Positions 1-64,000 of a stretch of 64,000 nt of DNA are shown in pieces. The number at the start of each line of letters is the position of its first letter. Within the stretch, counting starts at the first letter, position 1. The stretch is taken from the NCBI RefSeq assembly GCF_947495965.1, contig NZ_CANMBB010000010.1, forward strand, positions 1 through 64,000. Direction: 5' to 3'. The translations under genes were made by a program, and so were the position numbers. The stretch is from an uncultured Maribacter sp. Lineage in GTDB: Bacteria; Bacteroidota; Bacteroidia; Flavobacteriales; Flavobacteriaceae. The notes below the pieces were generated by a model. It searched no databases. It was not told the DNA's origin and worked only from the letters and a program-made list of their open reading frames with translations.

Positions 1-585
1 GTTAGCACCATCATATACATACAACTCATTGGTTGCTGTATCTAAATAAGTTACTCCTGGATTATTATTTGCTGGAGGCCCTGTTGGTGGCCCTAGATTA
101 CTTGTTGTAAGTTCATTAGTAGGATCTATATCTAAATCTAATGCATTGTTTGCTGCTAAATCTGCTATTGCTTCTTCTACTGTAGTCTCATTTACACTAT
201 CTCCATCTACATCTAAAGGGTTATTTAAATTTACCTCAGCAGCATTCTGATCTGCTAAATCTTCTAAATTTACAGAAACGGTATTTCCATTTTCTATATC
301 TAAGGATAATAAATTTGTAGCAGAGTCAAAACTAAAATTTTGTAATTGCTGACTATCTGTAGAGGTTAACTCCCAAGTATTTCCATCCCAGAAATATATT
401 GTACCCGTATCTGTATTTACATAAATATCCCCTAAATCTGCACCTGTAGGTGTACCAACACCTGGAGCTGTAACATCTGTACCACTTAACACTTCGCAAT
501 TACATTGATCCTCTAAAAGAACTGTTTGTTGCGAAAACGCAATTCCCGATATAAATAACAACATCGGTAATAGAAACTTTTTCAT
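1..585 (-). CDS. Secreted fibre/adhesin-like protein, N-terminal part (runs off window start)
   Basis: Open minus-strand frame from ATG at 585 to base 1 (195 codons): MKKFLLPMLLFISGIAFSQQTVLLEDQCNCEVLSGTDVTAPGVG...; signal peptide, then low-complexity repeats of the kind GTIYFWDGNTWELTS. Missing from the ORF track because it is truncated. Confidence 0.75.
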   Translation of the reverse strand, partial: MKKFLLPMLLFISGIAFSQQTVLLEDQCNCEVLSGTDVTAPGVGTPTGADLGDIYVNTDTGTIYFWDGNTWELTSTDSQQLQNFSFDSATNLLSLDIENGNTVSVNLEDLADQNAAEVNLNNPLDVDGDSVNETTVEEAIADLAANNALDLDIDPTNELTTSNLGPPTGPPANNNPGVTYLDTATNELYVYDGAN

Positions 586-880
586 TTGTAGGTTTTTAGT
601 TTTGGCCATTTTAGTACTATAATTTTTCTATATATTTTAAGTATATACCTGTAATCTTTCTTTTAAGAAACCATAACTTTTACACTATGATCTTACTACA
701 CTCTACAAAAATAACTTTACATCCTCCGTTGGAAAATAAATGTTGTGTAAGTGTACATTAGTATTGTATACCTCTTAAAAAGTGAGGTTTTAGTAAAATA
801 AAACACTTAAAAAACTTTATTCCTTTTATCGATAACCTCAACAAAAACAAAAGTTTCAAGCGTTTAGTTTTTTATGCAAA

Positions 881-3800
881 TCAGTTTTTCCTTACCCTAT
901 GCGTTATTCTTCTATTTGTAATTACTGTTGCAACTCTAAGGTTTAAAACTGCAGTAATAGAAGTATCCATTGTACAGACAAACATAGAATTAGAAACTAA
1001 AACTCTGTACTGATTCCCATTATCACTAGATGTTGGATTTGTTATAGATAAGGTATTGGTATTTACACCACTATGTATACCAGAATTAGGTAAATTATCC
1101 CAAGTTGTACCGTTAAATAATTGCCACTGAAATATATCTCCGTTTGTTGCAGCGACGGTCATAGTGCCACTACATCCTGGACAGATAGTTAAACTACTAG
1201 GTTCTGTGGTAATAACAGGAGCTGTACCTGCTTCTTTATAATCGAAAACTAAATTCGTATTAATATCAACTGGAGTAGTATATCCATCAGAATTACCAGT
1301 TACTAATCCATTTACAACATTATATCCAGTTCCCTCTAACTCCCCTATTTCTGTTCCGCTTTCCGTATAACCTGCTTCTTGCACATCATTACAGCCATCG
1401 CTATCCGAATCTACCTCTATAGCATCTATATTATTATCTCCATCAGAATCTGCTAATGAATAATTTACAGTCTCATTATTTGGTTCGCTTTGTACTGCAT
1501 TTGGCACCCCATCTATACCTACCACTCCATTAACTACTCCGTTTGTATGGTCTTGGTTATGACCTGCTTCTACAGCATCATAGATACCATCATTATCACT
1601 ATCTAAATCTATACTATCTGGAACGCCATCATTATCGGTATCTTTACAAGTAGTGATATCTTCTACCGTTACAAAATCTAATGCAGCTCCATCAGCAGTA
1701 TAACTAGGAGTAGCTTCAAAAGAAATAGTTGTTTGCGCTGTTGTTGCCACAAAGGTTCTTTCATAATAAAACCACTTTTTTGGCCCCATTATTCCTGCAA
1801 CAACGCCTTCTGCTTTTGTTAATAAGGTTTGATTGATAAGAGAATTACTTGAAGCATCTATAACATCTACATCTAATGTTACTTGAGCTCCAGTGGCATG
1901 ACCTACATCTTCTCCCCAAAAGAAAGAAAACTTGTACGTATTCCCAACAGTAGTATTTATTACTTGGGATAAAATATTATTTATACCGCTGGTAACATTA
2001 TTATTTCCCATAACGTCTAAGTACTGCGTACCATGGTATTCTTCTGCAAAAGTATTAGATGACCATGCAGGACTTTCTCCACCTACCCAACCATCAAGGT
2101 TTTGCGTATATGTCCAACCTGCTAAAGTATTGGCATTGTATGTTGCGCCTATAAAAGTTCCTGAAGCATCTGTAAATCCTCCCGGGAAAATAGCAGCATC
2201 TGTAAAATCTTGTTGCTCAAAGGATGGATTAATTATTAGGTTGCCGCAACCTTCATCTGTATCTAAAATTCCATCATTATCATCATCAAAATCTAGCGCA
2301 TCTACAATAGTATCATTATCATTATCTGGTCTGTCATCTAAAGCATCTCTAAAATCTACATCGCCTCCTGTGCCTGCATCATTATCAGAATCTAGTAAAG
2401 TAAATGATGGGGTTATTGGATTATCTATGGTTCCTCCTGGATCATTATACCCTGTTACATCGGTATCTATTCCATCATCTAGACCATCATTATCTGTATC
2501 TTCTCCTGCTAAGGCTATCCCTGCTTCTGTAGTATCTCCATGACCTTCGTTATCACTATCTAAATCTAAGTAATCTGGTTCGTCTGCTCCATCTGTATTA
2601 GTTGGGGTTAATCCTCCTAAGTAAGCAGAATTAACTCCGTTATTGGTTGCATATGTTGCTGAAGAATCGTTATTGGGTGGCGTATATCCCAAAGTGGTTT
2701 GCGCTTCTACGTTATCTGGAATTCCATCGCCATCACTATCTAAATCTAAGTCATTAGTAATACCATCATTATCAGTATCTACTAAACAATTTTGAACAAG
2801 ACTGGATAACCTTCCCGTCATAACAGTATTTCCGTTTTCAATTTGATCTAATATAAAATTATTGGTAACAGCATTCCATAAAAAAGGATTTACCGTTAAT
2901 CCATTTACAAAAACCATAGGTTCTAATGGGCCATTCCATGTTTTAGATCCATATAACTCAACAGTTCTGTTCTTTTTAACTATAAGACGTATTAAGGGTG
3001 TGTCTGGATTTGTAGGGTTATTCCATGCAATTGACCATATATTAGACACTCCACCACCTCCGTAATATGTGCCATCTGCAAATTCAACAGTTCTAATTGG
3101 TCTGTGAAATTCTATTTCTCCTGTGGTTAACTGAACACCGTTGATATTAAAATTAAAACTGTTATCAATACTTGTAATATCTATAACAATACCATCTAAA
3201 CCGTTATCCAATGAAAGAGAAACATCACTTCTATTAATTGAAAAATCAACTGACTCGGTTAAACACCCTTCATTAGTATCTAAAATTCCATCATTATCAT
3301 TATCTAAATCTATATCATCTGGAACACCATCATTATCTGTATCCTCACATGTATTTACAGTACTATCCAGGTAATATATATTTGTTGCATTATAAGCAGC
3401 TGCTGTTACTTGGCCGTTGGAGTTTACGGTTGGAGTTCCAGAACCATAGGTTCCATTATCATCTGTATCCGCATTAGTTATAAGACTAAAGTATGCTTCA
3501 TCTGCATCTGTACAACCATCACCATCACTGTCTAAGTCTAAATAATTAGGTGTACCATCTTTATCTGTATCTATTTGAGAAGTCCAAATAATAGCATTTA
3601 CCAATAAATCTTCTCCTGCAGTATTAAACCCTGTAGTAAGTGGTATTATGGTTCGTCTTCCTGGTGCTATACCTGAGTCTAGTTCGTCACCAGGTTCCCA
3701 TACCGCAAAATCTTTTTGTCCATTAGGGTGTCTTCCTAATTCTGTTCCTGAAACTACTCCGTTTACATAAAAATCAGCATCACCTACATCGTAATTACCA

Positions 3801-6295
3801 TTAGATAATCCTGATGTAATTGGATGTGTATTATTTATAATATTTATAAAGTTTGTAGCTGTATTCCCTGTAGCACCTGTTGTTCCAATTATTTCATCAT
3901 AAAGTGCATTTTCACTGGTAATAACTCCATTATTCGTGGTAGTTAAATTTGCCACATTAGCATAGGCTGTTCCACTGTTTACTCGTTCAAATAAGAAAGT
4001 TACTGCATAATCATTAGCATTTCCGCCCACATTATCATCTACTACAGTAACGTTATAGCCTAAGGCTATTAATTTATCAATTGTATTTTGTTCTTCTGTA
4101 TTTGGAGAATTCTGAGTTACCCATAAAACAGTTCTTGGATTTTCTACTACATCTAAAATACCATCATTATCATCATCTACATCACATACATCATTAATTC
4201 CATCTCCATCGGTATCTGTACCTGTAGGGTCTCTACAGGGCTCTTCTATATATACCTTTGCAGTATCACTTTTCCCTAATGCCGGACATATAGATACCGT
4301 AGAATCTGTTATTGTATACTCAAAACTTGTACCTGTAAAAAAGGTTCCTGAACTATAGGTATAGGTAACCAAACCTAAATCTGCATCATCAATTACCACA
4401 CTACCAATAGCAGGTTGTACAACACTATCAATAAAGAAATTTTCACCGTCGGGTTCTGTATCATTATCAAATAAATTAATTTGAATAGAAACGGTGTTTC
4501 CTTGGGGAACAACAACGATATCGTCTTCTGCATTTGGCGGATTTATATTTTCTACAATTTCTGCATCTGTTGTAGATAAATCGTAGTGATTTGTTCCGGG
4601 TATTGTACTTGGTTGTGCTATTATGGTGGATATTAATCTTGAGTACCCATTTGGATCTGAAGCATCATAAAAATTTGGATACCTTACTTCTATAATATAG
4701 GTTTCATTTTCTCCTAAAGGAAGCCCAAAATGAACTTCTTCTGGACTTTGTGTTCCATGCCCATAAACACCATTTACTTGTCGTAAACCACTAATGATAT
4801 TACCTGCGCAGTCTCTAATTAAAACATTAGTACCAAGAGCCACCCTCTCTGGCAATCCTCCTGTAGAACCATTAGCGCCTCTATCCTCGGTTACATCAAT
4901 CATTAAATGATTGTTTCTGTTTGCTGCTGGTAAGTCATTTATAAATAGTTGATTTGCACTACCATTAATATTCATGTAAATATCTAAATCGCCATCATCA
5001 TCAATATCTATCATTGTAGTTCCTTCTCCATCTCTGGTATTAAAAGTTTCTGAGTCTAAACTAAAAGTCATTGCAGTACCACTACCAATTACTCCTGGTG
5101 CTGGTGTTGGACTATTTAATTGATTTATAAATAGGTAACTTCTATTATTAGCTCCATTACCAGGAGCATCACCCACGAATAAAATATCTATATCTCCATC
5201 ATTATCTATATCTCCTCCAGTAACCGCATCTATACCATTAGATGAAGTACCGCTATCTAAATTACTTGGTTGTGGTAAACCTGGAAAAGTTGTAGCTCCT
5301 AAAGGAGTCCAAACACCTGGTCCATCATTTCTAAATATTTGCGTAAGTCCGTTTTCTGTCCATACAGCATCTAAATCGCCATCGTTATCTAAATCCCATA
5401 GCCCGTTAGCTCCTTTATTGTTATTTGCTGCTTGGGCTAAGTCTGAGCCACTAGTAAAAGTACCTCCTTGATTTAAGAAAAAATCATTTTCATTACGTTT
5501 ACGCATAAAAATATCTACCCAACCGTCATCATTAACATCGGCTGCAGAACCATAGTCACCATCCGTTGCAAACTGATTCAATCCAAAATTTACAACGCCA
5601 TTACCATTACCCGTAGTAATATGTGTAAAAAGTGCATTAGCTGCGGGATTAACAACCGTATGTGTAGTATGATTTATATAATTATTTCTTAGAAGTTCTA
5701 TTCCGTAATTATGACTATCAAAAAAGATGTCTAAATCGCCATCTCCTTCAAAATCAAAAAAACCAGCTCCTTCACAATTTATAGCACCAATTGTTATTGT
5801 AGCATTATTATTTTCGCCAACCGTTATTGGAGTTGTGCCTCCTGCTCCATCTCCAAAGGTTCCATTTGCATTCTGTATAAATATCTGAATTGCCACTACT
5901 GATGTATTCGTACCTGAACTAGTCATCATAAAATCTGGCTTTCCATCTCCATTTAAATCACCCCATGCTGCTTGCCTTTCTGCTCTATCACCTGCTATCA
6001 TTCCTGGCGCTAATGTAGTCTGTACATTGGTAAATGTACCATCTCCATTATTACGCATAAGGTAATTTCGCAGAGAGGTACTATTCTGAAGAACAAGAAC
6101 ATCTATATCCCCATCGCCATCAAAATCGGACCAAGCATGTCCTCCATCTTTATTTCCGCCTAAATTTAAACCGTAAGATGCTGCACTCTCTATGAAAGTG
6201 GTTTGGGCGTTAGTGTTTTTTATAAAACAAATAGATAGAATACATGTAAGTAGGTATATGTTCTTTCTAGAATTATATAATGTGCTTTTAAGCAT
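881..6295 (-). CDS. Giant secreted protein: FG-GAP/VCBS-type repeats, thrombospondin type 3 repeats, Ig-like segment; C-terminal tail VITNRRITHRVRKN
   Basis: 1804 aa ORF with signal peptide; repeated DxDGDGDxD FG-GAP motifs and DTDNDGVPDDIDLDNDNDGI TSP3 motifs. Confidence 0.85.
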   Translation of the reverse strand: MLKSTLYNSRKNIYLLTCILSICFIKNTNAQTTFIESAASYGLNLGGNKDGGHAWSDFDGDGDIDVLVLQNSTSLRNYLMRNNGDGTFTNVQTTLAPGMIAGDRAERQAAWGDLNGDGKPDFMMTSSGTNTSVVAIQIFIQNANGTFGDGAGGTTPITVGENNNATITIGAINCEGAGFFDFEGDGDLDIFFDSHNYGIELLRNNYINHTTHTVVNPAANALFTHITTGNGNGVVNFGLNQFATDGDYGSAADVNDDGWVDIFMRKRNENDFFLNQGGTFTSGSDLAQAANNNKGANGLWDLDNDGDLDAVWTENGLTQIFRNDGPGVWTPLGATTFPGLPQPSNLDSGTSSNGIDAVTGGDIDNDGDIDILFVGDAPGNGANNRSYLFINQLNSPTPAPGVIGSGTAMTFSLDSETFNTRDGEGTTMIDIDDDGDLDIYMNINGSANQLFINDLPAANRNNHLMIDVTEDRGANGSTGGLPERVALGTNVLIRDCAGNIISGLRQVNGVYGHGTQSPEEVHFGLPLGENETYIIEVRYPNFYDASDPNGYSRLISTIIAQPSTIPGTNHYDLSTTDAEIVENINPPNAEDDIVVVPQGNTVSIQINLFDNDTEPDGENFFIDSVVQPAIGSVVIDDADLGLVTYTYSSGTFFTGTSFEYTITDSTVSICPALGKSDTAKVYIEEPCRDPTGTDTDGDGINDVCDVDDDNDGILDVVENPRTVLWVTQNSPNTEEQNTIDKLIALGYNVTVVDDNVGGNANDYAVTFLFERVNSGTAYANVANLTTTNNGVITSENALYDEIIGTTGATGNTATNFINIINNTHPITSGLSNGNYDVGDADFYVNGVVSGTELGRHPNGQKDFAVWEPGDELDSGIAPGRRTIIPLTTGFNTAGEDLLVNAIIWTSQIDTDKDGTPNYLDLDSDGDGCTDADEAYFSLITNADTDDNGTYGSGTPTVNSNGQVTAAAYNATNIYYLDSTVNTCEDTDNDGVPDDIDLDNDNDGILDTNEGCLTESVDFSINRSDVSLSLDNGLDGIVIDITSIDNSFNFNINGVQLTTGEIEFHRPIRTVEFADGTYYGGGGVSNIWSIAWNNPTNPDTPLIRLIVKKNRTVELYGSKTWNGPLEPMVFVNGLTVNPFLWNAVTNNFILDQIENGNTVMTGRLSSLVQNCLVDTDNDGITNDLDLDSDGDGIPDNVEAQTTLGYTPPNNDSSATYATNNGVNSAYLGGLTPTNTDGADEPDYLDLDSDNEGHGDTTEAGIALAGEDTDNDGLDDGIDTDVTGYNDPGGTIDNPITPSFTLLDSDNDAGTGGDVDFRDALDDRPDNDNDTIVDALDFDDDNDGILDTDEGCGNLIINPSFEQQDFTDAAIFPGGFTDASGTFIGATYNANTLAGWTYTQNLDGWVGGESPAWSSNTFAEEYHGTQYLDVMGNNNVTSGINNILSQVINTTVGNTYKFSFFWGEDVGHATGAQVTLDVDVIDASSNSLINQTLLTKAEGVVAGIMGPKKWFYYERTFVATTAQTTISFEATPSYTADGAALDFVTVEDITTCKDTDNDGVPDSIDLDSDNDGIYDAVEAGHNQDHTNGVVNGVVGIDGVPNAVQSEPNNETVNYSLADSDGDNNIDAIEVDSDSDGCNDVQEAGYTESGTEIGELEGTGYNVVNGLVTGNSDGYTTPVDINTNLVFDYKEAGTAPVITTEPSSLTICPGCSGTMTVAATNGDIFQWQLFNGTTWDNLPNSGIHSGVNTNTLSITNPTSSDNGNQYRVLVSNSMFVCTMDTSITAVLNLRVATVITNRRITHRVRKN

Positions 6296-6479
6296 GGTAA
6301 AGTATTCATTATAGATTTAGCGGGAACTATAACAAAAATAAATGCATACGCTTACTAACAACAATTAATGTTGTGTAGGCACTAATAAACATGGTATATA
6401 TCTAAAATTTAGAGGTTAGATAAATTAAAAAAAAATCTACAAAAAATACATTTGTAATCCAAGTATTACAAAAATATTT

Positions 6480-9400
6480 TTATTCTTTTTTAACTCTATA
6501 AGTTATTCTTCTATTAGTAATAACAGAATAACTTTTTACTGTGCTAAAGGGAGAAAATTCAGAAGTAGAATTACTTAATGTTGCGGTTGCGGTTATTAAA
6601 CTACCAATACCTACACTAGGAGGGACAGTCATTTGAAACTTAAATTCATTTGTATTATCTGTATTGCCATCATTATCCGTATAAAGTGATGTTCCATTGT
6701 CTAAATCTGCACTGCTACCCTCTATAAAACTACCTAAGTATATTTGCCCTTCTCCATAGTCTACCGATTGACCCAATTGGTTATCTCCTGCACTAGCAGT
6801 ACCTTCACTTACATCTGTTACAAAAAATTCTATGGTAGTTCCAGGTGCAGACCACCCTGATATTATTATTTGAGATCCTGAAAGAAAAATATTAGACAGT
6901 AAAGGGAAGTTTATAAGTCCATTTGGCCCATTATCAACATCATTCAATTCATTTAACGTTACGCCATCTCCCACAAAATTTGATGCATCTAAATCGATTC
7001 CAAGTGCAGCTCCCGCTGTTCCGTTTGCGTAAAAAGAATTTTGTGTAATTAAATTTCCTGAAGTATTCCCTCCTGATAATACAATACCTGAACCTCCATT
7101 ACTGAAAATTATGTTGTTAGAAACCAAAGAATTACTACCATCTAGTAATATCCCTGCATTCTCTACATTAGCCATACAAATTCCTCCGTTTTGTCCTGAA
7201 GTTGTTATGGTGTTTTCTATTATCGAAATACTTCCTGCACTTCCATCGCCATCTATTCCCAAACTAGCAGCACTATCAATAAGATTTTGCTCAATGACTA
7301 TTCCCGAACCACTACTAATTGTAATATTATCATCACATACGCCATTACCATTAGAGGTTATATGGTTATTTTGAATGGTTACTGAGGTCCCTCCATTTAT
7401 AAACACTCCCGCGTCTACATTAGTAGCTATATAATTCCCATTTACTATAGCAACGCCTCCTATAATTTCTATACCATAATCTATATTACCCGCATTATTT
7501 CCTATCGCATTAACTCCCAATAAAGATTCTAAAACACTAGTGTTTCCATTTTGAATTCGAATGCCCGCATTATTTCCTGCATATACTGATATATTACGTA
7601 TAACGACATTAGTACCTTGTGTATTTAAAACATCGCCATTATTCTTATGCACTTGTATTTCTGGTCGATTAAAATCCGGAAGAGTTATCCCTGATCTACC
7701 TACTAAACTTCCCCCAGAACCTACAGTCCCCGAATTTGAATTTCCAGAATACGCTGTCTGTGTTCTTCCGTCTATAATCGTATTATCCCCAAGAATAGTA
7801 GTTAAAGGATTACCATCGGAGACTAAAATATTAAAATAGCCACTTGCATAACCTGTATCCGCGGTACGTCCCATACTATCACTAGTAGGTGGTATCATAA
7901 AAATAGAAGTATCCTCTCCTACAAGCGGGTCAAAAATACTATTGGCTTCAATATTTAAACCTGTTTCGTCTAAATTATTAGCATTAACTATAAATTGCTC
8001 TAAAGATCCTTGCCCATCTTCATTGGTATTGACAATAGTATTAAAGTTAAAGCCAAAATCCAATCCAATAACGCCTTCACTAGCAATAGAAACCGTTGAA
8101 ACTGTTTGGGCATTTGTTAATATTCCTGCAGCCACATCTTCACCAGACGGATTAGCCCCTCCAACTTCATTAATAACACCACTAAAACCAACACCAGCAA
8201 CATAATTTTCTCTATATGTTTGTACAGGTAAACAAGTGGTACAACTGACCCCGCCTATTCTACTAGAATTAACCGTATTATTTACCACTCTTACACTGTA
8301 ACTCCCATTTTCCATACCACCCATAGAATATTCTCCGGTGGAATCGCTAAGCGTAAACTCTTGAAATACACCAGCGTTATCATACAATTCTACTCTGGCA
8401 TTATTTACTCCTATTCCATTTGCAATGGTCATATCTCTACCTGAACCACCTCCATAATTAATATCTTCAAATATATTTCCTACAATTAAATTACTAGGAA
8501 CCTTAACTAAAACCATGTTGGCTATAACAAAATCTTGTCCGGTATGAACATCTACCGTAATTTGTGAATCTGCAGCTGAGATATAGGATGAAATATCAAA
8601 TGTATCTAAATCTAAGCCGTAGGAATCATTATAATTAATTATACCCGATGGTGTGTTATTAAAAATTGTTGAATTGTAAGCATTATTACCTGTTTGTCCG
8701 CCATCGCCAGAGAGTATTGTCGTTGTTCCACCTTGATCCGTAACGGTTAGTGCTTCTCCATTTGGATTTGTTGTACCAGAGCTACTACCATCTAAAGTAC
8801 TGTCTCCTTCCCAAGATAGAACTGTTGTTTTTGCATCTGTAGATCCAATAGCATAAAACCCGTCTAAAGTATAAGATTGCGATGTATTACTTTCTCCTTT
8901 AAAACCATGATACATATTTATAGACACAGCTGGCAAAGTATCTTCTTCATAAAAAACTAACAAAGACCATCCTCCTAATACAGTTCCTGTACTACAATAA
9001 TTTGCAAAAACATTTGTATTATCAACATCTAAATCCGTAAAATCGTATACATTAGTCGTTGGGTCTACTATTCCTTCAATTATTGATGTAACATCACTCA
9101 TCATTCCATAAAAAAGTCTCCCACCACTCATTGAAGCTCCATAAACAAAGTCGGCATTCACTGCCTGACCTTCAAAAGTTACTTCCGTATCTGGTACTTG
9201 ATTAGAATGTGACCATAATAAAAATGCTTTAGTTATTACACCTGTAGGTGGAATAACGCTTGTTAAACCATTAACGGTTGAAGTTGTTTTTATAGAGCAA
9301 TATGTAGGATTATTTGCATCTCTAAGAGAACCTCCTGTTACAGAATAATCATAATACCCATTAAACTCATTAAATAGTGTAAGAGGAACTTCTGTTAAAA

Positions 9401-10520
9401 CTACTTCATTATCATTAATTGTTCCTGTTGCCGTATCTGTTATATCAACAGAACTATCGGTTACCGATGTAAAACTTATGGTATAGGTTTCTGATGACTC
9501 ATAGAAACTATCATCGGTAATTAAAACTGTTATTTGATCGGTATCACCTGCAGTACCATTAAAATTTAATGTTCCCGTATATAAGCCTGAGCCTGTGGTA
9601 TAATCTATTCCTTCTGTTGCTGTTCCTGCAGTTATCAAATAATCAACAGTAAAAGCTCCAGGTCGTGATCCACCTGCATGATTAACCGTAAATGTTGCTG
9701 TCCCAGCATCTTCTTGAACAGAAATATTTGACACTTGAATTACAGCAGCCGCATCATCATTAATAATAGTTCCTGTTGCTGTATCTGTTATGTCAACCGA
9801 GGTGTCTGTTACAGAAGTAAATTGAATCGTATAGGTCTCATTTGGTTCTACATCAAAATCATCTGTAATATTAACTGTTATTTGATCAGTATCACCTGCT
9901 GTACCATTAAAATTTAAAGTACCTGTGTACAAACCTGAACTTGTTGTATAATCTGTACCTTGAGTTGCAGACCCAGCTACTATTGAATAATTAGCAGAAA
10001 AACTCCCTGAGGTATCCAAACCGTTATGAGTTGCCGTAAAAATTGCTGTACCAGCATCTTCATCCACTAGAACATCGTTTACAAGTAATTCTGGCTGAGA
10101 GATACCACCATAATATTCTACTTGTGTTGACCGTCCATTATGAGGATTACAGTTAAACCTAGTTACAATTACTCTTACTTGACCTGTAAATGTTGCCATA
10201 AAAGTAGTTTCTGAGCTAGTACCACAAAAATCATCATTATATGAAATGAAAGCAGCTGTAGATTCATTATAAACAGAAATTTGAGTATCCCAAGATGCTA
10301 GTCCACATGTACTAAGAGTATAATCCCCTCCATTAACAACATTCATTAAAAAATATTGTCCTGCTTTTATACTAGGAGTAAACTGAGATGCTGCTGTAGG
10401 GTTTACTGGAGTTATACCTGAATCATTCCACCCATAACCACACTGTCCGTTTACCTCACTAGCATAACAAATACACAATAATAAAATAATATAAATACTT
10501 TTACTAACTGTTTTCATCAT
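6480..10520 (-). CDS. Giant secreted protein: two Calx-beta-like domains, SdrD-B-like segment, parallel beta-helix region; C-terminal tail VITNRRITYRVKKE
   Basis: 1346 aa ORF with signal peptide; duplicated ETYTI.FTSVTD.SVDITDTATGTI Calx-beta-like segments; N.I..N..GI....N beta-helix repeats. Confidence 0.85.
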   Translation of the reverse strand: MMKTVSKSIYIILLLCICYASEVNGQCGYGWNDSGITPVNPTAASQFTPSIKAGQYFLMNVVNGGDYTLSTCGLASWDTQISVYNESTAAFISYNDDFCGTSSETTFMATFTGQVRVIVTRFNCNPHNGRSTQVEYYGGISQPELLVNDVLVDEDAGTAIFTATHNGLDTSGSFSANYSIVAGSATQGTDYTTSSGLYTGTLNFNGTAGDTDQITVNITDDFDVEPNETYTIQFTSVTDTSVDITDTATGTIINDDAAAVIQVSNISVQEDAGTATFTVNHAGGSRPGAFTVDYLITAGTATEGIDYTTGSGLYTGTLNFNGTAGDTDQITVLITDDSFYESSETYTISFTSVTDSSVDITDTATGTINDNEVVLTEVPLTLFNEFNGYYDYSVTGGSLRDANNPTYCSIKTTSTVNGLTSVIPPTGVITKAFLLWSHSNQVPDTEVTFEGQAVNADFVYGASMSGGRLFYGMMSDVTSIIEGIVDPTTNVYDFTDLDVDNTNVFANYCSTGTVLGGWSLLVFYEEDTLPAVSINMYHGFKGESNTSQSYTLDGFYAIGSTDAKTTVLSWEGDSTLDGSSSGTTNPNGEALTVTDQGGTTTILSGDGGQTGNNAYNSTIFNNTPSGIINYNDSYGLDLDTFDISSYISAADSQITVDVHTGQDFVIANMVLVKVPSNLIVGNIFEDINYGGGSGRDMTIANGIGVNNARVELYDNAGVFQEFTLSDSTGEYSMGGMENGSYSVRVVNNTVNSSRIGGVSCTTCLPVQTYRENYVAGVGFSGVINEVGGANPSGEDVAAGILTNAQTVSTVSIASEGVIGLDFGFNFNTIVNTNEDGQGSLEQFIVNANNLDETGLNIEANSIFDPLVGEDTSIFMIPPTSDSMGRTADTGYASGYFNILVSDGNPLTTILGDNTIIDGRTQTAYSGNSNSGTVGSGGSLVGRSGITLPDFNRPEIQVHKNNGDVLNTQGTNVVIRNISVYAGNNAGIRIQNGNTSVLESLLGVNAIGNNAGNIDYGIEIIGGVAIVNGNYIATNVDAGVFINGGTSVTIQNNHITSNGNGVCDDNITISSGSGIVIEQNLIDSAASLGIDGDGSAGSISIIENTITTSGQNGGICMANVENAGILLDGSNSLVSNNIIFSNGGSGIVLSGGNTSGNLITQNSFYANGTAGAALGIDLDASNFVGDGVTLNELNDVDNGPNGLINFPLLSNIFLSGSQIIISGWSAPGTTIEFFVTDVSEGTASAGDNQLGQSVDYGEGQIYLGSFIEGSSADLDNGTSLYTDNDGNTDNTNEFKFQMTVPPSVGIGSLITATATLSNSTSEFSPFSTVKSYSVITNRRITYRVKKE
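9417..10080 (-). repeat. Two tandem Calx-beta-like coding repeats (about 350 bp period)
   Basis: GTLNFNGTAGDTDQITV.ITDD......ETYTI.FTSVTD.SVDITDTATGTI occurs twice; matching DNA near 9419 and 9767. Confidence 0.75.
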
Positions 10521-10786
10521 TCTTCAAATTACGCAATGAAAAACCTATTTGGATAGATTTTTAGATTTAATCTCATATCAAATGTATATGAAAGCTAATA
10601 TCTAATCTAAAAAATGTTGTGAAAACGCCCTATTACTACATGAATTGCGTTAACGATGGAGGTCAAAGAAATACTTTTTGCCTCATGAATAACTACAATA
10701 TGCATCTTACATATTAAAACTAATACTAAAAAACTAGTCTTTTTAGACAACCTTTTTGGAAATCTATTTAAAATATTAAATTTACA

Positions 10787-12718
10787 CTATTTTAAAATAA
10801 TAAACTCCGACCTACGATTAAGCTCATGGTCCTTTCCTTTGCAACGAATACCATTAGCACAATTGTTTATAAGTTTGGTTTCACCGTATCCTTCTCCTTC
10901 TAGTCTATCTTTAGATATTCCTTTAGATATCATGTAATCTACAGTTGCCTGTGCTCTCTTTTTTGATAACCATAGGTTATAAGAATCTTTACCTCTACTA
11001 TCTGTATGCGAGTTAACTTTTATTTTAAGGCTAGGATATTTCTCCATTGCGGCAATTACTTTTTGCACTTCAATTTCTGAGTCTTTACGAATGTCATATT
11101 TATCAAAGTTAAAATATATAGTACTTAGCTGCAATAATTTAGCTAAATCATCTCCATATCCTCCAGAAACCTTATCTCTTTCTAAATAAAAATCAATAAT
11201 TTTAGCTTTACCATCAGATTTCCCTAAATATTCCTCTGCAGGCACATAACCTTCCATTATTGCTCTAACAAAATTACCTTGATTGCAATCTAAGTCTATA
11301 GAATATGTACCGTTAGAATCTGTTATAGCAGAAGATATTTCTGTATTATTTTCGTCAATGATTTTTATAGCTGCACCTGCCAGTACCTCGTTAGAAATTT
11401 TATCTCTTACTGTTCCAGTTACTGCCTGATGGCAATCCAAAAGTAAAGGTTCATTCTCTATAAAACTATATATATCATCTGCTCCTTTCCCTTCTTCTCT
11501 ATTAGATGCAAAATAACCTTCTTTTGTATCCGAATTAAAAATAAAAGTAAAATCATCCATTTTACTATTAACAGGTTCCCCTACATTAACCACAGAACCA
11601 TTTAGTTTTCCGTCCGAAACATTAGTTGCAAAAACATCTAATCCTCCTAGTCCTGGGTGCCCGTCTGATGACATGTATAAAACATCCTCAGTAGTTATAA
11701 AAGGAAATGTTTCTCTAGCCTCTGTATTTATATTACTCCCTAAATTTTCAGGGCTACCAAGAGTTCCATCTTCATTTATACGAACTCTATATATATCTGA
11801 TGCACCAAATGTTCCTGGCATATCTGATGCAAAATACAAAGTACTTTCATCATTACTCAAAGCTGGGTGGGCTACAGAATAAGAATCACTATTAATAGGC
11901 AACTCTTCTATATTAGACCAAACACTGGTACTATCTATATATGTTGCTTTAAATATTTTAAGTCGAATAACTCCTTTATCGTCTTTTATATATTTACCAT
12001 TTTTAAAATTATTTCTTGTGAAATAAAGTGTACTTCCGTCTTTAGTAATTGCAGATGTAGATTCATGTAAACGCGTATTTACTTCTTTCCCTAATTTAAC
12101 AACAGAAGAATCATTTGTATCATACAAATCTAGAAAATCCTTAGAGTTCCATGTATGCCTATACCTTGCTAAATTTCCTGTATCTCTATCCGAAGAAAAT
12201 ATTAACCCCTCTTTATAAAAAGATGGAGCAAATTCTGTATATGAAGTATTGTATTCAAAAGGTTTTATAGTATACCTACCAGAGTTCTTTTTAATTTCTT
12301 TTAAATAATTTTTTTCTTCCTTAAAACCATTTGCTCTAGCATCATTATCTGTTATTTCCGAGAATTTATCCATTACTGCATTAGACCCCTCATAATCTCC
12401 TAATGATTTTAAAGTTTGTGCATATCTAAAAAAATATTCTGGACCAACATCTTTACCGTAATCGTCTATTAATCTCTTATATATATCTGAAGCTTGTTTA
12501 TAATTTGCATTAAAATAGTATGAGTTTCCCAAATTTTTTAGCAAATCTGCAGAAACATATCCTTTATCTAATACTTTTTTATAAATATCTATAGCTGGGC
12601 TAAACGAATATTCTTCATATTCACTATCTGCTTTTATAACTCTTTTTTCTTGCGAAATAGAATTTACTGCAATTAGAGATGAAAAGACAAAAATGAGTAT
12701 TTGTATACTTTTTTTCAT
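10787..12718 (-). CDS. OmpA-family outer membrane protein with TPR, PD40/WD40-like and carboxypeptidase-regulatory-like regions (T9SS-associated type)
   Basis: 643 aa; C-terminal NFDKYDIRKDSEIEVQKVIAAMEKYPSLKIKVNSHTDSRGKDSYNLWLSKKRAQATVDYMISKGI OmpA domain; directly downstream of a PorP/SprF gene. Confidence 0.9.
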   Translation of the reverse strand: MKKSIQILIFVFSSLIAVNSISQEKRVIKADSEYEEYSFSPAIDIYKKVLDKGYVSADLLKNLGNSYYFNANYKQASDIYKRLIDDYGKDVGPEYFFRYAQTLKSLGDYEGSNAVMDKFSEITDNDARANGFKEEKNYLKEIKKNSGRYTIKPFEYNTSYTEFAPSFYKEGLIFSSDRDTGNLARYRHTWNSKDFLDLYDTNDSSVVKLGKEVNTRLHESTSAITKDGSTLYFTRNNFKNGKYIKDDKGVIRLKIFKATYIDSTSVWSNIEELPINSDSYSVAHPALSNDESTLYFASDMPGTFGASDIYRVRINEDGTLGSPENLGSNINTEARETFPFITTEDVLYMSSDGHPGLGGLDVFATNVSDGKLNGSVVNVGEPVNSKMDDFTFIFNSDTKEGYFASNREEGKGADDIYSFIENEPLLLDCHQAVTGTVRDKISNEVLAGAAIKIIDENNTEISSAITDSNGTYSIDLDCNQGNFVRAIMEGYVPAEEYLGKSDGKAKIIDFYLERDKVSGGYGDDLAKLLQLSTIYFNFDKYDIRKDSEIEVQKVIAAMEKYPSLKIKVNSHTDSRGKDSYNLWLSKKRAQATVDYMISKGISKDRLEGEGYGETKLINNCANGIRCKGKDHELNRRSEFIILK

Positions 12719-12728
12719 TTTTTATATT

Positions 12729-13682
12729 TTAAAAGAATCTAGGTGAAACTAATCTTCTAAATGATTTAACTAACTCATAACGTAAAAACACCTCAAAAGA
12801 ACCATCATTAAATTGTGTTCCTCCTAAATCTGTTGTTTCTCTGTCGTAAGCAAGACCTAACATAAATTGATCTGATAATTGAAACCCTACCATACCACTT
12901 ACTGCTGCATCCCATCTATATGCTGCTCCAAAAGTAAAACGATCGTTATACATAAAATTCGCAGAAAAATCTACTTGCAACGGAGCTCCACCCACAACTT
13001 TGGTCAACAATGCTGGTTTAAATTTAAAATCTCCATTTAAATCAAAAACATAGCCCGTAATAAAATAAAAATTTATTCTTTCTTTAGATACAAACTGCAC
13101 TGAATTTGCTTCCGTTTGAGAATTATCAAAATGCTCTGTCTGTAATAAATTAGGAGCAGATAAACCTGCGTAAAACCTATCGGTATGATAATATATTCCT
13201 AATCCAAAGTTTGGAGAAAATCTATTTTCTATATTATCTGTTCGTACTACATCATCATCAAAATTACGTAGACCATTAAAATCTAAATTAAGCATATTAC
13301 CTCCTGCTTTTAAACCAAAAGATAATTTTCCCTCCAAGGATACGTCTATTGTATAGGATAAAACAGCATCAAAATAAGTTTCCTGTACTACGCCATCTCC
13401 AATTTCATCATTAACAATAGAAAAACCATATCCTAATTTACTATTTCTTATAGGTGAGTGCACATTAAGAGTTTGCGACTTTGGTGCGCCATCTAAACCT
13501 ACCCATTGTGCTCTATACAGAGCAGCAACACTTAATTGCCCCCTTGAGCCCGCATATGCAGGATTAACACTCATCGTATTAAACATATATTGCGTATACT
13601 GAGCATCTTGTTGTGCCTGAACATTTTCTAAGAAAATAAAACCTAAAAGTATTAATGCTAAAAATCTTTTTTTAATAATCAT
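12729..13682 (-). CDS. PorP/SprF family type IX secretion system membrane protein
   Basis: 317 aa; QDAQYTQYMFNTMSVNPAYAGSRG signature after a signal peptide. Confidence 0.93.
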   Translation of the reverse strand: MIIKKRFLALILLGFIFLENVQAQQDAQYTQYMFNTMSVNPAYAGSRGQLSVAALYRAQWVGLDGAPKSQTLNVHSPIRNSKLGYGFSIVNDEIGDGVVQETYFDAVLSYTIDVSLEGKLSFGLKAGGNMLNLDFNGLRNFDDDVVRTDNIENRFSPNFGLGIYYHTDRFYAGLSAPNLLQTEHFDNSQTEANSVQFVSKERINFYFITGYVFDLNGDFKFKPALLTKVVGGAPLQVDFSANFMYNDRFTFGAAYRWDAAVSGMVGFQLSDQFMLGLAYDRETTDLGGTQFNDGSFEVFLRYELVKSFRRLVSPRFF

Positions 13683-13687
13683 GTGTT

Positions 13688-16600
13688 TTATAATTGATTA
13701 CTTACATAAATATAACCACTATTGGTTACATGTTTAAGACTATCGTTTTGGTTATCATATTCAAATATATAAAAATATACTCCAGCTGGTAAGTATTCTC
13801 CTCCACTTACAGTTGACCTACCTTTTGATCTTCCGTCAAAAACATTATTTTGATTATTATATTCTTCTCCTTCATAAACCGCTACTCCCCAACGGTTAAA
13901 TATTTTTAAAGAATTATTAACTGCATTCTCTACACCACGTATAAACAGAAAATCGTTTTTACCATCAGAGTTTGGTGATACTATTTGATTAATTTCTATT
14001 TCAACGATTTTAGGAGAATCATCAACTGGATCTAAATAATCTGTAATACCATCGCCATCGGTGTCATCATTCGTTGGGTCGCCATCACCATCTGCATCTT
14101 CATCTGGTGTATTGATTCCATCCCCATCATCATCTAAATCTCTATAATTTACATCTTCTGTACCATCAGTATCTGGTAAATCATTTGCTGGATCATTAAT
14201 CTCATCATTTACATCAAAACCATCATTAACATCACTGCCTTCATAACCATCATCTAAACCATCGCCATCGGTATCTATCCCTGTATAGGTGTGGTCTGGA
14301 GCCCCATCAAAATTAAAGTCATTACCCTCGTTATTATCTGGAACACTATCATTATCACTATCTAAATCTAAGTAATCCTCATTATCTTCTCCGTCTGTAT
14401 TTACAGGAGTCAGTCCTTTTGGATAAGCAGTATTTAATCCATTGTTATTTTCATATGTTGTTGCATCATCTTCATTTGGTGCTATATAACCGTCCGTAGT
14501 TTGTGCTTCTACATTATCTGGAATACCGTCATTATCTGCATCTATATCTAAATAGTTTGGAATACCGTCTTCATCTGTATCTAATGGATTAGTTAACGGA
14601 TTATCATCTCCATCTAAATTTGGATCCTCATCCATATCTAAGATACCATCATTATCATCATCTAAATCTACATAATCTGGAACGCCATCACCATCCGTGT
14701 CTGGACGATCATCTGTTGGGTCTAAATAATCTGGTGTGCCATCTCCATCCGTATCATCATTAGTAGGATTACCATCGCCATCTAAATCTTCATCTGGTGT
14801 ATCTATTCCATCTCCGTCGTCATCTAAATCTCTATAATTTACATCTTCTGTACCATCAGTATCTGGTAAATCATTTGCTGGATCATTAATTTCATCATTT
14901 ACATCAAAACCATCATTTACATCACTTCCTTCATAACCATCATCTAATCCATCCCCATCGGTATCTACTCCTGTATAAGTCTGGTCTGGAATTCCATCAA
15001 AATTAAAGTCATTCCCTTCATTATTATCTGGAACACTATCATTATCACTATCAAGGTCTATATAATCTGGCGTGTCTTCACCATCTGTATTAACTGGTGT
15101 TAAACCATTTGGATACGCACTGTTTAATCCTTCATTAGTTGTATAAGTAGCTGCATCATCTTCATTTGGTGCTATATAACCGTCCGTAGTTTGTGCTTCT
15201 ACATTATCTGGAATACCGTCATTATCTGCATCTATATCTAAATAGTTTGGAATACCGTCTTCATCTGTATCTAATGGATCTGTTGATGGATCATTATCTC
15301 CATCTAAATTTGGATCCTCATCTATATCTAAGATACCATCATTATCATCATCTAAATCTGCTACATCTGGAACACCATCTCCATCCGTATCCAGACGATT
15401 ATCTGTTGCGTCCAAATAATCTGGAGTACCATCGCCATCGGTATCATCATTAGTAGGATCACCATTACCATCTGCATCTTCACCTGGTGTGTCTATTCCA
15501 TCTCCATCATCATCTAAATCTCTATAATTTACATCTTCTGTACCATCAGTATCTGGTAAATCATTTGCTGGATCATTAATTTCATCATTTACATCAAAAC
15601 CATCATTTACATCACTTCCTTCATAACCATCATCTAATCCATCGCCATCGGTATCTACTCCTGTATAAGTCTGGTCCGGAATTCCATCAAAGTTAAAATC
15701 GTTTCCTTCATTGTTATCTGGAACACTATCATTATCACTATCAAGGTCTATATAATCTGGTGTATCTTCTTCGTCTGTATTAACTGGTGTTAAACCATTT
15801 GGATACGCACTGTTTAATCCTTCATTAGTTGTATAAGTAGCTGCATCATCTTCATTTGGTGCTATATAACCGTCCGTAGTTTGTGCTTCTACATTATCTG
15901 GAATACCGTCATTATCTGCATCTATATCTAAATAGTTTGGAATACCGTCTTCATCTGTATCTAATGGATCTGTTGATGGATCATTATCTCCATCTAAATT
16001 TGGATCCTCATCCATATCTAAGATACCATCATTATCATCATCTAAATCTGCTACATCTGGAACACCATCTCCATCCGTATCTATACATACTATTGGAGCT
16101 ACTCTAATACTAATTCCATGAGTATTTAGCGGGTTAGTATCTGTAGAATAAAATTCTACTTCATTAATATCTGTATTAGAAATCCAATCAAAACCTCCTG
16201 GATTTTTAATCGTTATTCCTCCTGAATTTTCAACATAATAATTATTTCCTTCATTATTTGCCTCAAAACCACCTACTAAATTACTAATGAATGAATAAGA
16301 TGTATTTCCAGAATCCAATATACCATCTCTGGTTGATGGATATATAACATCGGAGTGGTGTAATATACCTACTACAGCCACTGTTCCTGAAAATTTAAAT
16401 TTAGTGGTTTGAGTATTGTATAAAATAAACTCATTATCAGATGTAGTACTAGCTCCAATAACACTAACTATTACACTTCCTGCTGGTAAATTCCATTTAT
16501 AACTTATATCAACATCTAAACTTTCTAAATCTCCGTCAACATAAGATGTAGGGTAATTAAAATCTTCCGGAAGAATGTAAACAAAATTATCAGGTAAACA

Positions 16601-16708
16601 CTCTATATCATTTGCAAAATTTACAAATGGAAGAAACATTAATAATGTACAGATTATTCTTTTTTTAAAAAAAAGATTATTCTTAAATAAGCTCGTAAAA
16701 AGTTCCAT
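13688..16708 (-). CDS. Thrombospondin type 3 repeat secreted protein with gliding motility-associated (T9SS type B-like) C-terminal domain
   Basis: 1006 aa; [22 protein letters not shown] repeats; C-terminus [47 protein letters not shown]...[12 protein letters not shown]. Confidence 0.93.
14020..16089 (-). repeat. Three tandem 690-bp (230 aa) coding repeats inside the TSP3 protein
   Basis: The [18 protein letters not shown] DNA recurs at 14671, 15361 and 16051, exactly 690 bp apart; first two protein copies nearly identical. Confidence 0.9.
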
Positions 16709-16958
16709 AAGTGGTAGTAATTTTAGTTTTACTTATCACCATGGCTAGTAAGAAAATTTATAAATAGTAAGATGCTGGGAGCATTGTATATTATAACGCA
16801 AGATAAATGTAAAAATCTTTTCATCAAATTCTTTTCTCTCCATAAATTGTGTAAATTCTTTAAAAAACTAATATCCTCGTTAAAAGGTTACTCATTCTCA
16901 GTACAGAAACAGTTTGTCGATAAAATTGGATTTTTTTTAAATTTTGCAACAATGCATT

Positions 16959-16988
16959 TCATCGACAAAAAGTGCGTTTTGTCGATGA
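16959..16988. promoter_or_regulatory. Perfect inverted repeat TCATCGACAAAA-agtgcg-TTTTGTCGATGA; further TTTGTCGAT half-site at 16913
   Basis: 12-bp arms with 6-nt spacer in the divergent intergenic region between the TSP3 gene and prfC. Confidence 0.6.
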
Positions 16989-17086
16989 TTGATTTAAAAA
17001 AATTAGATGATATTACTTTCTTATATTAAGAACAACTCCGTAAAATAGTTTTATATTTTACCTTACTTTTGCACCAAATTTATACC

Positions 17087-18676
17087 ATGGATTTTAAGAC
17101 CGAAATACAACGAAGGAGAACATTTGGGATAATATCTCACCCAGATGCAGGAAAAACCACTTTAACAGAAAAGTTATTATTATTTGGAGGCGCTATACAA
17201 GAAGCCGGAGCTGTAAAAAATAATAAAATAAAAAAAACTGCCACCAGTGATTTTATGGAAATTGAAAGACAAAGAGGTATTTCTGTTGCAACTTCTGTCT
17301 TAGCTTTTATATACAATGACAAAAAGATTAATATTTTAGATACTCCTGGTCACAAGGATTTTGCAGAGGACACGTTTAGAACACTAACCGCTGTTGATAG
17401 TGTTATTGTTGTTATTGATGTTGCAAAAGGTGTTGAAGAGCAAACTGTAAAATTAGTAGAAGTTTGTAGAATGCGTAACATACCAATGCTAGTTTTTATT
17501 AATAAATTAGACAGAGAGGGTAAAGATGCTTTTGATTTATTAGATGATTTAGAACAAAAACTCGGCTTAAAAGTAACTCCTCTAAGTTTTCCTATAGGTA
17601 TGGGGTACGACTTTAAAGGTATTTATAATATATATGAAAAAAATGTAAACCTATTTAGTGGTGATAGTAAAAAAAACATAGAAGACACTATTGCTATTGA
17701 TGATTTACAAAGCCCCGAACTAACAAAACTAATTGGAGAAAAAGCTGCAAACACATTACGAGATGATCTAGAATTAGTAAGTGGCGTTTACCCAGAATTT
17801 AACAAAGAAGCTTATTTAAAAGCAGAACAACAACCTGTTTTTTTTGGGTCTGCACTAAATAACTTTGGGGTGCGCGAACTATTAGATTGTTTTATAAATA
17901 TTGCCCCACCTCCTAGACCAAAATTAGCGGAAGAAAGATTAGTAAATGCTAATGAAAAAGAGCTTTCTGGTTTTGTATTTAAAATACATGCCAATATGGA
18001 TCCAAAGCATAGAGACAGATTAGCATTTGTAAAAATAGTTTCTGGAACTTTTGAAAGAAACAAACCATATTTACATGTACGTCAAGGTAAAAAATTAAAG
18101 TTTTCAAGTCCTAATGCCTTTTTTGCGGAAAAAAAAGAAATTGTTGACATCTCTTATCCTGGAGATATTGTAGGGCTTCATGATACTGGAAACTTTAAAA
18201 TTGGTGACACTCTTACTGAAGGAGAACAATTAAACTATAAAGGTATTCCTAGTTTCTCTCCAGAACATTTTAGGTATATAAATAACGCTGACCCTTTAAA
18301 ATCTAAACAACTTTACAAGGGAATTGACCAATTAATGGATGAAGGTGTAGCACAGCTTTTTACTTTAGAATTAAATGGCAGAAAAGTAATTGGTACAGTT
18401 GGAGCTTTACAATTTGAAGTGATTCAGTATCGTTTAGAGCATGAATATGGTGCAAAATGCAGCTATGAAAACTTCCCAGTACATAAAGCCTGTTGGGTAG
18501 ACCAATCTAACAACAAAACAGATGAATTTAAAGAGTTTATCCGCGTTAAACAGAAGTTTTTAGCAAAAGATAAAAAAGGGCAACTAGTTTTCTTAGCTGA
18601 TTCAAATTTCTCTCTACAAATGACACAGCAGAAATATCCTAATGTAAAATTACATTTTACTTCTGAGTTTGATTAG
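17087..18676 (+). CDS. prfC: Peptide chain release factor 3
   Basis: RRRTFGIISHPDAGKTTLTEKLLLFGGAIQEAGAVK, GTPase motifs NKLD and DTPGHKDF; ATG at 17087 preferred over the TTG at 17069. Confidence 0.95.
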   Translation: MDFKTEIQRRRTFGIISHPDAGKTTLTEKLLLFGGAIQEAGAVKNNKIKKTATSDFMEIERQRGISVATSVLAFIYNDKKINILDTPGHKDFAEDTFRTLTAVDSVIVVIDVAKGVEEQTVKLVEVCRMRNIPMLVFINKLDREGKDAFDLLDDLEQKLGLKVTPLSFPIGMGYDFKGIYNIYEKNVNLFSGDSKKNIEDTIAIDDLQSPELTKLIGEKAANTLRDDLELVSGVYPEFNKEAYLKAEQQPVFFGSALNNFGVRELLDCFINIAPPPRPKLAEERLVNANEKELSGFVFKIHANMDPKHRDRLAFVKIVSGTFERNKPYLHVRQGKKLKFSSPNAFFAEKKEIVDISYPGDIVGLHDTGNFKIGDTLTEGEQLNYKGIPSFSPEHFRYINNADPLKSKQLYKGIDQLMDEGVAQLFTLELNGRKVIGTVGALQFEVIQYRLEHEYGAKCSYENFPVHKACWVDQSNNKTDEFKEFIRVKQKFLAKDKKGQLVFLADSNFSLQMTQQKYPNVKLHFTSEFD

Positions 18677-18692
18677 CAGGATTTTCTAAAAT

Positions 18693-18729
18693 AAAAAAAG
18701 CGATGAAATTAAATTTCATCGCTTTTTTT
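18693..18729. terminator. Bidirectional intrinsic terminator between convergent prfC and the DUF3467 gene
   Basis: A7-GCGATGAAA-ttaaa-TTTCATCGC-T7. Confidence 0.85.
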
Positions 18730-19036
18730 ATGCTTCACCAGTTGGTCCAAAATTCATTGGAATAGGTTGCTGCTCATAATCTTTAATAACTCCATGGGCT
18801 TTTTCAAACCGATCTACATTATCACTTAAAGCTCTTAAGAACTTTTTAGCATGCTGTGGCGTTAACACAATTCTACTTTTTACCTTCGCTTTTGGAGCGC
18901 CAGGCATCATACTTATAAAATCTACAACAAACTCAGAAACAGAATGATTAATTACTGCAAGATTGGAATAAGTTCCTTCTGCAGTTTTTTCATCTAATTC
19001 TATATTTATTTGTTGTTTTTTAGATTCTTCACTCAT
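18728..19036 (-). CDS. DUF3467 family protein
   Basis: 102 aa; YSNLAVINHSVSEFVVDFISMMPGAPKAKVKSRIVLTPQHAKKFLRAL. Confidence 0.85.
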   Translation of the reverse strand: MSEESKKQQINIELDEKTAEGTYSNLAVINHSVSEFVVDFISMMPGAPKAKVKSRIVLTPQHAKKFLRALSDNVDRFEKAHGVIKDYEQQPIPMNFGPTGEA

Positions 19037-19103
19037 AATACTATTTCTAAATTAATACTCTTATAAAACTCTACTATTGTAAAGTTAGTATAGAAAATAA
19101 CTA

Positions 19104-19139
19104 TAAAAAAATAACCCTCGATTTTCATCGAGGGTTATT
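19104..19139 (-). terminator. Intrinsic terminator of rpoC
   Basis: Minus strand AATAACCCTCGAT-gaaa-ATCGAGGGTTATT followed by a T run, just after the rpoC stop. Confidence 0.85.
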
Positions 19140-19145
19140 CTTAAT

Positions 19146-22100
19146 TTAAAACTTTAAAGCTTCTTTACGAGCCATAATTTCATCGTACTCTTCTTTAGAT
19201 CCAACAATGATATTATCATAATCTCGCATTCCTGTTCCTGCAGGTATTTTATGACCTACAATTACATTTTCTTTCAATCCTTCTAAAGTATCTACTTTAC
19301 CACTTACAGCAGCTTCATTTAATACTTTAGTTGTTTCCTGGAAGGAAGCAGCCGATATAAATGATTTCGTCTGTAAAGATGCACGTGTAATACCTTGAAG
19401 TATTGGAGTTGCTGTAGCAGCTACTGCATCTCTTGCTTCAATTAAGTTTTTATCTTCTCTTCTTAAGATAGAATTTTCATCTCTAAGTTCTCTGGCAGTA
19501 ATAATTTGACCCGCTTTTATAGTGTCAGACTCTCCTGCATCAGTAATAACTTTTTTACCATATATTTCATCATTCTCAACAATAAAGTCTTGCTTGTGAA
19601 TTAATTGGTTTTCTAAGAAAATAGTATCCCCTGGATCAACAATACGCACTTTACGCATCATTTGTCTTACAACAACCTCAAAGTGTTTATCATTAATTTT
19701 CACCCCTTGTAAACGATATACTTCTTGTACTTCGTTAACTAAATATTGCTGTACAGCAGATGGGCCTTTAATTTTAAGAATATCTTCTGGAGTAATTGAA
19801 CCATCAGAAAGTGGCATACCAGCTCTTACATAATCATTTTCCTGAACTAAGATTTGATTAGAAAGTTTTACTAAATACTTCTTAACTTCTCCTAATTTAG
19901 ATTCAATAATTATCTCACGGTTACCTCTTTTAATTTTACCAAAAGAAACCACACCATCAATCTCAGATACAACTGCTGGGTTAGATGGGTTACGAGCTTC
20001 AAATAACTCAGTAACTCTTGGAAGACCACCTGTAATATCACCAGCTTTAGCAGATTTACGAGGAATCTTAACTAAAATTTGTCCTTCTTTAATCTTATCA
20101 TTATCATCTACCATTAAGTGAGAACCTACTGGTAAGTTATAAGAACGTAAAACTTCATCGCCATTCTTAATTAATAATGTTGGTATTAATTTTTTGTTTC
20201 TAGATTCAGAAATTACTTTCTCTTGGAAACCTGTTTGTTCATCAATTTCAACTTGATAAGTAACCCCTTGCTCAATATTCTCGTAAGAAATTTGACCTGG
20301 GAATTCAGAAACAATTACACCATTATATGGATCCCAAGAACAAACTACATCTTCTTTCGCAATTTTAGCTCCATTCTCAATAAATAATTGAGAACCATAA
20401 GGAATGTTATTTGTACTTAAAATAATTCCAGACTTAGGCTCTACAATTTTAATTTCTGATGTTCTAGATATTACAATTGTTGCTGGGTTCCCTTCAGAAT
20501 CCTCTCCAGTAACTGTTCTTAAATCTTCTATCTCTGCAACACCTCCAAATTTAGCGATAAGCTTGTTATCTTCAGAAATGTTACCTGCAATACCACCTAC
20601 GTGGAAAGTACGTAGTGTTAACTGTGTACCTGGTTCTCCAATAGATTGTGCCGCAACAACACCAACAGCCTCACCTCTTTGTACCATCTTATTTGTAGAT
20701 AAGTTTCTACCATAACATTTAGCACAAATACCTTTCTTAGCTTCACAAGTTAAAGCAGAACGTACTTCAACTTTTTCTATTGGTGATTCATTAATCTTCT
20801 TCGCATCAGATTCCATTATTTCCTGACCAGCAGTAAGTAATTGTTCTTCTGTTAAAGGATTATATACATCATGTAAAGAAACTCTACCTAAAATTCTAGC
20901 TCCTAAAGTTTCTACAACTTCTTCATTCTTTTTAAGTGCCTGTACTTCAACACCTCTTAATGTTCCACAATCTTCAATGTTAATAATAACATCTTGAGAA
21001 ACATCAACTAAACGACGTGTTAAGTAACCTGCATCAGCAGTTTTAAGTGCTGTATCGGCAAGACCTTTACGTGCACCGTGCGTAGAGATAAAGTATTCCA
21101 AAATGGAAAGACCTTCCTTAAAGTTAGAAAGAATCGGGTTTTCAATAATCTCTCCACCACCTGCAGTAGATTTTTTAGGTTTCGCCATTAATCCACGCAT
21201 ACCTGTTAACTGACGGATTTGCTCTTTAGAACCCCTCGCACCAGAATCAAGCATCATATATACCGAGTTAAATCCTTGCTGATCTTCTCTAATACGCTTC
21301 ATAGCTAACTCTGTTAACTGTGCATTGGTAGAAGTCCAAACATCAATAACCTGATTATAACGTTCGTTATTAGTAATAAGACCCATGTTATAATTTGCCA
21401 TAATGCCGTCTACTTGACCATTAGCATCTGCAATCATTTCATGTTTCTCTTTTGGTATAATAATATCACCTAAACTAAAAGATAATCCACCTCTAAAGGC
21501 ATAGTCATATCCTAAAGTCTTAATTCTATCTAAGAAATCTGCTGTTGTAGGAACATCCGTTACAGCTAAAATTCCACCAATAATATCTCTTAATGATTTC
21601 TTGTTTAAGACATCATTAATATATCCTGCTTGTTCAGGAACTCTCATATTAAACAATACTCTACCTACTGTTGTTGGTATAATCTTGTTTACTAATTCTC
21701 CTTCTTCATTAAAATCTTTAGCACGAACTTTAATTCCGGCATTAAGATTTACCATTCCTTCATTTAAAGCAATCTCTACTTCTTCATAAGAATAGAAAGT
21801 TAACCCTTCTCCCTTAATAGGAACTTCTGGTGTAGACTTTCTTTCCTTAGTCATATAGTAAAGACCTAAAACCATATCCTGAGAAGGTACAGTAATAGGA
21901 GAACCATTTGCTGGGTTCAAAATATTTTGAGAAGCTAACATTAATAGTTGTGCTTCTAAAATAGCCTCTGGCCCTAATGGTAAGTGAACCGCCATTTGAT
22001 CCCCATCAAAATCGGCGTTAAATGCCGTACAAGCTAATGGGTGTAAACGTATTGCCTTACCTTCAATTAATTTAGGTTGGAAAGATTGTATACCCAAACG

Positions 22101-23441
22101 GTGCAATGTAGGAGCACGGTTTAGTAATACTGGATGTCCTTTAAGAACATTTTCCAAGATATCCCAAACTACAGGTTCTTTTTTATCTATTATCTTCTTA
22201 GCAGATTTAACTGTTTTTACAATACCTCTTTCAATTAACTTACGAATTACAAAAGGCTTGTAAAGTTCCGCAGCCATATCTTTAGGAAGACCACATTCGT
22301 ATAATTTTAATTCTGGTCCTACAACAATTACAGAACGAGCAGAATAATCCACACGCTTACCAAGTAAGTTTTGACGGAAACGACCTTGCTTACCTTTCAA
22401 TGAATCTGAAAGTGATTTTAATGGTCTGTTAGATTCTGTTTTAACTGCAGAGGCTTTACGTGTGTTATCAAATAAAGAATCAACAGATTCTTGAAGCATA
22501 CGTTTCTCATTTCTAAGAATTACTTCTGGAGCTTTAATTTCCACTAAACGCTTTAAACGGTTATTACGGATAATAACTCTTCTATATAAATCATTTAAAT
22601 CTGAAGTAGCAAAACGACCACCATCTAATGGTACTAATGGACGTAATTCTGGCGGAATTACAGGGATTACTTTCATAATCATCCATTCTGGCCTGTTATC
22701 TCTATTTTCTTGAGATTCTCTTAAAGCCTCAACAACCTGAAGTCTTTTTAAAGCCTCGGTCTTTCTTTGCTTAGAAGTCTCTGTATTTGCTTTATGTCTT
22801 AACTCATAAGATAATTCCGTTAAGTCAATTCTTGCTAATAAATCTATAAGACACTCCGCTCCCATTTTAGCGATAAACTTATTTGGGTCAGAATCTTCTA
22901 AATATTGATTTTCTTGCGGTAATTCCTCCGCAATATTTAAATACTCCTCTTCTGTTAAGAAATCCATTTTCTTAACTTCTTCGCCTTCTGGACCTTTAGC
23001 AATACCTGGTTGTATAACCACGTAACGCTCGTAATAGATAATCATATCTAATTTCTTAGATGGTAATCCAAGAAGGTATCCAATCTTATTAGGTAAAGAA
23101 CGGAAATACCAGATATGCGCTACAGGAACCACCAAATTAATGTGCCCTACTCTATCTCTACGTACTTTTTTCTCTGTTACTTCTACCCCACAACGGTCAC
23201 AAACAATACCACGATAACGGATTCTTTTATATTTACCACAAGCACACTCATAATCCTTAACAGGACCAAAAATACGCTCACAGAAAAGACCATCTCTCTC
23301 TGGTTTGTGCGTTCTATAGTTAATAGTTTCAGGCTTTAAAACCTCACCTTTAGATTCTCCTAAAATTGCTTCAGGAGATGCTAATCCGATGGAAATTTTA
23401 TTAAACCTTTTTATTGGGTTATTATCTTTTATTCTAGCCAT
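19146..23441 (-). CDS. rpoC: DNA-directed RNA polymerase subunit beta'
   Basis: 1431 aa; [15 protein letters not shown] catalytic motif; [23 protein letters not shown] zinc site. Confidence 0.99.
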
Positions 23442-23499
23442 AATGTAATGGTGATACTAAATTAACAATGTGTTCTTAAATCGTTTTATCGATTTTTAC

Positions 23500-26400
23500 T
23501 TATTCCTCTAATCTAATGTCTAAACCTAAACCTTTAAGTTCATGCATTAATACGTTAAAAGATTCTGGTAAACCAGGTTCTGGCATTGTTTCGCCTTTTA
23601 CAATAGATTCATATGTTTTTGCTCTACCTATAACGTCATCAGACTTAACAGTCAATATCTCACGTAATGTTGCAGATGCTCCATATGCCTCTAGTGCCCA
23701 TACTTCCATTTCTCCAAAACGCTGACCACCAAATTGTGCTTTACCACCTAATGGTTGTTGCGTAATTAAAGAGTAAGGTCCTATAGAACGAGCGTGCATT
23801 TTATCATCTACCATATGTCCTAATTTTAACATATAGATTACACCTACTGTTGCTGGTTGATCAAAACGCTGACCAGTACCACCATCATAAAGGTAAGTAT
23901 GTCCAAATCTTGGAATACCTGCTTCATCAGTATATGCATTAATTTGATCTAAAGTAGCTCCATCAAAAATAGGAGTTCCAAACTTTTTACCAAGTTTAAG
24001 ACCTGCCCAACCTAATACAGTCTCATAAATTTGACCAATGTTCATACGAGAAGGTACCCCTAATGGATTTAGTACAATATCTACTGGCGTTCCATCTTCT
24101 AAGAACGGCATATCTTCATGACGTACTATACGAGAAACAATACCTTTGTTTCCGTGACGACCCGCCATTTTATCACCAACTTTTAATTTACGTTTTTTAG
24201 CAACATAAACTTTAGCTAATTTGATAATACCTGCTGGCAATTCATCCCCTACAGATATAGTAAATTTATCTCTTCTTAGGTTACCCTGAAGATCGTTTAA
24301 CTTAATCTTGTAGTTATGTAATAAATCTGCTAATTGTGCATTTGTATCTTTATCTGTAGTCCAACTTCCACCAACTAAGTGTGCAAAATCATCTACAGCA
24401 TTTAACATCTTCATGGTGTACTTTTTACCTTTTGGTAAAACCTCTTCCCCTAAATCGTTTAATACTCCTTGTGATGTTTTTCCATTAACTATGATAAATA
24501 ATTTTTCAATTAAGATATCTTTTAGTTGTTGAAACTTTACTTCGTATTCTAATTCTAATTTAGAAATTGCTTCTTTATCTTCAGATCGCTTACGCTTATC
24601 TTTTATAGATCTAGAGAATAATTTCTTTTCAATTACAACACCTCTTAAAGATGGCGAAGCTTTTAAGGAAGCATCTTTTACATCTCCAGCTTTATCACCA
24701 AAAATAGCACGTAATAATTTTTCTTCTGGAGTTGGATCAGATTCTCCTTTTGGTGTAATCTTACCAATAAGAATATCACCAGGTTTAACCTCTGCTCCAA
24801 TACGAATCATCCCATTTTCATCCAAATCTTTTGTTGCTTCTTCCGAAACATTTGGAATATCATGTGTTAATTCTTCAGCCCCTAATTTTGTATCACGAAC
24901 ATCTAAAGAATACTCATCTACATGTATAGATGTAAATACATCTTCACGTACAACTTTTTCAGAAATTACAATTGCATCCTCAAAGTTATATCCTTTCCAA
25001 GGCATAAATGCTACCACTAAGTTTCTACCTAATGCTAATTCTCCCTTTTCAGTTGCGTATCCTTCACAAAGAACTTGTCCTTTTTTAACTCTGTCCCCTT
25101 TTTGAACAATAGGTTTAAGATTTATACTTGTTCCTTGGTTTGTTTTTCTAAACTTAACTAATTTGTACGTCTTAGAATCCTCTTCAAAACTAACTAGTCT
25201 CTCGTCATCTGTACGATCATACTTTACAGTAATTTTTTGAGAATCTACATACTCAACAACACCCTCTCCTTCAGCATTTATTAATACTCTAGAATCTGAT
25301 GCAACTTGACGCTCTAAACCAGTACCTACAATCGGAGATTGTGGTTTTAATAATGGTACTGCCTGACGCATCATGTTAGATCCCATCAATGCACGGTTGG
25401 CATCATCATGCTCTAAGAATGGAATTAATGATGCAGATATAGATGCAATTTGATTTGGAGCAACATCCGTGTATTGTATTTCTGATGGATCTACAACTGG
25501 GAAATCTCCTTCTTCTCTTGCAATTACTTTTTCTGTATCTATTGTACCATCTTCTTTTAAAGGAATATTTGCTTGTGCAATTTTCATTCCTTCTTCCTCT
25601 TCTGCACTTAAGTATCTAAACTCTTCAATATCAACTTTAGAATCTGTTACCTTACGGTATGGTGTTTCTAAGAATCCCATTGGGTTAACTTTTGCAAAAA
25701 CTGCTAAAGAAGATATAAGACCAATGTTTGGTCCTTCTGGTGTTTCAATAGGACATAATCTTCCGTAGTGCGTATAGTGAACATCACGCACTTCGAAACC
25801 TGCTCTTTCTCTAGATAAACCTCCAGGCCCAAGTGCAGATAATCTACGCTTGTGCGTAATCTCTGCTAATGGATTTGTTTGGTCCATAAACTGAGATAAC
25901 TGGTTAGTTCCAAAGAACGAGTTAATTACAGAAGATAATGTTTTAGCATTAATTAAGTCAATTGGTGTAAAAACTTCATTATCACGAACGTTCATACGCT
26001 CACGAATAGTTCTAGCCATACGAGCTAAACCTACACCAAATTGAGAAGATAATTGTTCTCCTACTGTACGTACACGACGGTTAGATAAGTGATCAATATC
26101 ATCAATCTCTGCTTTTGAGTTAATTAACTCAATTAAATATTTAATAATAGTTATTATATCTTCTTTGGTTAAGACTTGCTTATCCATTCCAATATCTAAC
26201 TGTAATTTTTTATTCATTCTATAACGACCAACTTCACCTAAGTTATAACGTTGATCAGAAAAGAATAATTTATCAATTATACCTCTTGCAGTTTCTTCAT
26301 CTGGCGGTTCTGCATTACGTAATTGACGGTATATATGCTCAACAGCTTCTTTTTCAGAGTTTGTTGGATCTTTCTGTAGTGTGTTATGAATAATTGCATA

Positions 26401-27309
26401 ATCAGACTGCGCATTATTTTCTTTATGTAATAATACCGTCTTAACATCAGCATCCATAATTTCTTGAATATGATCTTTTTCAAGAATAGTGTCACGATCT
26501 AAAACAATTTCGTTTCTTTCAATAGATACAACTTCACCTGTATCTTCGTCAACAAAATCTTCATGCCAAGTGTTCAACACTCTAGCCGCAAGTTTACGAC
26601 CTAATACTTTCTTTAAACCTGCTGTAGAAACTTTTACTTCCTCAGAAAGGTCAAAAATTTCTAAAATATCTTTATCTCTTTCAAAACCAATTGCTCTAAA
26701 TAAAGTAGTAACAGGTAATTTTTTCTTTCTATCAATATATGCGTACATAACGCCATTGATATCTGTAGCAAATTCTATCCAAGAACCTTTAAAAGGAATT
26801 ACTCTTGCAGAATAAAGCTTTGTTCCATTTGCGTGAAAAGATTGCCCAAAGAATACCCCTGGAGAACGGTGTAATTGAGATACTACAACTCTTTCTGCAC
26901 CATTTATAACAAATGTACCACTAGGCGTCATATAAGGTATAGTACCTAGATAAACATCCTGTACAATTGTTTCAAAATCCTCATGTTCTGGATCTGTACA
27001 ATATAATTTAAGTCTAGCCTTTAAAGGCACACTGTAAGTAAGTCCACGCTCAATACATTCTTGAATTGAATATCTAGGTGGATCTATAAAATAATCTAAA
27101 AATTCCAATACAAACTGATTTCTAGTATCAGTTATTGGAAAGTTTTCCATGAAGGTATTGTATAATCCTTCATCTCCTCTTTGATCAGATTTAGTTTCAA
27201 GTTGAAAGAAATCTTGAAATGATTTAATCTGAATATCCAAAAAATCTGGATATTCCGGAGTGTTCTTAGCGGATGCAAAATTAATTCTCTGAGTCTGATT
27301 TTTGAACAT
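23500..27309 (-). CDS. rpoB: DNA-directed RNA polymerase subunit beta
   Basis: 1269 aa; [61 protein letters not shown]. Confidence 0.99.
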
Positions 27310-27375
27310 CTATGGACAGTATTTTGATCGTGAATACTAAATGGGTTGTATATTTCTTAATATACATAATATATA

Positions 27376-27416
27376 AAAAGGCTTAGGTCTAAGCGCAAAT
27401 TTGCGAAAAGACCTAA
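27376..27416 (-). terminator. Terminator/attenuator-like hairpin between rplL and rpoB
   Basis: Minus strand TTAGGTCT-TTTTCGCAAATTTGCGCTT-AGACCTAA-GCCTTTTTAT; inner perfect palindrome CGCAAATTTGCG. Confidence 0.65.
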
Positions 27417-27442
27417 ACCATAAGTGCTATATGTTGTTGCTA

Positions 27443-27820
27443 TTACTTAAGCTCAACTTCTGCTCCAGCTTCTTCTAATGAATTCTTAATTCCTTCAGCT
27501 TCGTCTTTAGAGATACCTTCTTTGATTGCTTTTGGTGCGCTATCAACGATGTCTTTAGCATCTTTTAACCCTAAACCAGTTAATTCTTTAACTAATTTTA
27601 CAACTGCTAATTTAGAAGCACCAGCTGCTTTTAATATTACATCAAATTCTGATTTTTCTTCAGCAGCTTCTCCACCACCAGCAGCACCGCCAGCAGCAAC
27701 AGCAACTGCAGCAGCTGCAGGCTCTATACCGTATTCATCTTTTAATATATCAGCTAATTCGTTTACTTCTTTTACAGTAAGATTAACTAATTGTTCTGCG
27801 AAATCTTTTAAATCTGCCAT
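27443..27820 (-). CDS. rplL: 50S ribosomal protein L7/L12
   Basis: [48 protein letters not shown]. Confidence 0.98.
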
Positions 27821-27870
27821 TTTTACTATCGTTTAATAAATTTTTAAAATATAATTGTTTTTAGTGCGTA

Positions 27871-28386
27871 CTATTTCTCTGATAATGTTTTAAGGATTCC
27901 AGATAGTTTACTACCACCTGATTTAAGTCCAGAAATAACATTCTTAGCAGGAGATTGTAATAATCCAATAATTTCACCAATCATTTCTTCTTTAGACTTA
28001 ATGCTAACTAAAGCATCCAAATTCTCATCACCAATATAAACTGCTTCTTCTACGAATGCTCCTTTTAATAAAGGCTTATCAGATTTTTTTCTGAAATTCT
28101 TTATTAATTTTGCAGGTGCATTTCCAACTTCAGAGAACATTAAAGAAGTATTCCCTTTAAGTACTTCAGGAAGTTCTCCAAATTCTCTATCAGAAGCCTC
28201 CATTGCTTTTGCAAGCAATGTATTTTTAACTACCGCAAGTCTAATATCTGCCTTGAAACATGCTCTTCTTAAATCCGAAGTAGTAACTGCATCAAGACCA
28301 GAGATATCTGCTAAATAAATAGTAGAACTATCTCCTAACTGCGTAGTCAAATCTTGTATAACGTTTGCTTTTTCTTCTCTTGTCAT
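27871..28386 (-). CDS. rplJ: 50S ribosomal protein L10
   Basis: MTREEKANVIQDLTTQLGDSSTIYLADISGLDAVTTSDLRRACFKADIRLAVVKNTL. Confidence 0.97.
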   Translation of the reverse strand: MTREEKANVIQDLTTQLGDSSTIYLADISGLDAVTTSDLRRACFKADIRLAVVKNTLLAKAMEASDREFGELPEVLKGNTSLMFSEVGNAPAKLIKNFRKKSDKPLLKGAFVEEAVYIGDENLDALVSIKSKEEMIGEIIGLLQSPAKNVISGLKSGGSKLSGILKTLSEK

Positions 28387-28412
28387 AATTAAATTTTTAA
28401 ACTACCAGTTAA

Positions 28413-29102
28413 TTAAACTGTTTTTGGATCTAATTGAACACTAGGACTCATTGTACTAGACATGAATATTGATTTAATATACACCCCTTTAGAAGCCGTT
28501 GGTTTCAATTTATTTAAAGTATCTAATAACTCTTTACAGTTTCCTGCAATTTTATCAGCAGAGAAAGACGCCTTTCCAATTGCCGTATGCACGATACCAG
28601 TCTTATCAACTTTAAAATCTATTTTACCTGCTTTTACTTCCGTAACTGCTTTAGCCACATCCATAGTAACAGTACCTGTTTTTGGGTTAGGCATTAAACC
28701 TCTTGGACCTAATACTCGTCCTAAAGGGCCTAATTTTCCCATTACGCTTGGCATTGTGATAATTACATCAACATCTGTCCAACCCGCTTTTATCTTTGTC
28801 AAATACTCATCTAATCCAACATAATCCGCACCAGCTGCTGTAGCTTCCGCTTCTTTATCCGGAGTAACCAAAGCCAAAACTTTTACATCCTTACCTGTTC
28901 CATGTGGAAGTGTAACAACCCCACGTACCATTTGATTTGCTTTTCTTGGATCTACACCCAAACGAACAGCTAAATCTATAGATGCATCAAATTTTGTATT
29001 GGTAATTTCTTTTACTAAAGCAGACGCCTCATCAACAGAATAAAGTTTATCTTTTTCTATTTTAGCACGAGCCTCCTTTTGGTTCTTTGTTAACTTTGCC
29101 AT
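28413..29102 (-). CDS. rplA: 50S ribosomal protein L1
   Basis: [47 protein letters not shown]. Confidence 0.98.
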
Positions 29103-29121
29103 TTAAATTGCTTTTAAGATT

Positions 29122-29559
29122 TTAAAAAGGTCTTTTACCTGCAACTTTTAAACCCATAGATCTTGCTGTTCCTGCGATCATGCTCATTGCTGATTCTACA
29201 GTAAATGCATTTAAATCTACCATTTTGTCTTCGGCTATTGCCTTAACCTGGTCCCAAGTTACATTACCTGATTTTACTCTGTTAGGTTCGCCAGATCCTT
29301 TTTTAATCTTAGCTGCTTCCAATAGCTGAACTGCCGCTGGTGGTGTTTTTACAATAAAATCAAACGATTTATCTTTGTATACGGTGATAACAACTGGTAA
29401 AACTTTACCTGGTTTATCCTGTGTACGAGCATTAAACTGCTTACAGAATTCCATAATGTTAACACCGGCAGCACCTAAGGCGGGTCCAACCGGTGGCGAT
29501 GGATTCGCTGCACCTCCCCTAACTTGTAGTTTAACTACTTTACCTACTTCTTTTGCCAT
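29122..29559 (-). CDS. rplK: 50S ribosomal protein L11
   Basis: [39 protein letters not shown]. Confidence 0.98.
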
Positions 29560-29626
29560 TGTTTTTAATTAAATTGAAAGTGTACCAGTGGAAGCGATAC
29601 AACTTTTAAATATGTAACAAATTATA

Positions 29627-30178
29627 TTAAATTTTCTCTACTTGCATGTAACTTAGTTCTAATGGTGTTTTTCTTCCGAAAATCTTAACCATTACCTCAA
29701 GTTTACGTTTTTCCTCATTAATTTTTTCAACAGTACCGTTAAAACCATTAAAAGGACCATCTATTACTTTCACAGTTTCCCCAAAAACAAAAGGTATTGC
29801 AACGCTATCTGTATTCACAGTTAACTCATCTACTTTACCTAACATTCTATTCACTTCAGATTTTCTAAGCGGAACAGGATCCCCTCCTTTAGTTTCCCCT
29901 AAAAAACCAATAACATTTGTAATAGACCTAATAATATGAATCATCTCTCCACCTAAATTAGCTTTGATCATGATGTAACCAGGAAAATAAACTCTTTCCT
30001 TATTAATTTTTTTTCCGTTTCTAATCTGAATAACTTTCTCTGTTGGAACTAAAACATCTTCTAAATAATCAGAAAAACCTAAACGAGCAACCTCGCTTTC
30101 GATATACCCTTTTATTTTATGCTCTTGCCCACTAACAGCTCTTACCACATACCACTTCTTCTCTAAAACTTCAGACAT
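29627..30178 (-). CDS. nusG: Transcription termination/antitermination protein NusG
   Basis: KWYVVRAVSGQEHKIKGYIE; GETVKVIDGPFNGFNGTVEKINEEKRKLEVMVKIFGRKTPLELSYMQVEK. Confidence 0.97.
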   Translation of the reverse strand: MSEVLEKKWYVVRAVSGQEHKIKGYIESEVARLGFSDYLEDVLVPTEKVIQIRNGKKINKERVYFPGYIMIKANLGGEMIHIIRSITNVIGFLGETKGGDPVPLRKSEVNRMLGKVDELTVNTDSVAIPFVFGETVKVIDGPFNGFNGTVEKINEEKRKLEVMVKIFGRKTPLELSYMQVEKI

Positions 30179-30186
30179 GTTTGAGC

Positions 30187-30375
30187 TTAGTTTAAAACAT
30201 TATTAAAATACAACTGAACCAACTTACTTAAAGCAGAGTCTACACCCCAAGTAGCTAATGCGAACAAAATTGAAAACACCGCAACTACCACCATAAGGTT
30301 TGATGACTCCGAACGCGGAGGCAGTGTGACATTATTTTTTAGCTCCTCAATAGACTCTTTTATGTATGACAACAT
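30187..30375 (-). CDS. secE: Preprotein translocase subunit SecE
   Basis: 62 aa single-TM protein directly upstream of nusG. Confidence 0.9.
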   Translation of the reverse strand: MLSYIKESIEELKNNVTLPPRSESSNLMVVVAVFSILFALATWGVDSALSKLVQLYFNNVLN

Positions 30376-30438
30376 AGCTATATTATTTTTTCAGTTTGAT
30401 TAGAAAAAAAAGAAACAAATATTTCTTTTTACAATTTG

Positions 30439-30511
30439 CACGGCAGGAGAGACTCGAACTCCCGACACCTGGTTTTGGAGACCAGTGCTCTACCAACTGA
30501 GCTACAACCGT
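30439..30511 (-). tRNA. tRNA-Trp (anticodon CCA)
   Basis: Reverse complement ACGGTTGTAGCTCAGTTGGTAGAGCACTGGTCTCCAAAACCAGGTGTCGGGAGTTCGAGTCTCTCCTGCCGTG folds as a cloverleaf with loop CTCCAAA. Confidence 0.95.
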
Positions 30512-30577
30512 GTGTATTTTACACTGAAAGGTATCCGCCAATGGCGGACACCTTATAATGTAAAACTATAAATTATT

Positions 30578-31765
30578 TTAATCTAAAATCTTAGTAACCT
30601 GACCAGCTCCTACTGTTCTACCACCCTCACGGATTGCAAAACGTAATCCCATACTTAATGCGATTGGAGACAATAACTCAACTGTAATAGTAAGGTTATC
30701 ACCAGGCATAACCATCTCAACCCCAGAAGGAAGATTAATTGTACCTGTTACATCCGTTGTTCTTACGTAGAACTGAGGACGATAGTTATTATGGAATGGT
30801 GTATGACGACCACCCTCTTCTTTTTTAAGGATATAAACCTCAGCCTCGAATTTAGCGTGTGGAGTTACAGAACCTGGCTTACAGATTACCATACCTCTAC
30901 TAATTTGAGTTTTCTCAATACCTCTTAATAAGATACCAACATTATCACCAGCTTCACCTCTATCTAATATCTTACGGAACATTTCAACACCAGTAATAGT
31001 AGAAGCTAATTTCTCAGCACCCATACCAATAATATCCACTGCATCTCCTGTATTAGCAATACCAGTTTCAATACGACCTGTAGCAACAGTTCCACGACCA
31101 GTAATTGTAAATACATCTTCAATTGGCATTAAGAAATCTTTATCAACATCTCTCTTTGGTAATTCAATCCAAGCATCAACCTCTTCCATTAATTTCATCA
31201 CTGTATCCACCCACTTTTGCTCACCATTAAGTGCACCTAAAGCAGAACCAGCAACAACAGGTCCATTATCACCATCATACTCATAGAAAGAAAGTAATTC
31301 TCTTACTTCCATCTCAACAAGCTCTAAAAGCTCCTCATCATCAACCATATCCACTTTATTCATGAATACAACTATTCTTGGAATACCTACCTGACGCCCT
31401 AATAAGATATGCTCACGTGTTTGTGGCATTGGACCATCTGTAGCAGCAACAACCAATATAGCACCATCCATTTGAGCAGCACCAGTTACCATGTTCTTCA
31501 CATAATCGGCGTGACCAGGACAATCTACGTGTGCGTAGTGACGATTTGCAGTAGCATATTCTACGTGCGATGTATTAATTGTAATACCTCTTTCCTTTTC
31601 TTCAGGAGCGTTATCGATAGAATCGAAACTTCTTAATTCAGAAAGACCTGCATTTGCCAATACCGTAGTAATAGCAGCAGTTAATGTAGTTTTACCGTGA
31701 TCTACGTGTCCAATAGTACCTATATTTAAGTGCGGTTTGGAACGATCAAAAGTTTCCTTTGCCAT
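30578..31765 (-). CDS. tuf: Elongation factor Tu
   Basis: [59 protein letters not shown]. Confidence 0.99.
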
Positions 31766-31822
31766 GTTTAATGAATTTTAATCTTTAGTTTATATTAGTG
31801 TACAAATTTTATCTTCAAAATG

Positions 31823-31894
31823 AGCCAATGACGAGATTTGAACTCGTGACCTCTTCCTTACCAAGGAAACGCTCTACCCCTGAGCTACACCGGC
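31823..31894 (-). tRNA. tRNA-Thr (anticodon GGT)
   Basis: Reverse complement GCCGGTGTAGCTCAGGGGTAGAGCGTTTCCTTGGTAAGGAAGAGGTCACGAGTTCAAATCTCGTCATTGGCT. Confidence 0.95.
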
Positions 31895-31997
31895 GTAAAG
31901 TGCTCAATTTAACACCTTAAACAACCAAAGCCCATTAAAGGTGTTTATTACACAAAAAACAGAAGCAACCCATGGCTGTTCTGTTTTTTATGTTTTG

Positions 31998-32070
31998 AGC
32001 GGGAGACCGGGTTCGAACCGGCGACATTCAGCTTGGAAGGCTGACGCTCTACCAACTGAGCTACTCCCGC
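31998..32070 (-). tRNA. tRNA-Gly (anticodon TCC)
   Basis: Reverse complement GCGGGAGTAGCTCAGTTGGTAGAGCGTCAGCCTTCCAAGCTGAATGTCGCCGGTTCGAACCCGGTCTCCCGCT. Confidence 0.95.
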
Positions 32071-32220
32071 TTATTTACTTCTTAAAAAATTTCAGAAAGC
32101 AAAATTACAACATTTTCAAAACTTCAAAAAACTATTTTAAAATAATCTTTCACTTAAAAGCTAATTTTGATTTTAGCTTTGCAAAAGTAACCTTTTAAAA
32201 GTACTTTCTAAAATTTTTTG

Positions 32221-32302
<82 letters not shown>

Positions 32303-32330
32303 AAACCATTATTTAAAGAACTTTTTAAAG

Positions 32331-32404
32331 AGCCGATGGAGGGACTCGAACCCACGACCTGCTGATTACAAATCAGCTGCTCTAGCCAGCTGAGCTACAT
32401 CGGC
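32331..32404 (-). tRNA. tRNA-Thr (anticodon TGT)
   Basis: Reverse complement GCCGATGTAGCTCAGCTGGCTAGAGCAGCTGATTTGTAATCAGCAGGTCGTGGGTTCGAGTCCCTCCATCGGCT. Confidence 0.95.
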
Positions 32405-32424
32405 TTTTTACACTTTTTTAGTTA

Positions 32425-32452
32425 TAAAAAAGTCCGCTATTTCTAACGGACT
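32425..32452 (-). terminator. Intrinsic terminator downstream of hpf, overlapping the tRNA/tuf promoter region
   Basis: Minus strand AGTCCGTTA-GAAA-TAGCGGACT-TTTTTT. Confidence 0.75.
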
Positions 32453-32453
32453 G

Positions 32454-32482
32454 CAAATGTATACGTTTTTTTGTTTAAACAA
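32454..32482 (-). promoter_or_regulatory. Bacteroidota-type promoter (TTG-N18-TACATTTG) for the tRNA-tuf operon
   Basis: Minus strand TTG, 18-nt spacer, TACATTTG matching TAnnTTTG. Confidence 0.6.
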
Positions 32483-32505
32483 AACAAAAAATGAAAAAAA
32501 TTTAG

Positions 32506-32808
32506 TTAAGCTTGTGCTCTTATTTTTTGCTTCTTTTTTATTAGCCTTCTTTCCAGTGAATTACATGCAGAATCAACAGCTTCCTCAAAAGATTTACATT
32601 GCTTTTTTACTATAAAATTATCTTTAGGAATGTTCAATTTTATCTCTACAATCTTATTTTCTTTCAATTTATTATTATCTAATTTTAAAAATACCTCCGA
32701 ACTTATAACCTTATCATAAAAAGTTTCTAGCTTATCTAACCTACTTTGTACAAAATGCAATAAAGACTTATCTGCATTAAAGTTCACGGATTGTGCATTT
32801 ACTTTCAT
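32506..32808 (-). CDS. hpf: Ribosome hibernation promoting factor / RaiA family protein
   Basis: 100 aa; MKVNAQSVNFNADKSLLHFVQSRLDKLETFYDKVISSEVFLKL. Confidence 0.85.
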   Translation of the reverse strand: MKVNAQSVNFNADKSLLHFVQSRLDKLETFYDKVISSEVFLKLDNNKLKENKIVEIKLNIPKDNFIVKKQCKSFEEAVDSACNSLERRLIKKKQKIRAQA

Positions 32809-32845
32809 AGAATATTAATTTAAAAAGTTAAACAATTAAGTATTA

Positions 32846-33736
32846 TTATTTTTTTCCTCTAGGATGGGCTTTAGAATGTACTTTTTTTAATTCTTCTATC
32901 CCATTGTGGGTATACACTTGGGTAGATGCCAAACTTGAGTGACCAAGTAATTCTTTTACCGCATTTAAATCAGCGCCTTTATTTAGCAAATGTGTTGCAA
33001 ATGTGTGTCTTAATATATGCGGACTCTTTTTTACCTTAGAAGACACCTTACTAAAATACCCATTTATTATTCTATAAACAAAAGTTTCGTAGATTTTATT
33101 GCCCGATTTTAAAAGAAAAAGATACTCGAAATCGTTAATTTTTGTTAAAGCGTTTCTTTCTTCTATATAAGAATTAAATAACTTTATGGTTTTTGCCAAC
33201 AAAGGGATTATTCTTTCTTTTTTTCTTTTTCCTAAAACCCTAAGAACACCTTGTCTTAAATCTAAATCTGAAAGCTTTAAATTTATTAACTCTGCTCTAC
33301 GCATTCCCGTAGCATACAAGACGTCTATTATTAATTTATCTCTAACACCTTCAAAACCCTCATTAAAAGTAATTTGCGACAACATTTTTTCCATTTCTGT
33401 TTCTGAAAACGGAACCTCTATCTTTTTTGAAATTTTTAATGCTCTATGCTTTACTAATGGCGATATCTTTATATCCCCTACCTTTTGAAGAAATTTATAA
33501 TATGCTTTTAAAGATGCTATTTTTCTGTTTATTGTTCTATTAGAAATTTTGTTTTCACTTAAAGTAACAAGCCAACTACGAACAATAGTATACTCTATAT
33601 TTACTATATCTGAAATAGAATGTTCTTCTTCACAAAAAGACATAAACTCCTGAATATCTTTCTTATATGCCAAAACAGTATGGATAGAATATTTTTTTTC
33701 TAATCCTAAATAATCTAAAAAAGGAACTAACACCAT
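32846..33736 (-). CDS. xerC: Tyrosine recombinase, XerC-like
   Basis: 296 aa; YATGMRRAELINLKLSDLD; SPHILRHTFATHLLNKGADLNAVKELLGHSSLASTQVYTH. Confidence 0.88.
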   Translation of the reverse strand: MVLVPFLDYLGLEKKYSIHTVLAYKKDIQEFMSFCEEEHSISDIVNIEYTIVRSWLVTLSENKISNRTINRKIASLKAYYKFLQKVGDIKISPLVKHRALKISKKIEVPFSETEMEKMLSQITFNEGFEGVRDKLIIDVLYATGMRRAELINLKLSDLDLRQGVLRVLGKRKKERIIPLLAKTIKLFNSYIEERNALTKINDFEYLFLLKSGNKIYETFVYRIINGYFSKVSSKVKKSPHILRHTFATHLLNKGADLNAVKELLGHSSLASTQVYTHNGIEELKKVHSKAHPRGKK

Positions 33737-33776
33737 ACTCTCAAAGTTAGCATATAATTTAAAATTAACCCATAAA

Positions 33777-33801
33777 AAAATCCTGCATATAGCAGGATTT
33801 T
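33777..33801 (-). terminator. Intrinsic terminator of rpsU
   Basis: AAAATCCTGC-atata-GCAGGATTTT. Confidence 0.8.
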
Positions 33802-33825
33802 AAATATCTAAATAGAATAACAGAC

Positions 33826-34020
33826 CTAGATTTCTTCTTGATCTCTTAAACCTTGTATGTATTGCGCTTTTTGTATCTGTGCTCTACGAGTTACAGATGG
33901 CTTATTGAACTGCTGACGCTTTCTCAATTGACGCATTGTACCGGTTTTATCGAACTTTCGCTTAAAACGCTTTAAAGCTCTATCTATGTTTTCTCCTTCT
34001 TTAATTGGTATAATTAACAT
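33826..34020 (-). CDS. rpsU: 30S ribosomal protein S21 (bS21)
   Basis: MLIIPIKEGENIDRALKRFKRKFDKTGTMRQLRKRQQFNKPSVTRR. Confidence 0.96.
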   Translation of the reverse strand: MLIIPIKEGENIDRALKRFKRKFDKTGTMRQLRKRQQFNKPSVTRRAQIQKAQYIQGLRDQEEI

Positions 34021-34028
34021 ATGCTACT

Positions 34029-34035
34029 ACCTCCT
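34029..34035 (-). promoter_or_regulatory. Perfect Shine-Dalgarno AGGAGGT upstream of rpsU (8-nt spacer to ATG)
   Basis: Minus strand GAGAGGAGGTAGTAGCAT-ATG. Confidence 0.9.
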
Positions 34036-34055
34036 CTCTTTAGTGATTAAGGCTG

Positions 34056-34084
34056 CAAATATACTATTTATATTAACATAACAA
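34056..34084 (-). promoter_or_regulatory. Candidate rpsU promoter (TTG-N18-TATATTTG)
   Basis: Minus strand TTG TTATGTTAATATAAATAG TATATTTG. Confidence 0.6.
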
Positions 34085-34106
34085 ACCTTAGATTCAAATA
34101 TTTATA

Positions 34107-35279
34107 CTAAACTTCTACTGCTGGTTTATATGTTTTTTTATCAATAATAATTTTAGATAAAATTTCTTTTAGAATTTCTGATGTTCCCCCACCGATTGGA
34201 CCACACCTACTATCTCTAAGCAATCTAGCCATAGGATACTCCTCCATATACCCATAGCCGCCAAGCATTTGCAGGCAATCATATATTACCTCATCTGCCA
34301 TTTTTGTAGATAACAATTTAGACATTGTAGCTTCTTTTACTACATATTCTCCACGACTTAACTTATAGGCTACAGAGTAATTATACTCTTTACACATCTC
34401 CATTTCAGCAGATCTTTCTACCATTTTATGCCTTAATGCTTGAAACTCATTTATTTTTTTTCCAAATGCAGTTCTTTCGGACATATAATTTATCGCATAA
34501 TCTAAAGCATATTCTGCACGAGCATGCGCATTAATTCCCATAATTAAACGTTCTAAAGAAAAGTGTTGCATGATATAAGAAAAACCTTTATTCTCTTCCC
34601 CTAACAAATTAGCTGCAGGAACCTTTACATTATCAAAAGCTATTTCCCCAGTATCTGATGCTCTCCACCCTAATTTATCTAATTTAGTAGCAGAAACTCC
34701 TAGAGTATCTCGATCTACCAACAACATACTTATTCCTTTATTCCCTAGTTCTGGAGAGGTCTTAGCAGCCACGACCAAATAGTCACTATAAACACCATTA
34801 GTTATAAAAGTTTTAGAACCGTTTAATATATAGTAATCTCCTTCTTTTACTGCATTTGTCCTCATTCCAGAAACATCCGACCCTCCAAAAGGTTCTGATA
34901 TACATAAACAACCTATTTTATCTCCTGCAATACTAGAAGCTAAATATTCTTGTTTTATACGCTCATCCCCTTCTTTATTTAAATGGGTCATTGCTAAATA
35001 CATATGTGCCCACATTGCAGCAGCAAAACCAACAGAATTTATTTTTTGAAGCTCCTCTAAGAAAATAACCGTGTAGAATAAATCTAACTCTAAACCGCCA
35101 TATTGACTAGGATAGGTTAATCCAAAATACCCCATGTCTCCAATTTTTTTCCATATAAAACGGTCAATTACACCATTTTTCTCCCATTTATCTACATGAG
35201 GAACAACTTCTTTTTTTAGAAAACTTTTTAGACTCTCACGAAACAACTCGTGTTCTTCACTAAAATATCTTTTATCCAT
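34107..35279 (-). CDS. Acyl-CoA dehydrogenase family protein
   Basis: 390 aa; CISEPFGGSDVSGMRTNAVKEGDYYILNGSKTFITNG; LQMLGGYGYMEEYPMARLLRDSR. Confidence 0.95.
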   Translation of the reverse strand: MDKRYFSEEHELFRESLKSFLKKEVVPHVDKWEKNGVIDRFIWKKIGDMGYFGLTYPSQYGGLELDLFYTVIFLEELQKINSVGFAAAMWAHMYLAMTHLNKEGDERIKQEYLASSIAGDKIGCLCISEPFGGSDVSGMRTNAVKEGDYYILNGSKTFITNGVYSDYLVVAAKTSPELGNKGISMLLVDRDTLGVSATKLDKLGWRASDTGEIAFDNVKVPAANLLGEENKGFSYIMQHFSLERLIMGINAHARAEYALDYAINYMSERTAFGKKINEFQALRHKMVERSAEMEMCKEYNYSVAYKLSRGEYVVKEATMSKLLSTKMADEVIYDCLQMLGGYGYMEEYPMARLLRDSRCGPIGGGTSEILKEILSKIIIDKKTYKPAVEV

Positions 35280-35491
35280 GCCTTAATTTACAATACAAAA
35301 AATTCTTATTTGAGTTCCAAATATAACTTAATTTTACAAATCTCATAACATTAAAAAATCTTTATTCTTTGTCATATCAAAAAAAATATAATTAAAATAA
35401 TAAATAATATTTAAAATATACGCTTTTAAAGGCTTTAAATTATATATATGATAATTTTTTGAACAAATACAAAGTAGGTGCCATTTTAAAT

Positions 35492-36220
35492 TTAATTTTT
35501 AATATCCGAAGCTTTTAATACTTGGAATTTATCTAAAACTCTATTGGCAACTTCTGGATTTAAGCCATATACCTTATATATTTGATTATTATTAGAAAAA
35601 CCTCCAAGTTTTTTCCTGTACTTAACTATTCTTTTAGAAAGAACTTCTCCTATTCCATATACTTTTATTAAGTCCGTAGGAGTAGCTGTATTTAAATCTC
35701 TATACTCTTTAATGTAGTTAGATTTTTCACTCTTTTTTGATACAAATGATTTCTTTGTTTTTTCCTGCTTCCATTCTGGAAATTTAAAATAAGGTTCTAT
35801 TTGTTTAAGAAGTGCATCTGAAATTTTGGTTACTTGCTGAAACTCTAAAGCTGTATTTACATACTTATTCGTTTTTCTATATGTGTGTAAACGATTAATT
35901 TCATCAACAGACATTCCTAAGGTATACCCTTTATAGTCTGAAATAAAGTTGGGGTTAAAAAGATGTATTTTAGATTTTTTATAAGCTACTTCCTTCTTTA
36001 AAAGGTCCATTTTATTTTGCTCTACAAGATTTAACACAAATTTATCTTCTAAAGGTTTTGCATAATTCTTATGATACAAATAATACCCACCTTGAAGCAA
36101 AACAATAAATAATAGTAAAAAGAAAATCCCGCTTTGTTCTTGTTTAGAAAACTGCATGCGGGATTTTATATTTTTCAAAATAAGAGTCTTAGTATTACTA
36201 TTTAACCTCTTTAATAGCAC
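35492..36220 (-). CDS. ComEA-like helix-hairpin-helix domain protein
   Basis: DLNTATPTDLIKVYGIGEVLSKRIVKYRKKLGGFSNNNQIYKVYGL; real start may be the internal Met of MQFSKQEQ. Confidence 0.85.
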   Translation of the reverse strand: MLLKRLNSNTKTLILKNIKSRMQFSKQEQSGIFFLLLFIVLLQGGYYLYHKNYAKPLEDKFVLNLVEQNKMDLLKKEVAYKKSKIHLFNPNFISDYKGYTLGMSVDEINRLHTYRKTNKYVNTALEFQQVTKISDALLKQIEPYFKFPEWKQEKTKKSFVSKKSEKSNYIKEYRDLNTATPTDLIKVYGIGEVLSKRIVKYRKKLGGFSNNNQIYKVYGLNPEVANRVLDKFQVLKASDIKN

Positions 36221-37781
36221 TCAAATATCTGCCTAGTTCTTTTTTTACAACAGGGAATAAGAAAAATAACCCTACCATGTTAGGAAATACCATTGCAAAA
36301 ATCATGGCATCTGAGAATGCCCAAATAGATTTCATACTTGCTGCTGCTCCAATAATTATAAAAGTTAAGAACAGTAATTTATATACCATATCTGCTGTTT
36401 TTCCTCTTCCAAATAAAAACTTCCATGATTGTAATCCATAATAAGACCAAGATATCATTGTAGAAACGGCAAATAAAACAACTGCAACAGTTAAAAACAC
36501 ATTAGAGTAAGGAATATACTGCGCAAATGCCATAGAGGTTATACCTGCTCCTTCATACGCAACGCCATTAATCATAACGGAACCTTCGCCTCCATATTCA
36601 AAGAAACCTCCAAAATTAAAAATAACAATTACTAAAGCTGTCATTGTACAAATTACAACAGTATCTATAAAAGGTTCTAATAATGCCACCAAACCTTCTG
36701 ATGCTGAATATTTTGTCTTAACAGCGGAATGCGCTATAGAAGCAGAACCTGCTCCAGCTTCATTAGAAAAGGCTGCTCTTTTAAACCCTACCAATAATAC
36801 TCCAATTAAACTACCCACACCAATTGCAGTAGGGTTAAAAGCTTCCGATAGTATTAATCCAAAAGCATCATCTATTAAAGAGAAATTACTTAAAATTATA
36901 TACAAACAAGCAATTAAATACATTACTGCCATAAAAGGCACTACTTTCTCTGTCACCTGTGCAATTCTTTTAATACCACCTATTATAATGATACCGACTA
37001 AAATTGCTAGGACAATACCAATTATTGCTCCTGCACTAGAACTTGTTAAGCCCATTAATTCCTTTATCACAATAGTAGCTTGGTTAGATTGTGCCGCATT
37101 ACCACCACCAAAAGAACCTCCTATACAAAAAACAGCAAACATTGCTGCTGCTATTTTGCCTAAAACCGTATACCCTCTTTCTTTAAGTCCTTTACTTATA
37201 TAATACATTGGCCCTCCATAAACAGTACCATCTTCTCCTACATCTCTATACTGAACTCCTAAAGTACATTCTACAAATTTTGAAGACATTCCTAAGAGTC
37301 CACAAATTATCATCCAAAAAGTAGCCCCAGGACCTCCCAGTGCAATTGCTAAAGCTACACCAGCAATATTACCATTACCTACTGTACCAGAAACTGCAGT
37401 TGCTAAAGCTTGAAAATGCGTTACTTCTCCCTCTCTACTTTCATCCTCTATGGTATCTACAATATCACCATCAATGATATTAACATCTGACTTTTCTACA
37501 CCATGATGGTCTACTTCATCATATTTTCCTCTTACTACATTTATCGCTTTTCCAAAATACCTAATATTTGGAAAGCCAAAATATAAAGTAAAAAATAAAG
37601 CACTCATTACAAGTAATATTAAAACAAATGGAACGCCAAATACAGGAAAGAATATTACTGCGGAAAAGAAATCGGAAACTGGTTTAAAAGCTTGGTCTAT
37701 TTTTTGATCCATCCCGACCTCTTGGGCCATAGATACTAATGGTGAAAAAAGGGCAAGAAATGCCAGAAGTTTATACTTCAT
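36198..37781 (-). CDS. Alanine/glycine:cation symporter (AGCS) family protein
   Basis: 527 aa; ALATAVSGTVGNGNIAGVALAIALGGPGATFWMI; KRAAFSNEAGAGSASIAHSAVKT. Confidence 0.93.
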   Translation of the reverse strand: MKYKLLAFLALFSPLVSMAQEVGMDQKIDQAFKPVSDFFSAVIFFPVFGVPFVLILLVMSALFFTLYFGFPNIRYFGKAINVVRGKYDEVDHHGVEKSDVNIIDGDIVDTIEDESREGEVTHFQALATAVSGTVGNGNIAGVALAIALGGPGATFWMIICGLLGMSSKFVECTLGVQYRDVGEDGTVYGGPMYYISKGLKERGYTVLGKIAAAMFAVFCIGGSFGGGNAAQSNQATIVIKELMGLTSSSAGAIIGIVLAILVGIIIIGGIKRIAQVTEKVVPFMAVMYLIACLYIILSNFSLIDDAFGLILSEAFNPTAIGVGSLIGVLLVGFKRAAFSNEAGAGSASIAHSAVKTKYSASEGLVALLEPFIDTVVICTMTALVIVIFNFGGFFEYGGEGSVMINGVAYEGAGITSMAFAQYIPYSNVFLTVAVVLFAVSTMISWSYYGLQSWKFLFGRGKTADMVYKLLFLTFIIIGAAASMKSIWAFSDAMIFAMVFPNMVGLFFLFPVVKKELGRYLSAIKEVK

Positions 37782-37870
37782 AATATTTGAATTATTTTTA
37801 ATGAATTAATTAGTCGGCAAGCAATATCCTAAAAATTATGCCCGTAATCAAATATTATACTAAAATAATG

Positions 37871-38878
37871 TTAGGCAATATGAAACATATCATTTAGTTT
37901 TTTTATTTGTTCTGGTCTTCCTAATACTATTACTTTACTTTTTGGCTGCAACTTCATATCTGCTTCTGGGTTTATAATATATTCCCCATCTGGCGCTATA
38001 TAACCAATAATTGTACACCCAGTTTTCTTTCTTAAATCTAAGTCTCTCAATGAATTACAATCTACTTGATCTGCAAAGTCTTCAATTGCTACTTCCTCTA
38101 GATTAGTTGTATGCTCCCCTTCCACAGACAACTTATCCATAAAGGTTATTAAATCTGGCATTACCACTAAAGAAGCCATATGATCTCCTCCAATTTTATC
38201 TGGCATTATTACTTGGTTTGCTCCTGCTAGCTGTAGTTTTTTCTGAGAGTTTACCAAAGAAGCCCTACTTATTATATATAACTTTTTATTTATTTGCCTT
38301 GCCGAAAGTACTACAAATAAATTTGCAGCGTCATCCGGAAGGGTTGCTATTAAATATTGTGCTCTATCTATTCCAGCTTCAATTAATACCTCATCATCAT
38401 TTGCATCTCCTTCTATAAATAAAATATCGTCTTCATATTTTTCTATGATTTCTTTATCTTTTTCTATTACCAAAAATGGCTTTTTATAAGCTCTTAATCT
38501 TTCTGCAGCTTGCATTCCGTTTCTACCATACCCACAAACTACCACATGATTAGACATTTTTTTAATAGTATTTTTCACTTTTTTCTTTTTTAAAAGTTCT
38601 TTTGAATTTCTACTTAATATATATTCCGTTATTACAGATATTGCAAAAGCAAATATAAATACACTGGAAATAATTAAAAATATTGTAAATATTTTACCAT
38701 TAGCATCTAAAGGTTGTACTTCCGAAAAACCCACTGTAGTTACCGTTATTATTGTCATATAACAAGCATCTACCCATGAAAAACCAGATATATAACGGTA
38801 CCCAAACACGCCAAAAACAAACACTACTAACATTAATGTTAGTGCCAAATAAAATTTAGACTTAAAAAGTTTTATCAT
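37871..38878 (-). CDS. Potassium channel family protein with TrkA-N/TrkA-C domains
   Basis: TVTTVGFSEV pore signature; VVVCGYGRNGMQAAERL Rossmann motif. Confidence 0.92.
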   Translation of the reverse strand: MIKLFKSKFYLALTLMLVVFVFGVFGYRYISGFSWVDACYMTIITVTTVGFSEVQPLDANGKIFTIFLIISSVFIFAFAISVITEYILSRNSKELLKKKKVKNTIKKMSNHVVVCGYGRNGMQAAERLRAYKKPFLVIEKDKEIIEKYEDDILFIEGDANDDEVLIEAGIDRAQYLIATLPDDAANLFVVLSARQINKKLYIISRASLVNSQKKLQLAGANQVIMPDKIGGDHMASLVVMPDLITFMDKLSVEGEHTTNLEEVAIEDFADQVDCNSLRDLDLRKKTGCTIIGYIAPDGEYIINPEADMKLQPKSKVIVLGRPEQIKKLNDMFHIA

Positions 38879-38880
38879 AA

Positions 38881-39108
38881 TTATAAATCAAAAACCGAAG
38901 TTCTTTTAGTGTACACTAAATCTTTAATTTTTAACCAAAAGGCAACAAATAAATATAACGCAAAGCCAAAGCCCAGAGTAACAAAAGTTACGTATATAAA
39001 TGAAGTTCTTACTACTCTTGCTCTTATGCCTAAACGGTCTGCAATACGCCCGCATACTTCAAAACCTCGTTTCTGAAAAAAATATAAGATTTTATAAAAA
39101 AAATTCAT
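38881..39108 (-). CDS. PspC domain-containing protein
   Basis: 75 aa; GFEVCGRIADRLGIRARVVRTSFIYVTFVTLGFGFALYLFVAFWLKI. Confidence 0.8.
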   Translation of the reverse strand: MNFFYKILYFFQKRGFEVCGRIADRLGIRARVVRTSFIYVTFVTLGFGFALYLFVAFWLKIKDLVYTKRTSVFDL

Positions 39109-39117
39109 GCCTTAAAA

Positions 39118-40401
39118 TTAGGTATTTCCTTTTAATAAATTTACACCTATTGCACATTGCAAACATTTATTTTTGGTACAATAATTAGTATATAATTGTA
39201 ACAAAGCTTGACTATCTTTTGCAGATGCTATAGATATACCTCTTTTTTTAAAGTTATTTATAATAGAATTATCTTCCGTATCTATTTTTGAAATAATATT
39301 TAAAAGCTCTTCATTTACATCTTTTCCAAGACTTTTTGCATAATAAAATTTAAAAGGGATAATAGTATTTATTACTATTAAATCTATAAATTTCTTAGTA
39401 ATTTTCTTTTTACTTTTTTTACTTTCTTTTCCAAAACTATAGTGTGTATCCCAATATTCACTAGCATAAACAGTAAAAATGCTATGCAAATCTTCTAAAG
39501 ATGTTTCACATATTAATTTTGAAAATAAATTTTGATGTTTCCCATACAAACTAGCAAATTGAGAAAGCCTTATTGTTGGGAAATTAGGTGGTCTAAGCTT
39601 AAAAAAGTGAGGTTTTTCTATACCTATTTCGCTAAGTTCTAACTTATTTTTAACAAACTCATATTCCTTTTTTAATTTAATATAATAAACATCTACACAG
39701 TCTTTTTTTTCTAAAAGACCTAACAAACCGTATAATACACTCTCTAGCTGAAAGTTATTATTCTTAAGTTTAGACACCGTAGATGAATTTAAACTCTTCT
39801 GTAAACTAAAAAAAGAATCCCCATTAATTTTTAGTCCAAAATTCTTTAAAAGCAGAATAAAAAGAACATACTCCCAATCATTATTAGACTGTAACAAAAG
39901 CTCTTTTATAACTTGTGTTTTTTGCTCTAAACGTTCAAAAAATAGACGTTCTAGCCAATTATTGGCTACAAAATCATCTATTTCATTAATATCTTTTTCA
40001 CAATTTATAAACTTAGTATCTGTAGTAGTAAATAAATTCTCGTAATTTATTAAAAGCTTTTCTTCTATATACTTCTTTAACTCTACTGTTGGAATTTTAC
40101 TATTATCCTTCCTAAAAACAGAAGCATCATCTTCCCAAACTACATGAAGTATCACAGAATTATAATTATCATCTACCTCATGATTATGAGCGTACCAGTC
40201 TGATGATTTTAGATGTATTTCTACATTACCAACCCACAACTGTTCTCCCACACGGACTTGCGCATTAAAAAAATCTGGCCCTTCTTTATAATTATGCTGT
40301 CCAATTTTTACAATGGTTACAGGTATGTTATCTGTTGTTTTTAAATTAGTTGTTGGTATTTTTTTATGTTTCCAAATAAAATGTAATAAGTCTTCTTGCA
40401 T
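39118..40401 (-). CDS. DUF2851 family protein
   Basis: 427 aa; EGPDFFNAQVRVGEQLWVGNVEIHLKSSDWYAHNHEVDDNYNSVILHVVWEDD. Confidence 0.85.
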   Translation of the reverse strand: MQEDLLHFIWKHKKIPTTNLKTTDNIPVTIVKIGQHNYKEGPDFFNAQVRVGEQLWVGNVEIHLKSSDWYAHNHEVDDNYNSVILHVVWEDDASVFRKDNSKIPTVELKKYIEEKLLINYENLFTTTDTKFINCEKDINEIDDFVANNWLERLFFERLEQKTQVIKELLLQSNNDWEYVLFILLLKNFGLKINGDSFFSLQKSLNSSTVSKLKNNNFQLESVLYGLLGLLEKKDCVDVYYIKLKKEYEFVKNKLELSEIGIEKPHFFKLRPPNFPTIRLSQFASLYGKHQNLFSKLICETSLEDLHSIFTVYASEYWDTHYSFGKESKKSKKKITKKFIDLIVINTIIPFKFYYAKSLGKDVNEELLNIISKIDTEDNSIINNFKKRGISIASAKDSQALLQLYTNYCTKNKCLQCAIGVNLLKGNT

Positions 40402-40480
40402 AAATTTTAAAGTAATATCTAAGTATTGGGCATAAAAAAACCCACTTAAAAGCAGGTTTAATGTACTAAATCTATTTTAT

Positions 40481-40792
40481 TTATTCGGCAACTTCACCTT
40501 CCCAATTCATAAAACCACCAACTAGGTTATACGCATTTTCTATTCCAATACTATTTAATATAGCGCAAGCTTGCCCGCTACGGTTACCAGAACGGCAATA
40601 CACATAAAAGTTCTTAGTTTTATCTAACTTTTCAACTTCTGTTAAAAAATCTTGACCTAAATATATATCTATGTTTGTAGAATTTGGAATATACCCTTCT
40701 TCTACCTCTTCTGGAGTTCTTACATCTAAGATAAAAGCGTTATCATCTTTTTCTAGTTGCTCTTCCCATTCTTGTTGTGATAAATCTGCCAT
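40481..40792 (-). CDS. Rhodanese-like domain protein
   Basis: 103 aa; FILDVRTPEEVEEGYIPNSTNI; YVYCRSGNRSGQA. Confidence 0.93.
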   Translation of the reverse strand: MADLSQQEWEEQLEKDDNAFILDVRTPEEVEEGYIPNSTNIDIYLGQDFLTEVEKLDKTKNFYVYCRSGNRSGQACAILNSIGIENAYNLVGGFMNWEGEVAE

Positions 40793-40846
40793 TTTTTACT
40801 ACTTTATTTTAATACAACAAAAATACTACATTATTTAAACATTCTC

Positions 40847-42034
40847 TTAAACAAGACCTAGGGTTTTAAATTTTCCACTTAGGATAGAACTAGGTTCTGT
40901 TTCCAACCATTCTTTAATAAGAGAGGCATATATGTTTCTAAAATCAACCTCGTATAGTAAATCTCCATTACTATCTAAATTTACTAAATCATCTGGTTTA
41001 TTATACATTCCTGGATGCTTAAGGTTTTCTCCTAGTAAAAATACCATATTAGCAGCACCATGATCCGTGCCTTTAGCAGCGTTCTGTTTTAGTCTCCTAC
41101 CAAATTCAGAAAAAGTTAAAATAATAGTATCCTTAAAAGCACCTGTTCTCTTTAAGTCTTTTACAAAAGCCGCTATACCTTTAGAGTACACCTCTAAAAG
41201 TCTTTTCTGAGAATTTAACTGGTTGGCATGTGTATCAAAACCGCCAAGGCTTGCATAATATACCTGCGTTTCTAGCCCTGAGTTAATAAATTCAAAAATA
41301 GTCTTTAATTGTTTTCCAAAAGCATTATTGGGATATTCTTGAGAAGAAGAATAGACTCTAGTTTTTTCATATATCTGAGCTGCAGAAGACTTAGCATCAA
41401 CTACCGTTTTATACAAGTAACCCAAATTATGCTCGCTTAAATGGGAAGCTGTATATTTATCAAGGATTTTACCAAAATAAGCGTCCTTTGTAGTTTTATA
41501 AAAAAGAGAAGCATCTTTAGTTGCTAAACCATTAATAGAACCTCCTTTCATTAATAAAGACAGGGTATCATCTACCTCTATTGCTCCTAATGGCTTTTTA
41601 CTTACTTCGGCTAAATACCTACCTACCCAACCTGTTTGTAAATATTCTCCAGAACCACTAGCAGTATGCCAAATATCGGTAGATCTAAAATGAGACCTAC
41701 TTGGGTTAGGATACCCTACATTATTTATAACACTTACAAAACCTGCATCATATAAAGACTTAAAATCTGTTAGACTTTCATGAAAACCATGCGAATCATT
41801 TATTACTAATACATCTTTCTTGTTTCTAGCAATCGTATTTCTATTTTTAAAATAAATATCATTCGTATATGGCACCAACGTATTTAAACCATCATTACCA
41901 CCAGATAACTGTAGGATTACTATTTTTTTATGACTAGGAATAACACCAGTAGCTCCATAAGCTTGTACAAAACTAGGCACAAATAAAGCTGTGCTTGCTA
42001 AACCACTATTTTTTAAAAAGTCTCTTCTTTTCAT
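40847..42034 (-). CDS. DUF1501 family protein
   Basis: 395 aa; MKRRDFLKNSGLASTALFVPSF; LQLSGGNDGLNTLVPY; SEFGRRLKQNAAKGTDHGAANMVFLLG. Confidence 0.92.
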   Translation of the reverse strand: MKRRDFLKNSGLASTALFVPSFVQAYGATGVIPSHKKIVILQLSGGNDGLNTLVPYTNDIYFKNRNTIARNKKDVLVINDSHGFHESLTDFKSLYDAGFVSVINNVGYPNPSRSHFRSTDIWHTASGSGEYLQTGWVGRYLAEVSKKPLGAIEVDDTLSLLMKGGSINGLATKDASLFYKTTKDAYFGKILDKYTASHLSEHNLGYLYKTVVDAKSSAAQIYEKTRVYSSSQEYPNNAFGKQLKTIFEFINSGLETQVYYASLGGFDTHANQLNSQKRLLEVYSKGIAAFVKDLKRTGAFKDTIILTFSEFGRRLKQNAAKGTDHGAANMVFLLGENLKHPGMYNKPDDLVNLDSNGDLLYEVDFRNIYASLIKEWLETEPSSILSGKFKTLGLV

Positions 42035-42048
42035 AGTTTCTTATTTTT

Positions 42049-43455
42049 TTAGCATAGTTGGTATTCTGGTAATGACATTAATTGTACACAGAACTCCTGC
42101 TTATTTGTTTTTTTTAAACTATGCAAAAATTCCTGAGTACCTTTGTTTGTTGTAGTACTTATTAAATAATGATACAACTCCTCGTAATTTAAGTGCCCAT
42201 AATTTTCATGAAATACTTCCCAGTTTTTTGTTACTGTAAGTCTTCTATTAAAATTAGATTTTTTCTTATTAAAATCCTCAAAACTATCTTCAAATTCTCC
42301 TTTTACATCAAAGGCAATTGTACCATTCATAAACAAAACAGAAGGCAATTTTAACCGAACCATCATAGTATTAGAATCTATCCAATTTTTACCCTCAGAC
42401 CAACCGGCTACATTTGGCGGTTCTAATAAAACTTGCCCTAATAAACGCTGTATATATAAAAACTCTTTTGGTTTTTTAAAAGAAAAAGGGATTGTCCTTT
42501 TTAATTGTACCAATAAATCTATAGGAGATTTAATTTTTTGTCCTATCATATCCTCATCATAAAACCAATTAGTCATAAAAAGGTAACGCATTACCGCATC
42601 TATACTATAGTTTTCTCTAAAAACAATTGCCAACTCCCCTATTCTATCCTCATTAGGAACATCATTAACAAAATGAAGATATATCTTCTTTGCAATAAAC
42701 TGGGCGCATTCTGGTCTTTTTAATATTAAGTCTATAATATCTTCCCCGTTAAAATTACCTTTTACGCCAAAAAATTCTTTTTCTCCAAAATCATGTTGTT
42801 TCTTACGTAAAACAAACTCCCCTTTAAAAGTGTGCCCCCAGCCCGTAAAAGCTCTTGCAGACTCTTTAATATCTTTCTCTGTATATGGGCCTATACCTAA
42901 TGTAAACAGCTCCATAAGTTCCCTAACAAAATTTTCATTAGGCTTATCTTTTCTATTTTGCTGGTTGTTTAAATAGCTTAACATTGCAGGTTCTTTTGCT
43001 ATAGCAATTACAAAATCTCTAAAATTACCTAAAGCATATTTCCTAAGCGTTGCATTATAACGTTGGGAAAAAACTATATTATTGGTACGCACTACAAAAT
43101 GATTAGCCCAAAACAAAGTCATACGTTCTCGTAACTCTTCATTAGAAGTTGCCATTTTATCTATCCAAGCTAAATTATAATCCTTTAACTTACTCCTACT
43201 TACCTTTATTAGTTCTCTAAATTTTTTAGGATTACTTTTAGGTGTATCTGTCTGTATAAATGCATCTATATCTGGAGTAGGTATATATAAATGCGTAATA
43301 GATTTAGAAGATTTAAATAGTTGTTTTACTACTTCTTTCTTTTTTAAACCAGATAATTTCTCCAATTTTTTAGGAGAAATACCAAAACCTGCTCGCTGGT
43401 ACAAATGCTTTATATGCGTACTTTTCAAAATAGAATCTTTTGTAGTTAGACTCAA
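42049..43455 (-). CDS. DUF1800 family protein
   Basis: 468 aa; HLYQRAGFGISPKKLEKL; NENFVRELMELFTLGIGPYTEKDIKESARAFTGW. Confidence 0.92.
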   Translation of the reverse strand: MSLTTKDSILKSTHIKHLYQRAGFGISPKKLEKLSGLKKKEVVKQLFKSSKSITHLYIPTPDIDAFIQTDTPKSNPKKFRELIKVSRSKLKDYNLAWIDKMATSNEELRERMTLFWANHFVVRTNNIVFSQRYNATLRKYALGNFRDFVIAIAKEPAMLSYLNNQQNRKDKPNENFVRELMELFTLGIGPYTEKDIKESARAFTGWGHTFKGEFVLRKKQHDFGEKEFFGVKGNFNGEDIIDLILKRPECAQFIAKKIYLHFVNDVPNEDRIGELAIVFRENYSIDAVMRYLFMTNWFYDEDMIGQKIKSPIDLLVQLKRTIPFSFKKPKEFLYIQRLLGQVLLEPPNVAGWSEGKNWIDSNTMMVRLKLPSVLFMNGTIAFDVKGEFEDSFEDFNKKKSNFNRRLTVTKNWEVFHENYGHLNYEELYHYLISTTTNKGTQEFLHSLKKTNKQEFCVQLMSLPEYQLC

Positions 43456-43563
43456 TTTACACTTAATAGTTTAATTATTTAATCTTCCTGTGTTAAAAAC
43501 AAATTCTTTTTTAACAAAAATTTAATTCTAAAAACGCGTCTATTTAAATAAATCAACATACAT

Positions 43564-43575
43564 TTGTATATACAA
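43564..43575. promoter_or_regulatory. Perfect 12-bp palindrome TTGTATATACAA, candidate MarR operator
   Basis: About 14 nt before the marR ATG, overlapping the putative -7 box TACATTTG (43559-43566). Confidence 0.55.
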
Positions 43576-43588
43576 TTATTGTAGAGAC

Positions 43589-44035
43589 ATGAATGTTGAA
43601 GAAATTATAAAAACTGATAAAAAAATGGAATTACCAAGTAAAACGGTAATTCATTTAATGTTAGTCAGCAATAAAGTAAATGAAACAATAAATGCAACTT
43701 TAAAGCCTTTTGATGTTTCTATTCAGCAATTTAACGTATTACGTATTTTAAGAGGACAATGTGGTAAACCTGCCAACTTAAAAACCTTAAATGAACGTAT
43801 GGTTACTAAAATGAGTAACACTACTAGGTTAGTAGATAAATTAATAATTAAAGGGTATGTAAAAAGAGAAACATGTGAAACTAACCGAAGAAAAATTGAG
43901 ATTTACATTACCCCAAAAGGAGAAAAAGCACTTTCTAGCATGGATATTGCAATGCATAAGAATGACAAACATATTGTCCAAAATTTTTCCAAAGAAGAAC
44001 TAGAGTACCTGAACGTATTGTTCAATAAATTTTAA
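43589..44035 (+). CDS. MarR family transcriptional regulator
   Basis: 148 aa; QQFNVLRILRGQCGKPANLKTLNERMVTKMSNTTRLVDKLIIKGYVKRETCETNRRKIEIYITPKGEKAL. Confidence 0.93.
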   Translation: MNVEEIIKTDKKMELPSKTVIHLMLVSNKVNETINATLKPFDVSIQQFNVLRILRGQCGKPANLKTLNERMVTKMSNTTRLVDKLIIKGYVKRETCETNRRKIEIYITPKGEKALSSMDIAMHKNDKHIVQNFSKEELEYLNVLFNKF

Positions 44036-44065
44036 ATATAACATTAACTATTAATTACATTAAAA

Positions 44066-44644
44066 ATGAAAAAGAAGTTATTAAGTTTAGCATTCGCAGT
44101 AGTATTTGGGTTTTCTGCTACAGCGCACTCACCTATAGATGGTGACAAAAAAACAATTAAAACTAGTGAAAGTACGGTAACTTGGAAAGGTTACAAAGTA
44201 ACTGGAGAACATGCTGGCACAATAAGTTTAAAATCTGGTTCTTTAGATTTTAACGGAAGTAAACTTACTGGTGGAGAATTTGTTGTTGATATGACTACCA
44301 TTAATACAACAGATTTAGATGGAGAAATGAAAGGAAAATTAGACGGGCATTTAGCTTCTGATGATTTCTTTGGCGTTAAGGCACACCCTACTGCTAAATT
44401 AGTTTTTAAAGATTTAAAGTCTTTTAATAAAGATTCTTACACTGTTACTGGAGACCTTACTATTAAAGGAATTACTAAAGAAATAACCTTTGTAGTTTCT
44501 GTATTTGAAAATAAAGCAACTGCTACTTTAAAAGTAGATAGAACAAAATACAACATTAAATATGGCTCTTCTAGTTTCTTTGATGATTTAAAAGACAAAG
44601 CTATTTATGATGAGTTTGATTTAGTGGTTGATTTAGCTTTCTAA
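44066..44644 (+). CDS. YceI family protein (secreted lipid-binding-like)
   Basis: 192 aa; STVTWKGYKVTGEHAGTISLKSG; TVTGDLTIKGITKEITFVV. Confidence 0.93.
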   Translation: MKKKLLSLAFAVVFGFSATAHSPIDGDKKTIKTSESTVTWKGYKVTGEHAGTISLKSGSLDFNGSKLTGGEFVVDMTTINTTDLDGEMKGKLDGHLASDDFFGVKAHPTAKLVFKDLKSFNKDSYTVTGDLTIKGITKEITFVVSVFENKATATLKVDRTKYNIKYGSSSFFDDLKDKAIYDEFDLVVDLAF

Positions 44645-44663
44645 AACAACATACATATTTTTA

Positions 44664-44699
44664 AAAACCCTGTTACTTATAACAAAGTAACGGGGTTTT
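44664..44699 (+). terminator. Intrinsic terminator after yceI
   Basis: AAAACCCTGTTACTT-ATAACA-AAGTAACGGGGTTTT. Confidence 0.85.
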
Positions 44700-44719
44700 A
44701 TTATTTTTAGCACAGCCTA

Positions 44720-44750
44720 TTGGCTGTTTTAAAAATCCTTTATATATTTG
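44720..44750 (+). promoter_or_regulatory. trp operon promoter (TTG-N20-TATATTTG)
   Basis: TTG at 44720-44722, TATATTTG at 44743-44750, directly upstream of trpL. Confidence 0.65.
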
Positions 44751-44757
44751 ATGCATA

Positions 44758-44814
44758 ATGAGGAATAAAAAAACAAATACTTGGTGGTGGAGTAACTTAC
44801 GAAAAACAACGTGA
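44758..44814 (+). CDS. trpL: trp operon leader peptide MRNKKTNTWWWSNLRKTT
   Basis: 18-codon ORF with three consecutive Trp codons between a promoter-like sequence and an intrinsic terminator, upstream of trpE; too short for the ORF track. Confidence 0.9.
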   Translation: MRNKKTNTWWWSNLRKTT

Positions 44815-44878
44815 GCAAAGCATCATTGTAGTAAAACTATATATAAGGCTTGTCATCACGACAAGCCTTTCCTTTTTT
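44796..44878 (+). promoter_or_regulatory. trp attenuator: pause hairpin 1:2, antiterminator 2:3, terminator 3:4
   Basis: Terminator AAGGCTTGTC-atcac-GACAAGCCTT then tccTTTTTT (44845-44878); 1:2 CTTACG/CGTGAG; 2:3 CGTGA/TCACG plus GCAA(A)GC/GCTTGT. Confidence 0.85.
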
Positions 44879-44900
44879 AAAAAACTTAATACTTTATCTA

Positions 44901-46298
44901 ATGAAATATCAATTAGAGACACATTTTAAAAAAATTCTTGCAGATACCATTACTCCGGTTAGTGTGTATTTAAAAATTAGAGACCGTTTTCCTAATAGCA
45001 TCCTACTAGAAAGTAGCGATTACCATGCTAATGATAATAGTTTCTCTTATATATGCTGTAACCCAATTGCATCTATTAAAGTAGAGAACGAGGTAATCTT
45101 ACAGCAATTTCCAGATGGTACTTCAGAAGAAATAAAAATTAAAGAAGATACAAATGTTGTTTCTATACTAGATAATTTTAGTAGAAAGTTTAAAGGCAGT
45201 AAAAACGACTTTAAGTTTATAAACAATGGTCTTTTTGGGTATATGGCGTATGATGCTGTACGGTATTATGAAGATGTAGAACTTGCTAAAAAAGAAAATA
45301 GTGCTACTATTCCAGATATTTATTATGCCGTATATCAAAATATAATAGCTATAAACCATTTTAATAATGAAGCTTATATTTTTGCGCATTGTTACAATAG
45401 CAATGAAAATATTGCCGAAATAGAACAAATTTTAAACATCAGAAGTTTTGCTTCTTATAATTTTACTACCCAAGGAGAACCAACTTCTAACTTAAAAGAT
45501 GAAGAATATAAAGAACATGTAGAACTTGCTAAAAAACACTGCCAACGTGGCGATGTTTTTCAACTGGTACTTTCTAGACGTTTCTCTCAAGAATTTAAAG
45601 GAGATGAGTTTAATGTATATAGAGCATTACGTTCTGTAAACCCATCCCCCTACCTATTTTATTTTGATTATGGCGATTTTAAAATCTTTGGTAGTTCTCC
45701 AGAGGCGCAACTAATTGTAAAAGAAGGCAAAGCAGAAATTCATCCTATTGCAGGTACTTTTAAAAGAACAGGCAATGATGAGCAAGATGCTATTCTTGCA
45801 AAAAAACTTACTAAAGACGACAAAGAAAATAGTGAGCATGTAATGCTCGTAGACCTTGCTCGTAATGACCTTAGTAGAAATGGGAATATGGTTAAAGTAG
45901 AAAACTATAGAGAAGTACAATTCTTTTCCCATGTTATACACTTAGTTTCTAAAGTTACAGGACAAAAGAAAGAAGACATACCAACCATGAAAGTAGTAGC
46001 AGATACTTTCCCTGCAGGAACTTTAAGTGGCGCACCTAAACATATGGCAATGCAACTTATAGAAAAGTATGAAAAAACAAGTAGAGGGTATTATGGTGGC
46101 GCCATTGGCTTCATGGATTTTGAAGGTAATTTTAACCATGCCATAATGATTAGAACTTTCTTAAGTAAAAACCACCAACTACACTACCAGGCAGGTGCAG
46201 GTATAGTTGCTGCCTCGAAAGCAGAAGATGAATTACAAGAAACATACAACAAATTAGGTGCTTTAACTAAAGCATTGGAAATAGCAAAATCTATCTAA
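44901..46298 (+). CDS. trpE: Anthranilate synthase component I
   Basis: ATG at 44901 (the track start at 44850 lies inside the terminator hairpin); GDVFQLVLSRRFSQEF; IAGTFKRTGNDEQD; PAGTLSGAPKHMAMQLI. Confidence 0.96.
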   Translation: MKYQLETHFKKILADTITPVSVYLKIRDRFPNSILLESSDYHANDNSFSYICCNPIASIKVENEVILQQFPDGTSEEIKIKEDTNVVSILDNFSRKFKGSKNDFKFINNGLFGYMAYDAVRYYEDVELAKKENSATIPDIYYAVYQNIIAINHFNNEAYIFAHCYNSNENIAEIEQILNIRSFASYNFTTQGEPTSNLKDEEYKEHVELAKKHCQRGDVFQLVLSRRFSQEFKGDEFNVYRALRSVNPSPYLFYFDYGDFKIFGSSPEAQLIVKEGKAEIHPIAGTFKRTGNDEQDAILAKKLTKDDKENSEHVMLVDLARNDLSRNGNMVKVENYREVQFFSHVIHLVSKVTGQKKEDIPTMKVVADTFPAGTLSGAPKHMAMQLIEKYEKTSRGYYGGAIGFMDFEGNFNHAIMIRTFLSKNHQLHYQAGAGIVAASKAEDELQETYNKLGALTKALEIAKSI

Positions 46299-46319
46299 AT
46301 TTCCAAAATAGAGAATAAA

Positions 46320-46886
46320 ATGAAAAAAATATTAGTCATAGATAATTACGATAGTTTTACCTATAATTTGGTACACTATTTAGAAGATTTAGATTGCGAA
46401 GTTGTTGTAAAACGTAACGACCAACTTAGTTTAGAAGAGGTTGATGCTTTTGATAAAATTGTACTTTCTCCAGGACCTGGTATTCCAGATGAGGCTGGTT
46501 TACTAAAACCAATAATAGAAAAATACGCTCCTACCAAAAGTATCTTTGGGGTGTGCTTAGGGCAACAAGCCATTGCAGAAGTTTTTGGTGGTTCTTTAAT
46601 AAATATAGATCAAGTTTATCATGGTATTGCTACTAAAATAAAAATTACCAAACCAGAAGATGTTTTATTTAAAGGATTAGATACGGAGATTGAAGTGGGG
46701 CGTTACCACTCTTGGGTGGTTAATCCGGATTTACCAGAAGTTTTAGAAGCTACTTCTTTTGATGAAAACGGACAAGTAATGTCCCTTCGTCATAAACTAT
46801 ATGATGTTTCTGCGGTACAATACCATCCAGAATCTGTACTTACTCCTAATGGAAAAAAAATACTAGAAAACTGGGTAAAGAGTTAA
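46320..46886 (+). CDS. trpG: Anthranilate synthase component II (glutamine amidotransferase)
   Basis: LVIDNYDSFTYNLVHYLE; SPGPGIPDEAG; FGVCLGQQAIAE; QYHPESVLTPNG. Confidence 0.96.
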   Translation: MKKILVIDNYDSFTYNLVHYLEDLDCEVVVKRNDQLSLEEVDAFDKIVLSPGPGIPDEAGLLKPIIEKYAPTKSIFGVCLGQQAIAEVFGGSLINIDQVYHGIATKIKITKPEDVLFKGLDTEIEVGRYHSWVVNPDLPEVLEATSFDENGQVMSLRHKLYDVSAVQYHPESVLTPNGKKILENWVKS

Positions 46887-46972
46887 AGCACTGTAAAGAG
46901 TACAAAGTATTAAGTAATAAGGCTACTCAAAACACTTAATACTAATTACTTAAGATTTAATACTAAAGAAAA
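46887..46972. repeat. AT-rich TTAAGTA/TACTTAA-type inverted-repeat spacer between trpG and trpD
   Basis: GAGTACAAAGTATTAAGTAATAAG ... CTTAATACTAATTACTTAAGATTTAATACT; same family as the trpF-trpB spacer. Confidence 0.5.
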
Positions 46973-47965
46973 ATGAAACAAATATTAAACCGACTTATTA
47001 ATCACGATATTCTTGAAAAAGAAGATGCCAAACAAGTATTGGTAAATATTGCTAAAGGCGATTATAATACCAGCCAAATTGCAGCTTTCTTAACTGTATA
47101 CATGATGCGTAGCATTACTATAGAAGAGTTAGAAGGCTTTCGTGATGCTCTTTTAGAACTTTGCCTTGCAGTAGATTTATCTGCCTATAACCCTATTGAT
47201 TTATGTGGTACTGGTGGTGATGGTAAAGATACTTTCAATATATCTACCTTATCCTCTTTTGTTACCGCTGGCGCTGGTGTTAAAGTTACCAAACATGGAA
47301 ATTATGGTGTTTCTTCTGCCTGTGGTAGTAGTAATGTAATGGAATATCTTGGTATAAAATTTAGTAATGATGCTGGCTTTTTAGAAAAGTGTTTAGCAGA
47401 TACAGGCATTTGTGTACTACACGCACCACTGTTTCATCCTGCCATGAAAAATGTTGCCCCTATCCGTAGAGAGCTTGCTGTAAAAACGTTTTTTAATATG
47501 TTAGGCCCAATGGTAAACCCAGCCTTTCCTAAAAACCAAATGGTAGGTGTTTTTAATCTAGAACTAGCAAGAATGTACGGGTATTTATATCAGAATACCG
47601 ATAAAAACTTTACCGTATTACACGCTCTAGATGGTTATGATGAAATTTCATTAACAGGAGATACCAAAACCATATCTAACCATACCGAGGGAATTATAAA
47701 ACCTTCAGATTTTGGATTACAGCCTATACAACAATCGCAAATTTATGGTGGCGATACGGTAGAATCTTCTGCAAAAATATTTATGAATGTTTTAGAAGGC
47801 AAAGGAACAGAACCGCAAAACAATGTTGTTTGTGCTAATGCTGGTGTTGCTATTGCAACTGTGAAGAACCTTACGCCAAAAGAAGGTTTTGAACTTGCTA
47901 AAGAATCCTTATTAAGTGGCAAAGGATTACAAACTCTTAAAAAATTACAAAACCTTAGCGCCTAA
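46973..47965 (+). CDS. trpD: Anthranilate phosphoribosyltransferase
   Basis: DLCGTGGDGKDTFNISTLSSFVTAGAGVKVTKHGNYGVSSACGSSNVMEYLG. Confidence 0.97.
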   Translation: MKQILNRLINHDILEKEDAKQVLVNIAKGDYNTSQIAAFLTVYMMRSITIEELEGFRDALLELCLAVDLSAYNPIDLCGTGGDGKDTFNISTLSSFVTAGAGVKVTKHGNYGVSSACGSSNVMEYLGIKFSNDAGFLEKCLADTGICVLHAPLFHPAMKNVAPIRRELAVKTFFNMLGPMVNPAFPKNQMVGVFNLELARMYGYLYQNTDKNFTVLHALDGYDEISLTGDTKTISNHTEGIIKPSDFGLQPIQQSQIYGGDTVESSAKIFMNVLEGKGTEPQNNVVCANAGVAIATVKNLTPKEGFELAKESLLSGKGLQTLKKLQNLSA

Positions 47966-48747
47966 TGAATATATTAGAAAAAATAGTTATAGATAAACGC
48001 AAGGAGGTAGCTTTACGTAAATCTTTAATTCCTGTTTCGCAATTAGAAAGTTCTGTGCTTTTCTCTAGAGAAACCGTTTCTTTAGCAACTGCATTAAAAA
48101 ATAGCGCTACTGGTATTATTGCAGAACACAAAAGACGTTCTCCATCAAAATCGGTAATAAACCACACTTTAAATGTACAAGATGTGGCTACTGGTTATGA
48201 AAACGCTGGGGTTTGTGGCATGTCGGTTTTAACCGATGGCAAATATTTTGGCGGTTCTTTAGACGATTTATTAATAGCAAGAGCAGCTGTAAAAATGCCT
48301 TTGTTACGTAAAGAATTTATTATAGATACGTATCAAATTCTAGAAGCAAAAGCATATGGTGCAGATGTTATTTTACTAATTGCAGCCATACTTACTAGAG
48401 AAGAGATAAAAACCTTTTCAGAGTTTGCAAAAAGCCTAAATTTAGAGGTACTTTTAGAAGTGCATAACCAAGAAGAGTTACAAAAATCTATTATGCCAAG
48501 TTTAGATATGTTAGGGGTAAACAACCGTAACCTTAAAACTTTTGAAGTAAGCCTAGTAACCAGTAAAAAACTCTCCACCTTAATTCCGGACGATTTTGTT
48601 AAAGTTTCCGAAAGCGGTATTAGTTCTATAGAAGCGATTAAAGAATTACAGCCTTTTGGTTTTGAAGGATTTTTAATTGGAGAAAATTTTATGAAAACCA
48701 ACAATCCTGGCGAAAGTGCAACCTCTTTTATTTCTAATTTAAAATAA
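47965..48747 (+). CDS. trpC: Indole-3-glycerol phosphate synthase
   Basis: IIAEHKRRSPSKSVI; LLRKEFIIDTYQILEAKAYGADVILLIAAIL; LGVNNRNLKTFEV. Confidence 0.97.
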   Translation: MNILEKIVIDKRKEVALRKSLIPVSQLESSVLFSRETVSLATALKNSATGIIAEHKRRSPSKSVINHTLNVQDVATGYENAGVCGMSVLTDGKYFGGSLDDLLIARAAVKMPLLRKEFIIDTYQILEAKAYGADVILLIAAILTREEIKTFSEFAKSLNLEVLLEVHNQEELQKSIMPSLDMLGVNNRNLKTFEVSLVTSKKLSTLIPDDFVKVSESGISSIEAIKELQPFGFEGFLIGENFMKTNNPGESATSFISNLK

Positions 48748-48752
48748 TTGAG

Positions 48753-49427
48753 ATGAGCGATTATTATTACACACAAAAAAAAGAGTTTAAAAAAGAGGGC
48801 CCTCCAAAACTTAAAATTTGTGGTATGAATCTTAATATCTCCGAAGTTGCAAGCTTAACTCCAGATTATTTAGGATTCATCTTTTGGGAACCTTCAAAAA
48901 GATGTTTTAATAGCCAAATGCCAGAGCTACAACACAGCATTAAAAAAGTTGGCGTATTTGTTAATGAAAGTCTTCAGGAGATCTTATACAAAATACAGGA
49001 ATACAATCTTTTAGGGGTACAATTACACGGAAAAGAAAGTCCAGAATTCTGTAAAGAATTACAAGAAAAAGCCAAAGGAATTGAAATTATTAAAGTGTTT
49101 TCTATAAAAAATGAATTCAATTTTGAGGTTTTAAAAGATTTTGAAAATGTGTGTAATTTCTTTTTGTTTGATACTAAAGGAAAACTTCCAGGTGGCAATG
49201 GTTATACCTTTGATTGGAGTGTGTTAGAAAATTATCCTTCAACCAAACCCTTCTTTTTAAGTGGTGGAATTGGCCTTGAAGAAGCAGCTAAAATAAATGC
49301 ATTTTTACAAACCGATGCCTCTAAATATTGTTACGCATTAGATGTAAATAGCAAGTTTGAAATAGAACCAGGATTAAAAGATATTGAAAAATTAAAGCAG
49401 TTTATTAGTAGAGTACAGAGTAAATAG
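48753..49427 (+). CDS. trpF: Phosphoribosylanthranilate isomerase
   Basis: KLKICGMNLNISEVASLTPDYLGFIFWEPSKR; VQLHGKESPEFC; FFLSGGIGLEEA; likely start is downstream of 48753. Confidence 0.95.
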   Translation: MSDYYYTQKKEFKKEGPPKLKICGMNLNISEVASLTPDYLGFIFWEPSKRCFNSQMPELQHSIKKVGVFVNESLQEILYKIQEYNLLGVQLHGKESPEFCKELQEKAKGIEIIKVFSIKNEFNFEVLKDFENVCNFFLFDTKGKLPGGNGYTFDWSVLENYPSTKPFFLSGGIGLEEAAKINAFLQTDASKYCYALDVNSKFEIEPGLKDIEKLKQFISRVQSK

Positions 49428-49620
49428 TATTAAGTACAAAGTAGTTAGTATAATGTATTAAGTAACACTAATAACTTAGAACTTTTAATTTAGAAAACAA
49501 TTATTACCAACATGAACACTTAGGACTCATTACTTAAGACTTAGTACTAACTACTTAAGACTTGCGACCTAAAATAAATAAAATGTAAAACGGAGTACTT
49601 ACTACTTTGTACTCAATACT
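49426..49620. repeat. 195-bp inverted-repeat-bounded spacer between trpF and trpB
   Basis: AGTATTAAGTACAAAGTAGTTAGTA (49426-49450) pairs 23/25 with TACTTACTACTTTGTACTCAATACT (49596-49620); interior has repeats of ACTTAAGACTT. Confidence 0.7.
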
Positions 49621-49630
49621 TATAAACGAT

Positions 49631-50812
49631 ATGAATTATAACGTTGACGAAAGAGGCTATTACGGAGACTTTGGCGGGGCATTTATTCCAGAAATGCTTT
49701 ATCCAAACGTAGAGAACCTTAGACAAAACTATCTAAAAATAATGGCGGAACCTTCTTTTAAAGAAGAGTTTGATCAACTATTAAAAGATTATGTGGGTAG
49801 GCCATCACCGCTTTATTTGGCAAAAAGGTTGTCTAAAAAATACAATACTAAAGTCTATCTAAAAAGAGAAGACCTAAACCATACTGGAGCACATAAGGTA
49901 AACAATACTATTGGTCAAATATTAATGGCCAAACGCCTTGGCAAAAAACGTATTATTGCCGAGACTGGCGCAGGGCAACACGGTGTTGCAACTGCTACCG
50001 TTTGCGCATTAATGGGAGTGGAATGTATTGTGTATATGGGAGAGATAGATATTGCACGCCAAGCACCGAATGTTGCTCGTATGAAAATGTTGGGTGCAGA
50101 AGTACGCCCTGCATTATCGGGCAGTAGAACTTTAAAAGATGCCACCAACGAAGCTATCCGCGATTGGATTAACAACCCTGTAGACACCCATTATATTATT
50201 GGTTCTGCTATTGGCCCTCATCCCTACCCTGACATGGTAACTCGTTTTCAGTCGGTTATTTCGGAAGAGATTAAATGGCAATTAAAAGAGAAAGAAGGAA
50301 AAGAAAATCCGGATTATGTTATTGCTTGTATTGGCGGTGGTAGTAATGCGGCAGGTACCTATTACCATTATTTAGACGAAAAAGATGTGAAAATAATTGC
50401 TGTAGAAGCAGCAGGTATGGGCGTAGATTCTGGGGAAAGTGCAGCAACCTCAGCATTAGGAAAAGAAGGCGTTATCCATGGTTGTAAAACCTTATTGATG
50501 CAAACTACTGACGGACAAATAACTGAGCCTTATTCTATTTCGGCAGGTTTAGATTACCCAGGTGTGGGCCCAATGCACGCACATTTACACAAAACAGGAA
50601 GAGCAGAATTTATCTCTGCTACAGATGATGAAGCTATGCAATCTGGACTGGAATTAACCAAATTAGAAGGTATTATTCCTGCTATTGAAAGTAGCCACGC
50701 ATTGGCTGTTTTTAAACACAAAACTTTTAAACCAGAGGATGTGGTGGTAATTAGCCTTTCTGGTCGTGGAGATAAAGATTTAGATAATTATATAAAATAT
50801 TTCAATTTATAA
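49631..50812 (+). CDS. trpB: Tryptophan synthase beta chain
   Basis: KREDLNHTGAHKVNNTIGQILMAKRLGKKRIIAETGAGQHGVATATVCA; CIGGGSNAAGTYYH; ATG at 49631 preferred. Confidence 0.98.
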   Translation: MNYNVDERGYYGDFGGAFIPEMLYPNVENLRQNYLKIMAEPSFKEEFDQLLKDYVGRPSPLYLAKRLSKKYNTKVYLKREDLNHTGAHKVNNTIGQILMAKRLGKKRIIAETGAGQHGVATATVCALMGVECIVYMGEIDIARQAPNVARMKMLGAEVRPALSGSRTLKDATNEAIRDWINNPVDTHYIIGSAIGPHPYPDMVTRFQSVISEEIKWQLKEKEGKENPDYVIACIGGGSNAAGTYYHYLDEKDVKIIAVEAAGMGVDSGESAATSALGKEGVIHGCKTLLMQTTDGQITEPYSISAGLDYPGVGPMHAHLHKTGRAEFISATDDEAMQSGLELTKLEGIIPAIESSHALAVFKHKTFKPEDVVVISLSGRGDKDLDNYIKYFNL

Positions 50813-50819
50813 ATTGACT

Positions 50820-51581
50820 ATGAATCGTATTAAACAAAAACTACAAGAGGACAAAAAGTTACTCTCTATATATTTTAGTGCTGGTTTCCCTACTTTAAAG
50901 GATACTGTAACTATTATTCAGGATTTAGAAAAAAATGGAGTAGATTTTATTGAGATTGGCCTTCCTTTTTCGGACCCTTTGGCAGATGGCCCTACCATAC
51001 AAGAGAGCTCTACTATTGCCCTTAAAAATGGGATGACTACAGAGGTTCTTTTTAATCAATTAAAAGATATACGTAAAACGGTAAGTATTCCGCTTATTAT
51101 CATGGGATATTTTAACCCTATGTTACAATATGGTGTAGATGCTTTTTGTGCTACCTGTGCTGAGATTGGGATAGACGGACTTATTATACCAGACCTTCCG
51201 TTAGATGTATATGAACGTGAGTATAAAGCCACGTTTGAAAAATATGACTTATTAAATATCTTTTTAATTACACCACAGACTGGTGATGACCGTATACAAC
51301 AGATTGATGCTGCTTCGGACGGATTTATATATATGGTAAGTTCTGCTGGGGTTACTGGCTCCCAATCTGGTTTTGGAAACACCCAAGAAGATTATTTTAG
51401 TAGAATAGAAAAAATGAAGCTAAAAAATCCGCAGGTAGTTGGTTTTGGTATTAAAGATGCGGAAACCTTTAAACAGGCTACAAAATCTACCAAAGGTGCT
51501 ATTATTGGTTCTGCATTTATAAAACATTTACATAAAGAAGGAGTTAACGGTATTGCCAATTTTGTGAAGACTATTCGCTAA
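50820..51581 (+). CDS. trpA: Tryptophan synthase alpha chain
   Basis: YFSAGFPTLKDTVTIIQDLEKNGVDFIEIGLPFSDPLADGPTIQESSTIAL; ATG at 50820. Confidence 0.97.
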   Translation: MNRIKQKLQEDKKLLSIYFSAGFPTLKDTVTIIQDLEKNGVDFIEIGLPFSDPLADGPTIQESSTIALKNGMTTEVLFNQLKDIRKTVSIPLIIMGYFNPMLQYGVDAFCATCAEIGIDGLIIPDLPLDVYEREYKATFEKYDLLNIFLITPQTGDDRIQQIDAASDGFIYMVSSAGVTGSQSGFGNTQEDYFSRIEKMKLKNPQVVGFGIKDAETFKQATKSTKGAIIGSAFIKHLHKEGVNGIANFVKTIR

Positions 51582-51586
51582 ATAAC

Positions 51587-51810
51587 ATGAAAATAGTGAA
51601 CAACTGGAAATTAATTATAGTGCTGTGCCTAACCTTAGGCATGGCACCTTTTTTTTTCCAGAACCTCATCTTCTTGGTAAATTAAAATGGATTGCTGGTG
51701 GTGCTATAGGTATGAAAGGTCAAGATTGGTTTGCTATTCTTTTACATGGTTTTCCTTTTATTTTATTTGGAAGACTTATTTATCTAAAAATAGTGTCGAT
51801 TATAAAATAA
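51587..51810 (+). pseudogene. Small membrane protein gene split by a frame change at a T9 tract
   Basis: Frame 1: MKIVNNWKLIIVLCLTLGMAPFFFQNLIFLVN*; the other frame continues FFFPEPHLLGKLKWIAGGAIGMKGQDWFAILLHGFPFILFGRLIYLKIVSIIK*; junction at T9 (51649-51657). Confidence 0.65.
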
Positions 51811-51816
51811 CCACTT

Positions 51817-52089
51817 CTAAAGTACCCAGAGAAAAAATAATCCTGTGAAAATTGTAATTACCACAACGGTAATTATAAAATCTCTTCTTTTAACTGCATC
51901 CCCTTCTTTTTTAATTCTAGCTTTTATATGCTTTAATTTTTCCGGGCTAACCGTTTTATAAGCTGGTTTTTCTTCTGTATGATTAGAAGAACTAAAACGT
52001 TTAGATTTTTTAGACCTATGTTTTTTAAGCATAGTTCTATTTTGTTTCATAGTCTTAATAGCGTGCGACGCAAAACCTCCTCCTCCCAT
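51817..52089 (-). CDS. Small basic membrane protein, hypothetical
   Basis: 90 aa with C-terminal TM segment DFIITVVVITIFTGLFFLWVL. Confidence 0.65.
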   Translation of the reverse strand: MGGGGFASHAIKTMKQNRTMLKKHRSKKSKRFSSSNHTEEKPAYKTVSPEKLKHIKARIKKEGDAVKRRDFIITVVVITIFTGLFFLWVL

Positions 52090-52420
52090 AATTGTATTTT
52101 ACTTATGAGTAGCATATTTTTACATTTTGTTACATAAAAATCAAAAAATATATAATATAAAAGAAATATTCGATACAAAAAGTGATATTAATTAAGAATA
52201 TTACAAATCAGTAGATAGTTACCTAGATTACAGCTCAAATTCTGTACAAATATCAGGCGGAGAGGAATTAAAATCTATTTAGAACTAACGAATAGTTCTC
52301 GACTTCGCTCGAACTGACAATAGTACTCTTTTTAAAAGACGTAATTTCAATTCGTTAAAGGTATTTCGTGTTGTGTATTTATCTATTGGCTTCTAAAGAA
52401 TATAATAATTAAAAAAACTA

Positions 52421-53035
52421 TTACTCTTCTAACTCAAAAGGAACATTAGAAAATTTTCCGTTTGTAATTGCATACTTTTTCCCTGTTACAGAAGAGGTTC
52501 CTTTATAATTAAATTCTCCAGAAAGGAGCATTTTTTCTTTATCTATACTACTAATTTTTACATAAACTTCTTCGAGCTCTTTATTATCTCCAAAACCTTC
52601 ATTTCCTTCTTCTTCACCATTGTTTTGGTTATACCACGCATAAGCACCTCTGGAAAGAAAATCTGGAGTAATTGTATTGTAAATTTCTCCATTACTTAAC
52701 GTTTCATAATCGTCTCCAATAAAATAAAAAATAATGGCTTTAGGCCTTTTTAAACCTATAGTAAAATCAAAGCCCGAAATAGCTCCGAGGTAACCTCCTG
52801 TAGATACTATATTTATGGTTGCAGAAACACTTTCCCCATCGCCAATGATATACGACTCAAATGCTTCGCCATTAACCTGTGCCGTCATTGTTGCAACCCC
52901 TTCTTCCTCTTCCTCCTCTTCTTCTTTCTGTTTATCTACTTCATCTTCTATAAGACTGGTACAACTTGTATTTGCTATTAATAAAAAGAAACTAAAAAAA
53001 AGTATTCCAATAAACTTTAGCCGTTTTAATTTCAT
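52421..53035 (-). CDS. Lipoprotein, hypothetical (DUF6252-like)
   Basis: Lipobox LLIANTSC followed by an E-rich linker. Confidence 0.7.
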   Translation of the reverse strand: MKLKRLKFIGILFFSFFLLIANTSCTSLIEDEVDKQKEEEEEEEEGVATMTAQVNGEAFESYIIGDGESVSATINIVSTGGYLGAISGFDFTIGLKRPKAIIFYFIGDDYETLSNGEIYNTITPDFLSRGAYAWYNQNNGEEEGNEGFGDNKELEEVYVKISSIDKEKMLLSGEFNYKGTSSVTGKKYAITNGKFSNVPFELEE

Positions 53036-53168
53036 AAAATGTGTTCTAAGGGTTTGCGGTAAGATTCTTATTTACAATCAAACATAAACGAAATACTATT
53101 CTTAGAAAACAGCAATTTGGCAAAAGAGGTTATTCCCCATATAACTGTTTAGCTATTACATATAGCTG

Positions 53169-53747
53169 TTACCAATTATATCTATAATGCCCAATAATTT
53201 TATACTCAAAAAGGCAATCTTGTAACACTTGGCCTGCTCCTATGTTGTGTACTATTAAATTTCGCTTTCCATCTTTAGACTTTTTGTTTACCACAATTCC
53301 TATATGGGTTATTGCACCACCTAAATTCCAACAAACAACATCTCCAGGCAAATAATCTATTGCTTTCTCAGAAATCTCTTTTTCTGCTCCTTTTCTTTTA
53401 AAAAATGTCATTAAATTAGGAACTCTTCTGTGATCTATATTTTTATCTGTAGTTTTTAATCCCCAAATTTTAGGGTATTTCCCAAAATTAGCTTTCATGT
53501 CTTCATGAACTTCTTTCTGTAAGTCTACTCCTAATTTTCTATAGGCTCGTATTACAACATCTGTACAAACACCTTTATTACTTGGCACATCGCCATTTGG
53601 ATAATCTATAGAAAAGTAACTTGGGTCATAGGTTACCTCTTGGTTTGTTAACTCTAAAGCAGCGGCAGACAAATTAAGTTTAGCTTCTACTTGAGAATAG
53701 CCAAGGTTCATGCATAGAAATACTAGTACTAAAAATACTTTTCTCAT
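53169..53747 (-). CDS. DUF1287 family protein (NlpC/P60-like fold)
   Basis: SIDYPNGDVPSNKGVCTDVVIRAYRKLGVDLQKEVHEDM; GDVVCWNLGGAITHIGIVV. Confidence 0.88.
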   Translation of the reverse strand: MRKVFLVLVFLCMNLGYSQVEAKLNLSAAALELTNQEVTYDPSYFSIDYPNGDVPSNKGVCTDVVIRAYRKLGVDLQKEVHEDMKANFGKYPKIWGLKTTDKNIDHRRVPNLMTFFKRKGAEKEISEKAIDYLPGDVVCWNLGGAITHIGIVVNKKSKDGKRNLIVHNIGAGQVLQDCLFEYKIIGHYRYNW

Positions 53748-53770
53748 AAAAATATCCTGATAAAACTGTC

Positions 53771-54154
53771 TTAGTCTAAAGCAAAAATAGCATCGTAAGT
53801 TATGTACTCATCTCTTCCTATAGTATACAAAACTTTTCCGTTAGCATCTAGTAACACCCCTACAGACTCATCTTCTGGAAGCGGAAAATTTAGTTGGTAT
53901 TTTCTACCATCTTCTAAATTTAAACCATAGGTTTCTACTCCGTTAGATATACTTACTTTGTTTTGGGTATAATTGTAATTTGTAGTTTCTCCCTTGGCAT
54001 TGGTAACAACAAAACTCTTAGCCTCAAAAGTTAATTGGTATTTTTCTCCTTGGTTATTAATAGCCTTCCAATCTCCTCTATAGGTATCAGAACCACTACA
54101 GGCAGTTAAAACTACCATAACAAAAAGTACTAGAATATGTTTTATATTTTTCAT
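53771..54154 (-). CDS. Lipoprotein, hypothetical
   Basis: Start at MKNIKHILVLFVMVVLTACSGS with lipobox. Confidence 0.7.
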   Translation of the reverse strand: MKNIKHILVLFVMVVLTACSGSDTYRGDWKAINNQGEKYQLTFEAKSFVVTNAKGETTNYNYTQNKVSISNGVETYGLNLEDGRKYQLNFPLPEDESVGVLLDANGKVLYTIGRDEYITYDAIFALD

Positions 54155-54222
54155 TCTATAAAAATATTCAATTACGCGCACAAGAACAACCCAGTTTTAA
54201 GGGGTTTTAGAGTGTCCTAGTA

Positions 54223-55170
54223 TTATTTCTGTGCTGCAATAATTTCTGCTACAGCATTTCTGTATTTATAAGGGTTTCCTGCTTTTTTTATTGCCTTATA
54301 TACTTTTCTAGGATCATGGGTAGACTGTGCAAAAAACTCCCAAAAGCCTAACATTTTCATTTTTATAGGAGTTGGGCCAGAAAGTTTAGCATCATACTGC
54401 TGGTATATGGTATCATGAAATTCTTTAAAAATTTTCCATCTATTAGCAGGATATTCTGTGGTATCGGCCTTTATCATACTTGGTAAAAAAGGGTCTGCAA
54501 TAAGACCACGGCCAATCATAAAATGCTTTATGGTAGGGAAACGTTCTCGCATTTTTTTAAACTGCGCTACCGAAGTAATATCACCATTATAATATAACGT
54601 ATGTTTTGCAACATCTACACACTTTTGAAACGCCTCTAAATCTACACCGCCTTTGTACAACTGTTTTCCAAGACGAGCATGTATAGCGACATTCTTAAGC
54701 GGATATTTTTCTAATATAGGAAAAGCCTCTAATATCTCATTTGCAGTTTCATATCCTAGACGCATTTTCATAGAAATAGTAACATTGGTCTCGTTATGTG
54801 CACGCTCCAAAATATGGTCTATTTTCTCGGTATTACAAATAAGACCAGAACCCATTCCGCTATTAGTAACCATAGGATACGGACAACCTAAATTCCAATT
54901 TAATTCTTTATACCCTAAAGATTCTATATACTTTATGGTGAATATAAAAGCATCGGCATCAGCCGTCATTACTTGCGGAATTACCTCTAAAGCTGTATTT
55001 ACCTCTGGGTCTAAATCTCTTTGATACGACCCTTTAATAATCATTTTTTTATTATACCGAATGTAAGGCGCATAATACGTATCTATTCCACCAAAAAAAT
55101 GCTGCTGTGCATTTCTAAAATTAAAATCGGTAAAACCTTGTAAAGGAGAAGCTAATAGTTTGTAAGACAT
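54223..55170 (-). CDS. tRNA-dihydrouridine synthase family protein
   Basis: LLASPLQGFTDFNFRNA; ELNWNLGCPYPMVTNSGMGSGLI; NVAIHARLGKQLYKGG; ATG at 55170 preferred. Confidence 0.92.
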   Translation of the reverse strand: MSYKLLASPLQGFTDFNFRNAQQHFFGGIDTYYAPYIRYNKKMIIKGSYQRDLDPEVNTALEVIPQVMTADADAFIFTIKYIESLGYKELNWNLGCPYPMVTNSGMGSGLICNTEKIDHILERAHNETNVTISMKMRLGYETANEILEAFPILEKYPLKNVAIHARLGKQLYKGGVDLEAFQKCVDVAKHTLYYNGDITSVAQFKKMRERFPTIKHFMIGRGLIADPFLPSMIKADTTEYPANRWKIFKEFHDTIYQQYDAKLSGPTPIKMKMLGFWEFFAQSTHDPRKVYKAIKKAGNPYKYRNAVAEIIAAQK

Positions 55171-55286
55171 TCCTATGTTTTGAAGTGGCAAAGATAGTAG
55201 AATATCTTGTTTTTGGTTAAATAGATACACCCGTACAAACCTAAGAAAATAAAAATCTCCGATTATTGAGGAAATTGCGAATAGTA

Positions 55287-55715
55287 TTATAAAAAGATTT
55301 CTAATTGAAAGTCACTCACCTTAAATTCATTGTTAGGAACTATAACATCCTTTAAATCTCCAAAATCGCAACAACTGCCATCTGGCTCTGTAAAATCATA
55401 GCTATAAGGAATCTCTAATTCATCCACTATTAGGGTATGCATACCATGATTACTATTAGATGCGGGAATCCAAATATTACCGTTATGAAGGCTAAAAGGA
55501 ACTATTTCTTCTTCTGCGTTAAGCACCTGTATATCTTCTTCTGTATATACCTTTTCTATAATCCAATTCGCCTCAGAATCTTTGCTTATCAACTCTATAC
55601 TATACCCCATTTCTAGACAGGATACAGTGGAACAATCTTCTTTAGAAGCATCCCCAATATTACAGTTTATTAAAAATAAAGAAACCAGAATTAAAATCCA
55701 TTTTGCTTTCATCAT
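55287..55715 (-). CDS. Lipoprotein, hypothetical
   Basis: Lipobox SLFLINC; 142 aa. Confidence 0.65.
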   Translation of the reverse strand: MMKAKWILILVSLFLINCNIGDASKEDCSTVSCLEMGYSIELISKDSEANWIIEKVYTEEDIQVLNAEEEIVPFSLHNGNIWIPASNSNHGMHTLIVDELEIPYSYDFTEPDGSCCDFGDLKDVIVPNNEFKVSDFQLEIFL

Positions 55716-55803
55716 AGTATTTTTCCTATAAATGTTTTATAAAACTCTTTAGAAAAAGATGCTACTAGTTTAAAATGGTTGCTTTACAATACGTGTTTCT
55801 TAA

Positions 55804-56523
55804 TTACTCTTCTTTTAATTTTTTAAAAACCAATATATGCAAGAAAATTATGGTTGCTGGTGCAAAAGCAGGAATCCAACTAAAAGGGAAAGTCCCAAAT
55901 TGCTCTACTGCTTCTGTAGTATTCCGAACAGCTTCGTTCGTTAAGACTACAGCTGTTACTAGTACTAAGATTATATCTATTAGTCCTATAATATTCCATA
56001 TATAGGTTACTAGTTTTGCAAATGAATATCCTTTTTTTAATGCTATTACAACTGGAAAAACTAAGATAGCCGTAATAATATCTCCTGCGCCTCCTATAAA
56101 TGCAAATTCTTTAGGTATTGCATTATAAAAATAAACTAAAAAGAAAAAGACTCCTACGAATCTAAAAATATGGATAAAAACTAACTGCTCTAATTTAATA
56201 TTTTTTAAAACTATAGCAAACCATTTAGTTCTTTGCACATACCCTACGTAAAACAAAAAAAGTGGTATAACAGTCGCTATAAATATTCTTGGCGGTAACA
56301 CATTTTTTGTAAAAAAGCCTGTTAATGATACCATACCTACTATTATAAGATAAAGTATATAAAACACAGTAATCTTTTTTCTTACCAAATAACTCGTATT
56401 ATAATTACCGTTTTCATAAGCAGATTTTACTGCTTTGTTTATTAAAAAAACAGGTATAGTACTAAAGCTAATTATAAAAAGTATTGACAACCAAATAGGC
56501 ACTTGTGTTATTGCTACATCCAT
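55804..56523 (-). CDS. Multi-pass membrane protein, hypothetical
   Basis: 239 aa with several hydrophobic segments. Confidence 0.7.
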   Translation of the reverse strand: MDVAITQVPIWLSILFIISFSTIPVFLINKAVKSAYENGNYNTSYLVRKKITVFYILYLIIVGMVSLTGFFTKNVLPPRIFIATVIPLFLFYVGYVQRTKWFAIVLKNIKLEQLVFIHIFRFVGVFFFLVYFYNAIPKEFAFIGGAGDIITAILVFPVVIALKKGYSFAKLVTYIWNIIGLIDIILVLVTAVVLTNEAVRNTTEAVEQFGTFPFSWIPAFAPATIIFLHILVFKKLKEE

Positions 56524-56569
56524 CTTTTTTTTTACAAAGATGTAGAACTACAAACAATTATAAATTGCC

Positions 56570-57145
56570 CTATGGCAATTCTTGAATTTCTTTTCTAATT
56601 CTACTTAAAGAAAACTTAGTGATACCCAAGTAAGATGCAATAATGTGTAAGGGAACTTTTTCTATAATTTCTGGGTTCTTTTTTTCTAAATTAAGATAAC
56701 GTTCTTGCGCTGTTTCTTTATAAAGAGAAATCATTTTTTGGTTTATAAAAGTATAGTTTAAAGTTAAAAGCATTCTGCCCCACTCTCTAAACTCTGGTAT
56801 GGTATGAAAACAATGTTGCACGTTATCATAGCTAATACTATAAAGAGTACAGTCTGTTAGTAGTTCGTAATTTTCTTCGCTTGGTTTTTGCTCAAAAAAA
56901 GATAAATAATCATTTAAAAAATCTGGAGCAGAAAAAAACCTAGTTGTAACTTCATTCCCTTTTAAATCTATGATATAACATCTTATTATCCCCGATTCTA
57001 AAAAATAAGAGTGTTTGCTGGTCTTCCCTTCTTGTATAAGAATTGTTTCTTTTGGGAAAGATTTTTTTATAAAATAAGAAGAGATTAAGTCAGCCTTTTC
57101 GTCTGACATTGTTTTTATATTTTTTAAGTAGTCTTGAAGCTTCAT
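56570..57145 (-). CDS. Crp/Fnr family transcriptional regulator
   Basis: 191 aa; cNMP-binding-like domain and KVPLHIIASYLGITKFSLSRIRKEI HTH. Confidence 0.9.
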   Translation of the reverse strand: MKLQDYLKNIKTMSDEKADLISSYFIKKSFPKETILIQEGKTSKHSYFLESGIIRCYIIDLKGNEVTTRFFSAPDFLNDYLSFFEQKPSEENYELLTDCTLYSISYDNVQHCFHTIPEFREWGRMLLTLNYTFINQKMISLYKETAQERYLNLEKKNPEIIEKVPLHIIASYLGITKFSLSRIRKEIQELP

Positions 57146-57189
57146 TTTACCACCCTTAAGTATATAACCTCTCGTATAAATTTCATACC

Positions 57190-57648
57190 CTAATCTAACT
57201 TTTTATACACCTCAATATTTTTAAAAATAGTATCGTTTCTTGTATACGTATTTACTTGCTTATAGGTTTTTCCGTTATGTTCTATAGGAATAACATAGGT
57301 ATTAACATCACTCTTCATAGAGGTAGACATAGATGTTAATACTTCTGTAATAGTATCATTTTTAAAAGTATAGGTTCCAAACCCATGCCATTCCGATGCA
57401 TCTGGTGCTGGGTCTGTGTTCCAAATTACAAAACCATTTAAATATATTTTATGCTGTACTTTATTGGTATTGGTAATAAGCGTATCTGCGTTTGCTACCT
57501 GATAAAAATGGCTTAATTTCCAAACCCCATCCATCGTATTTTTAGCATTAGAGCTTTTTGTATTCATTTTGGGAGCACAAGAACTATACAGTAACCCAAG
57601 TATACATAGGTTTGCAAAAACAATTTTTTTAAAGGCTCTTTTTTTCAT
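57190..57648 (-). CDS. Lipoprotein, hypothetical
   Basis: Lipobox LGLLYSSC; DGVWKLSHFY lipocalin-like start. Confidence 0.65.
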   Translation of the reverse strand: MKKRAFKKIVFANLCILGLLYSSCAPKMNTKSSNAKNTMDGVWKLSHFYQVANADTLITNTNKVQHKIYLNGFVIWNTDPAPDASEWHGFGTYTFKNDTITEVLTSMSTSMKSDVNTYVIPIEHNGKTYKQVNTYTRNDTIFKNIEVYKKLD

Positions 57649-57838
57649 AACGCTATGTATTTTAAGCCTGTAAATTACGCCATTAAAAAGGAATAAAAGC
57701 TATCTATCTTAAATCATTTTTGGTAAAGTCCCCTTGGTTAAAAACCGCATCTTTATTTCCAATTTTAATTCCCCCTAGAAATATAGCAGCTCGTGGCACA
57801 TAATTCCGTATAAATTAGGGCTTTTACTTTGCGTAACC

Positions 57839-58300
57839 TTACTCCTTTTCTATAGTAAAGGAGACAGTTAAACCTACACTAAAATTTCTTGGCAATTTTT
57901 CAACTCAAAAAATAGCTCTGGAATGTTTTCCTTTATCTCCTAGTACTTTTACAAATAATTCAGAAGCTCCATTCACTATAATTGGAGAATCATCCCAATC
58001 TTCTCCTGATTGAAAATAAGCATCTATATGATTTAGCCCAACAATTTTATTGAATCCTATTTTCTTATCTACTTGTGCTAAAACATTCAATGCGCATAGT
58101 TCCATTGCGTTATACCCATCTTCCGTTGAAATTTCATTTCCCAAACGCCCCTGGTATTTAAATTCGCCATTTAAAATAGGAAATTGAATAGCAATGTATG
58201 CTATATTTTCTCGGATATTTACCGATTCATAACTTCCGCCTGGAGTAGATGTCTCTGGCAATTTCAATCCTAGTTTTGCTAAATTTTCTTTTGGACTCAT
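57839..58300 (-). pseudogene. RidA family gene interrupted by a single in-frame TGA
   Basis: MSPKENLAKLGLKLPE...GKHSRAIF then TGA (57905-57907), then in frame VEKLPRNFSVGLTVSFTIEKE-TAA (57839). Confidence 0.8.
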
Positions 58301-58429
58301 TCGTATTTCTATTACATATAATCCCAGATATAAGGATCTATAAACTTTCCACAAGAAAAGAAATAAATAACACCAAAACACCTAGGTTTTGGCAAATTTA
58401 TTAACAGAATAAATTTAAGAAGAAAACCT

Positions 58430-58858
58430 TTATTTTAGTTTTTCACGACTTGATTGGAGTATATTATATTCCACAATAATTAGTATTCCAATTACTACAA
58501 ATTCAAGTATAAAGTACATCCATCCTAATTCCGTTAGTTTATTGGAGTGTAAAACTATGCATGCCATGGACACCAACAAATAAATACTATTACACCCTAT
58601 TATTATCTTTAGAAAAGGTTTCCAATTTAAATTAATAAGTTGATAACAACTTATTGAATAGATAAACAAGCAAAAAGCTACTCCAGAAAGTGTATATAAA
58701 ACCTTGCTTGGCATTCCAAAGTATTTTTCCAGTTGTGCTAAGATTCCGAATAACAAAATAGCGGTTAGTAATGCTCCTAATGCATCTATTAAAAAAATCT
58801 TTTTAGGATTAGCCTTAAGTTTATTTAGAAATTTCATTCCGCCATTTTTTGTATGCAA
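58430..58858 (-). CDS. Four-TM membrane protein, hypothetical
   Basis: 142 aa hydrophobic protein; likely start at MKFLNKLKANPKK. Confidence 0.7.
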   Translation of the reverse strand: MHTKNGGMKFLNKLKANPKKIFLIDALGALLTAILLFGILAQLEKYFGMPSKVLYTLSGVAFCLFIYSISCYQLINLNWKPFLKIIIGCNSIYLLVSMACIVLHSNKLTELGWMYFILEFVVIGILIIVEYNILQSSREKLK

Positions 58859-58893
58859 ACTTTTCCTATCTGGTTAATTTTAGGAGTGTTGTA

Positions 58894-59325
58894 TTATTTA
58901 ATCCACAAAAACTCTCGTTCACAAGCTATATAAGATTGGTAATAGTTTATTTTAAAATCATCATGGGTATATTTTAATCTCCAATCTATAGCGCCAAAAT
59001 AAACAAAAGAAACCAGTATAGACCAGGCCATAATTAACCAACCAAATACAGGAATAATCTTTTGTGCTAATTTTCCTTTTATTTTATGTAAGCATACAAC
59101 TAGTATAAAAATAAAGAGTGTCCATAAAACCAAATTACCTAAAAAACCGAATAGATAAATTTCTCCAGACATAGAAAAAATCCAACTTGTGTTAGTTTCT
59201 TGAACAAACGGAAAACCATAAAATTCTGGTCCATGTTCTGGATAATCGCATACATATTTAAAAGTGAAAAATTCATCTGTAATACACCCAAGTGCTGTTA
59301 TTATAGAGAATATAATTTTTTTCAT
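58894..59325 (-). CDS. Membrane protein, hypothetical
   Basis: 143 aa with several TM segments. Confidence 0.65.
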   Translation of the reverse strand: MKKIIFSIITALGCITDEFFTFKYVCDYPEHGPEFYGFPFVQETNTSWIFSMSGEIYLFGFLGNLVLWTLFIFILVVCLHKIKGKLAQKIIPVFGWLIMAWSILVSFVYFGAIDWRLKYTHDDFKINYYQSYIACEREFLWIK

Positions 59326-59409
59326 TTATGTAGTAATTTCTAAGCTTTTACCAAAGATAATTGGTAAAAACAATACGTACACCCCTGTTTAAGGGGAAAT
59401 TAACTAGTA

Positions 59410-59964
59410 CTAACTGGGACACTTTTTGTTATAAAAATCTACAATATCATACACCTCTCTTCTGTGTATTTCTTTACTATTAATTTTATCGATTAAAATA
59501 GGACAGCTCTTAAAGAACAAAAAATGTTTCTTTTTTAATTTAGGTCCTAATCTTGTGATTTTGTTTTCTACCATAAGGAAATAAATAGTTGCTGATCCAC
59601 CACCCATTGTCATTCCCCCGCCTGCATAACCAGCGGGAATCGTATGTCCTGGATTATAAATTTCTGTACTGTATAAAGTAATTTTTCCTGTAATATGTTC
59701 CTTTACAATTCTTGGAGGAAAATCAATAGAGGTTTTTATATAGATATAATTTTCTCCTTTGGTATGGAAGCCTGTAATATGATTATAATCGTAAGCTGTA
59801 GGTTTATCATCCCTATTAGACTTAAATTTTATGCCTCCCAAAGGCCTCACTTTTATTAAACCTTTTAATTCTGTGGAGTCTTTTAAAAAAACTGTTCCAT
59901 CATGATATTGCGCATGCATTAAAAAACAGGCTAATAAAGCTAAAAAAGTAAGTTTCGTTTTCAT
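59410..59964 (-). CDS. Secreted protein, hypothetical
   Basis: Signal peptide MKTKLTFLALLACFLMHAQ; 184 aa. Confidence 0.7.
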   Translation of the reverse strand: MKTKLTFLALLACFLMHAQYHDGTVFLKDSTELKGLIKVRPLGGIKFKSNRDDKPTAYDYNHITGFHTKGENYIYIKTSIDFPPRIVKEHITGKITLYSTEIYNPGHTIPAGYAGGGMTMGGGSATIYFLMVENKITRLGPKLKKKHFLFFKSCPILIDKINSKEIHRREVYDIVDFYNKKCPS

Positions 59965-60080
59965 ATTTTTTAATCGATTTAATTTTCTTTTAAGTATCTC
60001 TCTTTACTTACAAAGTACATCCATGTACTCTTTACGACACGAGAGCATGATGCAAGTGCTAGTAGAGGTCTTGCAACTAT

Positions 60081-62201
60081 TTATTTATCTTTATTCTTTT
60101 CCTTTTCTTTTTCCTCAATGCGTTCTATTATGACATCAATAACTTTTTCTTTAGCCTTAGCAGTAATTAGATAATGTTCCTTTTTTACAGCTAATGACTT
60201 TTCTTCATCCATTTCTATAAAACCTAATTCCATTAGTTTGGGTATTCTTTTTGCTATAAATTGATAAGACAAATCAGTTAATTCTCCCAGTTTTTTGGTC
60301 GGTAATGAAACTGGTGAAAATTGCTTTAAAGCTAATAATATTCTAAACTCATCAAAATCTACTTGAAGTAAAGAAGTTCTTTCAATGTTTTTGATTTTTT
60401 CGATTAATTCTTTATTTGAAACAGTAGTTTCACACTTATTTAAAGCACCTTCTTTCATACATGTAGGACAATTCATATCATAAACTTCAAATTGCTTTTT
60501 TAGTTCAAAATCAAATTCGTGTCCTAATGAACATTTTAATACTTGAGTTGAATTGAAGTGCTCTCTTATTAAGTGATTTAAACTAAAACGAGAATCGCTA
60601 TAATATTTTCTATGTTCGGAATCTTTAGGTCTTCCATAGTTTAAATTATTTTTTCTACATAAACCATAATCTAAAGCAAACAAAGTTGAAGAGATGTTAC
60701 TCTTATCTTTTATTTTATTATAGGTGCTCAAATATCCATTTAATTCCAAGTTATTTAACAAATTTGAAAATTCATCATTTACAACAAAATGACTTGTTGG
60801 TTGGTCAGGAACATTAAATATTTTAGCTCTAGACTTAGCTATATTAAGTTTATTGAATTTTTGCTTATCAACAATTTTGTTCAATAAGTTCGTTTGATTA
60901 GCAATATTAATTTTGTCTTCAAATGGTCTTGTTATATAAGGGTTTGACTCAAAATAACTTTCTGTTATTTCCTCATAATATCTTTGAGCAGCATTACCAA
61001 TTGCGGCTTTTGTGATTTTAGCATTATGAATTAAATGAGATTCGTAACAATATGAAAGAATATATCCTAATTTTCTAGGAATATTCATTGATACATCAAA
61101 GAGAACTTCATGTAATTCTGTTTTTTTAACATCAAAATATTCATAGAAATTTGAATTAGTAAAAAACAATTTAGACCTATTTTCTATAAGACGTCTATTG
61201 TAATCTAAAGCTAATTCTTCCATACGGGAAATGGATTTATAAATATTGTAGGCTTCAAAAAAGTCTAAGTGAATAAAATCAATTTTGGAAATATCAATTT
61301 TACCTAAATATAAACGTCCTCTATATGATGCTATCTTAAATTTGACAAAATTTTCTGACAAGTTATTTAAAGGTGCAATAAACCAATCAACAAATATTTT
61401 CTGAGCTTCTAGGTCAATTTCCGAAAAATCATCAAGATATAAGTAGAGATGTCGTAATCCAATGATTTCTTTTATTTTTAAAAAATTATCAATTAATAAA
61501 CTTTTTATATCGAGGAAATTTAAAAAAATAGAATTAAACTCATTTCTTACTTTTTGTTCCTTTCCTGATTTTACTCCTCCATTAAGTTTTGGTGTTTTAC
61601 TTAATTCAATATCTAAATTTTTTTCACTTGTATTGATAAATTCTAGTTCTTTACCAATGTTTGTAAAAAGCCCTATATCAATTTTTTTAAAAACTGCGTC
61701 TAATTCATTTTCAATATTATTCAGTTCGATCTGAATGGATTGTATTTTATCATAATCTAAACCAAAAGCCCTTTCGTAGAGGTTAAATTTCAAATGTTTT
61801 TCTATTCTTTTTTTTATCTCTAGAATTATTTCTTTAATGAAATTTTTGTATAATAAATATTTGGTTAATTCATCTTTAGAAATATAAGTTTCATTTTCAT
61901 ATTTTAGAATTGGAGTTGCTCTATCGTAAATGGTTTTAACATCTAAATATAAAGGCAAAACACTTGAATGATTGATTTGCTCAATCATTGATTTCTGAAA
62001 AATAGTTGACTTTCCAGTTCCTTTTCGACCAATTAGAATAGTTGTGTTACTTAAATTGACTTTATCTTTTACTGCGCTGTTTGGAAATAGGTCAGTATAA
62101 AAATCATTAATTAAATTTTCTCCACCTTCATTTATAAGTTCCGCTTTTTGATTTAATTTAAGTGACTCCGAAAATCGTGAAAATTCTTTTATATCTATCA
62201 T
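60081..62201 (-). CDS. P-loop ATPase with C-terminal Cys/His cluster and winged helix
   Basis: 706 aa; Walker A ILIGRKGTGKSTIF; Walker B LYLYLDDF; CSLGH...CPTC; FRILLALKQFSPVSLPTKKLGELTDLSYQFIAKRIPKLMELGFIEM. Confidence 0.85.
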   Translation of the reverse strand: MIDIKEFSRFSESLKLNQKAELINEGGENLINDFYTDLFPNSAVKDKVNLSNTTILIGRKGTGKSTIFQKSMIEQINHSSVLPLYLDVKTIYDRATPILKYENETYISKDELTKYLLYKNFIKEIILEIKKRIEKHLKFNLYERAFGLDYDKIQSIQIELNNIENELDAVFKKIDIGLFTNIGKELEFINTSEKNLDIELSKTPKLNGGVKSGKEQKVRNEFNSIFLNFLDIKSLLIDNFLKIKEIIGLRHLYLYLDDFSEIDLEAQKIFVDWFIAPLNNLSENFVKFKIASYRGRLYLGKIDISKIDFIHLDFFEAYNIYKSISRMEELALDYNRRLIENRSKLFFTNSNFYEYFDVKKTELHEVLFDVSMNIPRKLGYILSYCYESHLIHNAKITKAAIGNAAQRYYEEITESYFESNPYITRPFEDKINIANQTNLLNKIVDKQKFNKLNIAKSRAKIFNVPDQPTSHFVVNDEFSNLLNNLELNGYLSTYNKIKDKSNISSTLFALDYGLCRKNNLNYGRPKDSEHRKYYSDSRFSLNHLIREHFNSTQVLKCSLGHEFDFELKKQFEVYDMNCPTCMKEGALNKCETTVSNKELIEKIKNIERTSLLQVDFDEFRILLALKQFSPVSLPTKKLGELTDLSYQFIAKRIPKLMELGFIEMDEEKSLAVKKEHYLITAKAKEKVIDVIIERIEEKEKEKNKDK

Positions 62202-62525
62202 TCTTGTTTTTTCTAGGTGTTGTGATAATTATTGCCAACTAAGATACATAAGCCACTCCCCCACCAGAAAACAACCCCTATCTTTTATTTACAGTAAAAA
62301 TCTTAATAAAAAAGTAATCTAAAAAACAGAAAAGCGTAATGCCGCTACATACTTATTAACTAAAAAAGTTAAAAACTACGGTAAGCATATAAAAAATATG
62401 TTTTTTGAGGGTAAAACCATCATTTTAAGAGGTTTTTAGGCGTATAGGTTAAAGCTATTTTTTCTACAAAAAAGGAAATTACTGGAAGGGTTGGGTAAGA
62501 ATAAAAAAAGCTACAATATCCTTTT

Positions 62526-63635
62526 TTATTTTCTAAGCTTTTTTTGCACTAAAATTTCAACATACTTATAAGTTAAATACGATGAGCTAATAATTACTGC
62601 AAATAATAGTACCAACCAAAAAATTCTATAGGATACCCCAAGTATAATCTCTGGGTTTTTAGGTATAAAATAAACATCTAACCACATAACCCATAGGTAT
62701 ATCCAAAATAAATGTATTAAATATATAGAGTAAGATATATTACCTAGAAATAGTAATGGTTTAGAATTTAATAGTTTAAACGGCAAACCTTTATTAAGAG
62801 AAGCGCAAAGAATAAAAGCTGCAAAAAACGGTATTACAATTACGTCATATACATTAAAATGCATTACAGCTAAAGAACACAGTACCATTTTATAAAACAA
62901 CCAATCTTTACTCCATATTGTTTCTTTATTCTTTAGCGCTTTATATGCTTGGTAAACGCCAATACCAATTGTAAAACCAAATACACAACGAAGAGTTCCT
63001 AAGCCATAAAATTCATCGAGTTTAAATTTTGGATTTTGACTGGTAATAAAAACAAAGCCCGCTAAAGCTAATAGTACAGAAATAACACTCCTTATATTTT
63101 TTCCTTTATTTAGTAAAGGAATAAGTGCTATAGCAAAAATATAGGTCCACCATTCTGCAGCAATAGACCATGACCCAACATTCCAAACAGGGCGGTCAAT
63201 AATACCTGTGGTTTGTAAAAAGAATAGATGAATAAAAAAATCTGGGGAGGTTCTTGTCCATTGCCATTTTACTTCTGCATACTCTGGGAATAAGCTAAAT
63301 AGCACTATAGTTTGCAGTAAAAAAAGTACCATTATAAAAACATGTAAAGGGTAAAGCCGTGTAAATCTTGCCCATAAATATTTTTTTATAACTGTTCTTG
63401 TTCGGTTTTCTAATTTCTTACCGTACACATGGCAAATTACAAACCCACTTAGTATAAAAAAAAAGTCTACCCATAAATATCCGTTTGCTATAATAGAGGA
63501 ATATTTTGTATTTATTAACCTAGGAAAGCCACGTAACATTAACCAAATATCATAATGAAATAGCACAACTAACAACGACGCAATTCCTCTTAATGGCGTA
63601 AGAGAACAAATGTAATTCACAGATTTTTGCTCCAT
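62526..63635 (-). CDS. Acyltransferase 3 family protein
   Basis: 369 aa; LTPLRGIASLLVVLFHYDIW; YLWVDFFFILSGFVICHVYG; ARFTRLYPLHVF. Confidence 0.93.
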   Translation of the reverse strand: MEQKSVNYICSLTPLRGIASLLVVLFHYDIWLMLRGFPRLINTKYSSIIANGYLWVDFFFILSGFVICHVYGKKLENRTRTVIKKYLWARFTRLYPLHVFIMVLFLLQTIVLFSLFPEYAEVKWQWTRTSPDFFIHLFFLQTTGIIDRPVWNVGSWSIAAEWWTYIFAIALIPLLNKGKNIRSVISVLLALAGFVFITSQNPKFKLDEFYGLGTLRCVFGFTIGIGVYQAYKALKNKETIWSKDWLFYKMVLCSLAVMHFNVYDVIVIPFFAAFILCASLNKGLPFKLLNSKPLLFLGNISYSIYLIHLFWIYLWVMWLDVYFIPKNPEIILGVSYRIFWLVLLFAVIISSSYLTYKYVEILVQKKLRK

Positions 63636-63813
63636 ATTTTAGTTGGTATATGCAGGTAATTAAAATACCGTATAACGCTACTCTGTAAATTAATGGATTA
63701 AAAATGAAAAAAATGTTGAACTAATTCAACTAGAAAAATTGATTTTGATTTTTAAGATTTGGGTAAAAGCCACAAGACTATTATGTTGGAGATTGTTTTA
63801 CTATTTTTTTGAT

Positions 63814-64000
63814 TTATTGATAAAGGACACACCTTGGGGGTTTTAACTTATTTAGTCGCATATACACAAGCATTTGCCCTCTGTGGTGTGTTATATGGTC
63901 TGCAAGTAATAATAGAATTTGTCTTTTAGTTCTATTGGCTCCAAAATAATCTAACCTTTGTTCCAGTTTATTTACATCAAATTTTGATATAAATTCTATG
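63814..64000 (-). CDS. DinB/DUF1572-like protein, C-terminal part (runs off window end)
   Basis: Minus-strand open frame to stop at 63814: EFISKFDVNKLEQRLDYFGANRTKRQILLLLADHITHHRGQMLVYMRLNKLKPPRCVLYQ*. Confidence 0.8.
   Translation of the reverse strand, partial: IEFISKFDVNKLEQRLDYFGANRTKRQILLLLADHITHHRGQMLVYMRLNKLKPPRCVLYQ

Follow-up and report, generated by a model that had tools for sequence, protein, structure and literature searches.

The leader that precedes trpE in the 64,000-nucleotide stretch of DNA analysed here (the window) is very probably a Bacteroid-trp attenuator, in which transcription is regulated by way of the ribosome, and as such would control the operon trpEGDCFBA. The locus is of an ordinary kind, genuine, and backed by good evidence. 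It combines a short reading frame rich in tryptophan codons, an intrinsic terminator, and between them a segment that can pair with the terminator loop; the same arrangement recurs in related genomes with compensatory changes and a fixed spacing.

Anatomy of the leader and its operon

The leader peptide is encoded by MRNKKTNTWWWSNLRKTT (44758–44814; all features are on the forward strand unless stated otherwise), a frame of 18 codons that opens with the ATG at 44758 and closes with a TGA whose final base is 44814. Three of its codons are adjacent Trp codons, TGGTGGTGG (44782–44790), presumed regulatory. Both the frame and its Trp codons are kept in relatives, the latter being nearly invariant, as the first-pass annotation had expected. 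Downstream lies a 10-bp hairpin, the 3:4 terminator (44845–44869), recognized from the sequence, by consensus scan and by pair covariation. Its arms and loop read AAGGCTTGTC-ATCAC-GACAAGCCTT and are followed by the T-rich tail TCCTTTTTT (44870–44878), so that an intrinsic terminator stands ahead of the first structural gene. On re-reading, the positions that the first-pass annotation had assigned to the 18-codon WWW frame, the hairpin and the T-run proved exact to the base. Its remark that the ORF finder mis-starts trpE within the terminator was also correct: the start chosen was TTG 44850, whereas the true start of trpE, which encodes anthranilate synthase component I (44901–46298; best match TIGR00564, E = 3.6e-131), is the ATG at 44901.

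Rarity is a property of the combination of frame, hairpin and tail. Taken alone, the Trp run TGGTGGTGG is not unusual: the genome contains 96 matches (overlaps counted). The window holds a single case of a short WWW frame with a perfect hairpin (9 bp or more) and a T-rich tail behind it, and none of 300 first-order Markov versions of the window has one. A pattern search of the genome for the terminator returned the single site 44847–44867; the terminator is thus not a genome-wide repeat. The predicted fold of the leader has an energy of −33.0 kcal/mol, compared with −20.1 ± 3.1 kcal/mol for dinucleotide shuffles (z = −4.1).

Segment 1, CTTACG (44796–44801), starts 6 nt 3′ of the last Trp codon and contributes to the inner 1:2 stem of the predicted fold. 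The first-pass annotation had drawn this stem as CTTACG/CGTGAG. The stem itself survives comparison, but its extent does not, since an outer stem continues it: the 3′ arm of the outer stem, CATCATTGTAGTA (44821–44833), pairs with 44778–44789 both in the predicted fold and in the Rfam model structure, and the Trp codons double as its 5′ arm. Segment 2 consists of a core, CGTGA (44810–44814), which holds the stop codon and starts 19 nt 3′ of the last Trp codon, and an extension, GCAAAGC (44815–44821), with GCTTGT (44848–44853) as its predicted partner. The target of the core is TCACG (44856–44860), that is, the terminator loop together with its closing base.

Downstream of trpE the operon continues with trpG, trpD, trpC, trpF, trpB and trpA, in this order (46320–51581). 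The gene upstream ends in a terminator-like hairpin of its own (44664–44699; 15 pairs in the consensus scan), which separates it from the trp operon, and the leader is therefore the operon's own. The window also holds a gene for tRNA-Trp (anticodon CCA; 30438–30511, minus strand), grouped with Thr, Gly, Tyr and Thr tRNAs; the attenuator expected to respond to the charging of this tRNA is about 14 kb away.

A candidate promoter lies immediately ahead of the leader frame. The sequence TATATTTG (44743–44750) matches TAnnTTTG, the −7 box of the Bacteroidetes sigma-A factor, which has been mapped at −12 to −5 in two flavobacteria (PMC6847099; PMC9723704). By this rule we infer a transcript start near 44754–44755. 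The 5′ untranslated region of the leader is thereby predicted to be only 3–4 nt long, and the leader peptide may have a nearly leaderless message. Among 73 leaders, 65 have a TAnnTTTG box no more than 60 nt from the ATG, compared with 4.5% of background windows; a predicted 5′ untranslated region of 4 nt or less is found in 26 of the 92 leaders having a box. Sites of the sigma-70 type, sought by consensus scan, were present at a frequency near the shuffle mean and are not the relevant type of promoter. A second ATG, 7 nt 5′ of the leader ATG and in another frame, opens the 5-codon frame MHNEE (44751–44768, stop codon 44766–44768); given the predicted start, this ATG would sit at the 5′ end of the RNA or upstream of it.

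Conservation and covariation of the pairings

For comparison, 101 leaders were taken in which a WW(W) frame is followed by a terminator, and 71 of these were aligned. Conservation across the leaders extends to the Trp run, to CGTGA and to TCACG, with which CGTGA pairs in the terminator loop. Trp codons and pairings alike are thus retained in relatives, one of the two points on which the first-pass annotation had let its reading stand or fall. The 3:4 terminator that it described is kept: 8 of its 10 pairs show two-sided changes, and 97.9% of cells are paired. The inner 1:2 stem is paired in only 70% of cells; its covariation nevertheless exceeds that of shuffles and of slid registers, and a 1:2 hairpin that could act as anti-antiterminator is present.

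The alternative 2:3 pairing divides into two parts. In the core, CGTGA/TCACG, 96.2% of cells are paired and two-sided changes are seen at 3 of 5 pairs, whereas a segment slid by 1–3 columns pairs in at most 46%. The extension, GCAAAGC with GCTTGT, is paired in 64% of cells. A covarying antiterminator alternative to the terminator is thus present in its core and weak in its extension. Of the 2:3 pairing as first drawn, the predicted core is strong; the extension into GCTTGT is lineage-specific and does not hold as a general feature.

Because the bases of CGTGA and TCACG barely vary, the core was examined separately in the 21 leaders that do not have the common loop CACGA. Here segment 2 paired better with the loop of its own leader than with the loops of others (mean scores 14.2 and 10.2), a preference matched in none of 2000 permutations, which ignore sequence kinship. 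The preference was unchanged when each of the 19 loops was counted once. The test is register-free, its controls were given equal freedom, and the loop regions were picked by script. It took the place of a test that required pairing at a fixed offset in 18 divergent loops and was too rigid; there, 20 of 5000 permutations attained the value observed. Compensatory pairs of segment 2 and loop are found in several lineages, as GCGAG/CTCGC, CGCAAT/ATTGCG, GAGAAGC/GCTTCTC and GGATTCA/TGAATCC, and even within one genus, where TGTGGG/CCCACA is set against TGCGGGA/TTCCGCA.

Spacing and the proposed switch

The position of segment 2 is set with respect to the Trp codons. Of 78 leaders with both the common loop and (C/T)GTGA, 74 have this motif starting 19–20 nt past the last Trp codon. 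The standard deviation of this distance is 0.68, compared with 4.1 when measured from the stop codon, 4.0 when the ATG is the reference and 4.9 for the distance to the terminator. The whole helix, TCGTGA, starts one base earlier, at 18 nt. The pairing sequence includes the stop codon in most lineages, where it is read as Ser/Thr-TGA; one group reads CGTGA within Phe-Val-Asn, ahead of the stop, and another has it 3′ of the stop. Since CGTGA is read differently by lineage, it is the RNA and not the peptide that is kept, and segment 2 keeps a constant distance from the Trp codons however the reading frame around it varies. Judging from the footprints of ribosomes, stalling on the last Trp codon would place segment 1 under the ribosome while segment 2 stayed free; a ribosome that had reached the stop codon would instead cover segment 2. 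The narrow range of distances between the Trp codons and segment 2 looks like a gauge of how far the stalled ribosome reaches.

The first-pass annotation had proposed attenuation by the logic known from enterobacteria. The conserved Trp codons, the 2:3 core, the 3:4 terminator and the spacing all bear this out, and it is from them that we infer the mechanism. Transcription would begin about 3–4 nt 5′ of the leader ATG. With charged tRNA-Trp plentiful, the ribosome would reach the stop codon inside segment 2 and mask CGTGA, and the 3:4 terminator would then form ahead of trpE. With charged tRNA-Trp scarce, the ribosome would stall on TGGTGGTGG, cover segment 1 and open the 1:2 hairpin. Segment 2, just past the edge of the stalled ribosome, would be able to pair with TCACG of the terminator loop while the loop is being synthesized, and at this locus with GCTTGT of segment 3 as well, so that the terminator would be blocked.

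In fold predictions, RNA freed of segment 1 and ending at 44860 adopts the 2:3 antiterminator. The fold of 44803–44878 is the terminator, at −14.7 kcal/mol compared with −13.0 kcal/mol for the antiterminator (equilibrium values for RNA without segment 1). Since the terminator wins at equilibrium once segment 4 is present, antitermination must rest on the order of synthesis. Such dependence is usual for attenuators.

The failure of the antiterminator to beat the terminator at equilibrium could also be taken to mean that the leader frame attenuates transcription without any 2:3 pairing, for example through a moving or stalled ribosome that acts on the polymerase or the transcript, with CGTGA/TCACG kept on other grounds. 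A few divergent leaders without clear loop pairing would be accommodated by such a mechanism. We regard it as improbable, however, in view of the compensatory changes that link segment 2 to the loop in several lineages.

It is highly improbable that the hairpin is a plain terminator, serving an upstream transcript or acting as a constitutive damper, and that the WWW frame is incidental. The 3:4 hairpin would be a strong terminator on its own, but the upstream gene is already provided with a terminator-like hairpin, and the combination of frame, hairpin and tail was absent from the shuffled windows. A plain terminator would also leave unexplained the conserved Trp codons, the spacing of CGTGA and the covarying loop pairing. 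That the leader is read by a protein or a small molecule instead of a ribosome is barely credible: TRAP and TrpR serve trp operons elsewhere, but neither TrpR (PF01371) nor TRAP (PF02081) was matched in this genome by searches that recovered both in control genomes, Rfam offers no other credible match at the leader that could be a Trp riboswitch, and neither TRAP, TrpR at the promoter, nor a riboswitch would account for the fixed distance from the Trp codons.

Family membership and wider occurrence

The ribosome-mediated attenuator described here has known relatives. Rfam family RF01692, Bacteroid-trp, matches 44738–44854 on the forward strand with 45.9 bits and E = 5e-4, over positions 1–131 of the 131 in the model. 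The score falls about 3 bits short of the gathering cut-off of 49 bits, and the locus is missed at that threshold. The leader nonetheless aligns over its full length to the consensus structure, and it has the short frame with Trp codons 5′ of a trp gene in Bacteroidetes (here the WWW frame, ahead of trpE to trpA). The leaders of congeners score 44 to 59 bits and share the architecture, so the locus narrowly misses the threshold and is not an element of another kind. In a search set of 120 genomes, made up of its own genome, relatives and members of the same order, RF01692 has matches in 79 at E ≤ 1, 46 of them above the cut-off; in a phylum-wide sample, 55 of 396 genomes have a match at E ≤ 0.1. 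The remaining low-scoring hits to Rfam models here, among them the PyrG leader and snoRNAs, have E > 0.2 throughout and were taken to be due to chance.

Bacteroid-trp has been on record since 2010 as a cis-regulatory RNA of Bacteroidetes (Weinberg et al. 2010, PMC2864571), and the RF01692 element has been likened to the E. coli leader and noted 5′ of the trp operon of Flavobacterium psychrophilum (PMC6414381). The match and these published records together place the locus, by sequence and predicted structure, in an already known RNA family; it is not a new discovery. The comparison with Rfam trp leader families suggested by the first-pass annotation thus yielded a match, and any novelty that the annotation may have implied is lost to a family published in 2010. 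A transcriptome study of F. psychrophilum describes leader-peptide attenuation 5′ of amino-acid operons; those of pheA and hisG are presented as new, conserved elements, whereas its main text makes no mention of trp (PMC9723704). Those attenuators are of the leader-peptide type and come from the same family of bacteria as the locus.

With Bacteroid-trp the locus shares its phylum, its place 5′ of trpE, the Trp codons and the long 1:2 hairpin, and it covers the whole model. The model differs in that it stops inside segment 3 (GGCUUGUC) and includes neither the terminator nor the 2:3 antiterminator seen here. The antiterminator pairing, absent from the Rfam model, can now be tested, and an RF01692 model that included terminator and antiterminator might recover members below the cut-off such as this locus. 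In the part of the literature searched, main texts only, no description was found of an antiterminator in Bacteroidetes trp leaders, nor of the fixed spacing, the near-leaderless start or the tandem duplication described below. None of these features, including the direction of the antiterminator toward the loop, is claimed as a first report.

The comparison with E. coli trpL was one of architecture. The two have in common the Trp codons of the leader frame, segments 1–4, the alternative 2:3 and 3:4 pairings, and a stop codon near segment 2. Unlike trpL, the present leader has three adjacent Trp codons that are themselves paired in the 1:2 stem, a 2:3 core aimed at the terminator loop, and a predicted 5′ untranslated region of only 3–4 nt. 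The well-known logic of attenuation appears to hold in a phylum that, to our knowledge, does without Shine-Dalgarno initiation. We suggest tentatively that the trp attenuators of Bacteroidetes might constitute a distinct design, with a leaderless or nearly leaderless peptide, a loop-aimed antiterminator at a fixed 18–19 nt from the Trp codons and, in one genus, a tandem two-step switch.

Two complete Trp attenuators stand in tandem before trpE in two related genomes of one genus, one of which is titled Ichthyobacteriaceae bacterium (L044, positions 102–358; L045, minus strand, about 1026–753, the same record as JADGDT010000099.1, L137). The first comprises MQKINTIWWWQSKL and a terminator, the second another WWW leader frame (MLNNKINNWWWPVLTQYAGQSCYNII in L044) and its terminator. 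A third genome of this genus, L046, has an attenuator of the second type only.

Six divergent leaders (L019, L064, L065, L069, L088 and L093) are without clear loop pairing of the flavobacterial kind. Three of them, L019, L088 and L093, belong to other families and have a YWW or WWW run and a different terminator such as GAGCCCTGTCGC; their antiterminator may be built differently.
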